Positions 1-51,187 are shown, counted from the first letter of the stretch. The stretch: 51,187 nucleotides of DNA from Halococcus hamelinensis 100A6 (GCF_000336675.1 NZ_AOMB01000033.1:1-51187); one strand, 5' to 3'. Translations and numbers: made by a program. The notes: generated by a model from the sequence alone, not told the origin.

Positions 1-1
1 G

Positions 2-247
2 GAGGCGTTCAACGTCGGTAGCGGGGAACAGGTGAGCATCGCCACCCTCGCCGAGCACGTCCGGAACGCCATCGACCCCGAGATCGAGATCGTCCACACC
101 GGCCCGCGTTCCGGCGACGTTCGTGCGAGCTGTGCGGACATCTCGAAGGCCGAAGCCGAACTCGGCTACGAACCGACACGGGACATCGAAACCGGGATCG
201 GGTCGCTCGTCCAGTGGAAACGACGTCTCCCCGTCAACCGAGGGTGA
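2..247 (+). CDS. NAD-dependent sugar-nucleotide epimerase/dehydratase, C-terminal end (partial)
   Basis: The window opens inside this gene; only the last 81 codons are present, in frame from base 2. The visible part has the C-terminal signature of extended SDR sugar-nucleotide epimerases and dehydratases: FNVGSGEQVSI near the start, then GDVRASCADISKAEAELGYEP-like residues ending in a GYEP motif, where family members bind the sugar nucleotide. Such enzymes make UDP-galactose, UDP-xylose or related sugars for cell-surface glycans or S-layer glycosylation. The Rossmann part and the catalytic YxxxK lie outside the window, so the substrate cannot be told. The reading frame ends at TGA with no gene overlapping downstream. 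Confidence 0.8.
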   Translation, partial: EAFNVGSGEQVSIATLAEHVRNAIDPEIEIVHTGPRSGDVRASCADISKAEAELGYEPTRDIETGIGSLVQWKRRLPVNRG

Positions 248-550
248 GGGTCGGACGTCACAGCGCGAAAGCTCACGAGACGAACCTGTCGGAACCGGTC
301 TTCCCGTTCGGCGGGAAAGCGACCGGAAGACTGCTCCCTGCGACACACGAACGCTTCCTTCGGCCCGCGAGGACAGTCCTCGGCACAGCACGTGGGATCC
401 GGCGTACGTATCGCTCGGAACGATCGGGGCTGGGAGAGACCCGACGAAACCGCCTCTCCCGGGCGACCACGCGACCGGTCTCGAACTCGTGGTCAGAACC
501 ACACCCGGTGGTCACGACAGCGCTATGTGAACACTTGCCCAAGTACGGGT
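248..550. other. Intergenic stretch without a convincing gene
   Basis: Open frames on both strands here are Arg/Ser-rich and lack the acidic bias of the real neighbours, so I call no gene. An imperfect dyad (ACTTGCCCAAGT, 533-544) lies just before the next gene and could be an operator, but nothing else supports this. Confidence 0.4.
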
Positions 551-1738
551 GTGTTCAGTGAGTGGCTAGAACGACCCCGTTTGCGAGCGGGCGGCGACGT
601 CGAAGAGCGGAGCGCGACGTGGCTCGAACTGTTCTACGACCTCGTGTTCGTGGTGACGGTCGCCGAACTCGTCGGGCTTCTCAGCGCCGGTAGCTCCCCA
701 CCGAGCGTGTTCGCGTACGTTGCATTGTTCGTCCCCGTGTGGTGGGGTTGGATCGGCTCGACGTTCTATGCGACCCGCTTCGACACCGACGACCTCGCTC
801 ACCGACTCATGACCGCGGTCGAACTCTTCGCGGTGGTTGCACTCGCGGTCAACGTCCACGGGGCGTTCGGCGAGACCTCCCGTGGATTCGCGCTCGCCTA
901 TGCGGTCCTCCGGGGCGTCCTCGTCATCAAGTATATCGGTGCCAGTCGAGCCGTTCCCGAGGCACGGCCACTCACGATACGATACGCACGCGGCTTCGGT
1001 CTCGACGCCGGCTTGTGGTTCGCATCGGTGTTCGTCCCGCTCCCCTATCGCTTCGGTCTGTGGGCGCTCGGTCTCCTGGTCTCGTTCGGCACGCCCATCA
1101 CCGCGGGGAGCCTCCACGGCGAACTCCCACCCCACGCCTCACACCTCCCGGAACGATTCGGGTTGTTTACCATCATCGTCCTCGGCGAGTCGGTCGTCGG
1201 GCTCGTTCACGGCGCGAGCGAACAGACGTTTTCGCTCCTCGCGTTTCTCGTCGGCGCGTTCTGCGTTGCAGTGGTGTTCAGCCTCTGGTGGATATACTTC
1301 GACAATCTCGATGGTGCGGCCATCCGGGCGGCGGTCGCAGCGGGGCGCACCGCCGACTACCAGCGCTGGCTCTACGCCCACTTCCCGCTCGCGGTCGGTC
1401 TCGCCGCCGTTGGCGTCGGGATCGACCATCTCCTCGTCGCCGATCCAGCTCTCCGGCTACCGGCGGCCGACCGCTGGCTGCTCTGTGGCGCGCTCGCGGT
1501 CGTGTTCTCGGCCATCGGGCTCATCCACCGGACGACCGACGCCTGCGCTAACCGTCCCGTACGAACCCAGTCGTTACATCGCTTCGGCGGCGCAGGTGCG
1601 GTGCTCGTCGTCGCCGTCCTCGGTGGACCGCTGACGCCGTTCGCGGTCGCCGGAGTTCTGGTGGTCATCTGTGTGACACAGGTCATCCTCGACCTGCGCG
1701 AACGGGAGTCGACAGCCGAGTTCTCGGTCGGTGGATAG
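551..1738 (+). CDS. LtrA family (low temperature requirement) membrane protein
   Basis: A 395-residue multi-spanning membrane protein. The N-terminus carries the family hallmark TWLELFYDLVFVVTVAEL (about residues 17-34), followed by roughly ten hydrophobic segments. Another conserved block, RFGLFTIIVLGESVVGLV, sits near the middle and matches the LtrA core. LtrA was named from a Listeria locus; its biochemical role is unknown, though the fold suggests a transporter or channel-like protein. The start is chosen as GTG at 551, which gives a short hydrophilic tail before the conserved motif. GTG at 527 is an alternative, and longer versions would add a non-acidic, Arg-rich extension unlike the rest of the protein. 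It stands alone, convergent with the MFS gene downstream. Confidence 0.82.
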   Translation: MFSEWLERPRLRAGGDVEERSATWLELFYDLVFVVTVAELVGLLSAGSSPPSVFAYVALFVPVWWGWIGSTFYATRFDTDDLAHRLMTAVELFAVVALAVNVHGAFGETSRGFALAYAVLRGVLVIKYIGASRAVPEARPLTIRYARGFGLDAGLWFASVFVPLPYRFGLWALGLLVSFGTPITAGSLHGELPPHASHLPERFGLFTIIVLGESVVGLVHGASEQTFSLLAFLVGAFCVAVVFSLWWIYFDNLDGAAIRAAVAAGRTADYQRWLYAHFPLAVGLAAVGVGIDHLLVADPALRLPAADRWLLCGALAVVFSAIGLIHRTTDACANRPVRTQSLHRFGGAGAVLVVAVLGGPLTPFAVAGVLVVICVTQVILDLRERESTAEFSVGG

Positions 1739-1830
1739 CCATTCCCGTAGGAGCGACTCCCTCGAGGAATGTCGTACATCGGCCGTGAGCCGTCACTGGC
1801 ATGGCTGAACTCCTCGCCCCGTTCTCCCGG

Positions 1831-3210
1831 TTACGGGTCTTTGTCGTGACTGGTGATCATGTGTCCGGCCTCCTGATATGGGCCACACAGCGCGTCAGAG
1901 GACTGACGACAGGCGATCTCCGTGAGCGAGCGCGAAGGGGTGGCCAGCGAGCCCCGTTCGTTCGTGGTATCCGCTGTGGATCCGATGGCTGTATCGGGGA
2001 GATAGCGCCACGCGACCACCCCCAGCACGAGACAGCCCGCGGCCGCGAGCGCCGCGTTAGCGAAATAGCCCGGTCCGAAGGCGGTGAAGACCACACCCGC
2101 GAGCGCCCCGCCGATGGCGAACCCGATCTGCCCGGTGGCGGCCGTGAGGCTCATCAACGACCCACGGTGGTCGCCAGGAACGAGTTCGGTCAGGAGAGCT
2201 TGGAACGAACTCCCGCGCGAGGCGAACAGTGCCATCGCAACGAAAAAGACGACGTAGATCGGCCACAGATCGGCGGCCACGAACGGTGTGACGAGGATCA
2301 CCAGCGTGACCACGAGCGAGGCACCGACGATGACCGGTTTGCGGCCGACACTATCGGACAGCCGTCCGGCCTCCGGCCCCGCAAGGACGTTCCCGACCCC
2401 ACCGACGAAAAAGAGGAGCGCGATCGTGCCACCTGTGGCCCCCAGCGTAGTTTCGAGCCAGAGCGGAAGGTACGCAATGTACAACGGAAAGCTCAAAAAC
2501 ACCAGCGCGAACATGAGCGAGGCCGCCCCAACACCGGGGCGTCGAAGCAGGTCGGTGTACTCTTCGATCGCGGTCCGGACACTGAGTGGCGCTTCAGCGC
2601 GTTGTGTCTCGGGTTGAGGGACGAACCGCCAGACGAGTACCGAGGCGATACCCATCACGACGGCGAACGCGACGAACGGGGCGCGAAAACCGAACGCATC
2701 GGCGAGAACGATTCCGAGGGGGATACCGGCGATCTGACCGGCCGCGAGACCGCTCATGACCCAACCGCTCGCCCAGCCGCGGCGTTCGCGGGGGAAGTAA
2801 TCACCGACGTACGCGATCGCCGCCCCGTTGAGAATTCCACCGGCCGCCCCGGCGAACGCCCGCACGCCGAACAGCATCGCGAAGCTCTCGACGAACCCGT
2901 GCGCGGCGAGCGCGACCGTCATCATGGCGCTCCCGGCCAACAGGATACGTCGCCGACCGACGCGATCCGAAATCGGACCTGCCACGAGCGCGAACATCCC
3001 GACGGCGAACGCATAGGCCGTGATGAGCGTTCCCAGGAGACCGGTCGTCACACTGAGCTGTTCGGCGATCCGGGTCAGGATCGGCGCGACGATCATCACC
3101 TGACTGGCGAACGAGAACACAACCACCCAGAGCACGAACAGTATCAGGTGGTCGCTGACATCGTCGTGGGTCGGCGCATTCACGCCGTCAGACAGGTGTC
3201 CGTAGCGCAT
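1831..3210 (-). CDS. MFS transporter (AraJ/drug-efflux type)
   Basis: A 459-residue major facilitator superfamily permease with about twelve membrane helices. Motif A is clear between helices 2 and 3 (GPISDRVGRRRILLAG) and is repeated in the second half (AGRLSDSVGRKPVIVGA), with a cytoplasmic loop around residues 205-225. A soluble tail of about 50 residues follows the last helix. The family exports drugs, sugars or small metabolites by proton or sodium antiport; the substrate cannot be read from the sequence. It lies 1.6 kb from the siderophore operon on the opposite strand. Siderophore export is therefore possible, but no iron box is visible in front of it. Confidence 0.85.
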   Translation of the reverse strand: MRYGHLSDGVNAPTHDDVSDHLILFVLWVVVFSFASQVMIVAPILTRIAEQLSVTTGLLGTLITAYAFAVGMFALVAGPISDRVGRRRILLAGSAMMTVALAAHGFVESFAMLFGVRAFAGAAGGILNGAAIAYVGDYFPRERRGWASGWVMSGLAAGQIAGIPLGIVLADAFGFRAPFVAFAVVMGIASVLVWRFVPQPETQRAEAPLSVRTAIEEYTDLLRRPGVGAASLMFALVFLSFPLYIAYLPLWLETTLGATGGTIALLFFVGGVGNVLAGPEAGRLSDSVGRKPVIVGASLVVTLVILVTPFVAADLWPIYVVFFVAMALFASRGSSFQALLTELVPGDHRGSLMSLTAATGQIGFAIGGALAGVVFTAFGPGYFANAALAAAGCLVLGVVAWRYLPDTAIGSTADTTNERGSLATPSRSLTEIACRQSSDALCGPYQEAGHMITSHDKDP

Positions 3211-3428
3211 AACCCTACCGTCAGACCACCTCGAACGCCTCCATCGGAGTCACACCGAGTATTCGGTGGTGTGTATCGTCGACGACCGACCTCCGGGGCG
3301 GTCTCCCGCATCGCTCTCCGACCGCTAACGTGATCTGAGATATCTCCCCTTGGGCAAAACAACTCACCCAGCAGTGAGATGGATGGTCGACGGTTCACCA
3401 TCGTGAAGAACGAACCCCACGGGGTTGC

Positions 3429-3436
3429 ATTATAAG
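3429..3436 (+). promoter_or_regulatory. TATA box of the membrane protein gene at 3478
   Basis: The sequence ATTATAAG lies about 45 bases before the GTG start. This would place the transcription start about 15-20 bases ahead of it, a short leader. This is a sequence match only. Confidence 0.5.
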
Positions 3437-3477
3437 CCCAGCGACTGAACCGCGAAGCGGACCGATTCGAGCGTACA

Positions 3478-4482
3478 GTGACCCGAGAAGAGCAATACAG
3501 CATCGTCTCCAGCGCCGATCTGTCGCCCGTGGATTTTCTCACCCGGAAAGAACAGTGGCGAGAGTGGGTCCTCCTCGACGGGAACCGATACGTGATCGCC
3601 GGTGGACTGAGCGTCGGCTTCGGGGTGTTGACGTTCGCCATCCTGTACGGCCTCGGCGGGATCACGTCGAACACGCAGTCGCTCTTCTACGTTTTCAGTA
3701 GCCTCATCGGGGGGAACATCACCCTCATCACCGTCGTCGCGTCGATCAACCAGTTGCTTCTCTCCCAGACGATCCAGACGCCCGGTCAGCTCCAATCGCA
3801 GGTGGAGAACATCATCGAGTACCGGTCGGAGGTCGAGGAGGCGGCCGGCGAGATCGCTCCCGCGGAGCCGCTTGGCTTCCTGCAGCTCCTCTTCGAGAAC
3901 ACGCGGGAGGAAGCACAACGCGCCGGCGGTCTCGCGACCGTGGACAGCGACCGAAGCGAGACGGCCATCGACGACCTGGTCGAGGAGCTCACCGATCACA
4001 TCGACGATATACGCGGGTATCTGGACCAACCGGACATGGAGACGTTCGACGTCCTCTCGGCGACGTTGACGACCAACTACGCGAACCAGATCAACCGTAC
4101 ACGGCAGATCCGCGACGAGTACGACGGACAGCTCTCCGATGCGACGCTCGGGGCCCTCGATACGCTGATCGACCGGCTCCAGGAGATCGACATCGCCCGA
4201 CAGTACTTCAAGAGCATCTATCTCCAGCGGGAACTGTCGCTCCTCTCGCGGCTGCTCCTCTACGGCGGGATCCCCGCCGAAGCCGCCTCGATGGGTGCGC
4301 TGGTTCTCTTCGCGACCCCCGTGACGGGGACGTCCCGGCTGTTCGTCGCCATCGTCCCCGTTCTCATCACGGTCAGTCTGATCCCGTTGGGGCTCCTCCT
4401 GTCGTTCATCGTTCGGATCACGACCGTTACCCAGCGAACGGCTGCGACGATCCCGTTCACCACCCCCGGACAGGAGAAGTAA
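3478..4482 (+). CDS. Unknown haloarchaeal membrane protein with central helical domain
   Basis: A 334-residue protein of unknown function. Two hydrophobic segments lie near residues 38-60 and 65-90. A long acidic, mostly helical soluble domain follows (about 95-250), probably coiled. Two more hydrophobic segments close the protein (about 262-285 and 290-315). This gives two membrane hairpins flanking a cytoplasmic helical domain. The GTG start is supported by the TATA element upstream and by good acidic composition from the first codons. No enzyme motif is visible. It is followed by the regulatory region of the siderophore operon, but the 315-base gap argues against cotranscription. Confidence 0.72.
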   Translation: MTREEQYSIVSSADLSPVDFLTRKEQWREWVLLDGNRYVIAGGLSVGFGVLTFAILYGLGGITSNTQSLFYVFSSLIGGNITLITVVASINQLLLSQTIQTPGQLQSQVENIIEYRSEVEEAAGEIAPAEPLGFLQLLFENTREEAQRAGGLATVDSDRSETAIDDLVEELTDHIDDIRGYLDQPDMETFDVLSATLTTNYANQINRTRQIRDEYDGQLSDATLGALDTLIDRLQEIDIARQYFKSIYLQRELSLLSRLLLYGGIPAEAASMGALVLFATPVTGTSRLFVAIVPVLITVSLIPLGLLLSFIVRITTVTQRTAATIPFTTPGQEK

Positions 4483-4673
4483 GGTCGCGGTTCCGCGTGA
4501 CCCGTTCCCGAGGATCGAAACGGGGACGTGTCGGATTTCGCACCGACCAGGGTTCGCCTTCCGGAGCGGGGCGAGGGCGGCTATCGTTTCGTGCATCGAA
4601 ACCCGATAGCTACCGTCCTGAACCGTCCTCTGTGGGGTCCGTCTCCCGACTTCGAGAACCCGCCGGCCGGAAG

Positions 4674-4690
4674 TTTTAGGTGTGCCAAAA
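4674..4690 (+). promoter_or_regulatory. Half-conserved iron box upstream of the siderophore operon
   Basis: TTTTAGGTGTGCCAAAA resembles the DtxR/IdeR operator (TTAGGnnnnCCTAA type) with a weaker right arm. It lies about 20 bases upstream of the better site at 4710, just ahead of the likely promoter element CTTATT (4701-4706). Haloarchaea carry DtxR-family iron regulators (Idr/SirR) that bind such sites. That it works as a second operator is inference. Confidence 0.55.
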
Positions 4691-4709
4691 ATCCGAAGTC
4701 CTTATTGCT

Positions 4710-4725
4710 TTTAGGCTTGCCTAAA
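4710..4725 (+). promoter_or_regulatory. DtxR/IdeR-type iron box, operator of the siderophore operon
   Basis: TTTAGGCTTGCCTAAA is an inverted repeat with perfect 7-bp arms (TTTAGGC / GCCTAAA) around TT. It closely matches the consensus of DtxR/IdeR iron-dependent repressors. It sits between the probable TATA element (4701-4706) and the first possible start codon, so a bound repressor would block transcription when iron is plentiful. Its position directly ahead of siderophore genes makes the assignment strong. Confidence 0.8.
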
Positions 4726-4732
4726 GAGCTGC

Positions 4733-4801
4733 ATGTACCGGACGAACCACCGAACGGGACGCATCGGAGAAATCGTCGGTCGAGGAGGGGGCCCGCTGTG
4801 A
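4733..4801 (+). CDS. Possible 22-residue leader peptide ahead of the siderophore operon
   Basis: An ATG directly downstream of the iron box opens a 22-codon frame (MYRTNHRTGRIGEIVG...). Its TGA overlaps the GTG start of the aminotransferase gene in a GTGA junction, the same coupling used later in this operon. A purine-rich stretch (GAGGAGGGGG) lies inside it, ahead of the GTG. It may be a translated leader that couples to the first gene, or chance. The peptide is basic, unlike haloarchaeal proteins, which lowers confidence. Confidence 0.3.
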   Translation: MYRTNHRTGRIGEIVGRGGGPL

Positions 4802-6162
4802 GCTACCTCGATGGGGGCAATAGCGAGGTCCTCACACGGCAATCCGAACGCGAATCGAACGCGCGCACGTACCCGCGCCACCTGCCCTTCGCCATCCGTG
4901 AGGCGACGGGCGTGACCGTCACCGACATGGACGGGAACGAGTACTACGACTGTCTCGCGGGGGCCGGGACGCTCGCCCTGGGACACAACCATCCCCGGGT
5001 CGTCGAGGCGATGGAGCGGGTCATCGACGAGGACCGACCGATCCACACCCTCGATATCTCGACGCCGACGAAGGAGCGATTCGTCGACTCGCTGTTCGAG
5101 AGCCTCCCCGACGAGTTCACCGACCGGGCGAAGATCCAGTTCTGTAGCCCCGCCGGAACCGACGCCGTCGAAGCCGCGCTGAAACTCGTCAAAACCGCCA
5201 CCGGGAACCGAAGCGTGCTGGGATTCCAGGGTGCCTACCACGGCATGACCAGCGGGGCGCTCGGCCTGATGGGCGATGTCGACGTGAAGGGGACGCTCCC
5301 CGCTTCGACGGGCGAGGTCCATCACCTTCCGTACCCCTCCAACTACCGTCCGCCGTTCGGCGTCGGTGGCGAGGAGGGCCACCGTATCGCCAGCCGGTAC
5401 GTGCGGAACCTCCTCGCTGACTCGAAGAGTGGAATTACCGACCCCGCCGGGATGATCCTCGAACCGATCCAGGGCGAGGGTGGGTCGGTCCCTGCCCCCG
5501 ACGAGTGGCTTCGGGAGATGCGGCGCATAACACGTGAACACGACATCCCACTGATTCTCGACGAGATCCAGACGGGTCTCGGCCGCACGGGCGAGACCTA
5601 CGCCTTCGAACACGCCGACATCGTTCCCGACGTCGTCACGCTCTCGAAGGCCATCGGTGGCGGCCTCCCGCTCGCGGTCGTCGTCTACGACGAGTCGCTC
5701 GACGTCTGGGAACCGGGTGCCCACGCGGGCACCTTCCGGGGCAACCAGCTCGCCATGGCGGCCGGCGAGGCGACCATCGATCACGTCGTCGAAAACGACC
5801 TCGCGGAACACGCCGCGGACGTGGGTCGTCGACTGCGCGAGGCGTTCGAAGCGACGGCCGAACGCTTCGAGGCCGTCGGCGACGTTCGCGGGCGCGGGCT
5901 CATGCTCGGGGTCGAGTTCGTCGACCACGGGGCCGAGTGGCAGGGACCCGGACCGCACGCCCCGGACGGGGACTTCGCGGAAGCCGTTCAGGCGGCGTGT
6001 TTCGAGCGCGGCCTCGTCGTCGAACGCGGCGGGCGGGGGGACGCCACTGCGCGATTCCTCCCGCCCCTGATCGTGACGAGGGCACAGGTCGACGAGATAG
6101 CCACCATCTTCGAGGAGGCGGTGGCGGCCGTCGCGGCCGAGCGGTGGGAGGTGACGGCGTGA
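4798..6162 (+). CDS. dat: L-2,4-diaminobutyrate:2-oxoglutarate aminotransferase (siderophore precursor)
   Basis: A 454-residue class III PLP aminotransferase. It makes L-2,4-diaminobutyrate from aspartate semialdehyde using glutamate, the first step towards 1,3-diaminopropane (the RhbA step of rhizobactin synthesis). Family features are clear: the substrate and cofactor loop CSPAGTDAVEAALKL near residue 117, LDEIQTGLGRTG carrying the cofactor-binding Asp, and the PLP lysine in TLSKAIGGGLPLAV. The GTG start at 4798 is preceded by a purine-rich GAGGAGGGGG and gives the family length; longer frames add non-homologous sequence reaching back over the operators. It is the first gene of a six-gene operon and overlaps the decarboxylase gene by four bases (GTGA). 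Iron repression is expected from the boxes upstream. Confidence 0.88.
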   Translation: MSYLDGGNSEVLTRQSERESNARTYPRHLPFAIREATGVTVTDMDGNEYYDCLAGAGTLALGHNHPRVVEAMERVIDEDRPIHTLDISTPTKERFVDSLFESLPDEFTDRAKIQFCSPAGTDAVEAALKLVKTATGNRSVLGFQGAYHGMTSGALGLMGDVDVKGTLPASTGEVHHLPYPSNYRPPFGVGGEEGHRIASRYVRNLLADSKSGITDPAGMILEPIQGEGGSVPAPDEWLREMRRITREHDIPLILDEIQTGLGRTGETYAFEHADIVPDVVTLSKAIGGGLPLAVVVYDESLDVWEPGAHAGTFRGNQLAMAAGEATIDHVVENDLAEHAADVGRRLREAFEATAERFEAVGDVRGRGLMLGVEFVDHGAEWQGPGPHAPDGDFAEAVQAACFERGLVVERGGRGDATARFLPPLIVTRAQVDEIATIFEEAVAAVAAERWEVTA

Positions 6163-7643
6163 CGCCCGACGAGCTGTTCCTCGGGAGCGACGCGGGCAAC
6201 GCCGCCTACCGCGAGGCGATGGAATCGGCGACCGAGACCGTCCTCGAAAGCGTCGTCGACGGGGAGAACCCCTATTCAGGGCAACCGCCGGACGTCCTCG
6301 CCGAACAGTTCGACGACCCCGTGATCCCGGAGACGGGGGTGGGCCTCGACGAAACTATCGAGGCGGTCGGCGAGCACGTGCTCGCACACTCCGTCGACCC
6401 GTCGAACGGCCGCTGTATGGCCCACCTCCAGTGCCCGCCGATGATCCCCGGACTCGCCGCCGAGGCGCTGTTGACCGCGGCGAACCAGTCGCTCGACTCG
6501 TTCGACCAGGCACCCGCCGCGACGGTGCTCGAAGGACGCGTCGTCGACGCCCTCTGTGACCTGTTCGACCTCCCGTCAGACGGGGACGGCGTCTTCACCG
6601 GCGGCGGCACGGAATCGAACTTCCAGGCGCTGTTGCTCGCCCGCGACCGATGTTGCAGCCAGCGGTTCGACCACGACGTGCAGGCGGACGGACTCCCGGC
6701 GAACGCCGATTCGCTTCGAGTGCTCTGTTCGGACGCCGCACACTTCACCGCGAAGCAGGCCGCACACCACCTCGGCCTCGGCGAGAACGCTGTCGTCACC
6801 GTGGCGACGGACGACGAGGGACGGATCGACGTGACGGCGCTCGACGCGACGCTCGCGGAGCTCCGCGCCCGTGACCGCGAGCCGTTCGCGCTGGTCGGCA
6901 CCGCGGGGACGACCGACTTCGGGAGCATCGACCCGCTCTCGGCGCTCGCCGACCGGGCCGGGGACCACGACCTCTGGTTCCACGTGGACGCGGCCTACGG
7001 CGGCGCGCTCGCGGTAACCGACCACCGCGCCCTGCTCGACGGTATCGAACGAGCGGACTCGGTCGCCGTCGACTTCCACAAGCTGTTCTTCCAACCCATC
7101 AGCTGTGGAGCGCTCTTGCTCCGTGACGGCGACGAATTCGGCTGGATGAGTCGCAACGCCGCGTACCTCAACCCCGCGGGCCACGACGACGCCGGCATCC
7201 CGAACCTCGTCGCGAAGTCGGTCCGGACGACGCGTCGGTTCGACGCGCTGAAACCCTACGTCGCGTTTCGCAGCCTCGGGCGGGAGGGGATCGCGGCGCT
7301 GGTGGAGTCGACGCTCGAGCTGGCCGACGGGGCGGCAACACTTCTCGACGACGTCGACGACTTCGAACGCCTGCACGAACCGACGTTGAACACGCTGGTG
7401 TTCCGCTATCGACCCCACGACGGGATGGACGACCGCGCGGTGAGTCGGTTGAACGCCGCCATCCGGCACGACCTCCTCCACGACGGCCGGGCCGTCGTCG
7501 CCCGGACCGAGGTCGACGGCGTGACCAGCCTGAAGTTCACCCTGTTGGATCCGACGGCGACGCTCGACGACGTGGCCGCGACCCTCGATGTCCTCCGGGA
7601 CCGTGGTGCGTCGGTCGTCGCCGAACGGGGGGCGGTCGTGTGA
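6159..7643 (+). CDS. bdb: L-2,4-diaminobutyrate decarboxylase (PLP group II)
   Basis: A 494-residue group II PLP decarboxylase that would turn 2,4-diaminobutyrate into 1,3-diaminopropane, the diamine backbone of the siderophore (the RhbB step). Visible features are FTGGGTESNFQALLLARD near residue 145 for cofactor phosphate binding, HVDAAYGGALAV with the Asp that contacts the pyridine nitrogen, and the PLP lysine in VDFHKLFFQPISCGALLL. The GTG start overlaps the stop of the preceding aminotransferase and the gene's stop overlaps the next GTG, so translation is probably coupled on both sides. The substrate is inferred from the neighbours; the same family includes tyrosine and glutamate decarboxylases. 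Confidence 0.87.
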   Translation: MTPDELFLGSDAGNAAYREAMESATETVLESVVDGENPYSGQPPDVLAEQFDDPVIPETGVGLDETIEAVGEHVLAHSVDPSNGRCMAHLQCPPMIPGLAAEALLTAANQSLDSFDQAPAATVLEGRVVDALCDLFDLPSDGDGVFTGGGTESNFQALLLARDRCCSQRFDHDVQADGLPANADSLRVLCSDAAHFTAKQAAHHLGLGENAVVTVATDDEGRIDVTALDATLAELRARDREPFALVGTAGTTDFGSIDPLSALADRAGDHDLWFHVDAAYGGALAVTDHRALLDGIERADSVAVDFHKLFFQPISCGALLLRDGDEFGWMSRNAAYLNPAGHDDAGIPNLVAKSVRTTRRFDALKPYVAFRSLGREGIAALVESTLELADGAATLLDDVDDFERLHEPTLNTLVFRYRPHDGMDDRAVSRLNAAIRHDLLHDGRAVVARTEVDGVTSLKFTLLDPTATLDDVAATLDVLRDRGASVVAERGAVV

Positions 7644-9466
7644 GCCTCGAAACCGGAGGGGACGAACGCCGCGAGGAGCGCGCACCGGAGCTCGACCCCG
7701 AGGCCCGCGCCGACGACGCTACCGTCCACGCGTTTCTCAACTGCTACCTCCGGGAGACGGGCGACTACGAGGTGGTCGACGAGCGCGTCGCCGGGGTCGA
7801 CCCCGGCGCGGACGGGCTGTTGTGTGCGACGCTCTCCGGACAGGGGGTCGACCTGCTGGCTCCGCTCGCCTACCGTTCCCCGACCGAACGTCACCTGTTC
7901 GAGACGCCCGTTCGCTACCGGATGGGAAGCCCGAGGGGGCTCCCCATCGACTCGGCCACGCTCGCCGCGCTGGTGATCAAGGACCTCTCGCTCACGCAGG
8001 CGGGGACGGCCGTCCCCGACGAACTGCTCGAACGGGTGCTCCGGAGCAAGCGCGCCACCGAGACGTTCGTCCGGGCGCGTGCCGACGACGAGGAGCGCCT
8101 CTACGCCGAGCGGCTGTCGTTCCGCGACGCCGAGCAGGCGCTCGTCTTCGGCCACCACCGCCATCCGACACCGAAGAGCCGGCAGGGGATCGCGGCACGG
8201 GACCGCTCGACCTACGCGCCGGAGCTCCGGGGGAGCTTCCCGCTACACTACTTCCGCGCGGACCCGACCCTGGTGTCGGCCGACTCGGCGCTCGACCGGA
8301 GCGCCACGCGGTGGGTGACGGACGCCCTCCGTGAGGACCCCGACGTGTCCGAGTCGTTCGTCGCCGAACACGTCGAGAGCGACGACGTCCTCCTCCCGGT
8401 GCATCCCTGGCAGGCCCAGTACCTCCTCGATCGACCGGTCGTCGAGGAACGACTCGGCGACGGACTCGAACACCTCGGGGCGGTCGGTCGGGCGTTCTCC
8501 CCGACGACGTCCGTCCGGACGCTGTACAGCCCGGCGTCGCCGTTCATGGTGAAGTCCTCGCTGAACGTGCGGATAACCAACTCCCGCCGGACCAACAAGC
8601 TGCCGGAGCTGGAGCGGGGCGTCGCCATCGCCGAGCTGCTCGACACCGCGTTCGGCGACGAACTCGCCGCGGCGTTTCCGGACTTCGACGTGATCCGGGA
8701 CCCGGCGTATCTCGCGCTCGACCTCGGCGACGGCGAGTCGGGGCTGGAGACGGTGTTGCGTGCGAACCCGTTTTCGGGTGTCGACGAGCCGAACGCCACG
8801 CCCGTCGTCTCGCTCTGTCAGGACGCCATCGCCGGACGGTCGCGCCTCGGTCGCCTCGTCGCTTCGGTCGCCGACCGGGAGGGCCGCTCGACCGAGGCAG
8901 TGAGTGCCGACTGGTTCCGGGACTATCTCCGCGTCTCGGTCCGGCCCGTGCTCTGGCTCTATCTCGTCCAGGGCGTCGGCGTCGAGGCGCACCAGCAGAA
9001 CACGGTGCTCGAACTCGACGCCGATGGCTACCCCGTGAAGTGTTACTACCGCGACAACCAGGGATTCTACCTCCCCGAGTCAAAACACGCCGACGTCGAG
9101 GCGTACCTCCCGGGAATCGGCGAGCGTGCGGGCACCGTCTGTGCCGACGGGATCGCCGACGAACGGCTGCGCTACTACGTCGTCCTCAACAACGCGCTCG
9201 GGGTGGTGAACGCCTTCGGGAGCGCCGGCCTCGTCGACGAACGTCGACTGCTGGGGCTGCTCCGGGACGAACTCGAACGTGCTCGCGAACGGTACGACCG
9301 ACCGAGCTCCGGGCTCCTCGATCCATTGCTCGAATCGCCGACCGTGCCCTGCAAGGCGAACCTGCTGACCCGCTTTCGGGGGTTGGACGAACTGGAGAAC
9401 GACCTCGAGAACCAGTCCGTCTACACGGACGTCACGAACCCCCTCGTCACCGAACTCGACAGATGA
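7640..9466 (+). CDS. iucC: IucA/IucC-family siderophore synthetase (first copy)
   Basis: A 608-residue NIS (NRPS-independent siderophore) synthetase. It uses ATP to adenylate a carboxylate of citrate or a citrate half-product and joins it to the N-hydroxylated diamine arm. Family motifs are present in order: GHHRHPTPKSRQGI near residue 170, LPVHPWQAQYLLD near 253, a KSSLNVRITNSRRTNKLPEL block near 305, and EAHQQNTVLEL near 452, with the ferric reductase-like FhuF domain at the C-terminus. Its place in the operon corresponds to RhbC. The GTG start overlaps the decarboxylase stop and its own stop overlaps the acetyltransferase ATG. Which of the two synthetases acts first cannot be decided from sequence alone. 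Confidence 0.87.
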   Translation: MSLETGGDERREERAPELDPEARADDATVHAFLNCYLRETGDYEVVDERVAGVDPGADGLLCATLSGQGVDLLAPLAYRSPTERHLFETPVRYRMGSPRGLPIDSATLAALVIKDLSLTQAGTAVPDELLERVLRSKRATETFVRARADDEERLYAERLSFRDAEQALVFGHHRHPTPKSRQGIAARDRSTYAPELRGSFPLHYFRADPTLVSADSALDRSATRWVTDALREDPDVSESFVAEHVESDDVLLPVHPWQAQYLLDRPVVEERLGDGLEHLGAVGRAFSPTTSVRTLYSPASPFMVKSSLNVRITNSRRTNKLPELERGVAIAELLDTAFGDELAAAFPDFDVIRDPAYLALDLGDGESGLETVLRANPFSGVDEPNATPVVSLCQDAIAGRSRLGRLVASVADREGRSTEAVSADWFRDYLRVSVRPVLWLYLVQGVGVEAHQQNTVLELDADGYPVKCYYRDNQGFYLPESKHADVEAYLPGIGERAGTVCADGIADERLRYYVVLNNALGVVNAFGSAGLVDERRLLGLLRDELERARERYDRPSSGLLDPLLESPTVPCKANLLTRFRGLDELENDLENQSVYTDVTNPLVTELDR

Positions 9467-10113
9467 CAGGACCCCACACTACTCACTCGACCGACGACGA
9501 GTATCGGGCGTACGACCCGGATATCGACCGCACGATATCGCTCCGCCGGGCGACCATCGAACGCGACCTCGACCGACTCCACACCTGGCTGGGGAGCGAC
9601 CACGTGAAGCCGTACTGGGACCTCGACCTCCCGTTACCGTCGTTCCACGATCGCCTCCAGGCGAAGCTCGCGGACGACCACCTCACGCCGTACGTCGGCT
9701 GTCTCGACCACGTCCCGATGAGTTACTGGGAGTGCTACTGGGCCGCCGAGGACGACGTCGGCAACCACTACGACGCCGACCCCGCCGACCAGGGCGTCCA
9801 CCTGCTGATCGGTCCCGAGGAGTATCTGGGGCACGGATACGCGTCCGCACTGCTGCGGGCGGTCGTCGCCATGCAGTTTGCCCACGCCGACACCGACCGG
9901 GTGATCGCCGAACCCGACGTCCGGAACGAGCACGTCATCCACGTGTTCGAGCAGTGTGGCTTCGAGCCAAAGACGGAGTTCGCCTTCGAGGAGGCCGAGA
10001 AGGACGCGCTGTTGCTGGTCTGTGAACGCGACCGCTTCGAGCGCGAGGTGATGCCCGGCGCGACCGACGCGACCGCCGGGGCGGCTGAAACGACGGGTGG
10101 TGCCGATGGCTGA
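9463..10113 (+). CDS. iucB: Siderophore N-acetyltransferase (IucB/RhbD type)
   Basis: A 216-residue GNAT acyltransferase of the IucB/RhbD group. It acetylates the N-hydroxyl-amino group of the diaminopropane arm to form the hydroxamate that binds iron. The recognisable blocks are PYVGCLDHVPMSYWECYW, GVHLLIGPEEYLGHGYAS (the acetyl-CoA loop) and RVIAEPDVRNEHVIHVFEQC. A Gly/Ala/Thr-rich tail of about 20 residues follows the domain. The ATG start overlaps the stop of the upstream synthetase in an ATGA junction, and the gene overlaps the hydroxylase gene by eight bases. Confidence 0.86.
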   Translation: MTGPHTTHSTDDEYRAYDPDIDRTISLRRATIERDLDRLHTWLGSDHVKPYWDLDLPLPSFHDRLQAKLADDHLTPYVGCLDHVPMSYWECYWAAEDDVGNHYDADPADQGVHLLIGPEEYLGHGYASALLRAVVAMQFAHADTDRVIAEPDVRNEHVIHVFEQCGFEPKTEFAFEEAEKDALLLVCERDRFEREVMPGATDATAGAAETTGGADG

Positions 10114-11482
10114 GCGGTCGAGTGGTGGTGAAGTCCACGACCTCGTCGGTATCGGGGTCGGTCCGTTCAACCTCGGTCTCGCGGCGATGGTGGACGGCGT
10201 CGAGGAGGACGTCGAGACCGTCTTCCTCGAACGCGAACCCGAGTTCGACTGGCACGAGGGGATGTTGCTGGAGGGGACGACGCTCGAAGTCCCCTTCCTC
10301 GCCGACCTCGTGACGCTCGCGGACCCGACGAGCCCCCACAGCTACCTCAACTACCTGCGGGAGACGGGTCGCATCTACGAGTTCTACTTCTACGAGACGT
10401 TCCAGATCCCCAGACGGGAGTACAACGACTATCTCCGGTGGGTCGCCGAATCCCTCGGGGGGCTGGAGTTCAGTCGCGAAGTGGTCGAGATCGGCTGGGA
10501 CGACGACCACGAGCACTACGTCGTCGTCGCTCACCACCCGGAGACGGGCGAGCGCTTCGAGTACCGCGGCGAGAACCTCGCGCTGGGGATCGGCTCGCGG
10601 CCCCAGATACCCGAGCACCTGCAGGGACATCCTGAGAAGGACGTCTTCCACACCGCCCGGTACCGCCACAACCGCGAGCGGGTCTCGACGGCCGACTCGG
10701 TCGCCGTCGTCGGATCTGGCCAGAGCGCCGCCGAGGTGTTCGAGGACCTGCTGGAGCGCCAGCCCGAAGCGGGCTATCGGCTCGACTGGCTCACCCGCTC
10801 GGACGGGTTCTTCCCGATGGAGTACTCGAAGCTCGGGCTGCAGCACTTCACCCCCGAGTACGAGCAATACGTCTACGACCTGCCCCAAAAGGTCAAGGAC
10901 GACCTCGTCCCGAACCAGGACCGCCTCTACAAGGGCGTCGACCCCGGGACGAGCGCCGCGATCTACGACCTGCTGTATCGGCGCTCCATCGGCGACCGGG
11001 ACCCGGACGTGGGACTGTTCGCGATGACGGAGGTACGGGACATCGAGGCCGTGGGGGATGCCTACGCGCTCGACTGTCACCAGTGGCAGGCCGAGGAGTC
11101 GTTCGTCCACGAGAGCGAGGTCGTGGTCCTCGGGACCGGCTACGAACGCCCGACCCCGGGTTTCCTCGAACCCATCGAGAACGCGATCGGGTGGGACGAC
11201 CGGGGCCGGTTCGAGGTGACCGAGGACCACCGTCTCGCTATCGACCACCCCGGCGACGTCTTCCTCCAGAACGCGGAACTCCACACTCACGGCGTCGGCG
11301 TGCCGGACCTCGGGCTCGGTGCCTACCGCAACGCGCTGTTCGTCAATCGGCTCGTCGGTCGCGAGGCCTACCCCGAGGACACGAACACCGTCTACCAGGA
11401 CTTCGCCGTCGAACAGTTCGTCGAACGCTCGTCGGGCGCTTCCCGCCACGGGAGCGACCCGGCACCCACCCGGAACGATTGA
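10106..11482 (+). CDS. iucD: Diamine N-hydroxylase (IucD/RhbE-type flavin monooxygenase)
   Basis: A 458-residue FAD- and NADPH-dependent N-monooxygenase of the lysine/ornithine hydroxylase family. It would hydroxylate one amino group of 1,3-diaminopropane before acetylation. The FAD-binding GIGVGPFNLGLAAM is at about residues 15-28, the NADPH-binding VVGSGQSAAEVFEDLL near 205-220, and the family motif LGTGYERPTP near 345. The ATG at 10106 puts the FAD loop at the usual distance from the N-terminus; it lies inside the end of the acetyltransferase gene. A short Ser/Pro-rich tail closes the protein. Confidence 0.88.
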   Translation: MAERSSGGEVHDLVGIGVGPFNLGLAAMVDGVEEDVETVFLEREPEFDWHEGMLLEGTTLEVPFLADLVTLADPTSPHSYLNYLRETGRIYEFYFYETFQIPRREYNDYLRWVAESLGGLEFSREVVEIGWDDDHEHYVVVAHHPETGERFEYRGENLALGIGSRPQIPEHLQGHPEKDVFHTARYRHNRERVSTADSVAVVGSGQSAAEVFEDLLERQPEAGYRLDWLTRSDGFFPMEYSKLGLQHFTPEYEQYVYDLPQKVKDDLVPNQDRLYKGVDPGTSAAIYDLLYRRSIGDRDPDVGLFAMTEVRDIEAVGDAYALDCHQWQAEESFVHESEVVVLGTGYERPTPGFLEPIENAIGWDDRGRFEVTEDHRLAIDHPGDVFLQNAELHTHGVGVPDLGLGAYRNALFVNRLVGREAYPEDTNTVYQDFAVEQFVERSSGASRHGSDPAPTRND

Positions 11483-11483
11483 C

Positions 11484-13292
11484 ATGGATCCCAACGACAC
11501 GACCCGACAGGACGCACTGACACCCGAGATATGGACGACGACCGAGCGCCGCCTCCTGACGAAGATGCTCGAAGCGTTCGCCTACGAGGAGATACTCGCG
11601 CCGCGGAAGGTCCGGGACGGCGACGAGCGTGCCGGCTTCAGGTTCGACCTCGGGCCGGCGAGCTATCGCTTCGAGGCCACCGAGCGGCTCATGGATAGCC
11701 TCCACGTCCACGGCGACACCGTCGAGCGCCGAACGGACGGGGAGTGGACGGGGTTCGAGGACCCGTTTCGCCTGCTGCGCGACCTCGGCGAAACCACCGA
11801 CCTCGACGGGCTCACCGAGGGAAACCTCGTCCGCGAGTACAAGCGAACGCTGCTCGCGGACGCCCACATCGAAGCCAGAAAGCGCGAGCGCGAGGGGTTC
11901 GACCCGCTGGACCTCGGCTACGCACAGCTCGAAGGCGAGATGGAGGGCCACCCCTGGATCACCTACAACAAGGGTCGACTCGGGTGGGGATACGACGACT
12001 ACCGACGGTACGCCCCGGAGATGAAAGACCCCGTGAGGCTCTCGTGGGTCGCCGTCCGGAAGACGGAGTCGACGTTCGCCGCGACCGACGACATCGACCA
12101 CGACTCGCTCGTTCAGGGCGAACTCGGGGCTCGCTACGGCGTCTTCCGGGACCGTCTCGCCTCGAAAGGTCTCGACCCGGAGAACTACTACCTCCTGCCG
12201 GTCCACGACTGGCAGTGGGAACACAGCGTCGTCCCGCTGTTTCCCGACCACATCGCCGACGACCGCATCGTCCCGCTCGGCGAGGGTCCCGACGAGTACC
12301 TCCCACAGCAGTCCGTCCGGACGTTCGTCAACGTCGACCACGACGGGAAACACCACGTGAAGGTGCCGATGCGGATCCTCAACACGCTCGTCTGGCGGGG
12401 GCTCCCTGGCGAACGGACGGAGCTCGCCCCGACCGTCACCGAGTACATCGAGGGGATCTACGAGAACGATGAATTCCTCCAGGACCAGGGACTCGTTCTC
12501 CCCGGCGAGATCGCGGGTATCAACTACGACCACGCGGATTTCACGGCCATCGAGGGCTCCCCCTATCAGTACCACGAACTGCTGGGTGCGGTGTGGCGCG
12601 AGTCCATCCACACGTTCCTCGACGGTGACGAGCGCGCGGTCACGTTGTCGGCGCTGATGCACGTCGACGGCGAGGGCGTCCCGTACGTCTCACGGCTCGT
12701 CGAGCGCTCCGGACTGACGCTCGACGAGTGGCTGGAGGCGTTCTTCGACACCGTACTGCCGCCGCTGTTGCACTTCCTCTACCGCTACGGAACGGTGTTC
12801 TCCCCGCACGGCCAGAACACCATCCTCGTCGTCGAGGACGGCGTGCCGACGCGGCTCGCGGTGAAGGACTTCGTCGACGACGTGAACGTGAGCGACCGGC
12901 CGCTCCCCGAGCTGGAGGCCCTCCCAGACGGGATGCACGATGTGCTCAGGAAGGAACCACCGGAGGGGCTCTGTCAGTTCGTCTTCTGTGGACTGTTCGT
13001 CTGTGTGCTCCGATACGTCGCGGACGTGCTCGTCGAACACGAGAACTACACCGAGGAACGGTTCTGGCGGCACGCCCGGACGGCCGTTCTCGACTATCAG
13101 ACGCGATTTCCGGAACTGGAGGAACGCTTCGAACTGTTCGACCTGCTCCAGCCGGAGTTCACGAAGCTCACCCTCAACCGAAATCGTCTGTTCAACTACG
13201 GTTACGACGACGCCCCCGCCCGCCCGCACGCCGTCGAACACGGAACGGTGACGAACCCGCTCTACGAGGTCGCGGACGAGCGCTCCGGCTGA
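11484..13292 (+). CDS. iucA: IucA/IucC-family siderophore synthetase (second copy)
   Basis: A 602-residue second NIS synthetase, the RhbF equivalent. It completes amide formation between citrate and the two hydroxamate arms. Family motifs include LPVHDWQWEHSVVPLFPDH near residue 237, VNVDHDGKHHVKVPMRIL near 285, and SPHGQNTILVVEDGVPTRL near 440, followed by the conserved VKDFVDD. It shares little linear identity with the first synthetase, as expected for paralogues that act on different carboxylates. It is the last gene of the operon: it starts one base after the hydroxylase stop and is followed by an intergenic region. No ferric-siderophore transporter follows within the window. Confidence 0.88.
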   Translation: MDPNDTTRQDALTPEIWTTTERRLLTKMLEAFAYEEILAPRKVRDGDERAGFRFDLGPASYRFEATERLMDSLHVHGDTVERRTDGEWTGFEDPFRLLRDLGETTDLDGLTEGNLVREYKRTLLADAHIEARKREREGFDPLDLGYAQLEGEMEGHPWITYNKGRLGWGYDDYRRYAPEMKDPVRLSWVAVRKTESTFAATDDIDHDSLVQGELGARYGVFRDRLASKGLDPENYYLLPVHDWQWEHSVVPLFPDHIADDRIVPLGEGPDEYLPQQSVRTFVNVDHDGKHHVKVPMRILNTLVWRGLPGERTELAPTVTEYIEGIYENDEFLQDQGLVLPGEIAGINYDHADFTAIEGSPYQYHELLGAVWRESIHTFLDGDERAVTLSALMHVDGEGVPYVSRLVERSGLTLDEWLEAFFDTVLPPLLHFLYRYGTVFSPHGQNTILVVEDGVPTRLAVKDFVDDVNVSDRPLPELEALPDGMHDVLRKEPPEGLCQFVFCGLFVCVLRYVADVLVEHENYTEERFWRHARTAVLDYQTRFPELEERFELFDLLQPEFTKLTLNRNRLFNYGYDDAPARPHAVEHGTVTNPLYEVADERSG

Positions 13293-13358
13293 GTCGGCCG
13301 TGACCGGGTCGGTCACCGGCGGGGTCCGAGAGGAGGAGACGGTGTCCCCGAGTCGGGG

Positions 13359-13535
13359 TCAGCTGTTACTGATACCGACGTGGAGGGGTTCGTCCGTTTC
13401 GAGGTTCTCGATCACGATGACTACTTCGCCGTCCAAGGCGGTCGTGGAGACGTTGGGGATTCCGGCGCTCGCGACCCGTTCGCACGTTATCTCCAGTCTG
13501 CCGTTTTCGTCGGCTCTGGTTTCGTAATACTCCAT
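13359..13535 (-). CDS. Unknown 58-residue acidic protein
   Basis: A short acidic frame (MEYYETRADENGRLEITCER...) with alternating hydrophobic residues towards its end (DGEVVIVIENLE), suggesting a small beta-rich fold. The ATG at 13535 is preferred because the upstream extension to 13667 is Arg/Ser-rich and not haloarchaeal in composition. It is antisense to both flanking operons, lying between the siderophore genes and the TauE gene. I recognise no family. Its composition fits a real gene, but it may be a chance frame. Confidence 0.45.
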   Translation of the reverse strand: MEYYETRADENGRLEITCERVASAGIPNVSTTALDGEVVIVIENLETDEPLHVGISNS

Positions 13536-13687
13536 CCGCGATATCTTCCCTGTAGCGTCATCACTCCGCTGCAGGCGAGAGCAGCCCTGGAACTCACGAG
13601 AGTCGAGCGGGCTAGGTCGACCATCACCAACCCTCGAGGTCACGACGAACCAGTGTCGCTTACTCACCGCAGCGAGGAGCGCGGCTA

Positions 13688-14467
13688 ATGGAACTCGTCC
13701 TTCTCGTGATTCTCGTGGCGGTCTCGTTCGCCGGCGGTGCTGTGGTCACCTCCGTCGGTCCCGGCGGGATATTCGTCGTCGCGGCACTGTACGGGTTTAC
13801 GGCGCTTCCGGCGGCGGTCGTCGCCGGTACCTCGAGCGTGACCTTCATTGGCGGATCGGTTCTCGGAGCGGCGGGATACGTCTACTCCGACGACATGGAT
13901 TGGGGAATGGCGCTCCTCATCGGAATCGGCGGTGCCGTTGGGACACAACTCGGGGTCCTCCTCAACGGTGCCGTGTCCCGGCGATCGTTCGGCGTCCTCC
14001 TCGGCGTCCTGTTGGGGACGGTCGGCGCGACGATCCTCCTCCGCGAGCGAGGCGACCTCGACCGACTTCCGACGGAAGCACTCGACGTCGCACCGACCAG
14101 CGGTGCCGGAGTCGTGGTCTTCGGGACGATCGGTCTCCTGGTTGGAGCGGCCGGCGGACTGTTCGGCATCGGTGGCGCGGCACTCGTCCCGCCGGCCTTG
14201 GTAGTGGTCGGCGTCTCGATGATCACCGCGCTGGCGGTCACCCAGGTCGCAGTCGTGTTCATCGCGTCGGCGTCGGCGGTCTCTTACACCCTTCAGGGGT
14301 CGGTCGCCGTGCCACTGGTGTTCGCCATCGCCGCCGGCTATCTCCTCGGCGCGCTCGGTGGGTGGCGAGTCGCGAAACGTGTCGACCCGGATCGACTCAC
14401 CACCGCCTTGGGCGTGCTCTTGATCGGATCGATGCCGGTTCTCGTATATCGATCCCTCCTCCTCTGA
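13688..14467 (+). CDS. TauE/SafE-family sulfite/organosulfonate exporter-like protein
   Basis: A 259-residue protein with about eight membrane segments, arranged as two halves of the TauE/SafE (DUF81) fold. Each half carries the family's Gly-rich helix: SVGPGGIFVVAALYGF at about residues 24-39, and AAGGLFGIGGAALVPPALVV at about 153-172. A short charged linker at residues 115-135 separates the halves. Members move sulfite, sulfoacetate, taurine-derived products or other small anions; the substrate here is unknown. The gene is monocistronic, convergent with the antiporter gene downstream. Confidence 0.82.
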   Translation: MELVLLVILVAVSFAGGAVVTSVGPGGIFVVAALYGFTALPAAVVAGTSSVTFIGGSVLGAAGYVYSDDMDWGMALLIGIGGAVGTQLGVLLNGAVSRRSFGVLLGVLLGTVGATILLRERGDLDRLPTEALDVAPTSGAGVVVFGTIGLLVGAAGGLFGIGGAALVPPALVVVGVSMITALAVTQVAVVFIASASAVSYTLQGSVAVPLVFAIAAGYLLGALGGWRVAKRVDPDRLTTALGVLLIGSMPVLVYRSLLL

Positions 14468-14634
14468 GACGCTCCGTCGACCGTTTTCGCTCCCGGGCGA
14501 AACGTCTCAACAGCCTGAGCCCGGAGATGGAGGTACCGAAACCGTAGCGAGCACCTCGCTGATAGCTGTCACGACCGCAACGGCGGGTTCGATCTCGCCT
14601 CGAGGTTCCCCGAACCAGGGTGGCCATATGCCGC

Positions 14635-15891
14635 TCAAACTTCCGTCCTTTCGAGTCCGGCGAACGCCCAGCGCAGGATCGGGACCGCAACCACGGTCGT
14701 GAGGATAGCCACGAGCACGACGACACCGTACATCGCTTCCGTGAGGACTCCTAACGACAGACCGACGCTAGCGACGACTAGCTCGAGCGCTCCACGCGCG
14801 TTGAGGCCCGCTCCCATCCCGATCACCTCTCGACCCCTTCGACCGACGAGTGACGCCCCTGCTGCGGTTCCGACGAACTTCCCACCTACTGCGACGGCAA
14901 CCGTGACAACTGCAAGGGCTGCGACTAGCGGGTCGGCGAGCGTCGTCAAGTCGGCTTCGAGCCCGGCAGTCGCGAAGAAGACCGGTGCCAGCACTGCGAG
15001 AGTCAGGCCCTCGAAGTTCTGCTGTACTTCCCGTGCCAACAGGTCCGTCCGACGAACGAGTATTCCCACGACGAACGCGCCGAGAAACGCCTCGATCCCG
15101 AGCTCTTCCGCTAGCGCTGCGATACCGAGTGCGAGAAGGATAAGCGTCGAAAGCTGGCCGATAGGGGGGCCTCGCTGCGTGTGTCGATAGACCGTATCGA
15201 CGACGCGCTGACCGACCGTAAACATGACAACGAAGAATCCAACGAGGACCCCGACAGTAACGGTCGTGGCGAAAGGATCCACCGAGCCACGTCGAGCGAT
15301 CCCTGCAACCACCGACAGGAGTATCCACCCGATCACATCGTTGATGAGGGCTGCGGCAAGCAAGATCTGTGTCGGATCGTGGTGAACAACGTCGAGGTCG
15401 ATGAGGACACGCGCGATAACGGGCACCGCCGATATTGAGAGGGCCGTCGCAAGAAAGAGCGCGAAGAGGAGCCGCTGTCCGGGGTCGACGAGGTAGGCAG
15501 CAGGAATCACCCATCCAAGTGCAAAACCTGAGATGAACGGAACCAGAATACTCCCCGCGGCAACGGCTATCGCCACCGACGCTCGCTGCCGGATCAGGTC
15601 AAGGTCCGTCTCCAGACCAGCGAGAACGAGCAGGAACAAGAGGCCAAGTTGGCCGACAGCATCGAGCGCGGGCGCTCCGCCAACACCGTCCGGAAAAAGC
15701 GTGGCGAAGACGCTTGGGGCTGCCCATCTGAGCAACGACGGTCCGAGGAGGATCCCCGTGAGTAATTCCCCGACGACCGGCGCGAAGCCAAGCCGCTTCG
15801 CGATCTCCCCTAAGAGCCGAGCAGTCAGCAGGATCACGAAGAGCTGAAGCGTGAACCGTGTGAGCGTCGGGGCCTCGATGGCGAGCAGCAT
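14635..15891 (-). CDS. CPA2-family cation:proton antiporter (KefB/NapA-like, no regulatory domain)
   Basis: A 418-residue Na+(K+)/H+ exchanger-like protein of the monovalent cation:proton antiporter-2 family with about 12-13 membrane helices. The first third has LGFAPVVGELLTGILLGPSLL and LGLLFLLVLAGLETDLDLI, typical of the family. The C-terminal half has GIEAFLGAFVVGILVRR. There is no TrkA-N or UspA domain after the membrane part, so it is the short form. Its job is probably sodium or potassium homeostasis and pH control, central for a halophile. It is divergent from the 16274 gene and convergent with TauE/SafE. Confidence 0.85.
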   Translation of the reverse strand: MLLAIEAPTLTRFTLQLFVILLTARLLGEIAKRLGFAPVVGELLTGILLGPSLLRWAAPSVFATLFPDGVGGAPALDAVGQLGLLFLLVLAGLETDLDLIRQRASVAIAVAAGSILVPFISGFALGWVIPAAYLVDPGQRLLFALFLATALSISAVPVIARVLIDLDVVHHDPTQILLAAALINDVIGWILLSVVAGIARRGSVDPFATTVTVGVLVGFFVVMFTVGQRVVDTVYRHTQRGPPIGQLSTLILLALGIAALAEELGIEAFLGAFVVGILVRRTDLLAREVQQNFEGLTLAVLAPVFFATAGLEADLTTLADPLVAALAVVTVAVAVGGKFVGTAAGASLVGRRGREVIGMGAGLNARGALELVVASVGLSLGVLTEAMYGVVVLVAILTTVVAVPILRWAFAGLERTEV

Positions 15892-16273
15892 CTATCTAGT
15901 AGAACCCGTAGCCGTGGCCGTCTGTTAAGTGGTCGTGGTCTCCAGCGGTCCGTAGGTCCCCACTTCCCTCGCTACCGTTCAGTGACCGATGTGCGGTCTC
16001 GAAACGCCCATCACTTCTGCCCCATGTCGCGTAACGGTTCACGCGGTGTGCACGGGACAGAGGGTGCTAGTCGATCACTCGATCTCTACCTGACCGCTTT
16101 CACTACCCTCCCTCGCTCTCGTTTTCGTCCCATTCGAGTTCGAACTCGATACTCAACTTAGCGAAGGACGAGCACCCTCCGCACTACAGTCGGGACCGAG
16201 ACGCTCACGAACCACGTGGATCGAACGTGTTCCATTCCGTTTAGTACCTCGGACACGTATCGTCACCCGAGAC
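15892..16273. other. Intergenic region with a 16-bp palindrome
   Basis: No coding frame with haloarchaeal composition is seen in these 382 bases. A perfect palindrome lies at 16134-16149. A TATA-like TTTAGTA at 16240-16246 lies 30 bases before the ATG at 16274 and probably drives a leaderless transcript. Confidence 0.5.
16134..16149. repeat. Perfect 16-bp palindrome TCGAGTTCGAACTCGA
   Basis: The arms are perfect and contiguous without spacer, about 90 bases ahead of the probable promoter of the gene at 16274. It could bind a dimeric regulator or form a cruciform. No known consensus is recognised. Confidence 0.6.
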
Positions 16274-16558
16274 ATGTCGGACGACCTCTCCCCCGACGAC
16301 TTCGACCGAATCCGTGACCAGGCGCTCGAGGCGATCGACCAGGAGGAGGTCGTCTCGATGTATGTGGGACTGATCCCGGAGGACGGAACGAACGAGTATT
16401 ATTTCGGGAACACGGTCGAGGACGCGGAACTCAGGGAAATGGCCGGCAAGCAGCTCGGGATGATGGCCCGCGTACTCGCGGACCAATCGGAGTGGTCCGT
16501 CGAGGAAGTCGCACAACATGCCGTTGAGCAGGCCGAATCGATGCGCCTTCAGCCCTGA
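16274..16558 (+). CDS. Unknown 94-residue acidic protein
   Basis: A small, very acidic soluble protein (MSDDLSPDDFDRIRDQALEA...) predicted to be mostly helical, with a central short strand stretch (EVVSMYVGLIPED). A TATA-like element lies 30 bases before the ATG, supporting this start and a leaderless transcript. It looks like one of the many small conserved haloarchaeal proteins of unknown role. No metal-binding or nucleotide-binding motif is visible, and the neighbours give no functional hint. Confidence 0.7.
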   Translation: MSDDLSPDDFDRIRDQALEAIDQEEVVSMYVGLIPEDGTNEYYFGNTVEDAELREMAGKQLGMMARVLADQSEWSVEEVAQHAVEQAESMRLQP

Positions 16559-16714
16559 CGGGTACCGACGCTGTGGTCTCAGAAAACGGCTGCGTCCCCG
16601 ACGACTCGGGCTACAGCTCTGTCCCATCCGCCCGTTCGACCACCACAAGACCCGTCCGCTGGCATCCGACGGTGATGGTGTGACGCGGTCGCTTTCGCGA
16701 GGCCTCGCCAGTAC

Positions 16715-16720
16715 TTTTAT
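16715..16720 (+). promoter_or_regulatory. TATA box of the CPBP-like gene
   Basis: TTTTAT lies about 30 bases before the ATG at 16748, the spacing expected of a leaderless haloarchaeal transcript. Confidence 0.55.
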
Positions 16721-16747
16721 GCGAAACAGTAGCGAAATCGACGATCG

Positions 16748-17566
16748 ATGGCGGGTCAACACCGAGCGGTGCGAGAACGTCCGGTACTCGGCTTCGTTCT
16801 GCTGAGCATCGTCCTCTCGTGGGCGATGTGGGGGGTACAGCTCCTCTGGCCACGGAACCTGGTCGCCTCGTTCGCACCCCTTCCGTCCGCCGGGCCGGTC
16901 GTCGCCGCAGTGGTCGTCGTCCACCTCTCGGGCTTCGATCTGCGCGCATGGACGGACCACCTGAGCGGGCGGGACGTCGAGCCGTACTGGTACGGCGTCG
17001 GCCTCGCCCTGCCGCTGGTCTGCGTGGTCGCCACCACGATCGCCGCGGCACTGTTCTTCAACGGGTCGTGGGCCGTTCCGTTCTCCACTCCCCGAACGGC
17101 TGCCGGCTACGCCGTCTCGCTGTTGTTCAACGTGGTACTCGCACTCGGCGTGGAGGCGGGATTCCGCGGCTTCGCCCTGCCTCGCCTCCAACACCGCTAC
17201 AACGCACTCGTCGCCAGCACCCTCGTCGCCGTCGCGTGGGCGGTCTGGAGCCTCCCCTTGTTCGTGTTTCCCGGTACGTACCTCGCCGGGTTCTCGCTCC
17301 CGGTCTATATTCTGTTGCTGTTGGTCGTCTCGGTGTTCCTCACCTACGTCTACAACAGCACGGACGGGAGCATCCCGACCACCGCCCTGCTCAACGGCGG
17401 CCTCGTCACGATGCTCACGTACGGCGCGGTGGGCGTTTCGGGAATCGAGATACAGGTGACGACGCTGGCGGTGTGGGCGATCCCCGCACTCGTCGTCGCC
17501 AACCTCTACGGCCGTAAACGCCTCGCGGATGAGATATCGACACCACGATTTCTCGCCGAATCTTGA
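16748..17566 (+). CDS. CPBP-fold (Rce1/Abi-like) membrane protein lacking the protease residues
   Basis: A 272-residue membrane protein with about eight helices and the C-terminal CPBP intramembrane protease fold. The motif regions align well but the catalytic residues are changed. The EExxxR motif reads V-E-A-G-F-R (135-140), so the first Glu is Val. The usual WALWHLP reads WAVWSLP (Ser168 for His). The last motif LLHxxxN reads LLNGGLV (Asn216 for His, Val220 for Asn). The surrounding sequence (RGFALPRLQHRY, FLTYVYNSTDGSI) is well kept, so this is not random decay. It is therefore likely a non-proteolytic member that could bind prenyl substrates or act as a chaperone or bacteriocin-immunity-like protein; that is inference. 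Confidence 0.8.
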   Translation: MAGQHRAVRERPVLGFVLLSIVLSWAMWGVQLLWPRNLVASFAPLPSAGPVVAAVVVVHLSGFDLRAWTDHLSGRDVEPYWYGVGLALPLVCVVATTIAAALFFNGSWAVPFSTPRTAAGYAVSLLFNVVLALGVEAGFRGFALPRLQHRYNALVASTLVAVAWAVWSLPLFVFPGTYLAGFSLPVYILLLLVVSVFLTYVYNSTDGSIPTTALLNGGLVTMLTYGAVGVSGIEIQVTTLAVWAIPALVVANLYGRKRLADEISTPRFLAES

Positions 17567-17640
17567 CATCCTCCCTTCCCTCGTGTTCGGACGAATTGTA
17601 TGAGGGACAGACGTCTGCCACTATCACGCCGGAAAACTCC

Positions 17641-17988
17641 TCAGTCTCGGTCGAGCGGCATCCGAAGACCGTAGAGGATGAACACCAGTCCGATGATTTC
17701 GCTCACCTTGCCTGCGATCCCGAAGGCGGCGTTCACCGTGACCCGGATGCCAGGGCCGAACTGCGAGAGTTCCCCGGCGAGGACGAAGCCCGCGAGGAGA
17801 ACTACGGGCGTCCAGAAGGTGAAGAAGAATCCGGTGGCCACGAACAGCATCGGCAGGCTCCGATTCCGCCAGTAGCCACGGAACGCGATGTAGCCGACGG
17901 CGATGCCCAACACCGAGGCCGTGAGTGTGAGTGCGATCGATATCGGTTCACCGTTTTGCGTGCCGATCTGGACGAGGGGGTCTATCAT
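17641..17988 (-). CDS. Small haloarchaeal membrane protein paired with a winged-helix regulator
   Basis: A 115-residue protein with three or four hydrophobic helices and short charged loops (FRGYWRNRS at about residues 37-45). I recognise no function, although small membrane proteins of this kind are commonly found beside ArsR-like regulators in haloarchaea. Its ATG overlaps the stop of the regulator gene in an ATGA junction, so the two are translated together. It may be the membrane partner or sensor of the regulator, or its target. Confidence 0.75.
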   Translation of the reverse strand: MIDPLVQIGTQNGEPISIALTLTASVLGIAVGYIAFRGYWRNRSLPMLFVATGFFFTFWTPVVLLAGFVLAGELSQFGPGIRVTVNAAFGIAGKVSEIIGLVFILYGLRMPLDRD

Positions 17989-18338
17989 CTCATGTCTCCG
18001 ATGAACTGGGTGAATCGGTCGGCCATGCGGTCGCGGCGGGTGAGTCGTAGATTCAAGCCGTCCTCGGTGAGGTCGACTTCGATCCGGTCGAGCGTTGCCG
18101 TATAGACGTTGTAGTGATGGCCGTCCGCGTCGGGTTGGATTCGTTTGCTGACGAGGTCACGTTCTTCGAGGATTTCGAGTCGCCGATAGACCGTCGGTGG
18201 TGACACCCCACAGCGTTCGCTGAGTTCCTCGGCCGAGAGGGATTCCTCGACGGTCTCCGTGAGGATGGTTCGCGCACACTCGTCGGCGAGCAGCGAACCG
18301 ATGGTGTCCACATCGGAGTCATCACCCACACCTATCAC
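17985..18338 (-). CDS. ArsR-like winged-helix transcriptional regulator
   Basis: A 117-residue DNA-binding protein. The N-terminal two thirds form a winged helix: LADECARTILTETVEE, then the helix-turn-helix SAEELSERCGVSPPTVYRRL (about residues 35-54) and the wing around DLVSKRIQPDADGHHYNVY. The C-terminal helix could dimerise. The start is GTG at 18338, which gives the normal N-terminus for this type. It is the first gene of a two-gene operon and faces a small membrane-protein gene. Dyad sequences in the shared 95-base region could be its binding sites, which would make it autoregulatory. Confidence 0.82.
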   Translation of the reverse strand: MIGVGDDSDVDTIGSLLADECARTILTETVEESLSAEELSERCGVSPPTVYRRLEILEERDLVSKRIQPDADGHHYNVYTATLDRIEVDLTEDGLNLRLTRRDRMADRFTQFIGDMR

Positions 18339-18371
18339 CCGTCATACGTGGATATGAAACCGTGAACACGG

Positions 18372-18386
18372 CTTCAATCGCTGAAG
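18372..18386. promoter_or_regulatory. Candidate operator dyad in the divergent promoter region
   Basis: CTTCA-ATCGC-TGAAG has perfect 5-bp arms and is flanked by GAAACC (18356-18361) and GGTTTC (18392-18397), another matching pair. It lies between the regulator start (18338) and the TATA box of the rightward small gene (18400-18405). The link to the regulator is inferred from position. Confidence 0.4.
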
Positions 18387-18399
18387 TCGATGGTTTCGG

Positions 18400-18405
18400 T
18401 TTATA
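18400..18405 (+). promoter_or_regulatory. TATA box of the small membrane protein gene at 18434
   Basis: TTTATA lies about 30 bases before the ATG at 18434, fitting a leaderless transcript. Confidence 0.6.
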
Positions 18406-18433
18406 CTCTTCGCCCCCTTTCTATTGAATTGTC

Positions 18434-18586
18434 ATGGTGGCAATCAACGAAACAACCATCGCGATGGCCTGTGCGGTCCTCGGCGTCGTGTTCTCGGTCG
18501 CCTGGTTGGCGCTCGGCCTCTACGGGATCAACTCCCTGCGGGACATCAGGGACAAACTCAACGAACGGGAATCAGCCGACGGGTAA
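18434..18586 (+). CDS. 50-residue single-span membrane protein
   Basis: A short gene encoding MVAINETTIAMACAVLGVVF... with one membrane helix (about residues 10-32) and a charged C-terminal tail (RDIRDKLNERESADG). A well-placed TATA box and a clean ATG support expression. It is divergent from the winged-helix regulator gene. Small proteins of this shape often act as membrane adaptors or regulators, but no function can be named. Confidence 0.6.
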   Translation: MVAINETTIAMACAVLGVVFSVAWLALGLYGINSLRDIRDKLNERESADG

Positions 18587-18743
18587 ACTCCAAATTCCAC
18601 TCTCCTATCAGCAACCACTGGGCTACTGACAAGGGAGACCGTCAAACACCATCGATTGTTCATCTGGTTGGTGGCTTCGTGCGCCATTCACTCCCCCGCC
18701 AAAGCCCAAGGCATAGGTTTCCGGCTCGAAAGAATCCAGCGTA

Positions 18744-19175
18744 ATGGTTGATTCTGAGACCGCCGAGTCAAAGCTAACCGTCGTGTGCACGGACGGAACG
18801 ACGATCGGGTGTACGAACTTCGAGGCGATCGAAAACGGGCTCCTCTTGACCGAGGACGAGGAGCGAAATCGAGTGTTCGGATTCGTCTCCGAAAACGAGG
18901 TGCGGTTCGTACTACCGACAACGACTGCACAACAACTCGTCAGTGGTACGAAATCCGAAGACAGATACAACGACCCGCTGACACGGATCTCCGGTATCGG
19001 TTCGACCTATGCGGACCGCCTCCGGTCGACGGGTTACACCTCCGTCAGTGGAGTAGCTACAGCAAAACCGGACGAGCTCGCTGAAGCAACTGAAACCAAC
19101 GAGAATCGGGCTTCGGAATGGGTCGAACGTGCAAGGCAAATCGATACCGATGCCGAAGCTGAAGGTAGCACATAG
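18744..19175 (+). CDS. Helix-hairpin-helix domain protein of unknown role
   Basis: A 143-residue protein. The N-terminal half (residues 10-70) is a small beta-rich domain (LTVVCTDGTTIGCTNFEAIENGLLL). The C-terminal half is a helix-hairpin-helix domain: LTRISGIGSTYADRLRSTGY at about residues 79-98, then SVSGVATAKPDELAEAT, as in DNA-binding HhH modules of RadA, DNA ligase and ribosomal S13-like proteins. It probably binds DNA or RNA non-specifically, or serves as a protein-contact module. An upstream GCATAGGT at the usual spacing may be its promoter element. It marks the left edge of a lower-GC region. Confidence 0.72.
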   Translation: MVDSETAESKLTVVCTDGTTIGCTNFEAIENGLLLTEDEERNRVFGFVSENEVRFVLPTTTAQQLVSGTKSEDRYNDPLTRISGIGSTYADRLRSTGYTSVSGVATAKPDELAEATETNENRASEWVERARQIDTDAEAEGST

Positions 19176-19300
19176 CGGAGGGGCTGAAAGGGCCTTCGAA
19201 GACTCATCAGTGAAAAGACGGTCGATAGGGAGAGCTGTTCTCTATCTGAGGAGGATACTCAGCGGTCCGCCTGCGATCTCGAAATCGAATATGGTGGGGA

Positions 19301-19347
19301 TATACAGCCATGATAGGGCCAGACAAGCCGCTTTTCATGGCTGTATA
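19301..19347. repeat. Perfect 13-bp inverted repeat with 21-base spacer
   Basis: TATACAGCCATGA (19301-19313) is matched exactly by TCATGGCTGTATA (19335-19347). The arms could form a stable hairpin in RNA or serve as a site for a dimeric protein or a transposon-type enzyme. No flanking direct repeat is seen, so a mobile element is not shown. Confidence 0.75.
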
Positions 19348-19734
19348 GGTTTGCCCTCAGCCATACGGCCTCATCGGGCGCTTTCTTGTAGTGTGTTCAA
19401 CCCCCGTTGTGTTCGTGCTCCAAGGGAGGGGTTATCGGATACCGGGAGTTCTATCCTTGACGAACATAAAAGGCACGAAACGCTTTGATTCCTCAGAGTC
19501 CTGTGCCATCTAAGGACTATAAATGAAGAAATAGTCAACATTTGCGGCCAAAATTACAAGAGAGTGGGAGAGTCTCGATTACCACGCATGGATTTGTGAG
19601 TGATCGCAAAACTGTAGGTATATATAGAGGAGCGACATTTCTAAGCGCCTCTCGGTATAGCTTTTTCCCTGGTGTAAGTACGCGTTTGAACATTATCAAA
19701 ACTCATTTATTAGCTGGCTCTCAAGGGTCGGTGT

Positions 19735-19850
19735 AGCGGATTTCGCTCCGCCCTTTCTTCGGTTGCCCATCGGCCGCCACCACACGGGAGGCGTCCTCCG
19801 ATGGCACTGCTCTGAGATGCGCCGTGCCGGATGCCGCCCCCTCTATTAGC
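19735..19850 (+). ncRNA. Candidate structured RNA
   Basis: This GC-rich block is embedded in low-GC sequence. It begins about 25 bases after a TATA-like TTTATTA (19706-19712), where transcription should start. It can form a short hairpin (GCGGA 19736-19740 with TCCGC 19747-19751). It can also form a longer one, TGCCCATCGG (19764-19773) with CCGATGGCA (19798-19806), with an inner CGCC/GGCG stem (19775-19778 with 19790-19793). The 3' end is a guess. No known RNA family is recognised. Confidence 0.3.
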
Positions 19851-19897
19851 GGTTCATGGGCATAGACAGGGCTGGGTGTGCGCTCTCACACAAAGCC

Positions 19898-20119
19898 ATG
19901 ATAACCGAAAAAGACCTCCCCTGTTCGGAGTGCGGTGTCGAACTAAAAGAAGAAACCATACCCAGACCCAGGTCACGTACTTCGGATTCGACGCCTGAGT
20001 TCGTCACTGTCGCTACGTGCCCTGCTTGTGGTATCCAGTACTATCCGAGCGAGACGCTTTCAAAGCTGTCTGCCACCCCCCAGAGTCCAAATTCACGAAG
20101 TCGAGGTGAATACGAATGA
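19898..20119 (+). CDS. Small zinc-ribbon protein
   Basis: A 73-residue protein with two CxxC knuckles, CSEC (about residues 8-11) and CPAC (about 46-49), spaced as in a single zinc ribbon. A polar tail (SKLSATPQSPNSRSRGEYE) follows. ATG 19898 is preferred because the frame upstream to 19856 is unlike the rest; ATG 19856 is possible. The stop overlaps the ATG of the next gene (ATGA), so these two genes and probably the third form an operon. The function is unknown; zinc ribbons of this size often bind nucleic acid or a protein partner. Confidence 0.65.
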   Translation: MITEKDLPCSECGVELKEETIPRPRSRTSDSTPEFVTVATCPACGIQYYPSETLSKLSATPQSPNSRSRGEYE

Positions 20120-20793
20120 CCGATCCAGTCGGGGCTTCATCTGACCAGGATGTCGTCGTAGAGGGGTTCCCTAGCGAGCTTTCGCCAAACGCGACGATTC
20201 TCGTCACGGGGAATGTCGACCCAGCCCGATATGGAATCGGACTTCGATCTCTGTGTCGATATGGGTCAGTGGGTGACTCCGGTCTCGTTGTAACGACGAC
20301 GGATAGTGCGGACCAAACCCGTCGGTCGTTCGAGAACGTGTGTGAAAAGTCCGAGGAGTTGCCACTGGGAATAGTAGATACAACGTCTCAACACCAGTAT
20401 GTGAACCAGCTTTACGGTGTCCATCCGACGGTTCATATTCCGACCCCGGGCGATCTCGAGAAGCTTGTCGTCGCTCTCTCGGACCTCGGGAGAAACGGCT
20501 CCTTACCGAATGGTACTCATCATCTGGTGGTCCGTTCGGTAACCCCGATCCTGGAAGCCGCACCACCAGCGCACGTGTATGCAGTTCTGGATCGTCTTTC
20601 TCAGTATCGTACGAAGGGGGGATATTGCTTTCTCGGGGTGACCGCAGCAGAGCACGATGCGAAACTGATCGACGAACTGGTTGAGAGGGTAGACGGGGTA
20701 CTTTCAGTTACAAAATCCCCGGAGAATCGGGTCAAGGTTGCATTACACACCAGAGATAGCTATCTGCACTCTTCTAAGCGAGGTGAGCGATAA
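20116..20793 (+). CDS. RecA/KaiC-like domain protein without a P-loop (unknown function)
   Basis: A 225-residue protein. Its pattern of strands and helices resembles haloarchaeal RecA/KaiC-superfamily proteins related to signalling: ILVTGNVDPARYGIGLRSLC where a Walker A would stand, GLVVTTTDSADQTRRSFENV after it, THHLVVRSVTPILEAAPPAHVYAVLD as the Walker B strand region, and GYCFLGVTAAEHDAKLIDEL. The lysine-Ser/Thr of a P-loop is missing, so it should not hydrolyse ATP in the usual way. It overlaps the zinc-ribbon gene and is followed after two bases by another unknown gene, so the three are likely made together. The superfamily assignment is by pattern and is uncertain. Confidence 0.6.
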   Translation: MTDPVGASSDQDVVVEGFPSELSPNATILVTGNVDPARYGIGLRSLCRYGSVGDSGLVVTTTDSADQTRRSFENVCEKSEELPLGIVDTTSQHQYVNQLYGVHPTVHIPTPGDLEKLVVALSDLGRNGSLPNGTHHLVVRSVTPILEAAPPAHVYAVLDRLSQYRTKGGYCFLGVTAAEHDAKLIDELVERVDGVLSVTKSPENRVKVALHTRDSYLHSSKRGER

Positions 20794-20795
20794 AG

Positions 20796-21206
20796 ATGGC
20801 CGATCTCGGTATGGATATCCCTAATAACTGGGATAAAATAGCGTCAGCCAACACCTCCGAGGTCATAGCTGCTGAGTATTCAGGGAGTCATGAAAAGGCA
20901 TTGAGGTTCGTCGTTGCAGTTCATCGACGGGGAATAATGGGCGAACGATATCAGTTGCAACTGTCAACGATCGGTCCTGGACCGGACCGAACCCGACACG
21001 ATTACTTGGTGGAGGAGTACGATTCACGGGTCGAATCGTTGCGTGATATGGAGGAATTCCTTGTACATGTCGGCTCGAAGCTCAATAGTAACGATCCCTC
21101 ACGCGAATATCCTGATAGGGGAGACGTACAGGAGATAGTAGATGGATTCACCGACAGTAATCGCCTTCTAGATATGCTTGGAATCTCGAGTGCGACGTCG
21201 AAGTAA
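20796..21206 (+). CDS. Unknown 136-residue protein
   Basis: An acidic soluble protein, third in the small low-GC operon. The N-terminal half looks like a beta sheet (DKIASANTSEVIAAEYSGSHEKALRFVVAVH, then RYQLQLSTIGPG). The C-terminal half is helical (DSRVESLRDMEEFLVHVGSKL). The frame starts two bases after the upstream stop, with AAAGATGG as the start context. I recognise no family. Base composition of the gene is clearly lower in GC than the flanking housekeeping genes, about 45% in the 60 bases from 20821. Confidence 0.65.
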   Translation: MADLGMDIPNNWDKIASANTSEVIAAEYSGSHEKALRFVVAVHRRGIMGERYQLQLSTIGPGPDRTRHDYLVEEYDSRVESLRDMEEFLVHVGSKLNSNDPSREYPDRGDVQEIVDGFTDSNRLLDMLGISSATSK

Positions 21207-21330
21207 AGAACGGCCGAGAACACGACCGGACTTAGTTACATTTTCTCCATAGGGAGTACGACCACGTTGAGATCATCGACGTGATCGATGCTGAGTTCGA
21301 GATGAGCAGTCAGGTGGCTGAGTGGGTAGA

Positions 21331-21873
21331 TCAGCGTGCTTTGATTATTTCTGCGATCTCCTTTAGAGTTTCATACTCGTCCCGAGAGTAGGCGATGACA
21401 CGAATATCAGTAAGAGTGGCTGACTCAGCATTCGAGAGTGCCTCACAAACCGTGTGAGCACCTTCTTCGAAGGGGTAGCCAGCAGCTCCCGTCCCTAACA
21501 CCGGCACGACAATGGAGTCACATTCGAGCTCCTCAGCTTTCGCTATCGTATTTTCTACTGCAGTGCGAATGCTTTCGTCCGATGCTCGTCCATCACCGTA
21601 ATGTGGCATTGCTGCTGCGTGAACGACGTACTCTGCGTCGAGGTCGTACGCGTCGGTGACTACTACGTCGCCGAGGTCGATCGGACCGTTCGAAACTGCG
21701 TCGTCGTTTATTGGACCATTCGCTCCCCGCCTCAACGCGCCAGCGACACCACTCCCCATCTCTAAGCTGGTTCCAGCAGCATTTACGAGAACGTCCGCGC
21801 TTTGTGTGGCGATATCTCCCTGAATCACCGTGAAATCCATACCCGCGGTTGGATTGACGACCACATCAATCAT
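21331..21873 (-). CDS. Macro domain (ADP-ribose-binding) protein
   Basis: A 180-residue protein consisting of one macro domain. The key segments are MDFTVIQGDIATQSADVLVNAAGTSLEMGSGVAGALRR, with the Asn of VNAA and the Gly-rich loop that hold ADP-ribose. Later VVHAAAMPHYGDG and VVPVLGTGAAGYPFEEGA, the distal phosphate loop, are present. Such proteins remove or bind ADP-ribose on proteins or nucleic acids, or process its derivatives. The start ATG 21873 is chosen because a TATA-like ATTTATG (about 21900) lies 27-29 bases ahead. ATG 21840 would also give a complete domain. It is not visibly linked to a DarT-type toxin gene here. Confidence 0.85.
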   Translation of the reverse strand: MIDVVVNPTAGMDFTVIQGDIATQSADVLVNAAGTSLEMGSGVAGALRRGANGPINDDAVSNGPIDLGDVVVTDAYDLDAEYVVHAAAMPHYGDGRASDESIRTAVENTIAKAEELECDSIVVPVLGTGAAGYPFEEGAHTVCEALSNAESATLTDIRVIAYSRDEYETLKEIAEIIKAR

Positions 21874-21891
21874 GCCACCTGTAGAGGTGGC
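21874..21891 (-). promoter_or_regulatory. Operator-like palindrome touching the macro gene start
   Basis: GCCACCT-GTAG-AGGTGGC has perfect 7-bp arms and lies between the TATA element and the ATG at 21873. It is placed where a repressor would block transcription start, or where an mRNA hairpin would form at the very 5' end. Confidence 0.6.
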
Positions 21892-21896
21892 GTGAT

Positions 21897-21905
21897 CACA
21901 TAAAT
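21897..21905 (-). promoter_or_regulatory. TATA box of the macro-domain gene
   Basis: On the reverse strand the sequence reads ATTTATGTG, with its centre 27-30 bases from ATG 21873. Confidence 0.5.
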
Positions 21906-21980
21906 CCGAAGGATATCGGATATTCACCCAACACAGTTTTGCTTTTTTGATTCTATAGTAGCAACAAACACTATCTCAAA

Positions 21981-21988
21981 TTATATAT
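21981..21988 (+). promoter_or_regulatory. TATA box of the DUF5786-like gene
   Basis: TTATATAT stands alone in AT-rich sequence about 55-60 bases before ATG 22041. This implies a leader of roughly 25-30 bases. Confidence 0.5.
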
Positions 21989-22040
21989 GAGGATGCTGGA
22001 GATCGTATGTTTTAGGCGGGAGGAGGAATGCTGACCCGAT

Positions 22041-22232
22041 ATGGGATTTGGTAGTTACGACGAATCTGAACAGCAGAATCAGGCTGTAGATAGCGACGAA
22101 GAAAACGGGGAGGAAATCAACGTCCATGAGAACGATTACGAGGGAGAGATGAAAGTGGAATCCGACATGTCCACAGATGACCTTCTCGACCGTCTCAACG
22201 AGATGAAGAACGATTCCGAGGAGGATCGATAA
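22041..22232 (+). CDS. DUF5786-like small acidic haloarchaeal protein
   Basis: A 63-residue, extremely acidic protein beginning MGFGSYDESEQQNQ, a start I recognise as typical of a small protein family found across haloarchaea (DUF5786). The middle is Asp/Glu/Asn-rich and probably disordered. The C-terminal STDDLLDRLNEMKNDSEEDR looks like an amphipathic helix. The function is unknown. It lies at the right edge of the low-GC region and has a strong TATA box upstream. Confidence 0.8.
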   Translation: MGFGSYDESEQQNQAVDSDEENGEEINVHENDYEGEMKVESDMSTDDLLDRLNEMKNDSEEDR

Positions 22233-22396
22233 CTAGGCTCTGATTCGATCGTTAGCAGGATGGAGCCGTATAGTGTCTCAGAGCCGGTCTAGAATGGCCA
22301 CAGTAATTATTCGGTGAGTACTGCAGCCACGTGACTAATATCTTGATCGAATCCCAATACTTGCGCTAAAGCTTTCGAGCTCTCCTTCAGTTGCGG

Positions 22397-23740
22397 CTAC
22401 ACCAGTTGGATGGTGTCCCCGTTCGAGGTCGCGTGGAGGTCACGGCCCAATCTGTACCCCTGACTCGAAGCAAGGTCGACGTAGCTGGCACGTGCACTCA
22501 GATTCTGGTGGGCGGGGACGATGTGCTGAGGTTGGAGCGTGTCCAGCATCGTATAGTGCCCTTCTTGTGAGAGGTGTCCGGATACGTGGACGTCGTCGTA
22601 GATGCGTGCCCCTTGCATCCCGAGCAACTGTTCGGACTGGTAGCGCTGCCCCACGTTGGTGGGTTCCGGGATGACTCGCGCACTGAAGATGACCTTGTCG
22701 CCCTCGTCGAGTTGATAGGGCGTTTCACCGCGACCCATTCGTGTGAGCATCGCGCGGGGTTCGCCCTGATGGCCCGTGACGATCGGCAGGAAGTTCTCCT
22801 TGCCCTCGTTCATGACCCGTTCGAACGTGTTGTTGATATCGTGGCGATAGCCGTACATCTTGAGGTCCTCGGGGAAATCGACGATCCCAAGACGTTGAGC
22901 CGTGCCCGAGTACTGTTCCATCGACCGGCCGAGGAGGATGGGCTCCCGGCCGATCTCCTTCGCATACTCGACGAGACTCGTTACTCGTGCGATTTGGCTG
23001 GAGAAGGTGGTGGCGACGATGCCACCCTTGTAGTCCTCCATGCTGTAGAGCACGTCCCGAACCTCCTTTCGCGCGACCTGTTCGCTCGGGGTTCGGCCCT
23101 TGCGGCCGGCGTTGGTGCAGTCCTCGATGTAACAGAGCACGCCCTCGCCCTCGCGGCCGATCTCGCGGAACCGCTTCATGTCGATCGGGTCGCCGATCAC
23201 GGGCGTGTGGTCGAGACGTTTGTCGAGTCCGTAGACGATCGCGCCTTCGGGGGTGTGGAGCACGGGGTTGATCGCGTCGATGATCGAGTGGGTGACGTTG
23301 ACGAACTCGAGTTCGAGCCCGTTGCCGATCTCCATCGAGTCGCCCGCGTCCATCGCGACGAGGTCGTTTTGAAGATCGAATTTGTCCTCGTCCTCGATCT
23401 CCTCTCGGACGAGTTCGAGGGTGAACGGGGATGCAACGATCGGAGCATCGTATCGATGGCCGAGCTTCGTGATAGCGCCGATGTGGTCGAGGTGACCATG
23501 TGTCGGCACGATGGCTTTGACCTCGCCGTCGAGGTCGGCCATAACGCGGTCGTCGGGGATCGCGCCCATATCGATCAGGTCGAGCGAGTGCATGCCCTCC
23601 GTCTGCACGTTGTCGTGAATCAGTACCTTCGAGAGGTTGAGCCCCATGTCGAAGACGACGATGTCGTCCCCGGCACGGACGGCCGTCATCTGGCGTCCAA
23701 CCTCTTCGTAGCCGCCGATGGTTGCGATTTCGATTTCCAT
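22397..23740 (-). CDS. rnj: Archaeal ribonuclease J (beta-CASP metallo-beta-lactamase RNase)
   Basis: A 447-residue 5'-to-3' exoribonuclease of the archaeal RNase J group, which degrades and trims mRNA. The metallo-beta-lactamase motif THGHLDHIG (His81, His83, Asp85, His86) is present, as are the later metal ligands in VTHSIIDAI and the beta-CASP part ([30 protein letters not shown]). The C-terminus ends with [26 protein letters not shown], giving the last histidines. The ATG at 23740 gives the family's usual length. A TATA-like CTGTATAGAG lies about 35 bases upstream on the same strand. Highly conserved, likely essential. Confidence 0.93.
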
Positions 23741-24276
23741 AGTCGGAGTCCGATCAGAGCGATCCCAGAACTCTATACAGAGAACGTCTGGTAAAGGAGA
23801 GTACGGCGTAGGACACGATGGCGAGCGATTCCCGCAAAATAGCGGTGATCGACCCGCGAGTCTAGCGCCCTTCTCGGGACAGCGCGTGTTTCGGTACGTA
23901 ACGGTGTGTGGTTGAGACATAAATAGTCCGTGGAGTAGTTGGCAGCCGGATTCAGGATCCGTGTCGCCCACTTCAGGGAAGACGGTCGGGTATTCTGGAA
24001 GCATAGCTGTAGCTCCGAGATGGGTTAGTAGCCGTGGTCGGCGACCGGACACCCACTATAGACCTCTAGAAGAGAGGATGTGCTGGAACGATACGTCTGG
24101 TGAGCGTGACTCCCAGAACGAGTTCCAGAGGACCGTGAGAACACGATCGAGACCAAACGGTATACGGATGTCGTGTTCACGTTTGAGCGCGGATCGATTC
24201 CCGATCACGCTCGCTGCTCTCAGCAGGAACGAGCGAGGCCGTCTCCATAAGGCACTGCAGAACGGACGCCATCCCG
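23741..24276. other. Divergent intergenic region between RNase J and the ACR3-like gene
   Basis: No protein gene is supported in these 536 bases: the frames present are Arg/Ser-rich and overlap the real gene that follows. Two promoters can be placed: CTCTATACAG (23771-23780, leftward for RNase J) and CATAA (24246-24250), about 29 bases before ATG 24277. A third TATA-like ATAAATAG near 23920 has no obvious gene. Confidence 0.5.
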
Positions 24277-25278
24277 ATGGAGGGGCTCACGAAAGACTGG
24301 ATTCAGCGCCATCAGATCCTCGTCTACGCTGTCGGCGTCCTGCTCGCGGTTTTTGCGAGTTCCGCTCAGGCCGGGTCGAGTTCCGTTCTCGAACGGCTCA
24401 TCAATCCCGTTCTGGCAGTGCTCCTGTACGTGACGTTCCTCGAGGTTCCGTTCGTCGAACTTCGTCGCGCGTTCGCGAACGGTCGGTTTATGCTGACCGC
24501 GCTTGGGATGAACTTCCTCATCGTCCCGGTCATCGTCTTCGTTCTCACCCGGTTTCTCCCGCAGAACCCGGTCATCCTCGTCGGTGTGTTCATGGTTTTG
24601 CTAACCCCGTGTGTCGACTACGTCATCTCGTTCACGGAGCTCGCGAACGGCAATTCGGAGCAGGTCACGGCCGTGGCACCGGTGCTCTTACTCGCCCAGT
24701 TGCTGCTTCTTCCGGCGTATCTCTGGATGTTTATGGGGGAGCGGGTAGCGGAATTCATCCAGGCGGGGCCTTTTATCGAGGCGTTCGTCCTCATCATCGC
24801 GCTCCCACTGACGCTCGCATGGCTTACTGAAGCGGGGGCAGAACGCACCGGGATCGCGAGACGGTGGAGAGACACGATGGAGTGGTTGCCCGCTCCGATG
24901 ATGGGCGCGACACTGTTCGTGGTTATTGGGTCCCAACTTCCGCGTGTCGAAAACTCGATAGGCCAGATCACCGCGGTCGTCCCCGTTTACATCGCGTTTC
25001 TCGTCGTCATGTCGCTGCTCGGATGGGTGACCGCCCGAATCGTAGAGATGGACGTGGGCGAAAGCCGTGCGCTCGTGTTCACGTCAGTTACCCGGAACTC
25101 ACTGGTGATCCTACCACTTGCCCTCGCGCTACCGGCCGGATACGAACTCACTCCTGCGGTCGTCGTGACGCAAACACTCGTCGAGTTGGTCGGAATGGTC
25201 GTCCTTACCCGAGTCGTGCCCGCGTGGCTCGTTCCGGAATCGGAACCGGTAGCAGGCGATGGAGGGACGACATCATAG
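24277..25278 (+). CDS. ACR3-like arsenite efflux / BASS-superfamily transporter
   Basis: A 333-residue membrane protein with about ten helices of the bile acid:sodium symporter superfamily. The closest recognisable group is ACR3, the arsenite permeases: LLTPCVDYVISFTELANGNSEQ (near residues 110-130) contains the TPCxD with the conserved cysteine needed for arsenite transport. VFTSVTRNSLVILPLALALP near residue 275 matches the second cross-over motif. It would expel As(III) across the cell membrane. No arsR or arsenate reductase gene is next to it, so another substrate is possible. A TATA-like element 27-30 bases ahead supports the ATG. Confidence 0.8.
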   Translation: MEGLTKDWIQRHQILVYAVGVLLAVFASSAQAGSSSVLERLINPVLAVLLYVTFLEVPFVELRRAFANGRFMLTALGMNFLIVPVIVFVLTRFLPQNPVILVGVFMVLLTPCVDYVISFTELANGNSEQVTAVAPVLLLAQLLLLPAYLWMFMGERVAEFIQAGPFIEAFVLIIALPLTLAWLTEAGAERTGIARRWRDTMEWLPAPMMGATLFVVIGSQLPRVENSIGQITAVVPVYIAFLVVMSLLGWVTARIVEMDVGESRALVFTSVTRNSLVILPLALALPAGYELTPAVVVTQTLVELVGMVVLTRVVPAWLVPESEPVAGDGGTTS

Positions 25279-25501
25279 CTGGAAGCTGTCGCATGTTCTA
25301 GTCAGTATCGTCTCGTCTTCTTCGTCGTGATTCCCTCGAAACGGGGTCGGTCCGGGGTTGCCCAGCACCTCGTTTAGTGAGCCCCCGTGGCATAGCATCG
25401 CCTCCCCTTCTCTCCGAACTGCGCATCAACGGTCGGGATATCGGTACGGTTATGAGTAGCCCTACACCGTCCGGTGACTCTCGATCGATTCGTAAGGAAG
25501 C

Positions 25502-25573
25502 GGGCGCGACGGGATTTGAACCCGCGGCATCTTGGTCCGGAACCAAGTGCTCTGTCCACTGAGCTACGCGCCC
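25502..25573 (-). tRNA. tRNA-Arg (CCG anticodon)
   Basis: Read on the reverse strand, the 7-bp acceptor stem GGGCGCG pairs with CGCGCCC. The D arm (GCTC...GAGC) is followed by an anticodon stem CTTGG/CCAAG enclosing the loop TTCCGGA, so the anticodon is CCG (reading CGG). The T arm carries TTCAAAT. No intron and no encoded CCA end are seen. It lies 51 bases downstream of the ferredoxin gene on the same strand. Confidence 0.95.
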
Positions 25574-25624
25574 TTATCGACTCATACGGGGTCGGCGGTT
25601 TAGGCGTTGTGAAAGCCGCGTGGC

Positions 25625-26206
25625 TCAGGGCGTTTCACGCGTTTCGAGCGTGAGGTCGGCCTTCGGGTAGCCGACACAGGTCAGGGTGTAGCCGTCGTCG
25701 AGCTCCTCGGCTTCGAGCATCTCCTGGTTGTCGTGGACCACGTAGTCCTCGGAGGGACCGTCGGCGACGTGACCGCCACACGAGAGACACTGTCCCTGTC
25801 GGCAGGCGTAGGGCATGTCCCAGCCCTGGTCCTCGCCGGCTTCGAGGAGGGTCTGGTTCTCGGGGACGTCGAGGGTCTCGCCCTCCTTCGCGTACTCGAC
25901 CGAGAACACCTCGGCCTCGTCGTCCGAGATCTCGCCGGGGCTCGATGGGGCTTCGGTCGCCTCGCCCTCCGCGAGTTCGCCCTCGGCCTCGCCGCCGCCG
26001 ACCGCGCCGGCCGGGGCTCCACCACCGCCGATCGAGCGGTTCATCGGTTCGGGGAAGTCGGTCTCGGGGACGCTCGCCGCCCGGCGTTCGAGCACCGACT
26101 GGGAGATGTCGTCGGGGATCGGCCGGTCGGTGCCCGAGGAGAAGTGCAAGACCACCATCACGCCGACCAACAGCAGTCCGATCGCGACACCGAGTACCTC
26201 GACCAT
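25625..26206 (-). CDS. Membrane-anchored plant-type [2Fe-2S] ferredoxin
   Basis: A 193-residue protein in three parts. The first 22 residues form one membrane helix (LGVAIGLLLVGVMVVLHF). A long acidic, Gly/Ala/Glu-rich linker (about 25-100) is probably unstructured. Residues 100-193 form a plant-type ferredoxin with the cluster motif YACRQGQCLSCGGHV and the last ligand in LTCVGYP. It would carry electrons at the inner face of the membrane. It has its own promoter: TAATTATACC on the reverse strand (26226-26235), about 25 bases from the ATG. It therefore does not depend on valS upstream. The partner enzyme is not evident in this neighbourhood. Confidence 0.86.
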   Translation of the reverse strand: MVEVLGVAIGLLLVGVMVVLHFSSGTDRPIPDDISQSVLERRAASVPETDFPEPMNRSIGGGGAPAGAVGGGEAEGELAEGEATEAPSSPGEISDDEAEVFSVEYAKEGETLDVPENQTLLEAGEDQGWDMPYACRQGQCLSCGGHVADGPSEDYVVHDNQEMLEAEELDDGYTLTCVGYPKADLTLETRETP

Positions 26207-26225
26207 GACCGCGCTACGAAAGCAT

Positions 26226-26235
26226 GGTATAATTA
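26226..26235 (-). promoter_or_regulatory. TATA box of the membrane ferredoxin gene
   Basis: TAATTATACC on the reverse strand is a strong match, placed so that transcription starts at or just before the ATG at 26206. Confidence 0.65.
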
Positions 26236-26269
26236 GCTGTTGTTTGTCCCGGTCGATCGTCGTGGTGGC

Positions 26270-28879
26270 CTACGGGAAGACCAGCACCGTCGCGCCCTCG
26301 ACGTCGAGCACCTCGACGGTCTCGCCCGCCGCCCGACGCTCCTCGACCACCGAAACCATCTCAGGGTCGAGCACCACCACCTCGCCGCCCGCATCGAGTT
26401 CGATCTCGCCGTTCTCGCGTTTCTGGCGTGCGACTTCGGCAGGATCGGCGGCTTCGAGTGCGCCCACGACCGCGCCGGCCCGGTCGCGGAACTCGGGGCC
26501 GATCTCGCTGTGGTCGGGGTCGACCGCCACGGGGGTCATCTCGACGTCGGGCTCGCCCGCGAGCACCTCGACCGGCGCGTTCACCGTCGCGGCGAGGTCG
26601 CCGGTGTCGAAGTCGGTGTCGTCGTCGGGGTAGACCTCGACGCGGTCGAGCTCGGCGTTGAGCGCCATCCCGGAGTCCGACTTCCAGGCCCGCACCGCGC
26701 TCGCCACCGCCGCGATCCGCTCGCCGCGCGCCTCCGCCGCTTCGTCGCCGTCGTCGAGGTCGGGCCACGCCGCGGCGTGAACGCTACCCGAGGTCCCCGG
26801 GAGGTGGCGGTAGGTCTCCTCGGCCAGGAACGGCGAGAACGGCGCGAGCATCCGGATCGAGGCCGAGAGGGTCGTCGCGAGCGTCTCGCGGGCGGCGGCC
26901 CCTTCCGCTGGCGTCCCCTCGTAGAGCCGGCCCTTGATCAACTCGACGTAGTCGTCGGCGAGGTCGTGCCAGACGAACTCCCGGAGGGTGCGGAGCGCCC
27001 GGTCGAACCGGTAGTCGTCCATGTCGGCCGCGACCTCGTCGGCGACCCGCGCGCACTTCGAGCGGATCCAGCGGTCGGCGTCGGTGTGGGCCGGGTCCGC
27101 TTCGTTGGTGTCGTCGAGATGCTGGCTCGCGAAGCGGGTGATGTTCCAGAGCTTCGTGAGGAAGCGCGACGCGCTCGTGACCTCCTTGGGCTGGAACTGG
27201 ATGTCCGAGCCGGGCTGCCCACCGAGCGCGAGCGCCTGCCGGAAGGCGTCGGCCGAGTGGTCCTCAACGACCGCCGCCGGGCTGACGGAGTTGTCCCGGG
27301 ACTTGCTCATCTTGTTGCCGTCGGCCCCCAGCACCATCCCGTTGACCAGCGCCTGCTCCCAGGGCTTCTCGCCTTCGAGCGCCGCGGTCCGGAGGATGGT
27401 GTAGAAGGCCCACGTCCGGATGATGTCGTGGCCCTGCTCGCGGAGCTGGACCGGTTCGAAGTCGGCCTCGGGCCACCCGGTGATGTAGAGCGGCGAGATG
27501 GACGAATCCATCCAGGTGTCCATCACGTCGGTCTCGCCCACCCACGCGTCCGCACCGCAGTCCGGACACGTCTCGTCGGGGGTGTCGCTCGTGGGTTCGA
27601 CCGGGAGCTCGTCGGGCCCGGCGACGTACCAGTGACCACACTCCTCGCACGACCACGCCGGGATCGGCGTCGCGAAGACGCGCTGGCGACTGATCACCCA
27701 GTCCCAGTTCATCCCCTCGGTCCACTCCTCCAATCGACCGTACATGTGTTCGGGGATCCACTCGACCTCGCGGGCCTTCGAGATGATCTCGTCCTGGTCG
27801 ACGCGGACGAACCACTGTTCCTTCGAGAGGATCTCGATCGGGGTGTCACACCGCCAGCACGCACCCACCGACTGCTCGACCGGCTCCTCGTCCACCAGAT
27901 AGCCCTCCTTCTGGAGCGCGGTGACGATCCGCTCTTTCGCCGCGTCGAGCTCGAGCCCGCCGAACTCCTCGACGTCCTCGTCGAGCCGGCCGTCCTCCGT
28001 GACCACAGGACGAAGGTCGAGGTCGTAGGTCGCCCACCAGTCGACGTCCTGCTTGTCTCCGAAGGTCGAGATCATCACCGCGCCCGTACCGAAGTCGCCG
28101 TCGACCTCCTCGTCGGCGATGAGTTCGACCTCCTGGCCGAAGACCGGGATCTCGAACGTCTCACCTACTCTATCGACGTAGCGCTCGTCGTCCGGGCTGA
28201 CCGCGACCCCGACGACGGCCGGGAGGAGTTCGGGTCGGGTCGTCGCGATCTCGATCGCCTCGCCCTCGACGCCGGGGAAGCGCACCGTCGAGAGCGTCCC
28301 CTTCGAGTCGATCGCCTCGACCTCGGCGTCGGCGATCGCGGTCTCGCACCGCGGACACCAGTTCACGGGGTGTTCGTCGCGGTGGACGTAGCCGTCGTCG
28401 TGCATCTCGACGAACGAGCGCTGGGTCGTCCCCCAGTACTCCGGATCCATCGTCCGGAACTCCTGGTCCCAGTCCTGGGAGAACCCGAGCTCCCCCATCA
28501 TCTCCTTCATGCCCGCGATCTGGTCCTCCGTGTGCTCGATACAGAGCTCGCGGAACTCCTCGCGCGGGACCTCCGTCCGGTGGATGTCGTTGTTCTCCTC
28601 GACCTTCACTTCGGTCGGCAATCCGTGGCAGTCCCAGCCCTGCGGAAACGAGACGTTCTCGCCGAGCATCCGGTGATATCGGGCGGCGAAATCCATGTAG
28701 CTCCACCCGAGCGCGTGCCCGATGTGGAGGTCGCCCGTGGGGTAGGGTGGCGGCGTGTCGATGACGTACTCGGTGTCGGAGCTCTCCGCTTCGTGACGAT
28801 ACAGGTCGGCGTCGGCCCACGCCTCGCGCCACTTGGCTTCGAGGGCGGCCGGGTCGTAGCTCTCAGATAGCTCTGTCAT
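26270..28879 (-). CDS. valS: Valine--tRNA ligase
   Basis: An 869-residue class I aminoacyl-tRNA synthetase that charges tRNA-Val and edits threonine. The HIGH signature stands at residues 52-55 in [18 protein letters not shown], and KMSKS at 523-527. Between them are the CP1 editing domain, two Cys pairs that probably bind zinc (WCPRCETA near 173-178, and WSCEECGHW / CPDCGAD near 405-435), and FATPIPAW. The C-terminal third is the anticodon-binding domain. The length is normal for the archaeal form, which lacks the long bacterial coiled-coil arm. A TATA-like GATTATCG about 29 bases upstream supports the start. The long open frame on the opposite strand is a codon-bias artefact. Confidence 0.96.
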
Positions 28880-29084
28880 TGGTGGATTTGGATGGTCGCG
28901 GCCCGATAATCGTACCGAAAACTCGCGCGGTGGTCAGCGACGTACTACCGACGGGGTCACGCTCATAGCAGGAGTTGGGTTCGTTCGGCGTATAAACGTT
29001 CGCGTTCGAGGGATCGAGCCTCGGGTCCCGTCGTCGTACGTAAGTGGTCATCAATCATTACCGTGTGCGACCCCAGTCGATCCC

Positions 29085-29324
29085 ATGAGTACCCTGTTCC
29101 GCCTCCTCGTCGCGGCGTTCGTCTGCATCGCGCCGACCGCGCTGTTCCTCGGGCTCTGGCACGGTCTCCAGCGGATGCAGAACGGCGAACTCGTCGAACG
29201 TGTCGCCACGAATCAGGGCGTGACCGTCGAGGACCTGATCCCCGGAGCCAACCCCTACGGATCACGCGACCTCGATTCGACCGACCGATACACGATCCCG
29301 CCGGACCACGACCGACGGCCGTAG
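29085..29324 (+). CDS. Small haloarchaeal single-span membrane protein
   Basis: A 79-residue protein with one N-terminal membrane helix (about residues 5-27, LLVAAFVCIAPTALFLGLW). A hydrophilic tail follows, containing LVERVATNQGVTVEDLIPGANPYGSRD. The tail is polar and acidic. No function is recognised. It is divergent from valS and 84 bases ahead of gnd; a TATA-like CATTACC about 30 bases upstream suggests its own transcript. Confidence 0.65.
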   Translation: MSTLFRLLVAAFVCIAPTALFLGLWHGLQRMQNGELVERVATNQGVTVEDLIPGANPYGSRDLDSTDRYTIPPDHDRRP

Positions 29325-29408
29325 CGGCCGATTCGGAGAGCAGTTCGAGGGCGGACCCCCGGCCGCGGGGATCACAATTCCTACCTTTACCCCCGGTGAG
29401 AGGCGACT

Positions 29409-30308
29409 ATGCAACTCGGGGTTATCGGACTCGGGCGGATGGGACGGATCGTCGCCGACCGGGCGCTCGACGCGGGTCACGAGGTCGTCGCCTTCGACGT
29501 GGACGCGGAGGCCGTCGCGGCCGTCGCCGACGCGGGGGCCGACCCCGCCGGCTCGCTGGCCGACTTCGTCGAGCAGTTGGGAACCGAAAAGCGGATCTGG
29601 TTGATGGTGCCCGCGGGCGACGCCATCGACGCCGCGCTCGCGGACCTCGAACCCCACCTCGACGACGAGGACGTCGTGGTCGACGGCGGCAACTCCCACT
29701 TCGAGGATTCGACGCGCCGCGCCGAAACCACTCCCGCAGCCTATCTCGACTGTGGAACCTCGGGCGGACCCGCGAGCGCGGAGGCCGGCTTTTCACTCAT
29801 GATCGGCGGGCCGGAGTGGGCCTACGACGAACTCACGCCCGTCTTCGACGCGGTGGCTACCGGCCCCGCGGGCCACGCGCGGATGGGGCCCGCCGGGTCG
29901 GGCCACTACGTCAAGATGGTCCACAACGGCGTCGAGTACGCGCTGATGGAGGCCTACGGCGAGGGGTTCGAACTCCTCTCGGACGGCCGCTACGACCTCG
30001 ACCTCGAATCGGTGGCGCGGACCTGGAACAACGGCGCGGTCATCCGGTCGTGGCTGCTCGAACTCTGCGAGGAGGCGTTCGCCGAGGAGGGCTCGGACCT
30101 GGGAACCGTCGCCGACCGCGTGGAGGGGGGATCGACGGGGACCTGGACCGTCCAGGAGGCGCTCTCCCAGGAGGTCCCGGTGCCGCTGATCTACACCGCG
30201 CTCGCCGAACGGTTCGGCTCGCGCGCCGCGAACGGCCGGTTCGCACGTCGCCTCGCCAACCGGCTTCGGTACGGGTTCGGTCGCCACGAGGTCGCTCGAA
30301 GCGAGTAA
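29409..30308 (+). CDS. gnd: 6-phosphogluconate dehydrogenase, decarboxylating (short, NAD-type)
   Basis: A 299-residue dehydrogenase that would oxidise and decarboxylate 6-phosphogluconate to ribulose 5-phosphate, supplying pentoses through the oxidative branch used by haloarchaea. The Rossmann motif GLGRMG is at residues 7-12. The substrate loop is DGGNSHFEDS (92-101), followed by CGTSGGPASAEAGFSLM. The catalytic lysine is in GHYVKMVHNGVEY (Lys169, with His172 and Asn173). The short form lacks the large C-terminal repeat of the bacterial enzyme. The last codons (roughly HEVARSE) run into a 52-bp repeat that continues past the stop, so the tail may be repeat-derived. Confidence 0.92.
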   Translation: MQLGVIGLGRMGRIVADRALDAGHEVVAFDVDAEAVAAVADAGADPAGSLADFVEQLGTEKRIWLMVPAGDAIDAALADLEPHLDDEDVVVDGGNSHFEDSTRRAETTPAAYLDCGTSGGPASAEAGFSLMIGGPEWAYDELTPVFDAVATGPAGHARMGPAGSGHYVKMVHNGVEYALMEAYGEGFELLSDGRYDLDLESVARTWNNGAVIRSWLLELCEEAFAEEGSDLGTVADRVEGGSTGTWTVQEALSQEVPVPLIYTALAERFGSRAANGRFARRLANRLRYGFGRHEVARSE

Positions 30309-30336
30309 GCGAGCGAGAGCGACGGGAGCCGAACGG
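30285..30336. repeat. 52-bp direct repeat, copy 1 (over the end of gnd)
   Basis: The unit begins CACGAGGTCGCTCGAAGCGA and ends AGCCGAACGG. It matches copy 2 at 50 of 52 positions and covers the last codons and stop of gnd. Internal self-complementary stretches (TCGCTCGAAGCGA) could fold into a hairpin. Sequences of this kind recur between genes in haloarchaeal genomes. Confidence 0.85.
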
Positions 30337-30358
30337 GGAGATGACGACCCGTGAGCCG

Positions 30359-30410
30359 CACGAGGTCGCTCGAAGCGAGTGAGCGAGCGAGAGCGACGGA
30401 AGCCGAACGG
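30359..30410. repeat. 52-bp direct repeat, copy 2 (between gnd and the ABC genes)
   Basis: This is the same unit as at 30285, offset by 74 bases, with two single-base differences. The 22 bases between the copies contain GATGACGACCCGTGAGCC. Two copies without regular short spacers do not make a CRISPR array. Confidence 0.85.
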
Positions 30411-30480
30411 TTCGTCGCACCCACCGGCCGTCGAGGTGGGTGATACCAACGTTCATGCCGTCCCCGGCCTCGCTTCCGGT

Positions 30481-31224
30481 GTGAGCAAGACTGCCGTCGC
30501 GACCCCGGCGAACGGGCCGGTCGTGCGCCTCACGGACGTCCGGAAGACCTACGACCTCGGCGGGACCGTCGAGGCGCTCGCCGGCGTCTCGCTCTCGCTG
30601 GCCGACGGGTCGTACACCGCGGTGATGGGGCCGAGCGGGTCGGGCAAGAGCACGCTGTTGAACCTCGTGGGGGCGCTCGATACGCCCACCGACGGGACCG
30701 TGGAAGTCGCCGGGAACGACCTCGGGGCCGCCACCGACGACGAGCGCGCCGCGATCCGCGGCACCGAGATCGGCTTCGTCTTCCAGACCTTCAACCTCCT
30801 CCCCCGCTCCGACGCCGTCGAGAACGTCGCCCTCCCGCTGGTGTTCGCTGGCTGGTCGCGCGAGCGCCGCCACGAGCGCGCGACCGAACTCCTCGACCGC
30901 GTCGGCCTCGGCGACCGCCGCCACCACCGCCCGACCCAGCTCTCGGGCGGCCAGCGCCAGCGGGTCGCGATCGCCCGTGCGCTCGCGCCCGACCCCGCCG
31001 TCGTGCTCGCCGACGAACCGACCGGCAACGTCGACACCGAGACCGGCGCGGGGGTCATGAACCTCCTCGCGGCGGCGAACGACCGCGGGACGACCATCCT
31101 ACTCGTGACGCACTCGCGGGAGATCGCCGAGCACGCCGACCGTATCGTCACCGTTCGCGACGGCCGCCGGGAGTCGACCGAGGAACTCGGAGGTCACACG
31201 GCGACCGGGGCGCGGGACGCCTGA
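30481..31224 (+). CDS. ABC transporter ATP-binding protein (MacB/LolD type)
   Basis: A 247-residue ATPase subunit. Walker A is GPSGSGKST (residues 50-58), the Q-loop is in FVFQTFNLLPRSDAVENV, the signature LSGGQRQR precedes Walker B VVLADEPTGNVD, and the switch His is in LLVTHSREIAE. The PTGNVD ending is typical of the MacB/LolD/FtsE group, which power mechanotransmission exporters rather than importers. The start is GTG at 30481; the frame upstream runs back through the 52-bp repeat and is not protein-like. Its stop overlaps the permease start (TGATG), so the two form an operon. Confidence 0.9.
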   Translation: MSKTAVATPANGPVVRLTDVRKTYDLGGTVEALAGVSLSLADGSYTAVMGPSGSGKSTLLNLVGALDTPTDGTVEVAGNDLGAATDDERAAIRGTEIGFVFQTFNLLPRSDAVENVALPLVFAGWSRERRHERATELLDRVGLGDRRHHRPTQLSGGQRQRVAIARALAPDPAVVLADEPTGNVDTETGAGVMNLLAAANDRGTTILLVTHSREIAEHADRIVTVRDGRRESTEELGGHTATGARDA

Positions 31225-32465
31225 TGGAGGTCGGCGAGACGCTCCGGATGGCGTCGCGGTCGGTGCGGTCGCACAGGCTCCGGTCGGCGCTCACGGTCGT
31301 GGGCGTCGTCATCGGGATCGCGTCGGTGGTGACGTTCGCGACGTTCGGCGCGAGCGTGAAGGCCGACATCGTGAGCGACGTGGGCTCGTCGAGCGCCAGC
31401 GACGTCTACGCCCTGCCGACGGCCACGGACGACGACGGCGGCTTCGGCGCGGGCGTCGGCCAGCCGGTCTTCACCGCCCACGACGTCGAGCAGTTGCGGG
31501 CGATCGAGGGGGCTCGTGCGGCGATCCCGCGCGGCAACGTCCCGGTCTCCGCGCTCCGATTCGGGAACGATTCGGTCTCACGGAGCCAGATCCTCGCTAC
31601 CACCCCCGAGGCGTTCCCGGCCGATTCGGTCGTCGCGGGGCGGGCGTTCCGGTCGGGGGCCCGGGAGGTCGTGATCAATCAGGCCGCGACCGAGACGTTC
31701 GATCGGAACGTTTCGGTGGGCGATAACCTCACGATAACGCTGGCGAACGGCACGCGAAGCCGGGTCGCGGTCGTCGGGGTCGTCAACCGTACCGTCGGGG
31801 AGCTCCCGTTCACCTCGTTCACGGGCGGGGCCCGGTTCTACGTCCCGGTCGAGCCCTTCTACCAGCAGACCGTCGAGAGCCCCGCCACGGGAACGAGCCA
31901 GCGCGCGTACCCGCAGGTCACGGTGGTCGCGGACCCCGCGCGGATCGACGGGGTTCGCGAACGGGTTCGGACCTACCTCCGCGGACCCTCCGATGCCGCC
32001 GAACTCGTCCCCGAGTCGGTCGAGCCGAGCGCCGAGACCAGCGGCGACTTTGTCGACCGGGTGGAGTCGATCATCGACCGCGTCACGCGATTCGTCACCG
32101 GGGTCGGGGTGATCGCGCTGGTGGTCGCCGCCGTCGGGATCGCCAACATCATGCTGGTGAGCGTGGCCGAACGGACCCGCGAGATCGGGATCATGAAGGC
32201 CGTCGGCGCACGGAACCGCGACGTGATGGCGCTGTTCCTCACCGAGGCCACGCTGCTCGGCATCGTGGGAGCCGTCGTGGGGCTCCCGCTCGGCGTGGCC
32301 GTGGCCTACGGCGCGACGCTCTACGCCGAGGTGGCGTTCACCCCGGCCTACGGCTGGTTCGCCATCGCAGTCGCCGTCGGGATCCTGGTGGGGGTCCTCG
32401 CCGGGCTCTACCCCGCGTGGCGCGCCGCCCGGATCGATCCCATCGACGCGCTCCGGTACGAGTGA
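31224..32465 (+). CDS. MacB/FtsX-type ABC transporter permease
   Basis: A 413-residue permease with the MacB-FtsX layout. One membrane helix lies near residues 22-42 (LTVVGVVIGIASVVTF). A large extracellular domain follows (about 50-285). Three C-terminal helices form the FtsX domain, with VAAVGIANIMLVSVAERTREIGIMKAVGARNRDVM as the coupling segment. With the upstream ATPase it would act as a mechanotransmission exporter of peptides, lipids or drugs, or in envelope stress handling. Archaea have no outer membrane, so the extracellular domain must act on the cell surface directly. Confidence 0.88.
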   Translation: MEVGETLRMASRSVRSHRLRSALTVVGVVIGIASVVTFATFGASVKADIVSDVGSSSASDVYALPTATDDDGGFGAGVGQPVFTAHDVEQLRAIEGARAAIPRGNVPVSALRFGNDSVSRSQILATTPEAFPADSVVAGRAFRSGAREVVINQAATETFDRNVSVGDNLTITLANGTRSRVAVVGVVNRTVGELPFTSFTGGARFYVPVEPFYQQTVESPATGTSQRAYPQVTVVADPARIDGVRERVRTYLRGPSDAAELVPESVEPSAETSGDFVDRVESIIDRVTRFVTGVGVIALVVAAVGIANIMLVSVAERTREIGIMKAVGARNRDVMALFLTEATLLGIVGAVVGLPLGVAVAYGATLYAEVAFTPAYGWFAIAVAVGILVGVLAGLYPAWRAARIDPIDALRYE

Positions 32466-32556
32466 GGCGGGATGATTCGACCGCTCGCCGTGACGAGATG
32501 CCGAGATGACCGGGAGAAACGAGCCCCCTATGTGCGATGGGTGACGATCCTCCCGC

Positions 32557-33567
32557 ATGTCTCCGTCATCGAAATCGACCGTCGACCTCCGGGAACTCTA
32601 CGAGCGAGCGAGGGCAGGTCGGTACGGCTTCTTCGCGAGCAACGTCACCCAGTTCGACGTCCTCGTCGGGTTGCTCGACGGGAGCGCCGCCGCCGACGCC
32701 GACCTCGTCGTCCAGGCGAGCCGCGAGGAGGCGGCCTTCTTCGGTGGCGGTGACCCCACGGTTGGGCTGGAGGTCCTCGGTGCAGCCCTCGACTCGCTCG
32801 CCGACCGATACGGTATCGAGGCGTTCTGCAACGTCGACCACGTTCACCTCCCCGAGGAGCAGTCGTTCCTCGAGACCTGCCTCGACTCGGACGTCCCCGA
32901 TTCGGTGATGGTCGACGCCTCCGACCGGCCGTTCGAGGAGAACGTCGAACTGACTGCGGAAACCGTCGAGCGGGCCGACGACGACGTGCTCGTCGAGGCC
33001 GAACTCGGTCGCATCGCGGGCGTCGAGGGCAGCACCGAGACGGCCGCCGACGAGGCCTTCTACACCGACCCCGGGACCGCCGTCGAGTTCGTCGAACGAA
33101 CCGGATGCGACCTGCTCGCGGTCTCGATCGGCACCCAGCACGGCGTCGCGTCCGACCGCGACCTCGACGTTCGACCGGACCTCGCCGTGGCGATCGACGA
33201 GGCCCTCGTCGAGGCGGGGGAAGAGACCTTTCTCGTCGTGCACGGGGCCTCCGGCCTCGCCGACGAGCGGATCGAGGCGTTGCTCGACGCCGGGGTCTGC
33301 AAGTTCAACAAGAACACCCGCTACCAGTACGAGTTCGCCCGAACCGCCGCCGACTTCTACCACGACCACGCTGACGCCATCCGCCCGCCCGAGGGCGTTC
33401 CCGACGACCGCTCGAACTTCTTCGCCGGGAGCGACTGGTCGCCGGAGAAGGCGTCCTTCCACCCACACGTCGTCTCGAACGCCGCTCGCAACCGGATCGC
33501 GACGGTGATGAGCGAGCTCTGTGAGGTGACGGGCAACGCCGGCGAGACGATGGCCTCGGGGCGATGA
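32557..33567 (+). CDS. Class II (zinc) aldolase, fructose-bisphosphate/tagatose-bisphosphate family
   Basis: A 336-residue class II aldolase that should split a ketose phosphate, giving dihydroxyacetone phosphate and an aldehyde. Catalytic and zinc residues are kept: NVDHVHL (Asp94, His95), VEAELGRIAGVEG (Glu148), SIGTQHG (His195) and VVHGASGL (His229), with the phosphate loop KFNKNT. The start ATG has CCTATGTG about 30 bases upstream as a probable promoter. The stop overlaps the kinase start (ATGA), so this is gene 1 of a three-gene operon. Haloarchaea use a related class II enzyme in fructose breakdown, but here the partner is an FGGY kinase, so the substrate may be another ketose. Confidence 0.87.
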   Translation: MSPSSKSTVDLRELYERARAGRYGFFASNVTQFDVLVGLLDGSAAADADLVVQASREEAAFFGGGDPTVGLEVLGAALDSLADRYGIEAFCNVDHVHLPEEQSFLETCLDSDVPDSVMVDASDRPFEENVELTAETVERADDDVLVEAELGRIAGVEGSTETAADEAFYTDPGTAVEFVERTGCDLLAVSIGTQHGVASDRDLDVRPDLAVAIDEALVEAGEETFLVVHGASGLADERIEALLDAGVCKFNKNTRYQYEFARTAADFYHDHADAIRPPEGVPDDRSNFFAGSDWSPEKASFHPHVVSNAARNRIATVMSELCEVTGNAGETMASGR

Positions 33568-35084
33568 CCGAGGGCGATCCCGTCCTGATCGGGGTCGATG
33601 CCGGCCTGACCAACGTCACGGTGACGGCGTTCGACGGAACCGGCGACGACCTCGCGACCGCTTCCGAACCGACGCCGACGGTCGAGACGCCGCCCGACCG
33701 GGACGAACAGGACCACGACCGGCTCTGGGAGACCGTCGGCGAGACGGTCGCGGCGGTAATCGAAGCGCTCGAGGTCACGCCGTCGGCGGTCGCCGCGGTC
33801 GGCGTCGCCGGCCACGGCCACGGTCTCTACGGCCTCGACGCGGACGGAACGGCCGTCTGCGGGATCAAGTCGACCGATAGCCGAGCGATCGGAGTCCTCG
33901 AAGAACACCGTTCGGACGTGGCCGACGCGGTCGCCGACCGCCTCGGCTGGCAGCCGTTCGGTGCCGACCCGCTGAGCCTGCTCGTCTGGCTCGCCGAGCA
34001 CGACCCGGCGACGTACGACCGGCTCGATACGGTACTCTTTGCGAAGGACGTGCTCACCCACCGGCTCACCGGCGAGCGGTCGACGGACCCCACGGAGGGG
34101 AGCGTCTTCTACGGCCCCGATGCCGAGTACGACAGGGAGGTCTTCGAGCTGCTCGACATCCCGGCGGCCTTCGAGACACTGCCGCCGGTGACTTCGAGCA
34201 CCGATGCCTGCGGCACGGTGACGAGCGAAGCCGCGGCCCGGACCGGACTCCCCGAGGGAACGCCCGTCGCAACGGGATTCCACGACGTCGCGGCGTGTGC
34301 GCTCGGTGCCGGTCTCACCGCACCCGGCGACGGACTCGCGATCCTCGGCACGTGGGGCCAGAGCGTCGCGGTGCTCGACTCGCCGGCGGACGGGAGCGGC
34401 GGCCTCCCACGGCGCTACCTCGACGGCTGGATCCGGTACAAGGGACTCAGGGCCGGCGCAGCCTGTGTCGAGTGGTTCACCGAGAACTACGGGGCCGACT
34501 GGCATCGGGAGGCCCGCGAACGCGATGTCGACCCACACACGGTATACGAGGAGACGATCGCCGACGTTCCCCCCGGTTCGAACGGGGTCGTCTTCCACCC
34601 GTTCCTCAACGGTTCGACGGACGACCCGACCAGTACGGGCGGGTTCTTCGGGCTCCGGATGGACCACACCGCAGCGCAGATGCTCCGGTCGATCTACGAG
34701 GGGGTCGCGGTCGCCCAGACCGACGCGCTCTCGGAGCTCGCGCCGGAACTCGACTCGATCCGTCTCACGGGTGGCGGTGCGCGGAGCGACGAGTGGGCGC
34801 GGATGTTCGCCGACATCGCCGACCGGCCGGTCACGGTGCCCGCGGAGCGCGAGACCGGGGCGCTCGGGGCGGCGCTGTGCGGTGGCGTCGCCGCCGGCGT
34901 CTACCCCGACGCCGAGCGGGCGGTCGCGCGGACCGTCGAACCGGCCCGCCGGTACGAACCGAACCCGGACGTCGAGGCGACCTATCGAACGCTCGAAACG
35001 GCGTTCTCGCAGGCCGCCGACGGGATGCGCGCGCCGTGGGAAACGCTCAAGTCGCTTAGGGAGATGTCCCAACACGAAGAATGA
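33564..35084 (+). CDS. FGGY-family carbohydrate kinase (xylulokinase/LyxK-like)
   Basis: A 506-residue sugar kinase of the FGGY family. The N-terminal half starts VLIGVDAGLTNVTVTAFD with the phosphate-binding Asp-Gly loop. A substrate block GHGHGLYGLDADG stands near residue 87. The C-terminal half has LGTWGQSVAV and the adenosine-binding LTGGGARSDEWARMFADI. By eye it looks closest to L-xylulokinase (LyxK)-type enzymes, so a pentulose or related ketose is likely, but polyols cannot be excluded. It overlaps both neighbours by ATGA junctions, so kinase, aldolase and dehydrogenase are probably made in fixed ratio. Confidence 0.85.
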   Translation: MTEGDPVLIGVDAGLTNVTVTAFDGTGDDLATASEPTPTVETPPDRDEQDHDRLWETVGETVAAVIEALEVTPSAVAAVGVAGHGHGLYGLDADGTAVCGIKSTDSRAIGVLEEHRSDVADAVADRLGWQPFGADPLSLLVWLAEHDPATYDRLDTVLFAKDVLTHRLTGERSTDPTEGSVFYGPDAEYDREVFELLDIPAAFETLPPVTSSTDACGTVTSEAAARTGLPEGTPVATGFHDVAACALGAGLTAPGDGLAILGTWGQSVAVLDSPADGSGGLPRRYLDGWIRYKGLRAGAACVEWFTENYGADWHREARERDVDPHTVYEETIADVPPGSNGVVFHPFLNGSTDDPTSTGGFFGLRMDHTAAQMLRSIYEGVAVAQTDALSELAPELDSIRLTGGGARSDEWARMFADIADRPVTVPAERETGALGAALCGGVAAGVYPDAERAVARTVEPARRYEPNPDVEATYRTLETAFSQAADGMRAPWETLKSLREMSQHEE

Positions 35085-36112
35085 ACGTGTTGCTCTGCGG
35101 TGACCCACAACAGCCGAGCGAGTACATGTACGAGGCGCTCGGCCATCTCGAGGACCGAGGTCTGACGTTCGAGCGGATGGACTGGATGGGCGAGGCCTCC
35201 CCCGGCGAGTTCCGAAACGTGACGATGGACATGGAGTCGCTCGGCCCCGGGAGCTACGACACCGACGCCATCGCCGAGCGGCTCGACGGTATCGACGCGC
35301 TCGTCGTCCACAAGGCACCGGTCTCCCGCGAACTCATCGAGAGCGGCGAGTCGCTCTCGGTCGTCGGGGCCGCCCGCGGCGGGACGGAGAACGTCGATAT
35401 CGACGCGGCACACGAGAACGATATCACGGTCTTGCACGCGCCCGGCCGTAATCGCGACGCCGTCGCCGACTACGCGGTGTCGATGCTGCTCTCGCGGGTG
35501 CGCGAGATCCCGTTCAACCACGCCGACCTCTCGACTGGCGAGTGGAGCCAGGTGTTCGACCCGGACCGACTCCCCCCGGATATGCGAACCGCGACGGTCG
35601 GGATCGTCGGCTTCGGCCACATCGGCCGTGGCGTCGCCCGTCGGCTGGCGGGCTTCGAGACCGAGTGTCTGGTCTACGACCCGTTCGTCGCGGACGAGGA
35701 GATCCGGGAAGCCGGCTCCGAACCGGCCGACCTGCCGGACCTGCTCGCCGAGGCCGACGCCGTGACCCTCCACGTCCGACTCTCGGAGGATACGGCTGAG
35801 ATGATCGGCGAGGAAGAGTTCGCACGGATGAACTCCGAGGCGTTTCTGGTCAACACCGCGCGGGGCGGGTTGGTCGACGAGGACGCGCTCGTCGACGCCC
35901 TCGCGGCGGACGAGATCGGCGGCGCGGCGCTCGATGTCTTCCAGCAGGAGCCGCTGCCGGACGACCACCCGCTGCTCGACTTCGAGAACGTCGTCCTGAC
36001 GCCACACGTCGCCGGCTCGACCCGCGATGCCGTGCTCGGCGGACCGCGGATCATCGCGACGCAGCTCGCGGCCTACCTCGACGACGAGACGCCCGAGCAC
36101 GTCGTACAGTGA
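35081..36112 (+). CDS. D-isomer-specific 2-hydroxyacid dehydrogenase
   Basis: A 343-residue NAD-dependent dehydrogenase of the D-2-hydroxyacid family, which includes phosphoglycerate dehydrogenase and glyoxylate/hydroxypyruvate reductase. The cofactor loop is GFGHIG (177-182) with an acidic residue at 200 (VYDP) favouring NAD(H). The catalytic triad is Arg261 (NTARGG), Glu290 (FQQEP) and His309 (LTPHVAGS). The family's C-terminal regulatory ACT domain is absent. It is last in the aldolase-kinase operon (ATGA overlap). It could oxidise a sugar acid, or reduce the C2 or C3 acid left after aldol cleavage. Confidence 0.86.
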   Translation: MNVLLCGDPQQPSEYMYEALGHLEDRGLTFERMDWMGEASPGEFRNVTMDMESLGPGSYDTDAIAERLDGIDALVVHKAPVSRELIESGESLSVVGAARGGTENVDIDAAHENDITVLHAPGRNRDAVADYAVSMLLSRVREIPFNHADLSTGEWSQVFDPDRLPPDMRTATVGIVGFGHIGRGVARRLAGFETECLVYDPFVADEEIREAGSEPADLPDLLAEADAVTLHVRLSEDTAEMIGEEEFARMNSEAFLVNTARGGLVDEDALVDALAADEIGGAALDVFQQEPLPDDHPLLDFENVVLTPHVAGSTRDAVLGGPRIIATQLAAYLDDETPEHVVQ

Positions 36113-36279
36113 ACTGACCGGTGTCGCGGCGACCTAACGGCTCGTCGTTCTCCGCGAATATCGGCTACCAGCGGCTGACTGTCGCCGAGAAGAGCCCCCG
36201 GTGCTGCTGACGACCGGGTTCGCCTCTCCGTGGGGTCGAGAACCCACCCACGACGGGCTGAACGGCCCGACTGCGTTTC

Positions 36280-37176
36280 TCAGTCGACCCTCGCCTCGTC
36301 GCCCGCGAGGTCCTCGATTATCTGCATAACTCCTGAATTATCGTCGCGGCCGCGGCCGGTGGTCTCCATCGCCTTGTAGAGTTCGTGGGCCACCGAGGTC
36401 TGGGGCATCGGCGAACCGAACGCCTCGCCGGCGTCGGTGGCGATGCGAAGGTCCTTGTACTGATAGGAGGCGAAGAAGCCGGGGTCGAACTGTCCCTGAA
36501 TCATGTTCGGTGCGCGGTTGTCGAGCGTCCAGCAGCCCGCCGCGCCGCCCGAGATCGCCTCGACGACCGCTTCGAGGTCCGCACCCGCCTGGTGGGCGAA
36601 GACCAGCGCCTCGCTCACCCCGACCATCTGGGCGGCGACCACGATCTGATTGCAGGCTTTCGTCGTCTGGCCCGCGCCGTTCGGCCCACAGTGGGTCACG
36701 GTGCTGCCCATCACCTCGAAGAGCTCCCGACAGTCCTCGAAGACCGATTCGTCCCCGCCGACCATGATCGAGAGCGTGCCCTCGATCGCGCCCTCCTCGC
36801 CACCGGAGATAGGCGCGTCGAGCATCGCGGCTCCCCGCTCGGCGATCGCCTCGGCGAGGTCCTCGGTGACCGTCGGGGAGATGGTCGACATGTCCACGAC
36901 GACCATCCCCTCTTCCAGCCCGTCGAGCACGCCCTCGTCCCCACGGACGATCTCCTCGACGACCGGCGAGTCGGGGAGACAGGTGATCACGACGTCCGAG
37001 CGCTCGGCGACCTCTTTGGGTGAGGTCGCCCCCTCACCGCCGGAGGCTTCGAGCTCCTCGACCGACTCGTCGGAGCGGTTGTGCCCGACGACGTCGTAGC
37101 CCGCGTCGAGGAGGTTCTCCGCCATCGGTCCGCCCATGATGCCGAGTCCGACGAATCCGACCGTTTCGGTGGCCAT
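36280..37176 (-). CDS. garR: 2-hydroxy-3-oxopropionate (tartronate semialdehyde) reductase-like beta-hydroxyacid dehydrogenase
   Basis: A 298-residue enzyme of the 3-hydroxyisobutyrate dehydrogenase family. The dinucleotide loop is GFVGLGIMGGPMAENL. The substrate motif DAPISGGEEGAIEGTLSIMVGG follows. The catalytic lysine is Lys173 in GAGQTTKACNQI. The set of motifs fits GarR, which reduces tartronate semialdehyde to D-glycerate, but 3-hydroxyisobutyrate or succinic semialdehyde activity is possible. ATG 37176 is chosen because it starts nine residues before the loop. It faces the aldolase operon and may belong to the same pathway. Confidence 0.85.
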   Translation of the reverse strand: MATETVGFVGLGIMGGPMAENLLDAGYDVVGHNRSDESVEELEASGGEGATSPKEVAERSDVVITCLPDSPVVEEIVRGDEGVLDGLEEGMVVVDMSTISPTVTEDLAEAIAERGAAMLDAPISGGEEGAIEGTLSIMVGGDESVFEDCRELFEVMGSTVTHCGPNGAGQTTKACNQIVVAAQMVGVSEALVFAHQAGADLEAVVEAISGGAAGCWTLDNRAPNMIQGQFDPGFFASYQYKDLRIATDAGEAFGSPMPQTSVAHELYKAMETTGRGRDDNSGVMQIIEDLAGDEARVD

Positions 37177-37341
37177 GTCACCCGAATCTCGGGCAGGGGT
37201 CAAAACGATGGCGGAGGCGGGGGTCGGAACGATAGCAGAAGTCGAGTACTCAGGTCGCTCCTGATCACGGAGACGAGGCTCGACCACTCTATCGATCGTA
37301 GGGTGTATCTCTACCTACACCGCCGAGTGCTATTTCACAGT

Positions 37342-37734
37342 TCAGTAATCGTCTACTTCGATGATCTCCTTCGTCTCTTTGTGAGTTAGGTCACCATCTC
37401 CAGAGACGACGGAAGCAGAGAGTTCACGTCCTACTGCAGCGACGAGAGCATCAACCGCTGTGAGATTCGGTCCCAGGGGACCGATCTCGTCAGCGACCTC
37501 CGCCGCGATGACGGCTGTCCGTTGGGAAACTTCGACGATCTCGCCCCACGCAAGCTCTTGGCGTGCTTTCGAGATGTTCGTCTCAGCGTTACTATGCACA
37601 GTGCCAAGCAGGTATTCTGTCTAGACTGGTGCTGGAATGATGAACACCTCTTCTTCGTGCTCTTCGAGATACTCCCCAGTTGCATCGACCCCATCCCCGT
37701 AGTCGATCAGAAACGAGGTGTCGAGAACCTTCAT
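37342..37734 (-). pseudogene. vapC: VapC-type PIN toxin interrupted by an in-frame TAG
   Basis: Read on the reverse strand from ATG 37734, the frame gives MKVLDTSFLIDYGDGVDATG and on through 37 codons, then TAG (37623-37621). It then continues in the same frame with TEYLLGTVHSNAETN... to a natural stop at 37342. With that codon read through, the protein has about 130 residues and all four PIN acidic positions (LDTS, TEYLLG, AVDALV, SGDGDL). A single-base change from a Tyr codon would explain the TAG. The toxin, an RNase acting on tRNA or rRNA in this family, is therefore probably dead. A later ATG at 37599 could make a fragment without the first acidic residue. The ATG overlaps the antitoxin stop. 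Confidence 0.8.
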
Positions 37735-37982
37735 TCGATATCGCGACTCTCGGCGATACGCTCGATGCGTTCGGCCGACTCTCGCTTTCCCCGATCGCGT
37801 ACCTCCTGAATGCGCTCCCCTCTATCCGTTCCTTCGAAGGCCCCAAATCCCGCAAAGAGGTCCCGGTCCTCGGTCAGTAGTCGCTCGAGTACGTCGTTGA
37901 ACGATTCGCCCTCTCGCCGCCGGTTCTCCAATTCGGTTTTCACGACCGAACTGACCCTGATCTGTTCGTCGGCGGTGCTCAT
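37731..37982 (-). CDS. vapB: VapB-type antitoxin
   Basis: An 83-residue protein with an N-terminal DNA-binding and dimerisation part (STADEQIRVSSVVKTELENRRREGESFNDVLERLL), typical of AbrB- or RHH-type haloarchaeal VapB antitoxins. A charged, flexible C-terminal half (GTDRGERIQEVRDRGKRESAERIERI) follows, which would wrap around the toxin. The frame is intact. Its stop overlaps the toxin ATG (ATGA). ATG 37982 is preferred; the longer frame upstream has unrelated composition. It may still repress its own promoter although the toxin is broken. Confidence 0.8.
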   Translation of the reverse strand: MSTADEQIRVSSVVKTELENRRREGESFNDVLERLLTEDRDLFAGFGAFEGTDRGERIQEVRDRGKRESAERIERIAESRDIE

Positions 37983-38128
37983 ATCGCGTTGACATTCGTG
38001 TCGACGCGACTTGTCCCTTTGGCTGAGAGGAACTCTACCGTCCGGACTGACTTCGTACGGACGACAACAGGTCAGTGATACTCTCTGTATGAGCACCTAG
38101 AAAGGCTGGATACGACGAACGACGAGAG

Positions 38129-38287
38129 CTAATTCCGGCGTTTCGATTTCGCCTCGCGGACGTCGCTACCGTCCCGGAGCATATCAGGACAATCAGGGCA
38201 GACCCGAACGGTATCCATCCCAGTCGGTGCGAACACGCGAACGTACTGCTGAGTGACGAACGCATCGCAGTTGTCGCAATTCGGCAT
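38129..38287 (-). CDS. 52-residue zinc-ribbon protein
   Basis: A very short gene encoding MPNCDNCDAFVTQQYVRVFA and a second CxxC (VCPDCPD, about residues 29-35), so one four-cysteine zinc ribbon. A basic tail (REAKSKRRN) ends it. The pattern (MPxCxxC, QYVRVFAP) is like small zinc proteins found across haloarchaea, whose role is unknown. It may bind RNA or a transcription complex. It lies upstream of the VapBC remnant on the same strand. Confidence 0.75.
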   Translation of the reverse strand: MPNCDNCDAFVTQQYVRVFAPTGMDTVRVCPDCPDMLRDGSDVREAKSKRRN

Positions 38288-38419
38288 ACCCAGTGGTGGC
38301 TCGTTCGTCTTACTTGACGGTATCGGGTTCGAGTAGGATAACGACTATCGCTCGGGTATCACGTCGTGTGTTGTGGCGTGCTGGGTGGGTGTACGGGTGG
38401 AAGATCCGAGTCGAACGGG

Positions 38420-39547
38420 TTAGAACCGATCGATGCCGAACGGTTCGAGCACGTCCGGGTCGTCGCCGCACACCGCGCCCGCGACGAGTTTTCCCGAGTA
38501 CGGTCCGAGCTGGAGACCCGACGGTCCGTGGCCGGTCGCGACGAACGCCCCCTCGACATCCGGCACCGCGCCGAGCACCGGTAGCCCGTCGGCCGAAACC
38601 GGGCGAAGACCGACCCGCACCTCCCGGACGGACGCCTCGGCGAGCCCCGGCGCGACCCGCGTCGCCTCGTCGAGCACTTCCTGGAGCCCCGCGACAGTGC
38701 TGTGGGGCGCGAACCCCGTCCCGGTCTCGCGGGTCGCGCCGACCGCGACCCGGCCGTCGTCCCACGAGACGAGGTAGTGGCCGCGAAACGGGCTAACGAT
38801 CGGCCAGTCGGTCGTGTCCGCATCGACGTCGAGGTGGACGATCTGACCGCGCTGGGGTTCGATCGGGATCGAGACCCCCAGTTGGTCGCCGAACGACGCC
38901 GACCACGCGCCGCCGGCGACCACGACCCGCTCCGTCTCGATCCGGTCGCCGTCGACGACGACCGCCTCGATCGAGCCCCCATCCACGACGAGCCGTTCCG
39001 CGTTCGCGTCCTTCATTTCGAGGCCACGGGCCTCGCTCGCCCGTCGGAGCGCACCCTCGAACCGCCGTCCGTCGACCCGCGCGGCGTCGTCGTAGCGAAA
39101 CGCGCGCCGGACATCGGCCAGCGGGGGAAACGCCGTCCGGGCTTCCTCGGTCGTGAGTTCGGCCAGCGATCCCTCCCTCGGCGGGCCGGCCGCCGCCTCC
39201 CGTTCGCGAACCTCGGCGAGGGTCTCGTCGGACCTGTCGGCCTCGGTCTCGTCGATCGCGACCCGGAGGAGGTCGCGCTCAGCGTAGCCGTGCGGACCGT
39301 CTTGGTCGATTTCGAGCGCCGCCACGAGGTCGTCGTAGTAGGCCACCGCCTCGGCGGCGAACCCGAACCACGGCTCGCCGCGCGAACTCGTCGCCGCCGA
39401 GAGGATCCCCGCACCGGCGTCGGTCGCCCGGCCCTCGTCCCGACGGTCGACGAGCAGCGTTTCGACCCCATCCTGGGCGAGATGGTACGCCGTCGAGGAG
39501 CCGACGATGCCCCCGCCGACCACCACCGCTTCGTAGCGCTCGTGCAT
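38420..39547 (-). CDS. FAD-dependent oxidoreductase of the D-amino acid/glycine oxidase (DAO) family
   Basis: A 375-residue flavoenzyme. It begins YEAVVVGGGIVGSSTAYHLAQ, the ADP-binding loop of FAD, with LLVDRRD as the ribose-binding strand end. Later come VVVAGGAWSASFGDQLG, IPIEPQRGQIVHLDVD and the C-terminal VRVGLRPVSADGLPVLGAV followed by ATGHGPSGLQLGPYSGKLVA, all typical of the DAO family (sarcosine oxidase, glycine oxidase, D-amino acid dehydrogenase). The substrate is likely an amino acid or N-methyl amino acid. The ATG at 39547 places the FAD loop at the usual position. It is divergent from the formate dehydrogenase operon. Confidence 0.86.
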   Translation of the reverse strand: MHERYEAVVVGGGIVGSSTAYHLAQDGVETLLVDRRDEGRATDAGAGILSAATSSRGEPWFGFAAEAVAYYDDLVAALEIDQDGPHGYAERDLLRVAIDETEADRSDETLAEVREREAAAGPPREGSLAELTTEEARTAFPPLADVRRAFRYDDAARVDGRRFEGALRRASEARGLEMKDANAERLVVDGGSIEAVVVDGDRIETERVVVAGGAWSASFGDQLGVSIPIEPQRGQIVHLDVDADTTDWPIVSPFRGHYLVSWDDGRVAVGATRETGTGFAPHSTVAGLQEVLDEATRVAPGLAEASVREVRVGLRPVSADGLPVLGAVPDVEGAFVATGHGPSGLQLGPYSGKLVAGAVCGDDPDVLEPFGIDRF

Positions 39548-39658
39548 ACTCCAGGGGTGTGTGGTCGCCGACTCAACGTATCGATCCCGGCGGCTGCTGC
39601 CGGTTTTCGCCCGGTCGAGCGGTCTAGATCTCCTGGCCCGAGGTTTGCAGGCGATACA

Positions 39659-39665
39659 TCTATAG
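39659..39665 (+). promoter_or_regulatory. TATA box of the formate dehydrogenase operon
   Basis: TCTATAG, within CATCTATAGGCG, lies 21-27 bases before ATG 39686. A leaderless transcript is therefore likely. Confidence 0.6.
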
Positions 39666-39685
39666 GCGGCGAGGGACTCCCTACC

Positions 39686-41218
39686 ATGATGGTTGATGAT
39701 GGTGTCTGCGGGCGGGATCCCGCCGTTCGCGTCGCCGGGGCGGGGAACGACTCGCGGAGCGACGAACTCCTCGCCGCCGGACGCGACCCCGAGACGGGCG
39801 TCGCGGTAGCGGCGGTGGGGTCGACCGGGATCGCCGGTCTCGAACCGCTCATGCTGGCGACGCTCGACGGCGAGACCGCCTTCTTCTCCGAGATGGATAC
39901 CGACGGCGTTCGAGCACTCGTCGAGGCGCTCGACGAGGGCACGCTGCCGACCGACGACGCGATGGCGGTCGTCGAACACGAGCCCGAGACGGCGTCGCTG
40001 CCGCTCCCCGACGAGGGACCGCTCGGGGTCGGCGAGCGGGCCGTGCTAGCGGGCTGTGGCTGGACGGTGCCGACGAGCACTGCCGACTACCGCGACGGGG
40101 AGTTCCTCGCGTCCGAAACGACCGCCGACGTAATGGGGCAGCTCCGAGAGGAAGGGCTGCGCGGGCGCGGGCGCGGCGACGTCGCCACCGATACGCCGGT
40201 CGTCGAGGAGTGGGAGACCGTGGCCGAAGCCGACGGCGACGCGGTGGTGGTCGTGAACGCCAACGAGGCCGACACCGACGCCGAGGCGGACCGCCTCCTG
40301 CTCGAAAGTGCCCCGTTCTCCGTGCTCGACCCGGCGTTCGCCGCCGCCCGCGCGGTGGACGCCACCGACCTCGTGATATACGTCAACGAATCCGAGCGTC
40401 TGGCCCGCGAGCGGGCGAAGACGGCGGCGCAAACCCTCGACGAGGCCGTCGACAGGCTTTCGACGCGGATCGTCGCCGGCCCGGACGAGTACAAAGCCGG
40501 CGAACCCACGGTCGCCCTCGAAGCCATCGAGGGCAACCACCGGCTCGAATCCCGGCGCACTCCACCCGGCCCCAGTGAGTACGGCGTCGACGGTCGTCCA
40601 ACGCTGGTCCACACGCCGCGGACGTTCGCCCAAGTCGGGCGCGTTCTCGCTGGCGACGACCTGGGTGGCGTGGCCTCGGACCCCGGAACGCGACTGATCA
40701 CGGTCACGGGCGACGTCACGTCCCCGGCGACGGTGGAACTCTCGACGGACGACGGCCTCGACTCGGCCCTGTCGGCCGTCGAGGCGGGTGGACGAAGTCT
40801 GGCCTGCGTCGGCGGGGTCTTCGGCGGGCTGACGCGCACGCTCGACGTGCCCGCGAACGCGTCCGGGCTGACCGGCGCACAGCTCGGCACCAACGGCGTG
40901 GTCGAACTCCTCGGCGAGTCGACCTGCCCGGTGGCGTTCGCGGGCGAACGCGCGAGGTTCGCGAAGGAGGAGAACTGCGGGCGGTGCGTCCCCGGCCGCG
41001 AGGGCTCGAACCAGCTTGTGAACCTCCTCCGGGACGTCTACGAGGGCGAGTACAAGGAGGGGATGCTCCGCGAACTCGCCCGGGTGATGCGCGAGACCAG
41101 CACCTGTGAACTCGGGCGCGACGCACCCCGACCCGTGACGACCGCGATGGACGGCTTCGGTGCGGAGTTCGCCGCCCACGCCGAGGGCCGCTGTCCGACC
41201 GGAGCCTGTGACCGATGA
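39686..41218 (+). CDS. NuoF-like subunit of formate dehydrogenase, with degenerate cofactor motifs
   Basis: A 510-residue homologue of the NADH-oxidising NuoF/HoxF subunit. The layout is kept: an N-terminal extension, the NADH/FMN domain (about 150-300), the SLBB region, and the C-terminal Fe-S domain. The key motifs are eroded. The Gly-rich GLRGRGGAGFPTG region reads GLRGRGRGDVATD (157-169). The FMN loop reads NANEADTD (191-198). The cluster motif CGxCxPC reads CGRCVPGR, so Cys431 and Cys434 stay but the third Cys is Gly437; the fourth, Cys474, is present. It ends with an extra CPTGAC pair. It likely passes electrons or serves as a scaffold in a formate dehydrogenase. ATG 39686 is supported by the TATA box. 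Confidence 0.82.
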   Translation: MMVDDGVCGRDPAVRVAGAGNDSRSDELLAAGRDPETGVAVAAVGSTGIAGLEPLMLATLDGETAFFSEMDTDGVRALVEALDEGTLPTDDAMAVVEHEPETASLPLPDEGPLGVGERAVLAGCGWTVPTSTADYRDGEFLASETTADVMGQLREEGLRGRGRGDVATDTPVVEEWETVAEADGDAVVVVNANEADTDAEADRLLLESAPFSVLDPAFAAARAVDATDLVIYVNESERLARERAKTAAQTLDEAVDRLSTRIVAGPDEYKAGEPTVALEAIEGNHRLESRRTPPGPSEYGVDGRPTLVHTPRTFAQVGRVLAGDDLGGVASDPGTRLITVTGDVTSPATVELSTDDGLDSALSAVEAGGRSLACVGGVFGGLTRTLDVPANASGLTGAQLGTNGVVELLGESTCPVAFAGERARFAKEENCGRCVPGREGSNQLVNLLRDVYEGEYKEGMLRELARVMRETSTCELGRDAPRPVTTAMDGFGAEFAAHAEGRCPTGACDR

Positions 41219-41277
41219 CGAGCGACCACGCGACCGACGAGCCGTTCGATGCGACCGACGACGAGGACCTATCATGA
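41215..41277 (+). CDS. Possible 20-residue linker peptide between the first two formate dehydrogenase genes
   Basis: A short acidic frame (MTSDHATDEPFDATDDEDLS). Its ATG overlaps the stop of the NuoF-like gene and its TGA overlaps the ATG of the next gene, so there is an ATGA junction at both ends. The acidic composition is like the haloarchaeal proteome. It may couple translation between the neighbours; it could also be a remnant or chance. Confidence 0.4.
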   Translation: MTSDHATDEPFDATDDEDLS

Positions 41278-42203
41278 GTACGGACCCGATCTGGGAGAAC
41301 TCCCACACGACCGGACCCGACGTACCGTTCACCGAGGACATCGCCCCGGGAACCGCGAACGACCCCGCGGCAGGCGCGACCGAGGCGGCGACGGTGACCG
41401 TCGACGGCGAGCCCGTCGCGGTCGAGGAAGGGGAAACCCTGCTCGACGCGTGCGAACGCGTCGAGACCGAGGGCGAGGTGCTCGCGCTCTGTTCGTACGA
41501 CGAGGAGGAGAAGATCGGCCCGCGGAGCGAGTGTCGAACCTGTATGGTCGACACCGAGGAGCACGGCGTCGTGCCCTCGTGTAGCTTCCCGCCGGAGGAG
41601 GGCATGACCGTCACCACCGACACCGCCGCGGCGAGCGAGGCGCGCGACGTCAACCTCGACCTCCTGCTCTCGAATCACAACCTGCTGTGTACGACCTGCG
41701 GCCAGAACGGCCGGTGTGACCTCCAGGACGTCTCGATCCAGAACGAGGTCGAGGAGCCCAGGTACGGCGTGATGCACGACCGGAGCGAACTCGTGCCGCT
41801 CGACGATTCCTCGCCGTTCATCCAGATCGACCGGAACAAGTGTATCCTCTGTAACCGCTGTGTCGAGGCCTGCAACGACGTCCAGGTCGAGGGCGTCCTC
41901 CGGATGGAGGGCTCGGGCGAGGACACCCGTATCGGCTTCCAGAACGGCGCGGAGACGATGATGGAGTCGACCTGCGTCTCCTGTGGTCACTGCGCGACGG
42001 TGTGCCCGACGGGCGCGCTGGTCGAACAGGGGCTCGTGGACTCGACGACGCTTCCAGTCCCCGGTTTCACCCACAAGAACTCCGCCGAGGAGATCATCGG
42101 CGAGGACTACGAACACCAGCCGGGCCAGATGACGCCGATGAAACGCCGGGAGGACACCGAGAACGAGCCGGCGGCCACCTTCGAGTCCGTGGGGGACGAC
42201 TGA
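41274..42203 (+). CDS. Formate dehydrogenase iron-sulfur subunit (NuoG N-terminal-like ferredoxin domains)
   Basis: A 309-residue electron-transfer subunit. Residues about 45-120 form a [2Fe-2S] domain (LCSYDEEEKIGPRSECRTCMVD, then PSC). Then comes the His/Cys motif HNLLCTTCGQNGRCDLQD for an N5-like [4Fe-4S] cluster. Two more [4Fe-4S] motifs follow: KCILCNRCVEACNDVQ and STCVSCGHCATVCPTGAL. This is the N-terminal module of NuoG/FdhA-type proteins, here a separate polypeptide that wires the catalytic subunit to the NuoF-like subunit. Its start lies in an ATGA overlap with the small linker frame. The catalytic gene begins one base after its stop. Confidence 0.88.
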   Translation: MSTDPIWENSHTTGPDVPFTEDIAPGTANDPAAGATEAATVTVDGEPVAVEEGETLLDACERVETEGEVLALCSYDEEEKIGPRSECRTCMVDTEEHGVVPSCSFPPEEGMTVTTDTAAASEARDVNLDLLLSNHNLLCTTCGQNGRCDLQDVSIQNEVEEPRYGVMHDRSELVPLDDSSPFIQIDRNKCILCNRCVEACNDVQVEGVLRMEGSGEDTRIGFQNGAETMMESTCVSCGHCATVCPTGALVEQGLVDSTTLPVPGFTHKNSAEEIIGEDYEHQPGQMTPMKRREDTENEPAATFESVGDD

Positions 42204-42204
42204 G

Positions 42205-44547
42205 ATGAGCCAGGACACATCCGACACCGAGAAGGAAGGCGTCGCGGGCTTCATGGCCCGCGCGAAGGAACAGGCTGGCGAGGGAGCAAAGGAGGCCGCG
42301 AACGACAAGGTCGTCAGACCGTTCGAGCACGCGGTCTCGGGCTTCATGGGGGACGCGGTCTCGGAGGGCCGGCTGTTCTCGATCGCCGACGCGGTCGCCG
42401 ACTACCAGGAGAACGACATCGACGTCACCGACACGACCTGTGAGTACTGCGCGGTCGGCTGCCGGTTCGACGTGCTCACGAAGGACGGCGAGTTCCTCGG
42501 GACCAGACCCCGCCCGGAGAAAGCACCCATCAACGGGATCTCGACCTGCGTCAAAGGGAAGTTCGCCCACGGCTACACCCACAGCGACGACCGACTGACC
42601 CAGCCGTTGGTCAAGGAGGACGGCGAGTTCCGGGAGGCCTCGTGGGACGAGGCGCTCACGCGGGTCGCGGAGGGTCTCGGCGGGGTCAAGGAGGAGTACG
42701 GCCCCGACGGGCTCGGTTTCGTGGCCTCCTCGAAGGCGACCAACGAGGACAACTACGCGATGCAGCGGTTCGCACGCGAGGTCATCGGCACCAACAACAT
42801 CGACAACTGCAACCGGCTCTGTCACTCCTCGACCGTCTCCGGCCTCTCATCGACGTTCGGCTTCGGCGCGGCCTCCGTCGGGATGGAGGCGCTCGAAGAG
42901 ACCGACTGTTACCTCCTGACCGGCTCGAACACCACCGAGGCCCACCCGGTGCTCGCGACCCGGATCAAACAGAACGTCAAGGACAACGACGCCGACCTCC
43001 TCGTGTTCGACCCGCGGAAGACCCAGATCGCCGAGTACGCAGACCAGTACACCCAGATCAATGCAGGTTACGACAACACCTGGCTCAACGGGCTCGTCAG
43101 GTACATCCTGAAGAACGACCTCGAGGACCGGGAGTTCATCGAGGAGCGGACGACGGGCATCGAGCAGGTCGAGGAGAGCGTCGAGAAGTTCACGCCGGAG
43201 TTCGTCGAGGAGCACGCGGGTGTCCCGCCGGAGGAACTCGTGAGCGCGGCCGAGACCATCACGGAGGCCGACTCCTGTGTGTTCGGCTGGACGCTCGGGA
43301 TGACCGAGCACGCCAAAGGCACCGAGAACATCTACGCCATCGCGAACCTCGCGCTGGTGACCGGACACATCGGCAACCCGAAATCGGGCGTCTCGCCGTT
43401 CCGCGGCCAGAACAACGTCCAGGGCGGCGGCGGCGACATGGGGCCGCTCCCGAACAACTTCCCGGGCTACCAGCCGGTGACCAACGAGGAACACCGGGAG
43501 AAGTTCGCCGAGGCCTACGGGATGGACGTCGAGGAGATGCCCGACAAGGAGGGCTACCGCCTCACGGACATGTTCCTCACGGACGACATCCACGGGATGT
43601 TCATCCAGGGCGAGAACTCGCTGGTCTCGGAGCCGAACATCGCCCACGCACGCGAGACGATCGAGAACCTCGACTTCTTCGCGGTGCAGGACATCTTCCT
43701 GACCGAGACCGCCGAGCTCGCCGACGTAGTCCTGCCGGCGACCGCCTCGCTGGAGTCCAACGGAACGTACACCGCCTCGACGCGCCACGTCCAGCTGGTG
43801 AAGCGGGCGGTCGACCCCATCGGCAACGCCAAACCCGACTGGCGGATCACCAAGGCGCTCGCGGCGAAGTTCGGCTACGAGTGGGAGTACGACCACCCGA
43901 GCGACATCATGGACGAGATCAACGACCTCGTCCCGATCTACGGTGGCATCAGCCACGAGCGCCTCGAAGCCCTCGGGGACGGCGAAGGGCTCCAGTGGCC
44001 CGTCTGGGACATGGACCATCCCGGCACCCCCTACACCTACGAGGAGGAGTTCCAGACCAACGACGGGCTGGCGCACATGCACCCCGCCGATACGGTGGAT
44101 CCCTCGGAGACGCCGGACGACGACTACCCGCTGGTGATGACCTCGGGGCGGGTCCTCTATCAGTACCACACCGGGACGATGACGTTCCGCGACGAGGGGG
44201 TCATGTCCTACTCAGACAAGAGCTTCGTCGAGGTCCACCCCGAGACCGCCGAGGAGTACGGGATCGCGGACGAGGAGGTCGTCGAACTCACCTCCCGGCA
44301 CGGCAAGACGGAGATGCTGGTCCAGGTCACCACCCGACCGAACCCCGGCGAAGTGTTCGTCCCGATGCACTACCTCGAAGGCGGCGCGAACAACCTCACG
44401 AAGGAGGACCCGCTCGACGGCGCGGCACGCACGCCCGAGTACAAGATCACCGACGTCCAGATCACGGGAACCGAGAAGGAGGCCGACGACCTCCAGGGGA
44501 GCGTGCCGCGTGGCGAGGCGAGACGACCCGCGAGCTCGGACGACTGA
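42205..44547 (+). CDS. Formate dehydrogenase catalytic subunit (molybdopterin oxidoreductase, Cys type)
   Basis: A 780-residue catalytic subunit of the DMSO-reductase superfamily that would oxidise formate to CO2. After an unusual 75-residue N-terminal extension, it has the [4Fe-4S] ligands Cys79, Cys82, Cys86 and Cys115. The active-site residue is Cys206 in NRLCHSSTVSGL, so it is not a selenoprotein here. Other blocks are GSNTTEAHPV and FRGQNNVQGGGGDMG, then QDIFLTETAELADVVLPATAS, and the C-terminal barrel with RVLYQYHTGTMTF for the molybdopterin guanine dinucleotide. The start is one base after the previous stop. MoaA and MobA genes nearby provide the cofactor. Confidence 0.87.
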   Translation: MSQDTSDTEKEGVAGFMARAKEQAGEGAKEAANDKVVRPFEHAVSGFMGDAVSEGRLFSIADAVADYQENDIDVTDTTCEYCAVGCRFDVLTKDGEFLGTRPRPEKAPINGISTCVKGKFAHGYTHSDDRLTQPLVKEDGEFREASWDEALTRVAEGLGGVKEEYGPDGLGFVASSKATNEDNYAMQRFAREVIGTNNIDNCNRLCHSSTVSGLSSTFGFGAASVGMEALEETDCYLLTGSNTTEAHPVLATRIKQNVKDNDADLLVFDPRKTQIAEYADQYTQINAGYDNTWLNGLVRYILKNDLEDREFIEERTTGIEQVEESVEKFTPEFVEEHAGVPPEELVSAAETITEADSCVFGWTLGMTEHAKGTENIYAIANLALVTGHIGNPKSGVSPFRGQNNVQGGGGDMGPLPNNFPGYQPVTNEEHREKFAEAYGMDVEEMPDKEGYRLTDMFLTDDIHGMFIQGENSLVSEPNIAHARETIENLDFFAVQDIFLTETAELADVVLPATASLESNGTYTASTRHVQLVKRAVDPIGNAKPDWRITKALAAKFGYEWEYDHPSDIMDEINDLVPIYGGISHERLEALGDGEGLQWPVWDMDHPGTPYTYEEEFQTNDGLAHMHPADTVDPSETPDDDYPLVMTSGRVLYQYHTGTMTFRDEGVMSYSDKSFVEVHPETAEEYGIADEEVVELTSRHGKTEMLVQVTTRPNPGEVFVPMHYLEGGANNLTKEDPLDGAARTPEYKITDVQITGTEKEADDLQGSVPRGEARRPASSDD

Positions 44548-44598
44548 CCGGGCGGGCGGTGCCAACAGTTATTTTCGGTCGTCCCGAACGGAACGACC

Positions 44599-44928
44599 AT
44601 GGGAACGGTCACCGAGGACGACGTCGGCAAGCCAATCCTCACGGCGGAAGGGCAGAGCATCGGCACGCTCGGCGGGGTCGACGGCCCCACGATGTACATC
44701 GACGTCGACGACGACATCGACGCCGGGCTCCTGAGCGACATGAAGATCGCCGAGATCACGGGTATCAAAGCCGACGGCGAGACCCTCGCGGGCGCGCCGC
44801 TGGCGTCGGTCGCCGACGTCACCGACGAGGAGATCCGGTTCTGGCCGTCCTACGCCGCCGAATCCGAACACGAGTCGGTCTCCTACGAGGACATCCCCGA
44901 AGAGGACAGCCACACCGAGGACTTCTGA
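44599..44928 (+). CDS. PRC-barrel-like unknown protein
   Basis: A 109-residue acidic protein whose first 85 residues resemble a PRC-barrel: VGKPILTAEGQSIGTLGGVDGPTMYIDVDDD, then ADVTDEEIRFW. An acidic tail (YEDIPEEDSHTEDF) follows. The TATA-like AGTTATTTT about 30 bases ahead of the ATG shows it has its own promoter, separate from the formate dehydrogenase operon. PRC-barrels bind protein or RNA partners; the role here is unknown. Confidence 0.65.
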   Translation: MGTVTEDDVGKPILTAEGQSIGTLGGVDGPTMYIDVDDDIDAGLLSDMKIAEITGIKADGETLAGAPLASVADVTDEEIRFWPSYAAESEHESVSYEDIPEEDSHTEDF

Positions 44929-44989
44929 GCCGGCCGCGGACCCGCCGGCGCGGTCAACACCTAAGTGCTCGCGCGCGAAACGTGACCCA

Positions 44990-45268
44990 ATGAGTTGGAC
45001 CGTGAAAGCGAAGCGGCTGGTCGGCCTCGACCCGACGCCGACCGGCATCGGCAGCCACCAGCGAACCGTCCACGAGTGTACGGTCTGCGGGACCGAGTTC
45101 GACGTCGAGGGGTCGACCTGCCCGCGCTGTGGGGGTCACCTCCTGCGCGAGAGGACCACGACCCCCCGGGCGGGATTCAACCTCGCGTTCGCGGTCGTCA
45201 CGGCCGGCCTCGCGGTAGCGTACAACGTTCTGACGGGCAACTATCCGAAGGAAGGGCCGGGAGCCTGA
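44990..45268 (+). CDS. Zinc-ribbon membrane protein
   Basis: A 92-residue protein. Residues 30-50 form a zinc ribbon with CTVCGTEFDVEGSTCPRCGG. A short basic link leads to one membrane helix (about 62-82, FNLAFAVVTAGLAVAYNVLTG). The zinc part would sit at one face of the membrane. A TATA-like CCTAAG at the usual spacing precedes the ATG. The function is unknown; similar ribbon-anchor proteins are common and uncharacterised in haloarchaea. Confidence 0.7.
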   Translation: MSWTVKAKRLVGLDPTPTGIGSHQRTVHECTVCGTEFDVEGSTCPRCGGHLLRERTTTPRAGFNLAFAVVTAGLAVAYNVLTGNYPKEGPGA

Positions 45269-45332
45269 GCCGGGCGGTCGGGGCTCGCGAACGACACCGA
45301 TAACAGGCCGTCCCGTCCCGTCTCGGTTCGGT

Positions 45333-45887
45333 ATGGTCGACCGCAACGACCGGATCGTTCGAGCGGCCGCCGACGAGGGCGAATCACTGCTCGTGGACGA
45401 CTTCGTCCGCCTCGTCGAGCAGTACCACGACAACGACCGGGCGGGGGTCGCCCGGGAGACCCTCGATGCCTACGCGCGCCGGCTGGAGGACGAACGGCCC
45501 GACTTCGACGCCGACGCCTTCCTCGGCGCGATCGACGACCGGCTCACCGACGACGGCTACGCCACCGACGCGTTCTATCGCCTCGACGACGACCGGGTCA
45601 GCGTCTACCCGGCACAGTGGCACGACGACCTCGGCGGCGAAACCGACCTCCGGGAGTACGTCCGCTATCTGGGCGCGCTCGAACCAGGGGCGGGGGCGGA
45701 GCTCGGCGGTGCCGGTCGCGGCGTCCCCGAACACGAACTCCTCGATGCCGTGGGTGTACTCGGCGGCACCGACCCCGACGCGGCGAAGGCCGAACTCGAA
45801 CGCCTCCGCGACGGGGGCGAACTCGTCGAGGACGCCGACCAGCACCCGAACGCGCGGGTCCGCTTTCCCGACACCGAGCGGGAGTAG
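45333..45887 (+). CDS. Unknown 184-residue acidic protein
   Basis: A soluble, very acidic protein with a helical first part (VRLVEQYHDNDRAGVARETLDAYARRLEDE). A middle segment around FYRLDDDRVSVYPAQWHDDLGG follows, and a C-terminal part that resembles a small winged-helix-like fold (PEHELLDAVGVLGGTDPDAAKAELERLRDGGELVED). That last piece could sense or bind a partner, but it is only a pattern. A TATA-like CGATAACA about 30 bases ahead supports the start. No name can be given. Confidence 0.65.
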   Translation: MVDRNDRIVRAAADEGESLLVDDFVRLVEQYHDNDRAGVARETLDAYARRLEDERPDFDADAFLGAIDDRLTDDGYATDAFYRLDDDRVSVYPAQWHDDLGGETDLREYVRYLGALEPGAGAELGGAGRGVPEHELLDAVGVLGGTDPDAAKAELERLRDGGELVEDADQHPNARVRFPDTERE

Positions 45888-45971
45888 CTCGATCCGGGTA
45901 GACCGGTAGCCGACGAACCGACCTCCAGTCCCCACGGAGGGGTTTTGCCGTCCCACGACCTACCGGGGGCC

Positions 45972-46895
45972 ATGTCGCTTCTGATCGGCACGCAGGACGG
46001 CGTCTTCCGGTCGGGCGAGTCGCTCGACGACGCGGAGCGCGTGGTCGACGCGGGGAACACGCTTCGGGTGCGAACCCTCGATGAGGACGCGTACGCCGCG
46101 ACCACGAGCGGGCTCTACCGCTCGACCGACGGCGGGAGGACGTGGGAGAACCTCGATGTACCGCGCGAGGAGGTCTACTCAGTTGTTACGAGCCCTGACG
46201 GCGAGCGACTCTACGCCGGAACCCATCCCGCTCACCTCTACGTCTCGACCGACAATGGCGCGACGTGGGAGGAGTGTGAGGGCTTTCAGGAGCTCCCGTC
46301 GCGCGAGGAGTGGCACACTCCACGTCACCGCAACGAGGCCCACGTCCGGAGTCTCGGTACGCACGCCGACGCGCCCGACAGGCTGGTCGCGGGCGTCGAG
46401 GTCGGCGGGGTACACGTCAGCGACGACCGCGGCGAGACGTGGACCGAGCGGCGCGAGGGGGTTCACCACGACGTCCACCACGTCCTCGTGCTCGGCGGCG
46501 AGGAGTACGTCGCCTCGACCGGCGGCGGGCTCTACCGAACCCGCGACGCCGGCACGTCGTGGATCCGGCTCGACGAGGCCGTCGACCACGGCTACTTCCG
46601 GGAGGCGTTCGCGTTCGAGGGGACCCTCTACGTCGCCGCGGCGCGCGACCCGCCGCCGACGTGGGGCGGCGAGAGCGGGGCCGACGCGGCGTTGTTCGAA
46701 TCCCGGGACGGCGGCGACACGCTCGACGCGGTATCGTACCCCGGCGAGCCCGCGAGCTTCGTGCTCGCGTGGACAGCGTGGAACGGGCGGGTGGTCGCCG
46801 GCACGACCGAAGGCCGGGTGCTGGCTCGCGAGCCCGACGGCTGGACGACGGTCGGGCACGTCCCGTCGGGGGTCCGCTCGCTCGCGGCCGTCTGA
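45972..46895 (+). CDS. BNR/Asp-box repeat beta-propeller protein
   Basis: A 307-residue protein made of repeated sialidase-type BNR motifs: GLYRSTDGGRTWENL, HLYVSTDNGATWEEC, GVHVSDDRGETWTERR and GLYRTRDAGTSWIRL, plus weaker later ones. This gives a beta-propeller of about six blades. No signal peptide is seen, so it is cytoplasmic. It is not a glycosidase in the usual sense, because the sialidase catalytic residues are absent. Members of this type resemble photosystem II assembly factor Ycf48/HCF136 or VPS10-like folds; the function in haloarchaea is unknown. Confidence 0.8.
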   Translation: MSLLIGTQDGVFRSGESLDDAERVVDAGNTLRVRTLDEDAYAATTSGLYRSTDGGRTWENLDVPREEVYSVVTSPDGERLYAGTHPAHLYVSTDNGATWEECEGFQELPSREEWHTPRHRNEAHVRSLGTHADAPDRLVAGVEVGGVHVSDDRGETWTERREGVHHDVHHVLVLGGEEYVASTGGGLYRTRDAGTSWIRLDEAVDHGYFREAFAFEGTLYVAAARDPPPTWGGESGADAALFESRDGGDTLDAVSYPGEPASFVLAWTAWNGRVVAGTTEGRVLAREPDGWTTVGHVPSGVRSLAAV

Positions 46896-47000
46896 GATCC
46901 ACACCGGAGTAGGGGCTTCGGAGGGACCGGAGTTCGCGGAAGGGGTCGAACACGCGTGGTCAGCGCGCAGGTTTAACCGTCCGCGGGCCGAAGCCGACCC

Positions 47001-48011
47001 ATGCTCGTCGATGGGTTCGGACGGGAGGTCTCGGGGGTCCGGATCTCGCTGACCGACCGCTGTAACTTCGATTGCGTCTACTGCCACAACGAGGGGCTCG
47101 GCGACACCCGCGGCCCGATGGACCCCGCCGAGAACGAGATGGGGACCGAGGACGTGGTACGGTTTCTGGAGGTCGCCCGCGAGTTCGGCGTCGAGAAGGC
47201 GAAGTTCACCGGTGGCGAGCCGATGCTTCGCGACGACTTAGAGGAGATCGTCCGGCGCACGCCCGACGGGATGGAGACCTCGCTCACCACCAACGGGACC
47301 TTCCTGCCGGGCCGGGCGGAGACGCTCCGCGAGGCCGGATTGGACCGGGTCAACGTCTCCCAGGACGCCCTCGACAGGGACGATTTCGCCGCGATCACCG
47401 AATCGGGTGCCTACGACAGGGTCATCGAGGGCGTCGAGGCCGCGCTCGACGCGGGGCTCGACCCCGTGAAGCTCAACATGGTGGTCTTCGAGGGCACCGT
47501 CGAGTACGTCCCGGAGATGGTCGAACACGTCGCGACGAATCCCGGACTCCGGCTCCAGCTCATCGAGTACATGCCCGAGATCGCCGGCCATCCCGACTGG
47601 GCGGTCGACATCGGTCGGATCCACGACTGGCTCGCCGAGCGGGCCGACCGGATCGAACACCGCGAGATGCACGACCGGCGGCGCTACTGGATGGCCGACG
47701 AGGACGAAGCGCACGGTGCCCCCGACGACACCTCGGGGGGGATGGTCGAGATCGTCGACCCGGTCGGCAACGAGACGTTCTGTGCGAACTGCCACCGGGT
47801 GCGGGTCACCCACGAGGGCTACCTCAAGGGCTGTCTCAACCGCAACGACGACCTCAAGTCGATGGGCGAGATGAACCGGGACGAGATCCGCGAGGCCTTC
47901 CGCGAGGTCGTCGGCGACCGGGTGCCCTACTACGGCGAGTACATGGTCCGGGACGGCGACGGCGGCTGGAAGGTCAACGAGAAGTACGTCGAAGAGCCCG
48001 TCAGCGCGTAG
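47001..48011 (+). CDS. moaA: GTP 3',8-cyclase (molybdenum cofactor biosynthesis protein A)
   Basis: A 336-residue radical SAM enzyme that starts molybdopterin synthesis from GTP. The N-terminal cluster is C21-NFD-C25-VY-C28, then [15 protein letters not shown] as the SAM-binding region. The C-terminal [4Fe-4S] ligands that bind GTP are Cys261, Cys264 and Cys278 ([18 protein letters not shown]). The C-terminus, [13 protein letters not shown], lacks the usual Gly-Gly tail, which inserts into the active site in bacterial MoaA. A TATA-like GGTTTAACC lies about 28 bases ahead of the ATG. It is convergent with mobA, overlapping it by 11 bases. Confidence 0.9.
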
Positions 48012-48648
48012 CGCCGTCGCTACCGTGTGGTTCGGACGGGGCTCCGTTCTCGAACTCGGCCGCGACGCGCCGTAGCTCCTCCCGTGTGTTGACGTTGGTG
48101 AACGTCTTTCCAGCATCGCGCTCGCGGACGGTCGACTCCTCGACGACGACGTGATCGAGCGCCGAGAGTGCCGACACCAGTCGGCGCTCGTCGTTCGAGA
48201 GCGCCCGCGCAGCGGCCTCGGCCATCGCGGCCCGCCGGTAGACCGCGTGAGTGGGCTGCAGCCGCCCTTCCCATCGAGGTATTGCGGCGTCGTGGCCCGC
48301 CGCGCGGTCGAACAGGAACGAGACGAATCCGGGGTCGACCAGCGGCATGTCGGCGGCGACGACCGCGGCGTACGCCGCGTCGGTCGCGGCGAGGCCCGTC
48401 CGGACCCCGGCGAGCGGTCCCCCGTCGGGCTCCGGGTCCACCGCGAACTCGACGGCTATCTCCGAGAGCGCGCGTTCGATTTCCTCGACCTGCGCGGCCC
48501 GACAGTTCACCACGAGTTCGTCGACGACGCCGTCGAGCCGCGTCGCGACCCGCCGTATCATCGGAACGCCGTCGACGTCGGCGAGGGTTTTGTCGGCCTC
48601 GCCGAAGCGCGTCGAGTAACCGCCGGCGAGGATGACTCCGGCACGCAT
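48001..48648 (-). CDS. mobA: Molybdenum cofactor guanylyltransferase
   Basis: A 215-residue nucleotidyltransferase that attaches GMP to molybdopterin to form the guanine dinucleotide cofactor used by formate dehydrogenase-type enzymes. It starts [30 protein letters not shown], the NTP-binding GG-STRFG loop with the conserved Lys, and has [13 protein letters not shown] as the metal-binding Asp motif. ATG 48648 places the loop at the N-terminus as in the family; a longer upstream frame is Arg-rich and is the antisense of the next gene. Its 3' end overlaps that of moaA on the other strand. Confidence 0.88.
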
Positions 48649-48695
48649 CGTGGGCAAGTAGGCGTCCGTGAGGATGACGGTTCCGCCCTCCGGCT

Positions 48696-50687
48696 TCAGT
48701 CGTTCAGCGGCCGGTCCGCGGTGGCCATGGCGGGGCGAACCTCGACGCGCGTCTGTCCCTCCCCGACCAGCGGGTCGGCGGCGCGGGCGTGGAGGTAGAC
48801 ACACCCCTCACGGACGCTCTCGGTGCATCGAACGGTCGTTTCGATGGTACCGTTCGCGTTCTCGACGGTGGCCCGGTCGCCGTCTACGAGTCCGCTCTCG
48901 TCAGCGTCCGTGGGGTGGATCGCGAGCGTATCGTCGTGTCGGTCGCCGTCGCGCCCCATCGTGGTGTTGGTGGTGTCGCCGCTCCGGCCGCCCGTGAGGA
49001 GCACGAGTCCGGCGTCGGTCGCCCCGTCGGCGATCGCGGCGGTCGGGACGAACGACGCGCGCTTCTCGCCGGTCAGGAATCGCTCGCGGTGGAGGACCGC
49101 CGTCCCTTCGTCCGCCCCCTCGGGGAACGGCCAGCGCTGACTCCCGGTCCCGATCCCGTCGTAGCTCATACCGGCGTAGCGCGGGTTCACGGTGACCAGC
49201 TCCTCGAACACCCGTTCGGGGTCGTCGTCGAACGCGACGTCGGTGAGCCGGTCGCCGAGCGCCCGGAGAACCGAGAGGTCGTCCCGCGCCTCGCCCGGCG
49301 CGGATTCGAGAGTCCGCATACGCTGGACCTGGCGGTCGAGGTTCGTGACGGTCCCCGACTTCTCCGACCACGCGCTCGCGGGGAGCACCACGTCGGCGTG
49401 GGCGGTGGTCTCGGTGTGGGTCACGTCCTGGACGAGCAGGAAGTCGAGCGATTCGAGGCCGCGCGCGACGCGCTCGGTTCCGAGCTTCGTCACCGCCGGG
49501 TTCTCGCCGAGGACGAACGCCCCGCGGATCCCGTCACCGAAGCCGCGCACGAGGTCCTGTTCGTTCAGCCCGGGTTCGGCGGGGGGTTCGATGCCCCACA
49601 CCCCAGCTACCCGTTCCCGGACCTCTGGGTCGGTGACGGGCTGGCCGCCCGGGAGCCGGTGTGGGAGCGCGCCGACGTCGGAGGCCCCCTGCTCGTTGTT
49701 GAGCCCGCGGAAGACGTTCATCCCGGTCCCGCGCTCGCCGAGGTTCCCCGTGAGCAGGAGGAGGTTCAACAGCGCCTCGGCGGTGTCAGGGCCGTCCTCG
49801 ATGCCGGTGCCGGTGATGACCGTCGCGCGGTCGGCTCGCCCGAACCGACGGGCGACGTCCCGAACCGTCACGAGGTCGACGCCGGCCCGGTCGGCGACCG
49901 CCTCCGGGTCCTCGCCCGCGACCGACGCCGCGAACGCCTCGACCCCGGAGGTGCGTTCGGCGACGAACCCCTCGTCGACCAGCCCTTCGTCGAGGATCGT
50001 CCTCGCGAGAAGCGAGACCACCTGCGCGTCGGTTCCGGGGCGCGGCGCGAGGTGGCTTTCGGCGAGCCGCGTGGTGGCGTTCGCGCGCGGGTCGACGTGG
50101 ACGAGGGTTGCGCCGTCGTTGACCGCCGGCCGGACGTACGAATCGAACGCCACCGGCTGCTGGTCGGCGGGGTTCGACCCCACGACCAGAAAGACGTCGG
50201 CCGCTTCGAGGTCCGCCAGCGAGTTGGTCATCCCGCCCGCGCCGAGGCGGGCCTCCATCGCCGAGACGCTCGCGTCGTGACACAGCCGTGCCCGGTTGTC
50301 GACGTTGTTGGTCCCGAGAACCCGCGCGAGCTTCTGGAAGGTGTAGTTCTCCTCGTTGGTACAGTGTGGCGCGCCGAGGAAGGCGAGCGCGTCCGGGCCG
50401 TGGTCGTCGACGATCCCCTCGAACGCCGCTTCGACCCGGTCGAGGGCGTCCGTCCACGTCGCGGGTTCGAGGTCGCCGTCGTGCCGGACCAGCGGCGTCG
50501 TCAACCGTTCGTCGGGGTCGAACACGTCGAACGCGCCGAGCCCCTTCGGACAGAGCTCGCCCCGTCGGTTGACCGGCGCGCCGCTGATACCGCGCGCGCG
50601 TTCGGCGTTCGCGTCGTATCGAAGCGAACAACCCACCGAACACCGCGGACAAACGCTCTGGATGCCGTCTGCTGGTTCCTGGCTCAT
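48696..50687 (-). CDS. Second formate dehydrogenase-type molybdopterin oxidoreductase
   Basis: A 663-residue DMSO-reductase superfamily protein. The [4Fe-4S] ligands are Cys13, Cys16, Cys20 and Cys46 (SVCPRCSVGC, then GELCPKGLG). The active-site residue is Cys136 in RARLCHDAS. VVGSNPADQQPVAFDSYVR and FRGLNNEQGASDVGALP follow, then TETTAHADVVLPASAWSEKSG. It is shorter than the first catalytic subunit, without its N-terminal extension, and has no electron-transfer partner gene beside it. It may be a formate dehydrogenase, a nitrate-reductase-like enzyme or an unknown reductase. ATG 50687 is chosen; the frame upstream is non-homologous and overlaps pstB. Confidence 0.86.
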   Translation of the reverse strand: MSQEPADGIQSVCPRCSVGCSLRYDANAERARGISGAPVNRRGELCPKGLGAFDVFDPDERLTTPLVRHDGDLEPATWTDALDRVEAAFEGIVDDHGPDALAFLGAPHCTNEENYTFQKLARVLGTNNVDNRARLCHDASVSAMEARLGAGGMTNSLADLEAADVFLVVGSNPADQQPVAFDSYVRPAVNDGATLVHVDPRANATTRLAESHLAPRPGTDAQVVSLLARTILDEGLVDEGFVAERTSGVEAFAASVAGEDPEAVADRAGVDLVTVRDVARRFGRADRATVITGTGIEDGPDTAEALLNLLLLTGNLGERGTGMNVFRGLNNEQGASDVGALPHRLPGGQPVTDPEVRERVAGVWGIEPPAEPGLNEQDLVRGFGDGIRGAFVLGENPAVTKLGTERVARGLESLDFLLVQDVTHTETTAHADVVLPASAWSEKSGTVTNLDRQVQRMRTLESAPGEARDDLSVLRALGDRLTDVAFDDDPERVFEELVTVNPRYAGMSYDGIGTGSQRWPFPEGADEGTAVLHRERFLTGEKRASFVPTAAIADGATDAGLVLLTGGRSGDTTNTTMGRDGDRHDDTLAIHPTDADESGLVDGDRATVENANGTIETTVRCTESVREGCVYLHARAADPLVGEGQTRVEVRPAMATADRPLND

Positions 50688-50785
50688 GGTGAAACGAACC
50701 GCGACCGTGGGACCGACTCGGGGTACCCTTCGGCCGAGAAACGCAAAAACCTGTTTGCGCCGGGCGGACCGCCGACGAGGTCGAG

Positions 50786-51187
50786 CTATCCGAATTTTCC
50801 GGTGATGTAGTCCTCGACGCGCTGGCTCTCGGGGTTCTCGAAGATCGCGTCGGTGTCGCCGTACTCGACGAGCTCCCCACCCGTCAGGAAGACCGCCGTC
50901 TGGTCCGAGATCCGAGCCGCTTGCTGCATGTTGTGGGTGACGACGACCACGGTGTACTCCTCGGCGAGGTCCTCGATCAGGTCCTCGATCTTCGCGGTCG
51001 CGATCGGGTCGAGCGCCGACGCCGGCTCGTCCATCAGGATCACTTCGGGGCCGACCGCGAGACACCGGGCGATGCAGAGGCGCTGTTGTTGCCCGCCGGA
51101 GAGCCCGAGCGCGTTGTCGTCGAGCCGGTCCTTCACCTCGTCCCAGATCGCCGCCTGCCGGAGCGAGCGCTCGACCAGCTCGTCCTC
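50786..51187 (-). CDS. pstB: Phosphate ABC transporter ATP-binding protein PstB, C-terminal part (partial)
   Basis: The gene runs off the right edge, so only about 133 residues of the C-terminal part are present. It contains [20 protein letters not shown], the ABC signature [18 protein letters not shown], Walker [17 protein letters not shown], and the switch region [22 protein letters not shown]. The ending [27 protein letters not shown] is characteristic of PstB, which powers phosphate uptake with PstSCA. The ATP-binding Walker A lies beyond the window. A PhoU gene may lie nearby outside it. Confidence 0.93.

Follow-up and report, generated by a model that had tools for sequence, protein, structure and literature searches.

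Three overlapping genes of Halococcus hamelinensis 100A6, for an aldolase, an FGGY-family kinase and a 2-hydroxyacid dehydrogenase, face a reductase gene of the GarR type. The locus raises the question of whether these genes form one catabolic route, what such a route would consume and whether the reductase belongs to it. The window analysed here is the whole stretch of 51,187 nucleotides (NZ_AOMB01000033.1:1-51187), and all coordinates are counted from its first base.

Organisation of the locus

The features of the locus, each followed by its source, are:

32466-32556, + strand: gap of 91 bases 5' of the operon (sequence)
32557-33567, + strand: class II aldolase, PF01116 (gene call, Pfam)
33564-33567, + strand: ATGA overlap of aldolase stop and kinase start (sequence)
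33564-35084, + strand: FGGY-family carbohydrate kinase, PF00370/PF02782 (gene call, Pfam)
35081-35084, + strand: ATGA overlap of kinase stop and dehydrogenase start (sequence)
35081-36112, + strand: D-2-hydroxyacid dehydrogenase, PF00389/PF02826 (gene call, Pfam)
36280-37176, - strand: GarR-type (tartronate semialdehyde / beta-hydroxyacid) reductase, PF03446/PF14833 (gene call, Pfam)

Both junctions within the triad of aldolase, kinase and dehydrogenase read ATGA, as the initial annotation had described. It had also described the operon as facing the reductase, which is correct in the sense that the GarR-like gene is convergent with the triad. The dehydrogenase stop at 36112 and the reductase stop at 36280 are 168 bases apart, and with this convergent arrangement the reductase is therefore outside the operon. 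A MacB/FtsX-type ABC transporter and an NAD-type 6-phosphogluconate dehydrogenase are located 5' of the triad, a placement shared only by the closest relative (G250). A weak TATA-like sequence, CCTATGTG, is found about 30 bases 5' of the aldolase ATG and is retained in G250. In several of the other triads, clearer boxes of this kind stand at a similar spacing (about 30 bases) 5' of the aldolase start. These boxes are consistent with the triad having its own promoter, which in the window, where the box is weak, is putative.

Conservation and mobility of the triad

The kinase was searched against 391 genomes of the Halobacteria, with orthologues defined as sequences of about 45% identity or more. 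A clean gap separates these from the other full-length FGGY proteins, which reach 42% identity at most. The resulting orthologue set has 25 members, including the window genome. A 100-residue FGGY fragment in one further genome (G201) reaches 46% identity to the window kinase.

The dehydrogenase adjoins the kinase orthologue in all 25 genomes and the complete aldolase-kinase-dehydrogenase triad is present, in fixed order and on one strand, in 24 of them, which bears out the earlier reading of the three genes as one pathway unit. The sole exception (G270) has a kinase that is truncated and interrupted by a stop codon and has no aldolase; this locus is a remnant. The flanks of the triad vary from genome to genome. 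That 24 of 25 keep the same order and strand amid otherwise different neighbourhoods indicates an association beyond chance. The carriers span several haloarchaeal families and the triad is often on plasmids, including those of Haladaptatus, Halarchaeum, Halalkalicoccus jeotgali and Natronococcus sp. CG52; it is also present in the metagenome-assembled genome QS_4_69_31. The pairwise distances of the three proteins are correlated (Mantel r 0.957, 0.942 and 0.947). The fixed order, the differing flanks and the correlated distance matrices show that the three genes move and evolve together. This supports the triad as one functional unit, a putative self-contained and horizontally mobile catabolic operon.

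The GarR-type reductase is distributed differently. Its score against the GarR model TIGR01505 is 336.6 bits, just below the cut-off of 340.75, and among solved structures it is closest to 1vpd, a GarR. Orthologues were found in 61 of the 391 genomes. Of these 61, 50 lack the triad, among them six further members of the same family, five belonging to the same genus. Only three of the 25 triad loci (the window, G250 and Natronococcus CG52) have GarR next to the triad. The co-occurrence that the initial annotation proposed to check for all four genes is therefore found for three, and a place for GarR at the end of the route is not supported. On this distribution GarR was rejected as a fourth member of the cassette; it is an optional helper at most. 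The flanks of GarR in the same-genus genomes share no window genes beyond GarR itself.

The aldolase

The window aldolase scores 519 bits against NF041368, the curated haloarchaeal model for fructose-bisphosphate aldolase (FBA), which has a cut-off of 500. All of the triad aldolases tested are above this, at 516–561 bits, and may therefore still cleave fructose 1,6-bisphosphate. The model was rejected as a discriminator, since the canonical clade passes it as well. The triad aldolases and the stand-alone canonical class II FBAs fall into separate clades with 100/100 support, in a tree that included no named characterised FBA sequence. Compared with the canonical haloarchaeal class II FBA (Haloferax volcanii type, NF041368), the triad copy is of the same Pfam family, shares the metal and base ligands and is 47–52% identical, but it belongs to its own clade and is tied to an FGGY kinase and a 2-hydroxyacid dehydrogenase. 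Canonical and triad aldolases are present together in eight genomes (G122, G152, G190, G237, G258, G266, G322 and G358).

These results bear on whether the locus is an ordinary fructose module of the EMP pathway, with the aldolase as FBA and the kinase as a hexose kinase. This is unlikely. Although the triad aldolases pass the NF041368 cut-off and are the only class II FBA in some genomes, their separate clade, their coexistence with canonical FBA and their obligate FGGY kinase and dehydrogenase partners argue against it, and there is no 1-phosphofructokinase within the cassette. The window genome contains a single PF01116 gene. It also contains a class I FBA-like gene, and in haloarchaea a class I enzyme can stand in for class II FBA (PMC11519228). 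Most genomes of the same genus have neither the triad aldolase nor the canonical one, and six have no match to the window aldolase, therefore the housekeeping FBA in this genus must be another enzyme than the triad aldolase.

Residues D94, H95, E147, E149, H195, H229 and N251 are invariant across 43 aldolase sequences. With these positions set against the catalytic and metal-binding residues of the Giardia enzyme (PMC6692403), the metal ligands and catalytic base of a class II dihydroxyacetone phosphate (DHAP) aldolase are conserved in the triad aldolase. Group-specific changes include Asn253 in place of Asp; this was rejected as proof of altered specificity because Asn is found at this position in the Bacillus anthracis FBA (3q94) too. 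The triad aldolase is predicted to be a ketose-1-phosphate aldolase that releases DHAP, a paralogue of FBA.

The kinase

Both FGGY domains of the window kinase are above the Pfam cut-off, at 137 and 90 bits, and the protein is below every NCBIfam cut-off. Its best NCBIfam model is the xylulokinase XylB (TIGR01312), which it matches at 228 bits (cut-off 380); against the autoinducer-2 kinase LsrK (NF008187) it scores 170 bits, where the cut-off is 528. The triad kinases are monophyletic (100/100) and have a private signature, GHGHG / PFxAD / GTWGQS, that is invariant among them. The specificity-determining positions of Zhang et al. (PMC3245297) served as the reference for placing the motifs, and the substrate-site motifs GHGHG and GTWGQS differ from those of GlpK and of all other sampled FGGY proteins. 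These invariant private substrate-site motifs suggest one substrate common to all triad kinases. As a family, FGGY kinases phosphorylate either end of a sugar.

The match to XylB could be taken to mean a xylulokinase acting with the pentose phosphate pathway, the aldolase and the dehydrogenase being unrelated to it. This is very improbable, given the shortfall in score, the substrate-site signature and the fixed coupling of the kinase with an aldolase, and it was rejected because no full-length transketolase was found in the window genome.

Among the bacterial kinases sampled, the closest relatives are the sister FGGY kinases of Rubrobacter, Klebsiella and Rhizobium, in a part of the tree that carries a warning of long branches. 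All three adjoin class I aldolases (PF01791 / class I FBA), and a 2-hydroxyacid dehydrogenase is also present at the Rubrobacter and Klebsiella loci. A more distant FGGY kinase is found with a 2-hydroxyacid dehydrogenase and a FucA-type (PF00596) aldolase in Shinella, Paracoccus and Pseudosulfitobacter. The clusters of Shinella, Paracoccus, Rubrobacter and Klebsiella have the same three functions adjacent to each other, but their aldolases are from PF00596 or PF01791, unrelated to that of the triad, and their kinases are only 27–37% identical. Across the triad and this handful of bacterial loci, hand-picked from search matches, the combination of a kinase, a DHAP-type aldolase and a 2-hydroxyacid dehydrogenase recurs with three unrelated aldolase families. 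This recurrence is the strongest comparative argument for a kinase-then-aldolase logic.

The dehydrogenase

The triad dehydrogenase has both Pfam domains and the Arg/Glu/His set by which the D-2-hydroxyacid dehydrogenase superfamily is recognised. Within that superfamily it sits between phosphoglycerate dehydrogenase (TIGR01327, 241 bits against a cut-off of 454) and glyoxylate reductase (NF009714, 198 bits against 455), under all cut-offs. Arg261, Glu290 and His309, which we take to be the expected catalytic residues, are invariant in the triad dehydrogenases. Given their invariance, the enzyme is expected to work on a small 2-oxo or 2-hydroxy acid, its particular substrate being a guess from the family.

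A proposed route and its substrate

The locus is probably best explained as a mobile kinase-aldolase-dehydrogenase operon that would yield DHAP. We infer the following reactions and their order, together with the carbon phosphorylated and the substrate. The FGGY kinase would phosphorylate a ketose or a keto sugar acid at the hydroxymethyl beside the carbonyl, and the metal-dependent aldolase would cut the phosphorylated product into DHAP and an aldehyde of two or three carbons. On the small acid that results (glyoxylate/glycolate or hydroxypyruvate/glycerate), the D-2-hydroxyacid dehydrogenase would catalyse an NAD-linked step. DHAP would enter the triose-phosphate pool, and any glycerate would pass to the glycerate 2-kinase that is present in the genome. 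The initial annotation had proposed phosphorylation of a ketose, its splitting to DHAP and the processing of the small product by a route that included GarR. The kinase and DHAP-type aldolase logic of that scheme is supported by the cassette, the separate clade and the bacterial parallels; GarR is not part of it.

The substrate is about as likely to be a keto sugar acid as a neutral ketose. The former can be put forward tentatively: a keto-aldonate or keto-uronate, such as a hex-5-ulosonate, would be cleaved to DHAP and tartronate semialdehyde, or a C5 acid to DHAP and glyoxylate, and the dehydrogenase or GarR would reduce the product to D-glycerate or glycolate. Sugar-acid genes near the triad in about half of the loci favour this, as does the glycerate kinase of the window genome. 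The neighbours include UxaA, UxuA, MR/MLE enzymes of the galactonate-dehydratase type, FAH, a DUF1537 kinase and an OiaX-like RuBisCO-like protein, with IclR and GlpR regulators also among them. Group 22 of the nickel-pincer isomerases is present in 23 of the 25 triad genomes and in 156 of the 366 others (p = 8e-7, kinship ignored), and is within 7 kb of the triad in seven of the 25 loci. The nickel-pincer superfamily epimerises 2-hydroxy acids (PMC7583248, PMC11770544), and no reported substrate for group 22 was found in the literature. GarR is likewise enriched (11/25 against 50/366, p = 4e-4, kinship ignored).

Such co-occurrences may, however, mirror sugar-rich lifestyles, and the tests take no account of kinship. 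The uronate isomerase UxaC was rejected as a general feeder, being present in only seven of the 25 triad genomes (40/366 in the others, p = 0.02, kinship ignored), which means that the substrate does not generally arise by uronate isomerisation. A sugar ABC transporter is located directly 5' of the triad at two loci (L003 and L047), which also contain AKR-like and Gfo/Idh-like genes, named by inspection only; these genes also suit neutral sugars. The fullest form of the keto sugar acid route is doubtful: a group 22 nickel-pincer epimerase would possibly act upstream of a kinase of a new FGGY specificity class, a repurposed FBA would release DHAP and tartronate semialdehyde or glyoxylate, and the dehydrogenase would reduce the latter product.

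It is equally possible, and no firmer, that C1 phosphorylation of a pentulose, tetrulose or deoxyketose is followed by cleavage to DHAP and glycolaldehyde or lactaldehyde, which an unlinked aldehyde dehydrogenase would convert to glycolate or lactate for oxidation by the triad dehydrogenase. This fits the fuculo- and rhamnulokinase-type logic of FGGY kinases, has a precedent in the haloarchaeal ribulose-1-phosphate aldolase (PMC9700705) and would suit the two loci with a sugar ABC transporter. Against it, sugar-acid genes dominate most neighbourhoods, and the cassette is without an aldehyde dehydrogenase while a 2-hydroxyacid dehydrogenase is unable to use a free aldehyde.

Relation to known routes

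The triad had been set apart from known haloarchaeal pentose pathways on the grounds that these need no kinase, but this is not general. Xylose isomerase, xylulokinase and the pentose phosphate pathway have been predicted for Halorhabdus utahensis (PMC3102087), and a published haloarchaeal route reaches DHAP by way of a ribulose-1-phosphate aldolase (PMC9700705). For fructose, Haloarcula uses a ketohexokinase (PMC11519228). The non-carboxylating pentose bisphosphate pathway (PMC9700705) resembles the proposed triad route in being haloarchaeal and in leading from a ketose-1-phosphate to DHAP. It differs in that its ribulose-1-phosphate aldolase is FucA-type (PF00596), where that of the triad is PF01116, and in having a ribose-1-phosphate kinase and a RuBP phosphatase and no 2-hydroxyacid dehydrogenase. 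In the IolC/IolJ branch of inositol breakdown, a kinase and a class II PF01116 aldolase give DHAP and a semialdehyde acid. This parallels the kinase and PF01116 aldolase of the triad, especially if the substrate is a sugar acid, although IolC is a PfkB kinase and the triad kinase is FGGY.

Kinase-aldolase routes to DHAP are therefore already known, and what is new, as far as the open-access literature was searched, is this haloarchaeal cassette. No account of it was found there. If the proposal is correct, it would add a phosphorylative, DHAP-yielding route to archaea that are thought to break down most sugars through oxidative or Entner-Doudoroff-type pathways. It would also define a new specificity class among FGGY kinases, give a class II aldolase paralogue a role outside glycolysis and offer a way into an uncharacterised group of nickel-pincer isomerases. 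The databases list the triad aldolase under fructose-bisphosphate aldolase and give its partner kinase a generic FGGY name, and such routine names would conceal a whole mobile pathway.

Annotation and variation of the cassette

The NCBIfam model NF041368, curated for haloarchaeal class II fructose-bisphosphate aldolase (FBA), was run on the aldolases of ten loci (L131, L134, L124, L135, L037, L047, L053, L058, L051, and L048), and both of the two clades that these represent fall under it. One of the clades is found invariably within the cassette of kinase, aldolase, and D-2-hydroxyacid dehydrogenase genes. The FBA label on the cassette-clade aldolases is probably over-specific. In one of the sampled haloarchaeal genomes, G270 (L049), the cassette is in decay, with a kinase gene that is truncated and interrupted by a stop, an intact dehydrogenase gene, and no aldolase gene in the remnant.

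A nickel-pincer isomerase of group 22 is repeatedly located within 7 kb of the cassette (L056, L057, L059, L041, L039, L043, and L046). Directly 3' of the cassette in Natronococcus sp. CG52 (L107) is:

12608-13867, RuBisCO-like protein

OiaX is the nearest family to this protein, yet the score is far under the OiaX cut-off (461 against 700 bits).

Other FGGY kinase loci

A second haloarchaeal group of FGGY kinase genes is frequently divergent to another, different 2-hydroxyacid dehydrogenase gene (L061 and L064; also L060, L063, and L066), and at L061 and L064 a gene judged by eye to be inositol-monophosphatase-like is also present. On plasmids of Paracoccus and Pseudosulfitobacter (L137 and L138), a single run contains three CoA transferase genes with those for a 2-hydroxyacid dehydrogenase, a FucA-type aldolase, an FGGY kinase, and an acetolactate-synthase-like protein. 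This combination is unusual.

Other genes in the window

37342-37599, -, 85-aa ORF, like the C-terminal part of VapC (by eye only)
37734-37982, -, VapB-type antitoxin (PF02697)
38420-39520, -, DAO-family oxidoreductase
39602-44547, +, consecutive NuoF-like, NuoG-like ferredoxin, and molybdopterin oxidoreductase genes

The short ORF follows the VapB-type gene, and together they are possibly a toxin-antitoxin pair in decay. The DAO-family protein has a likeness to the glycine oxidase ThiO, scoring under the cut-off. The row of genes at 39602-44547 appears similar to an NAD-linked formate dehydrogenase.
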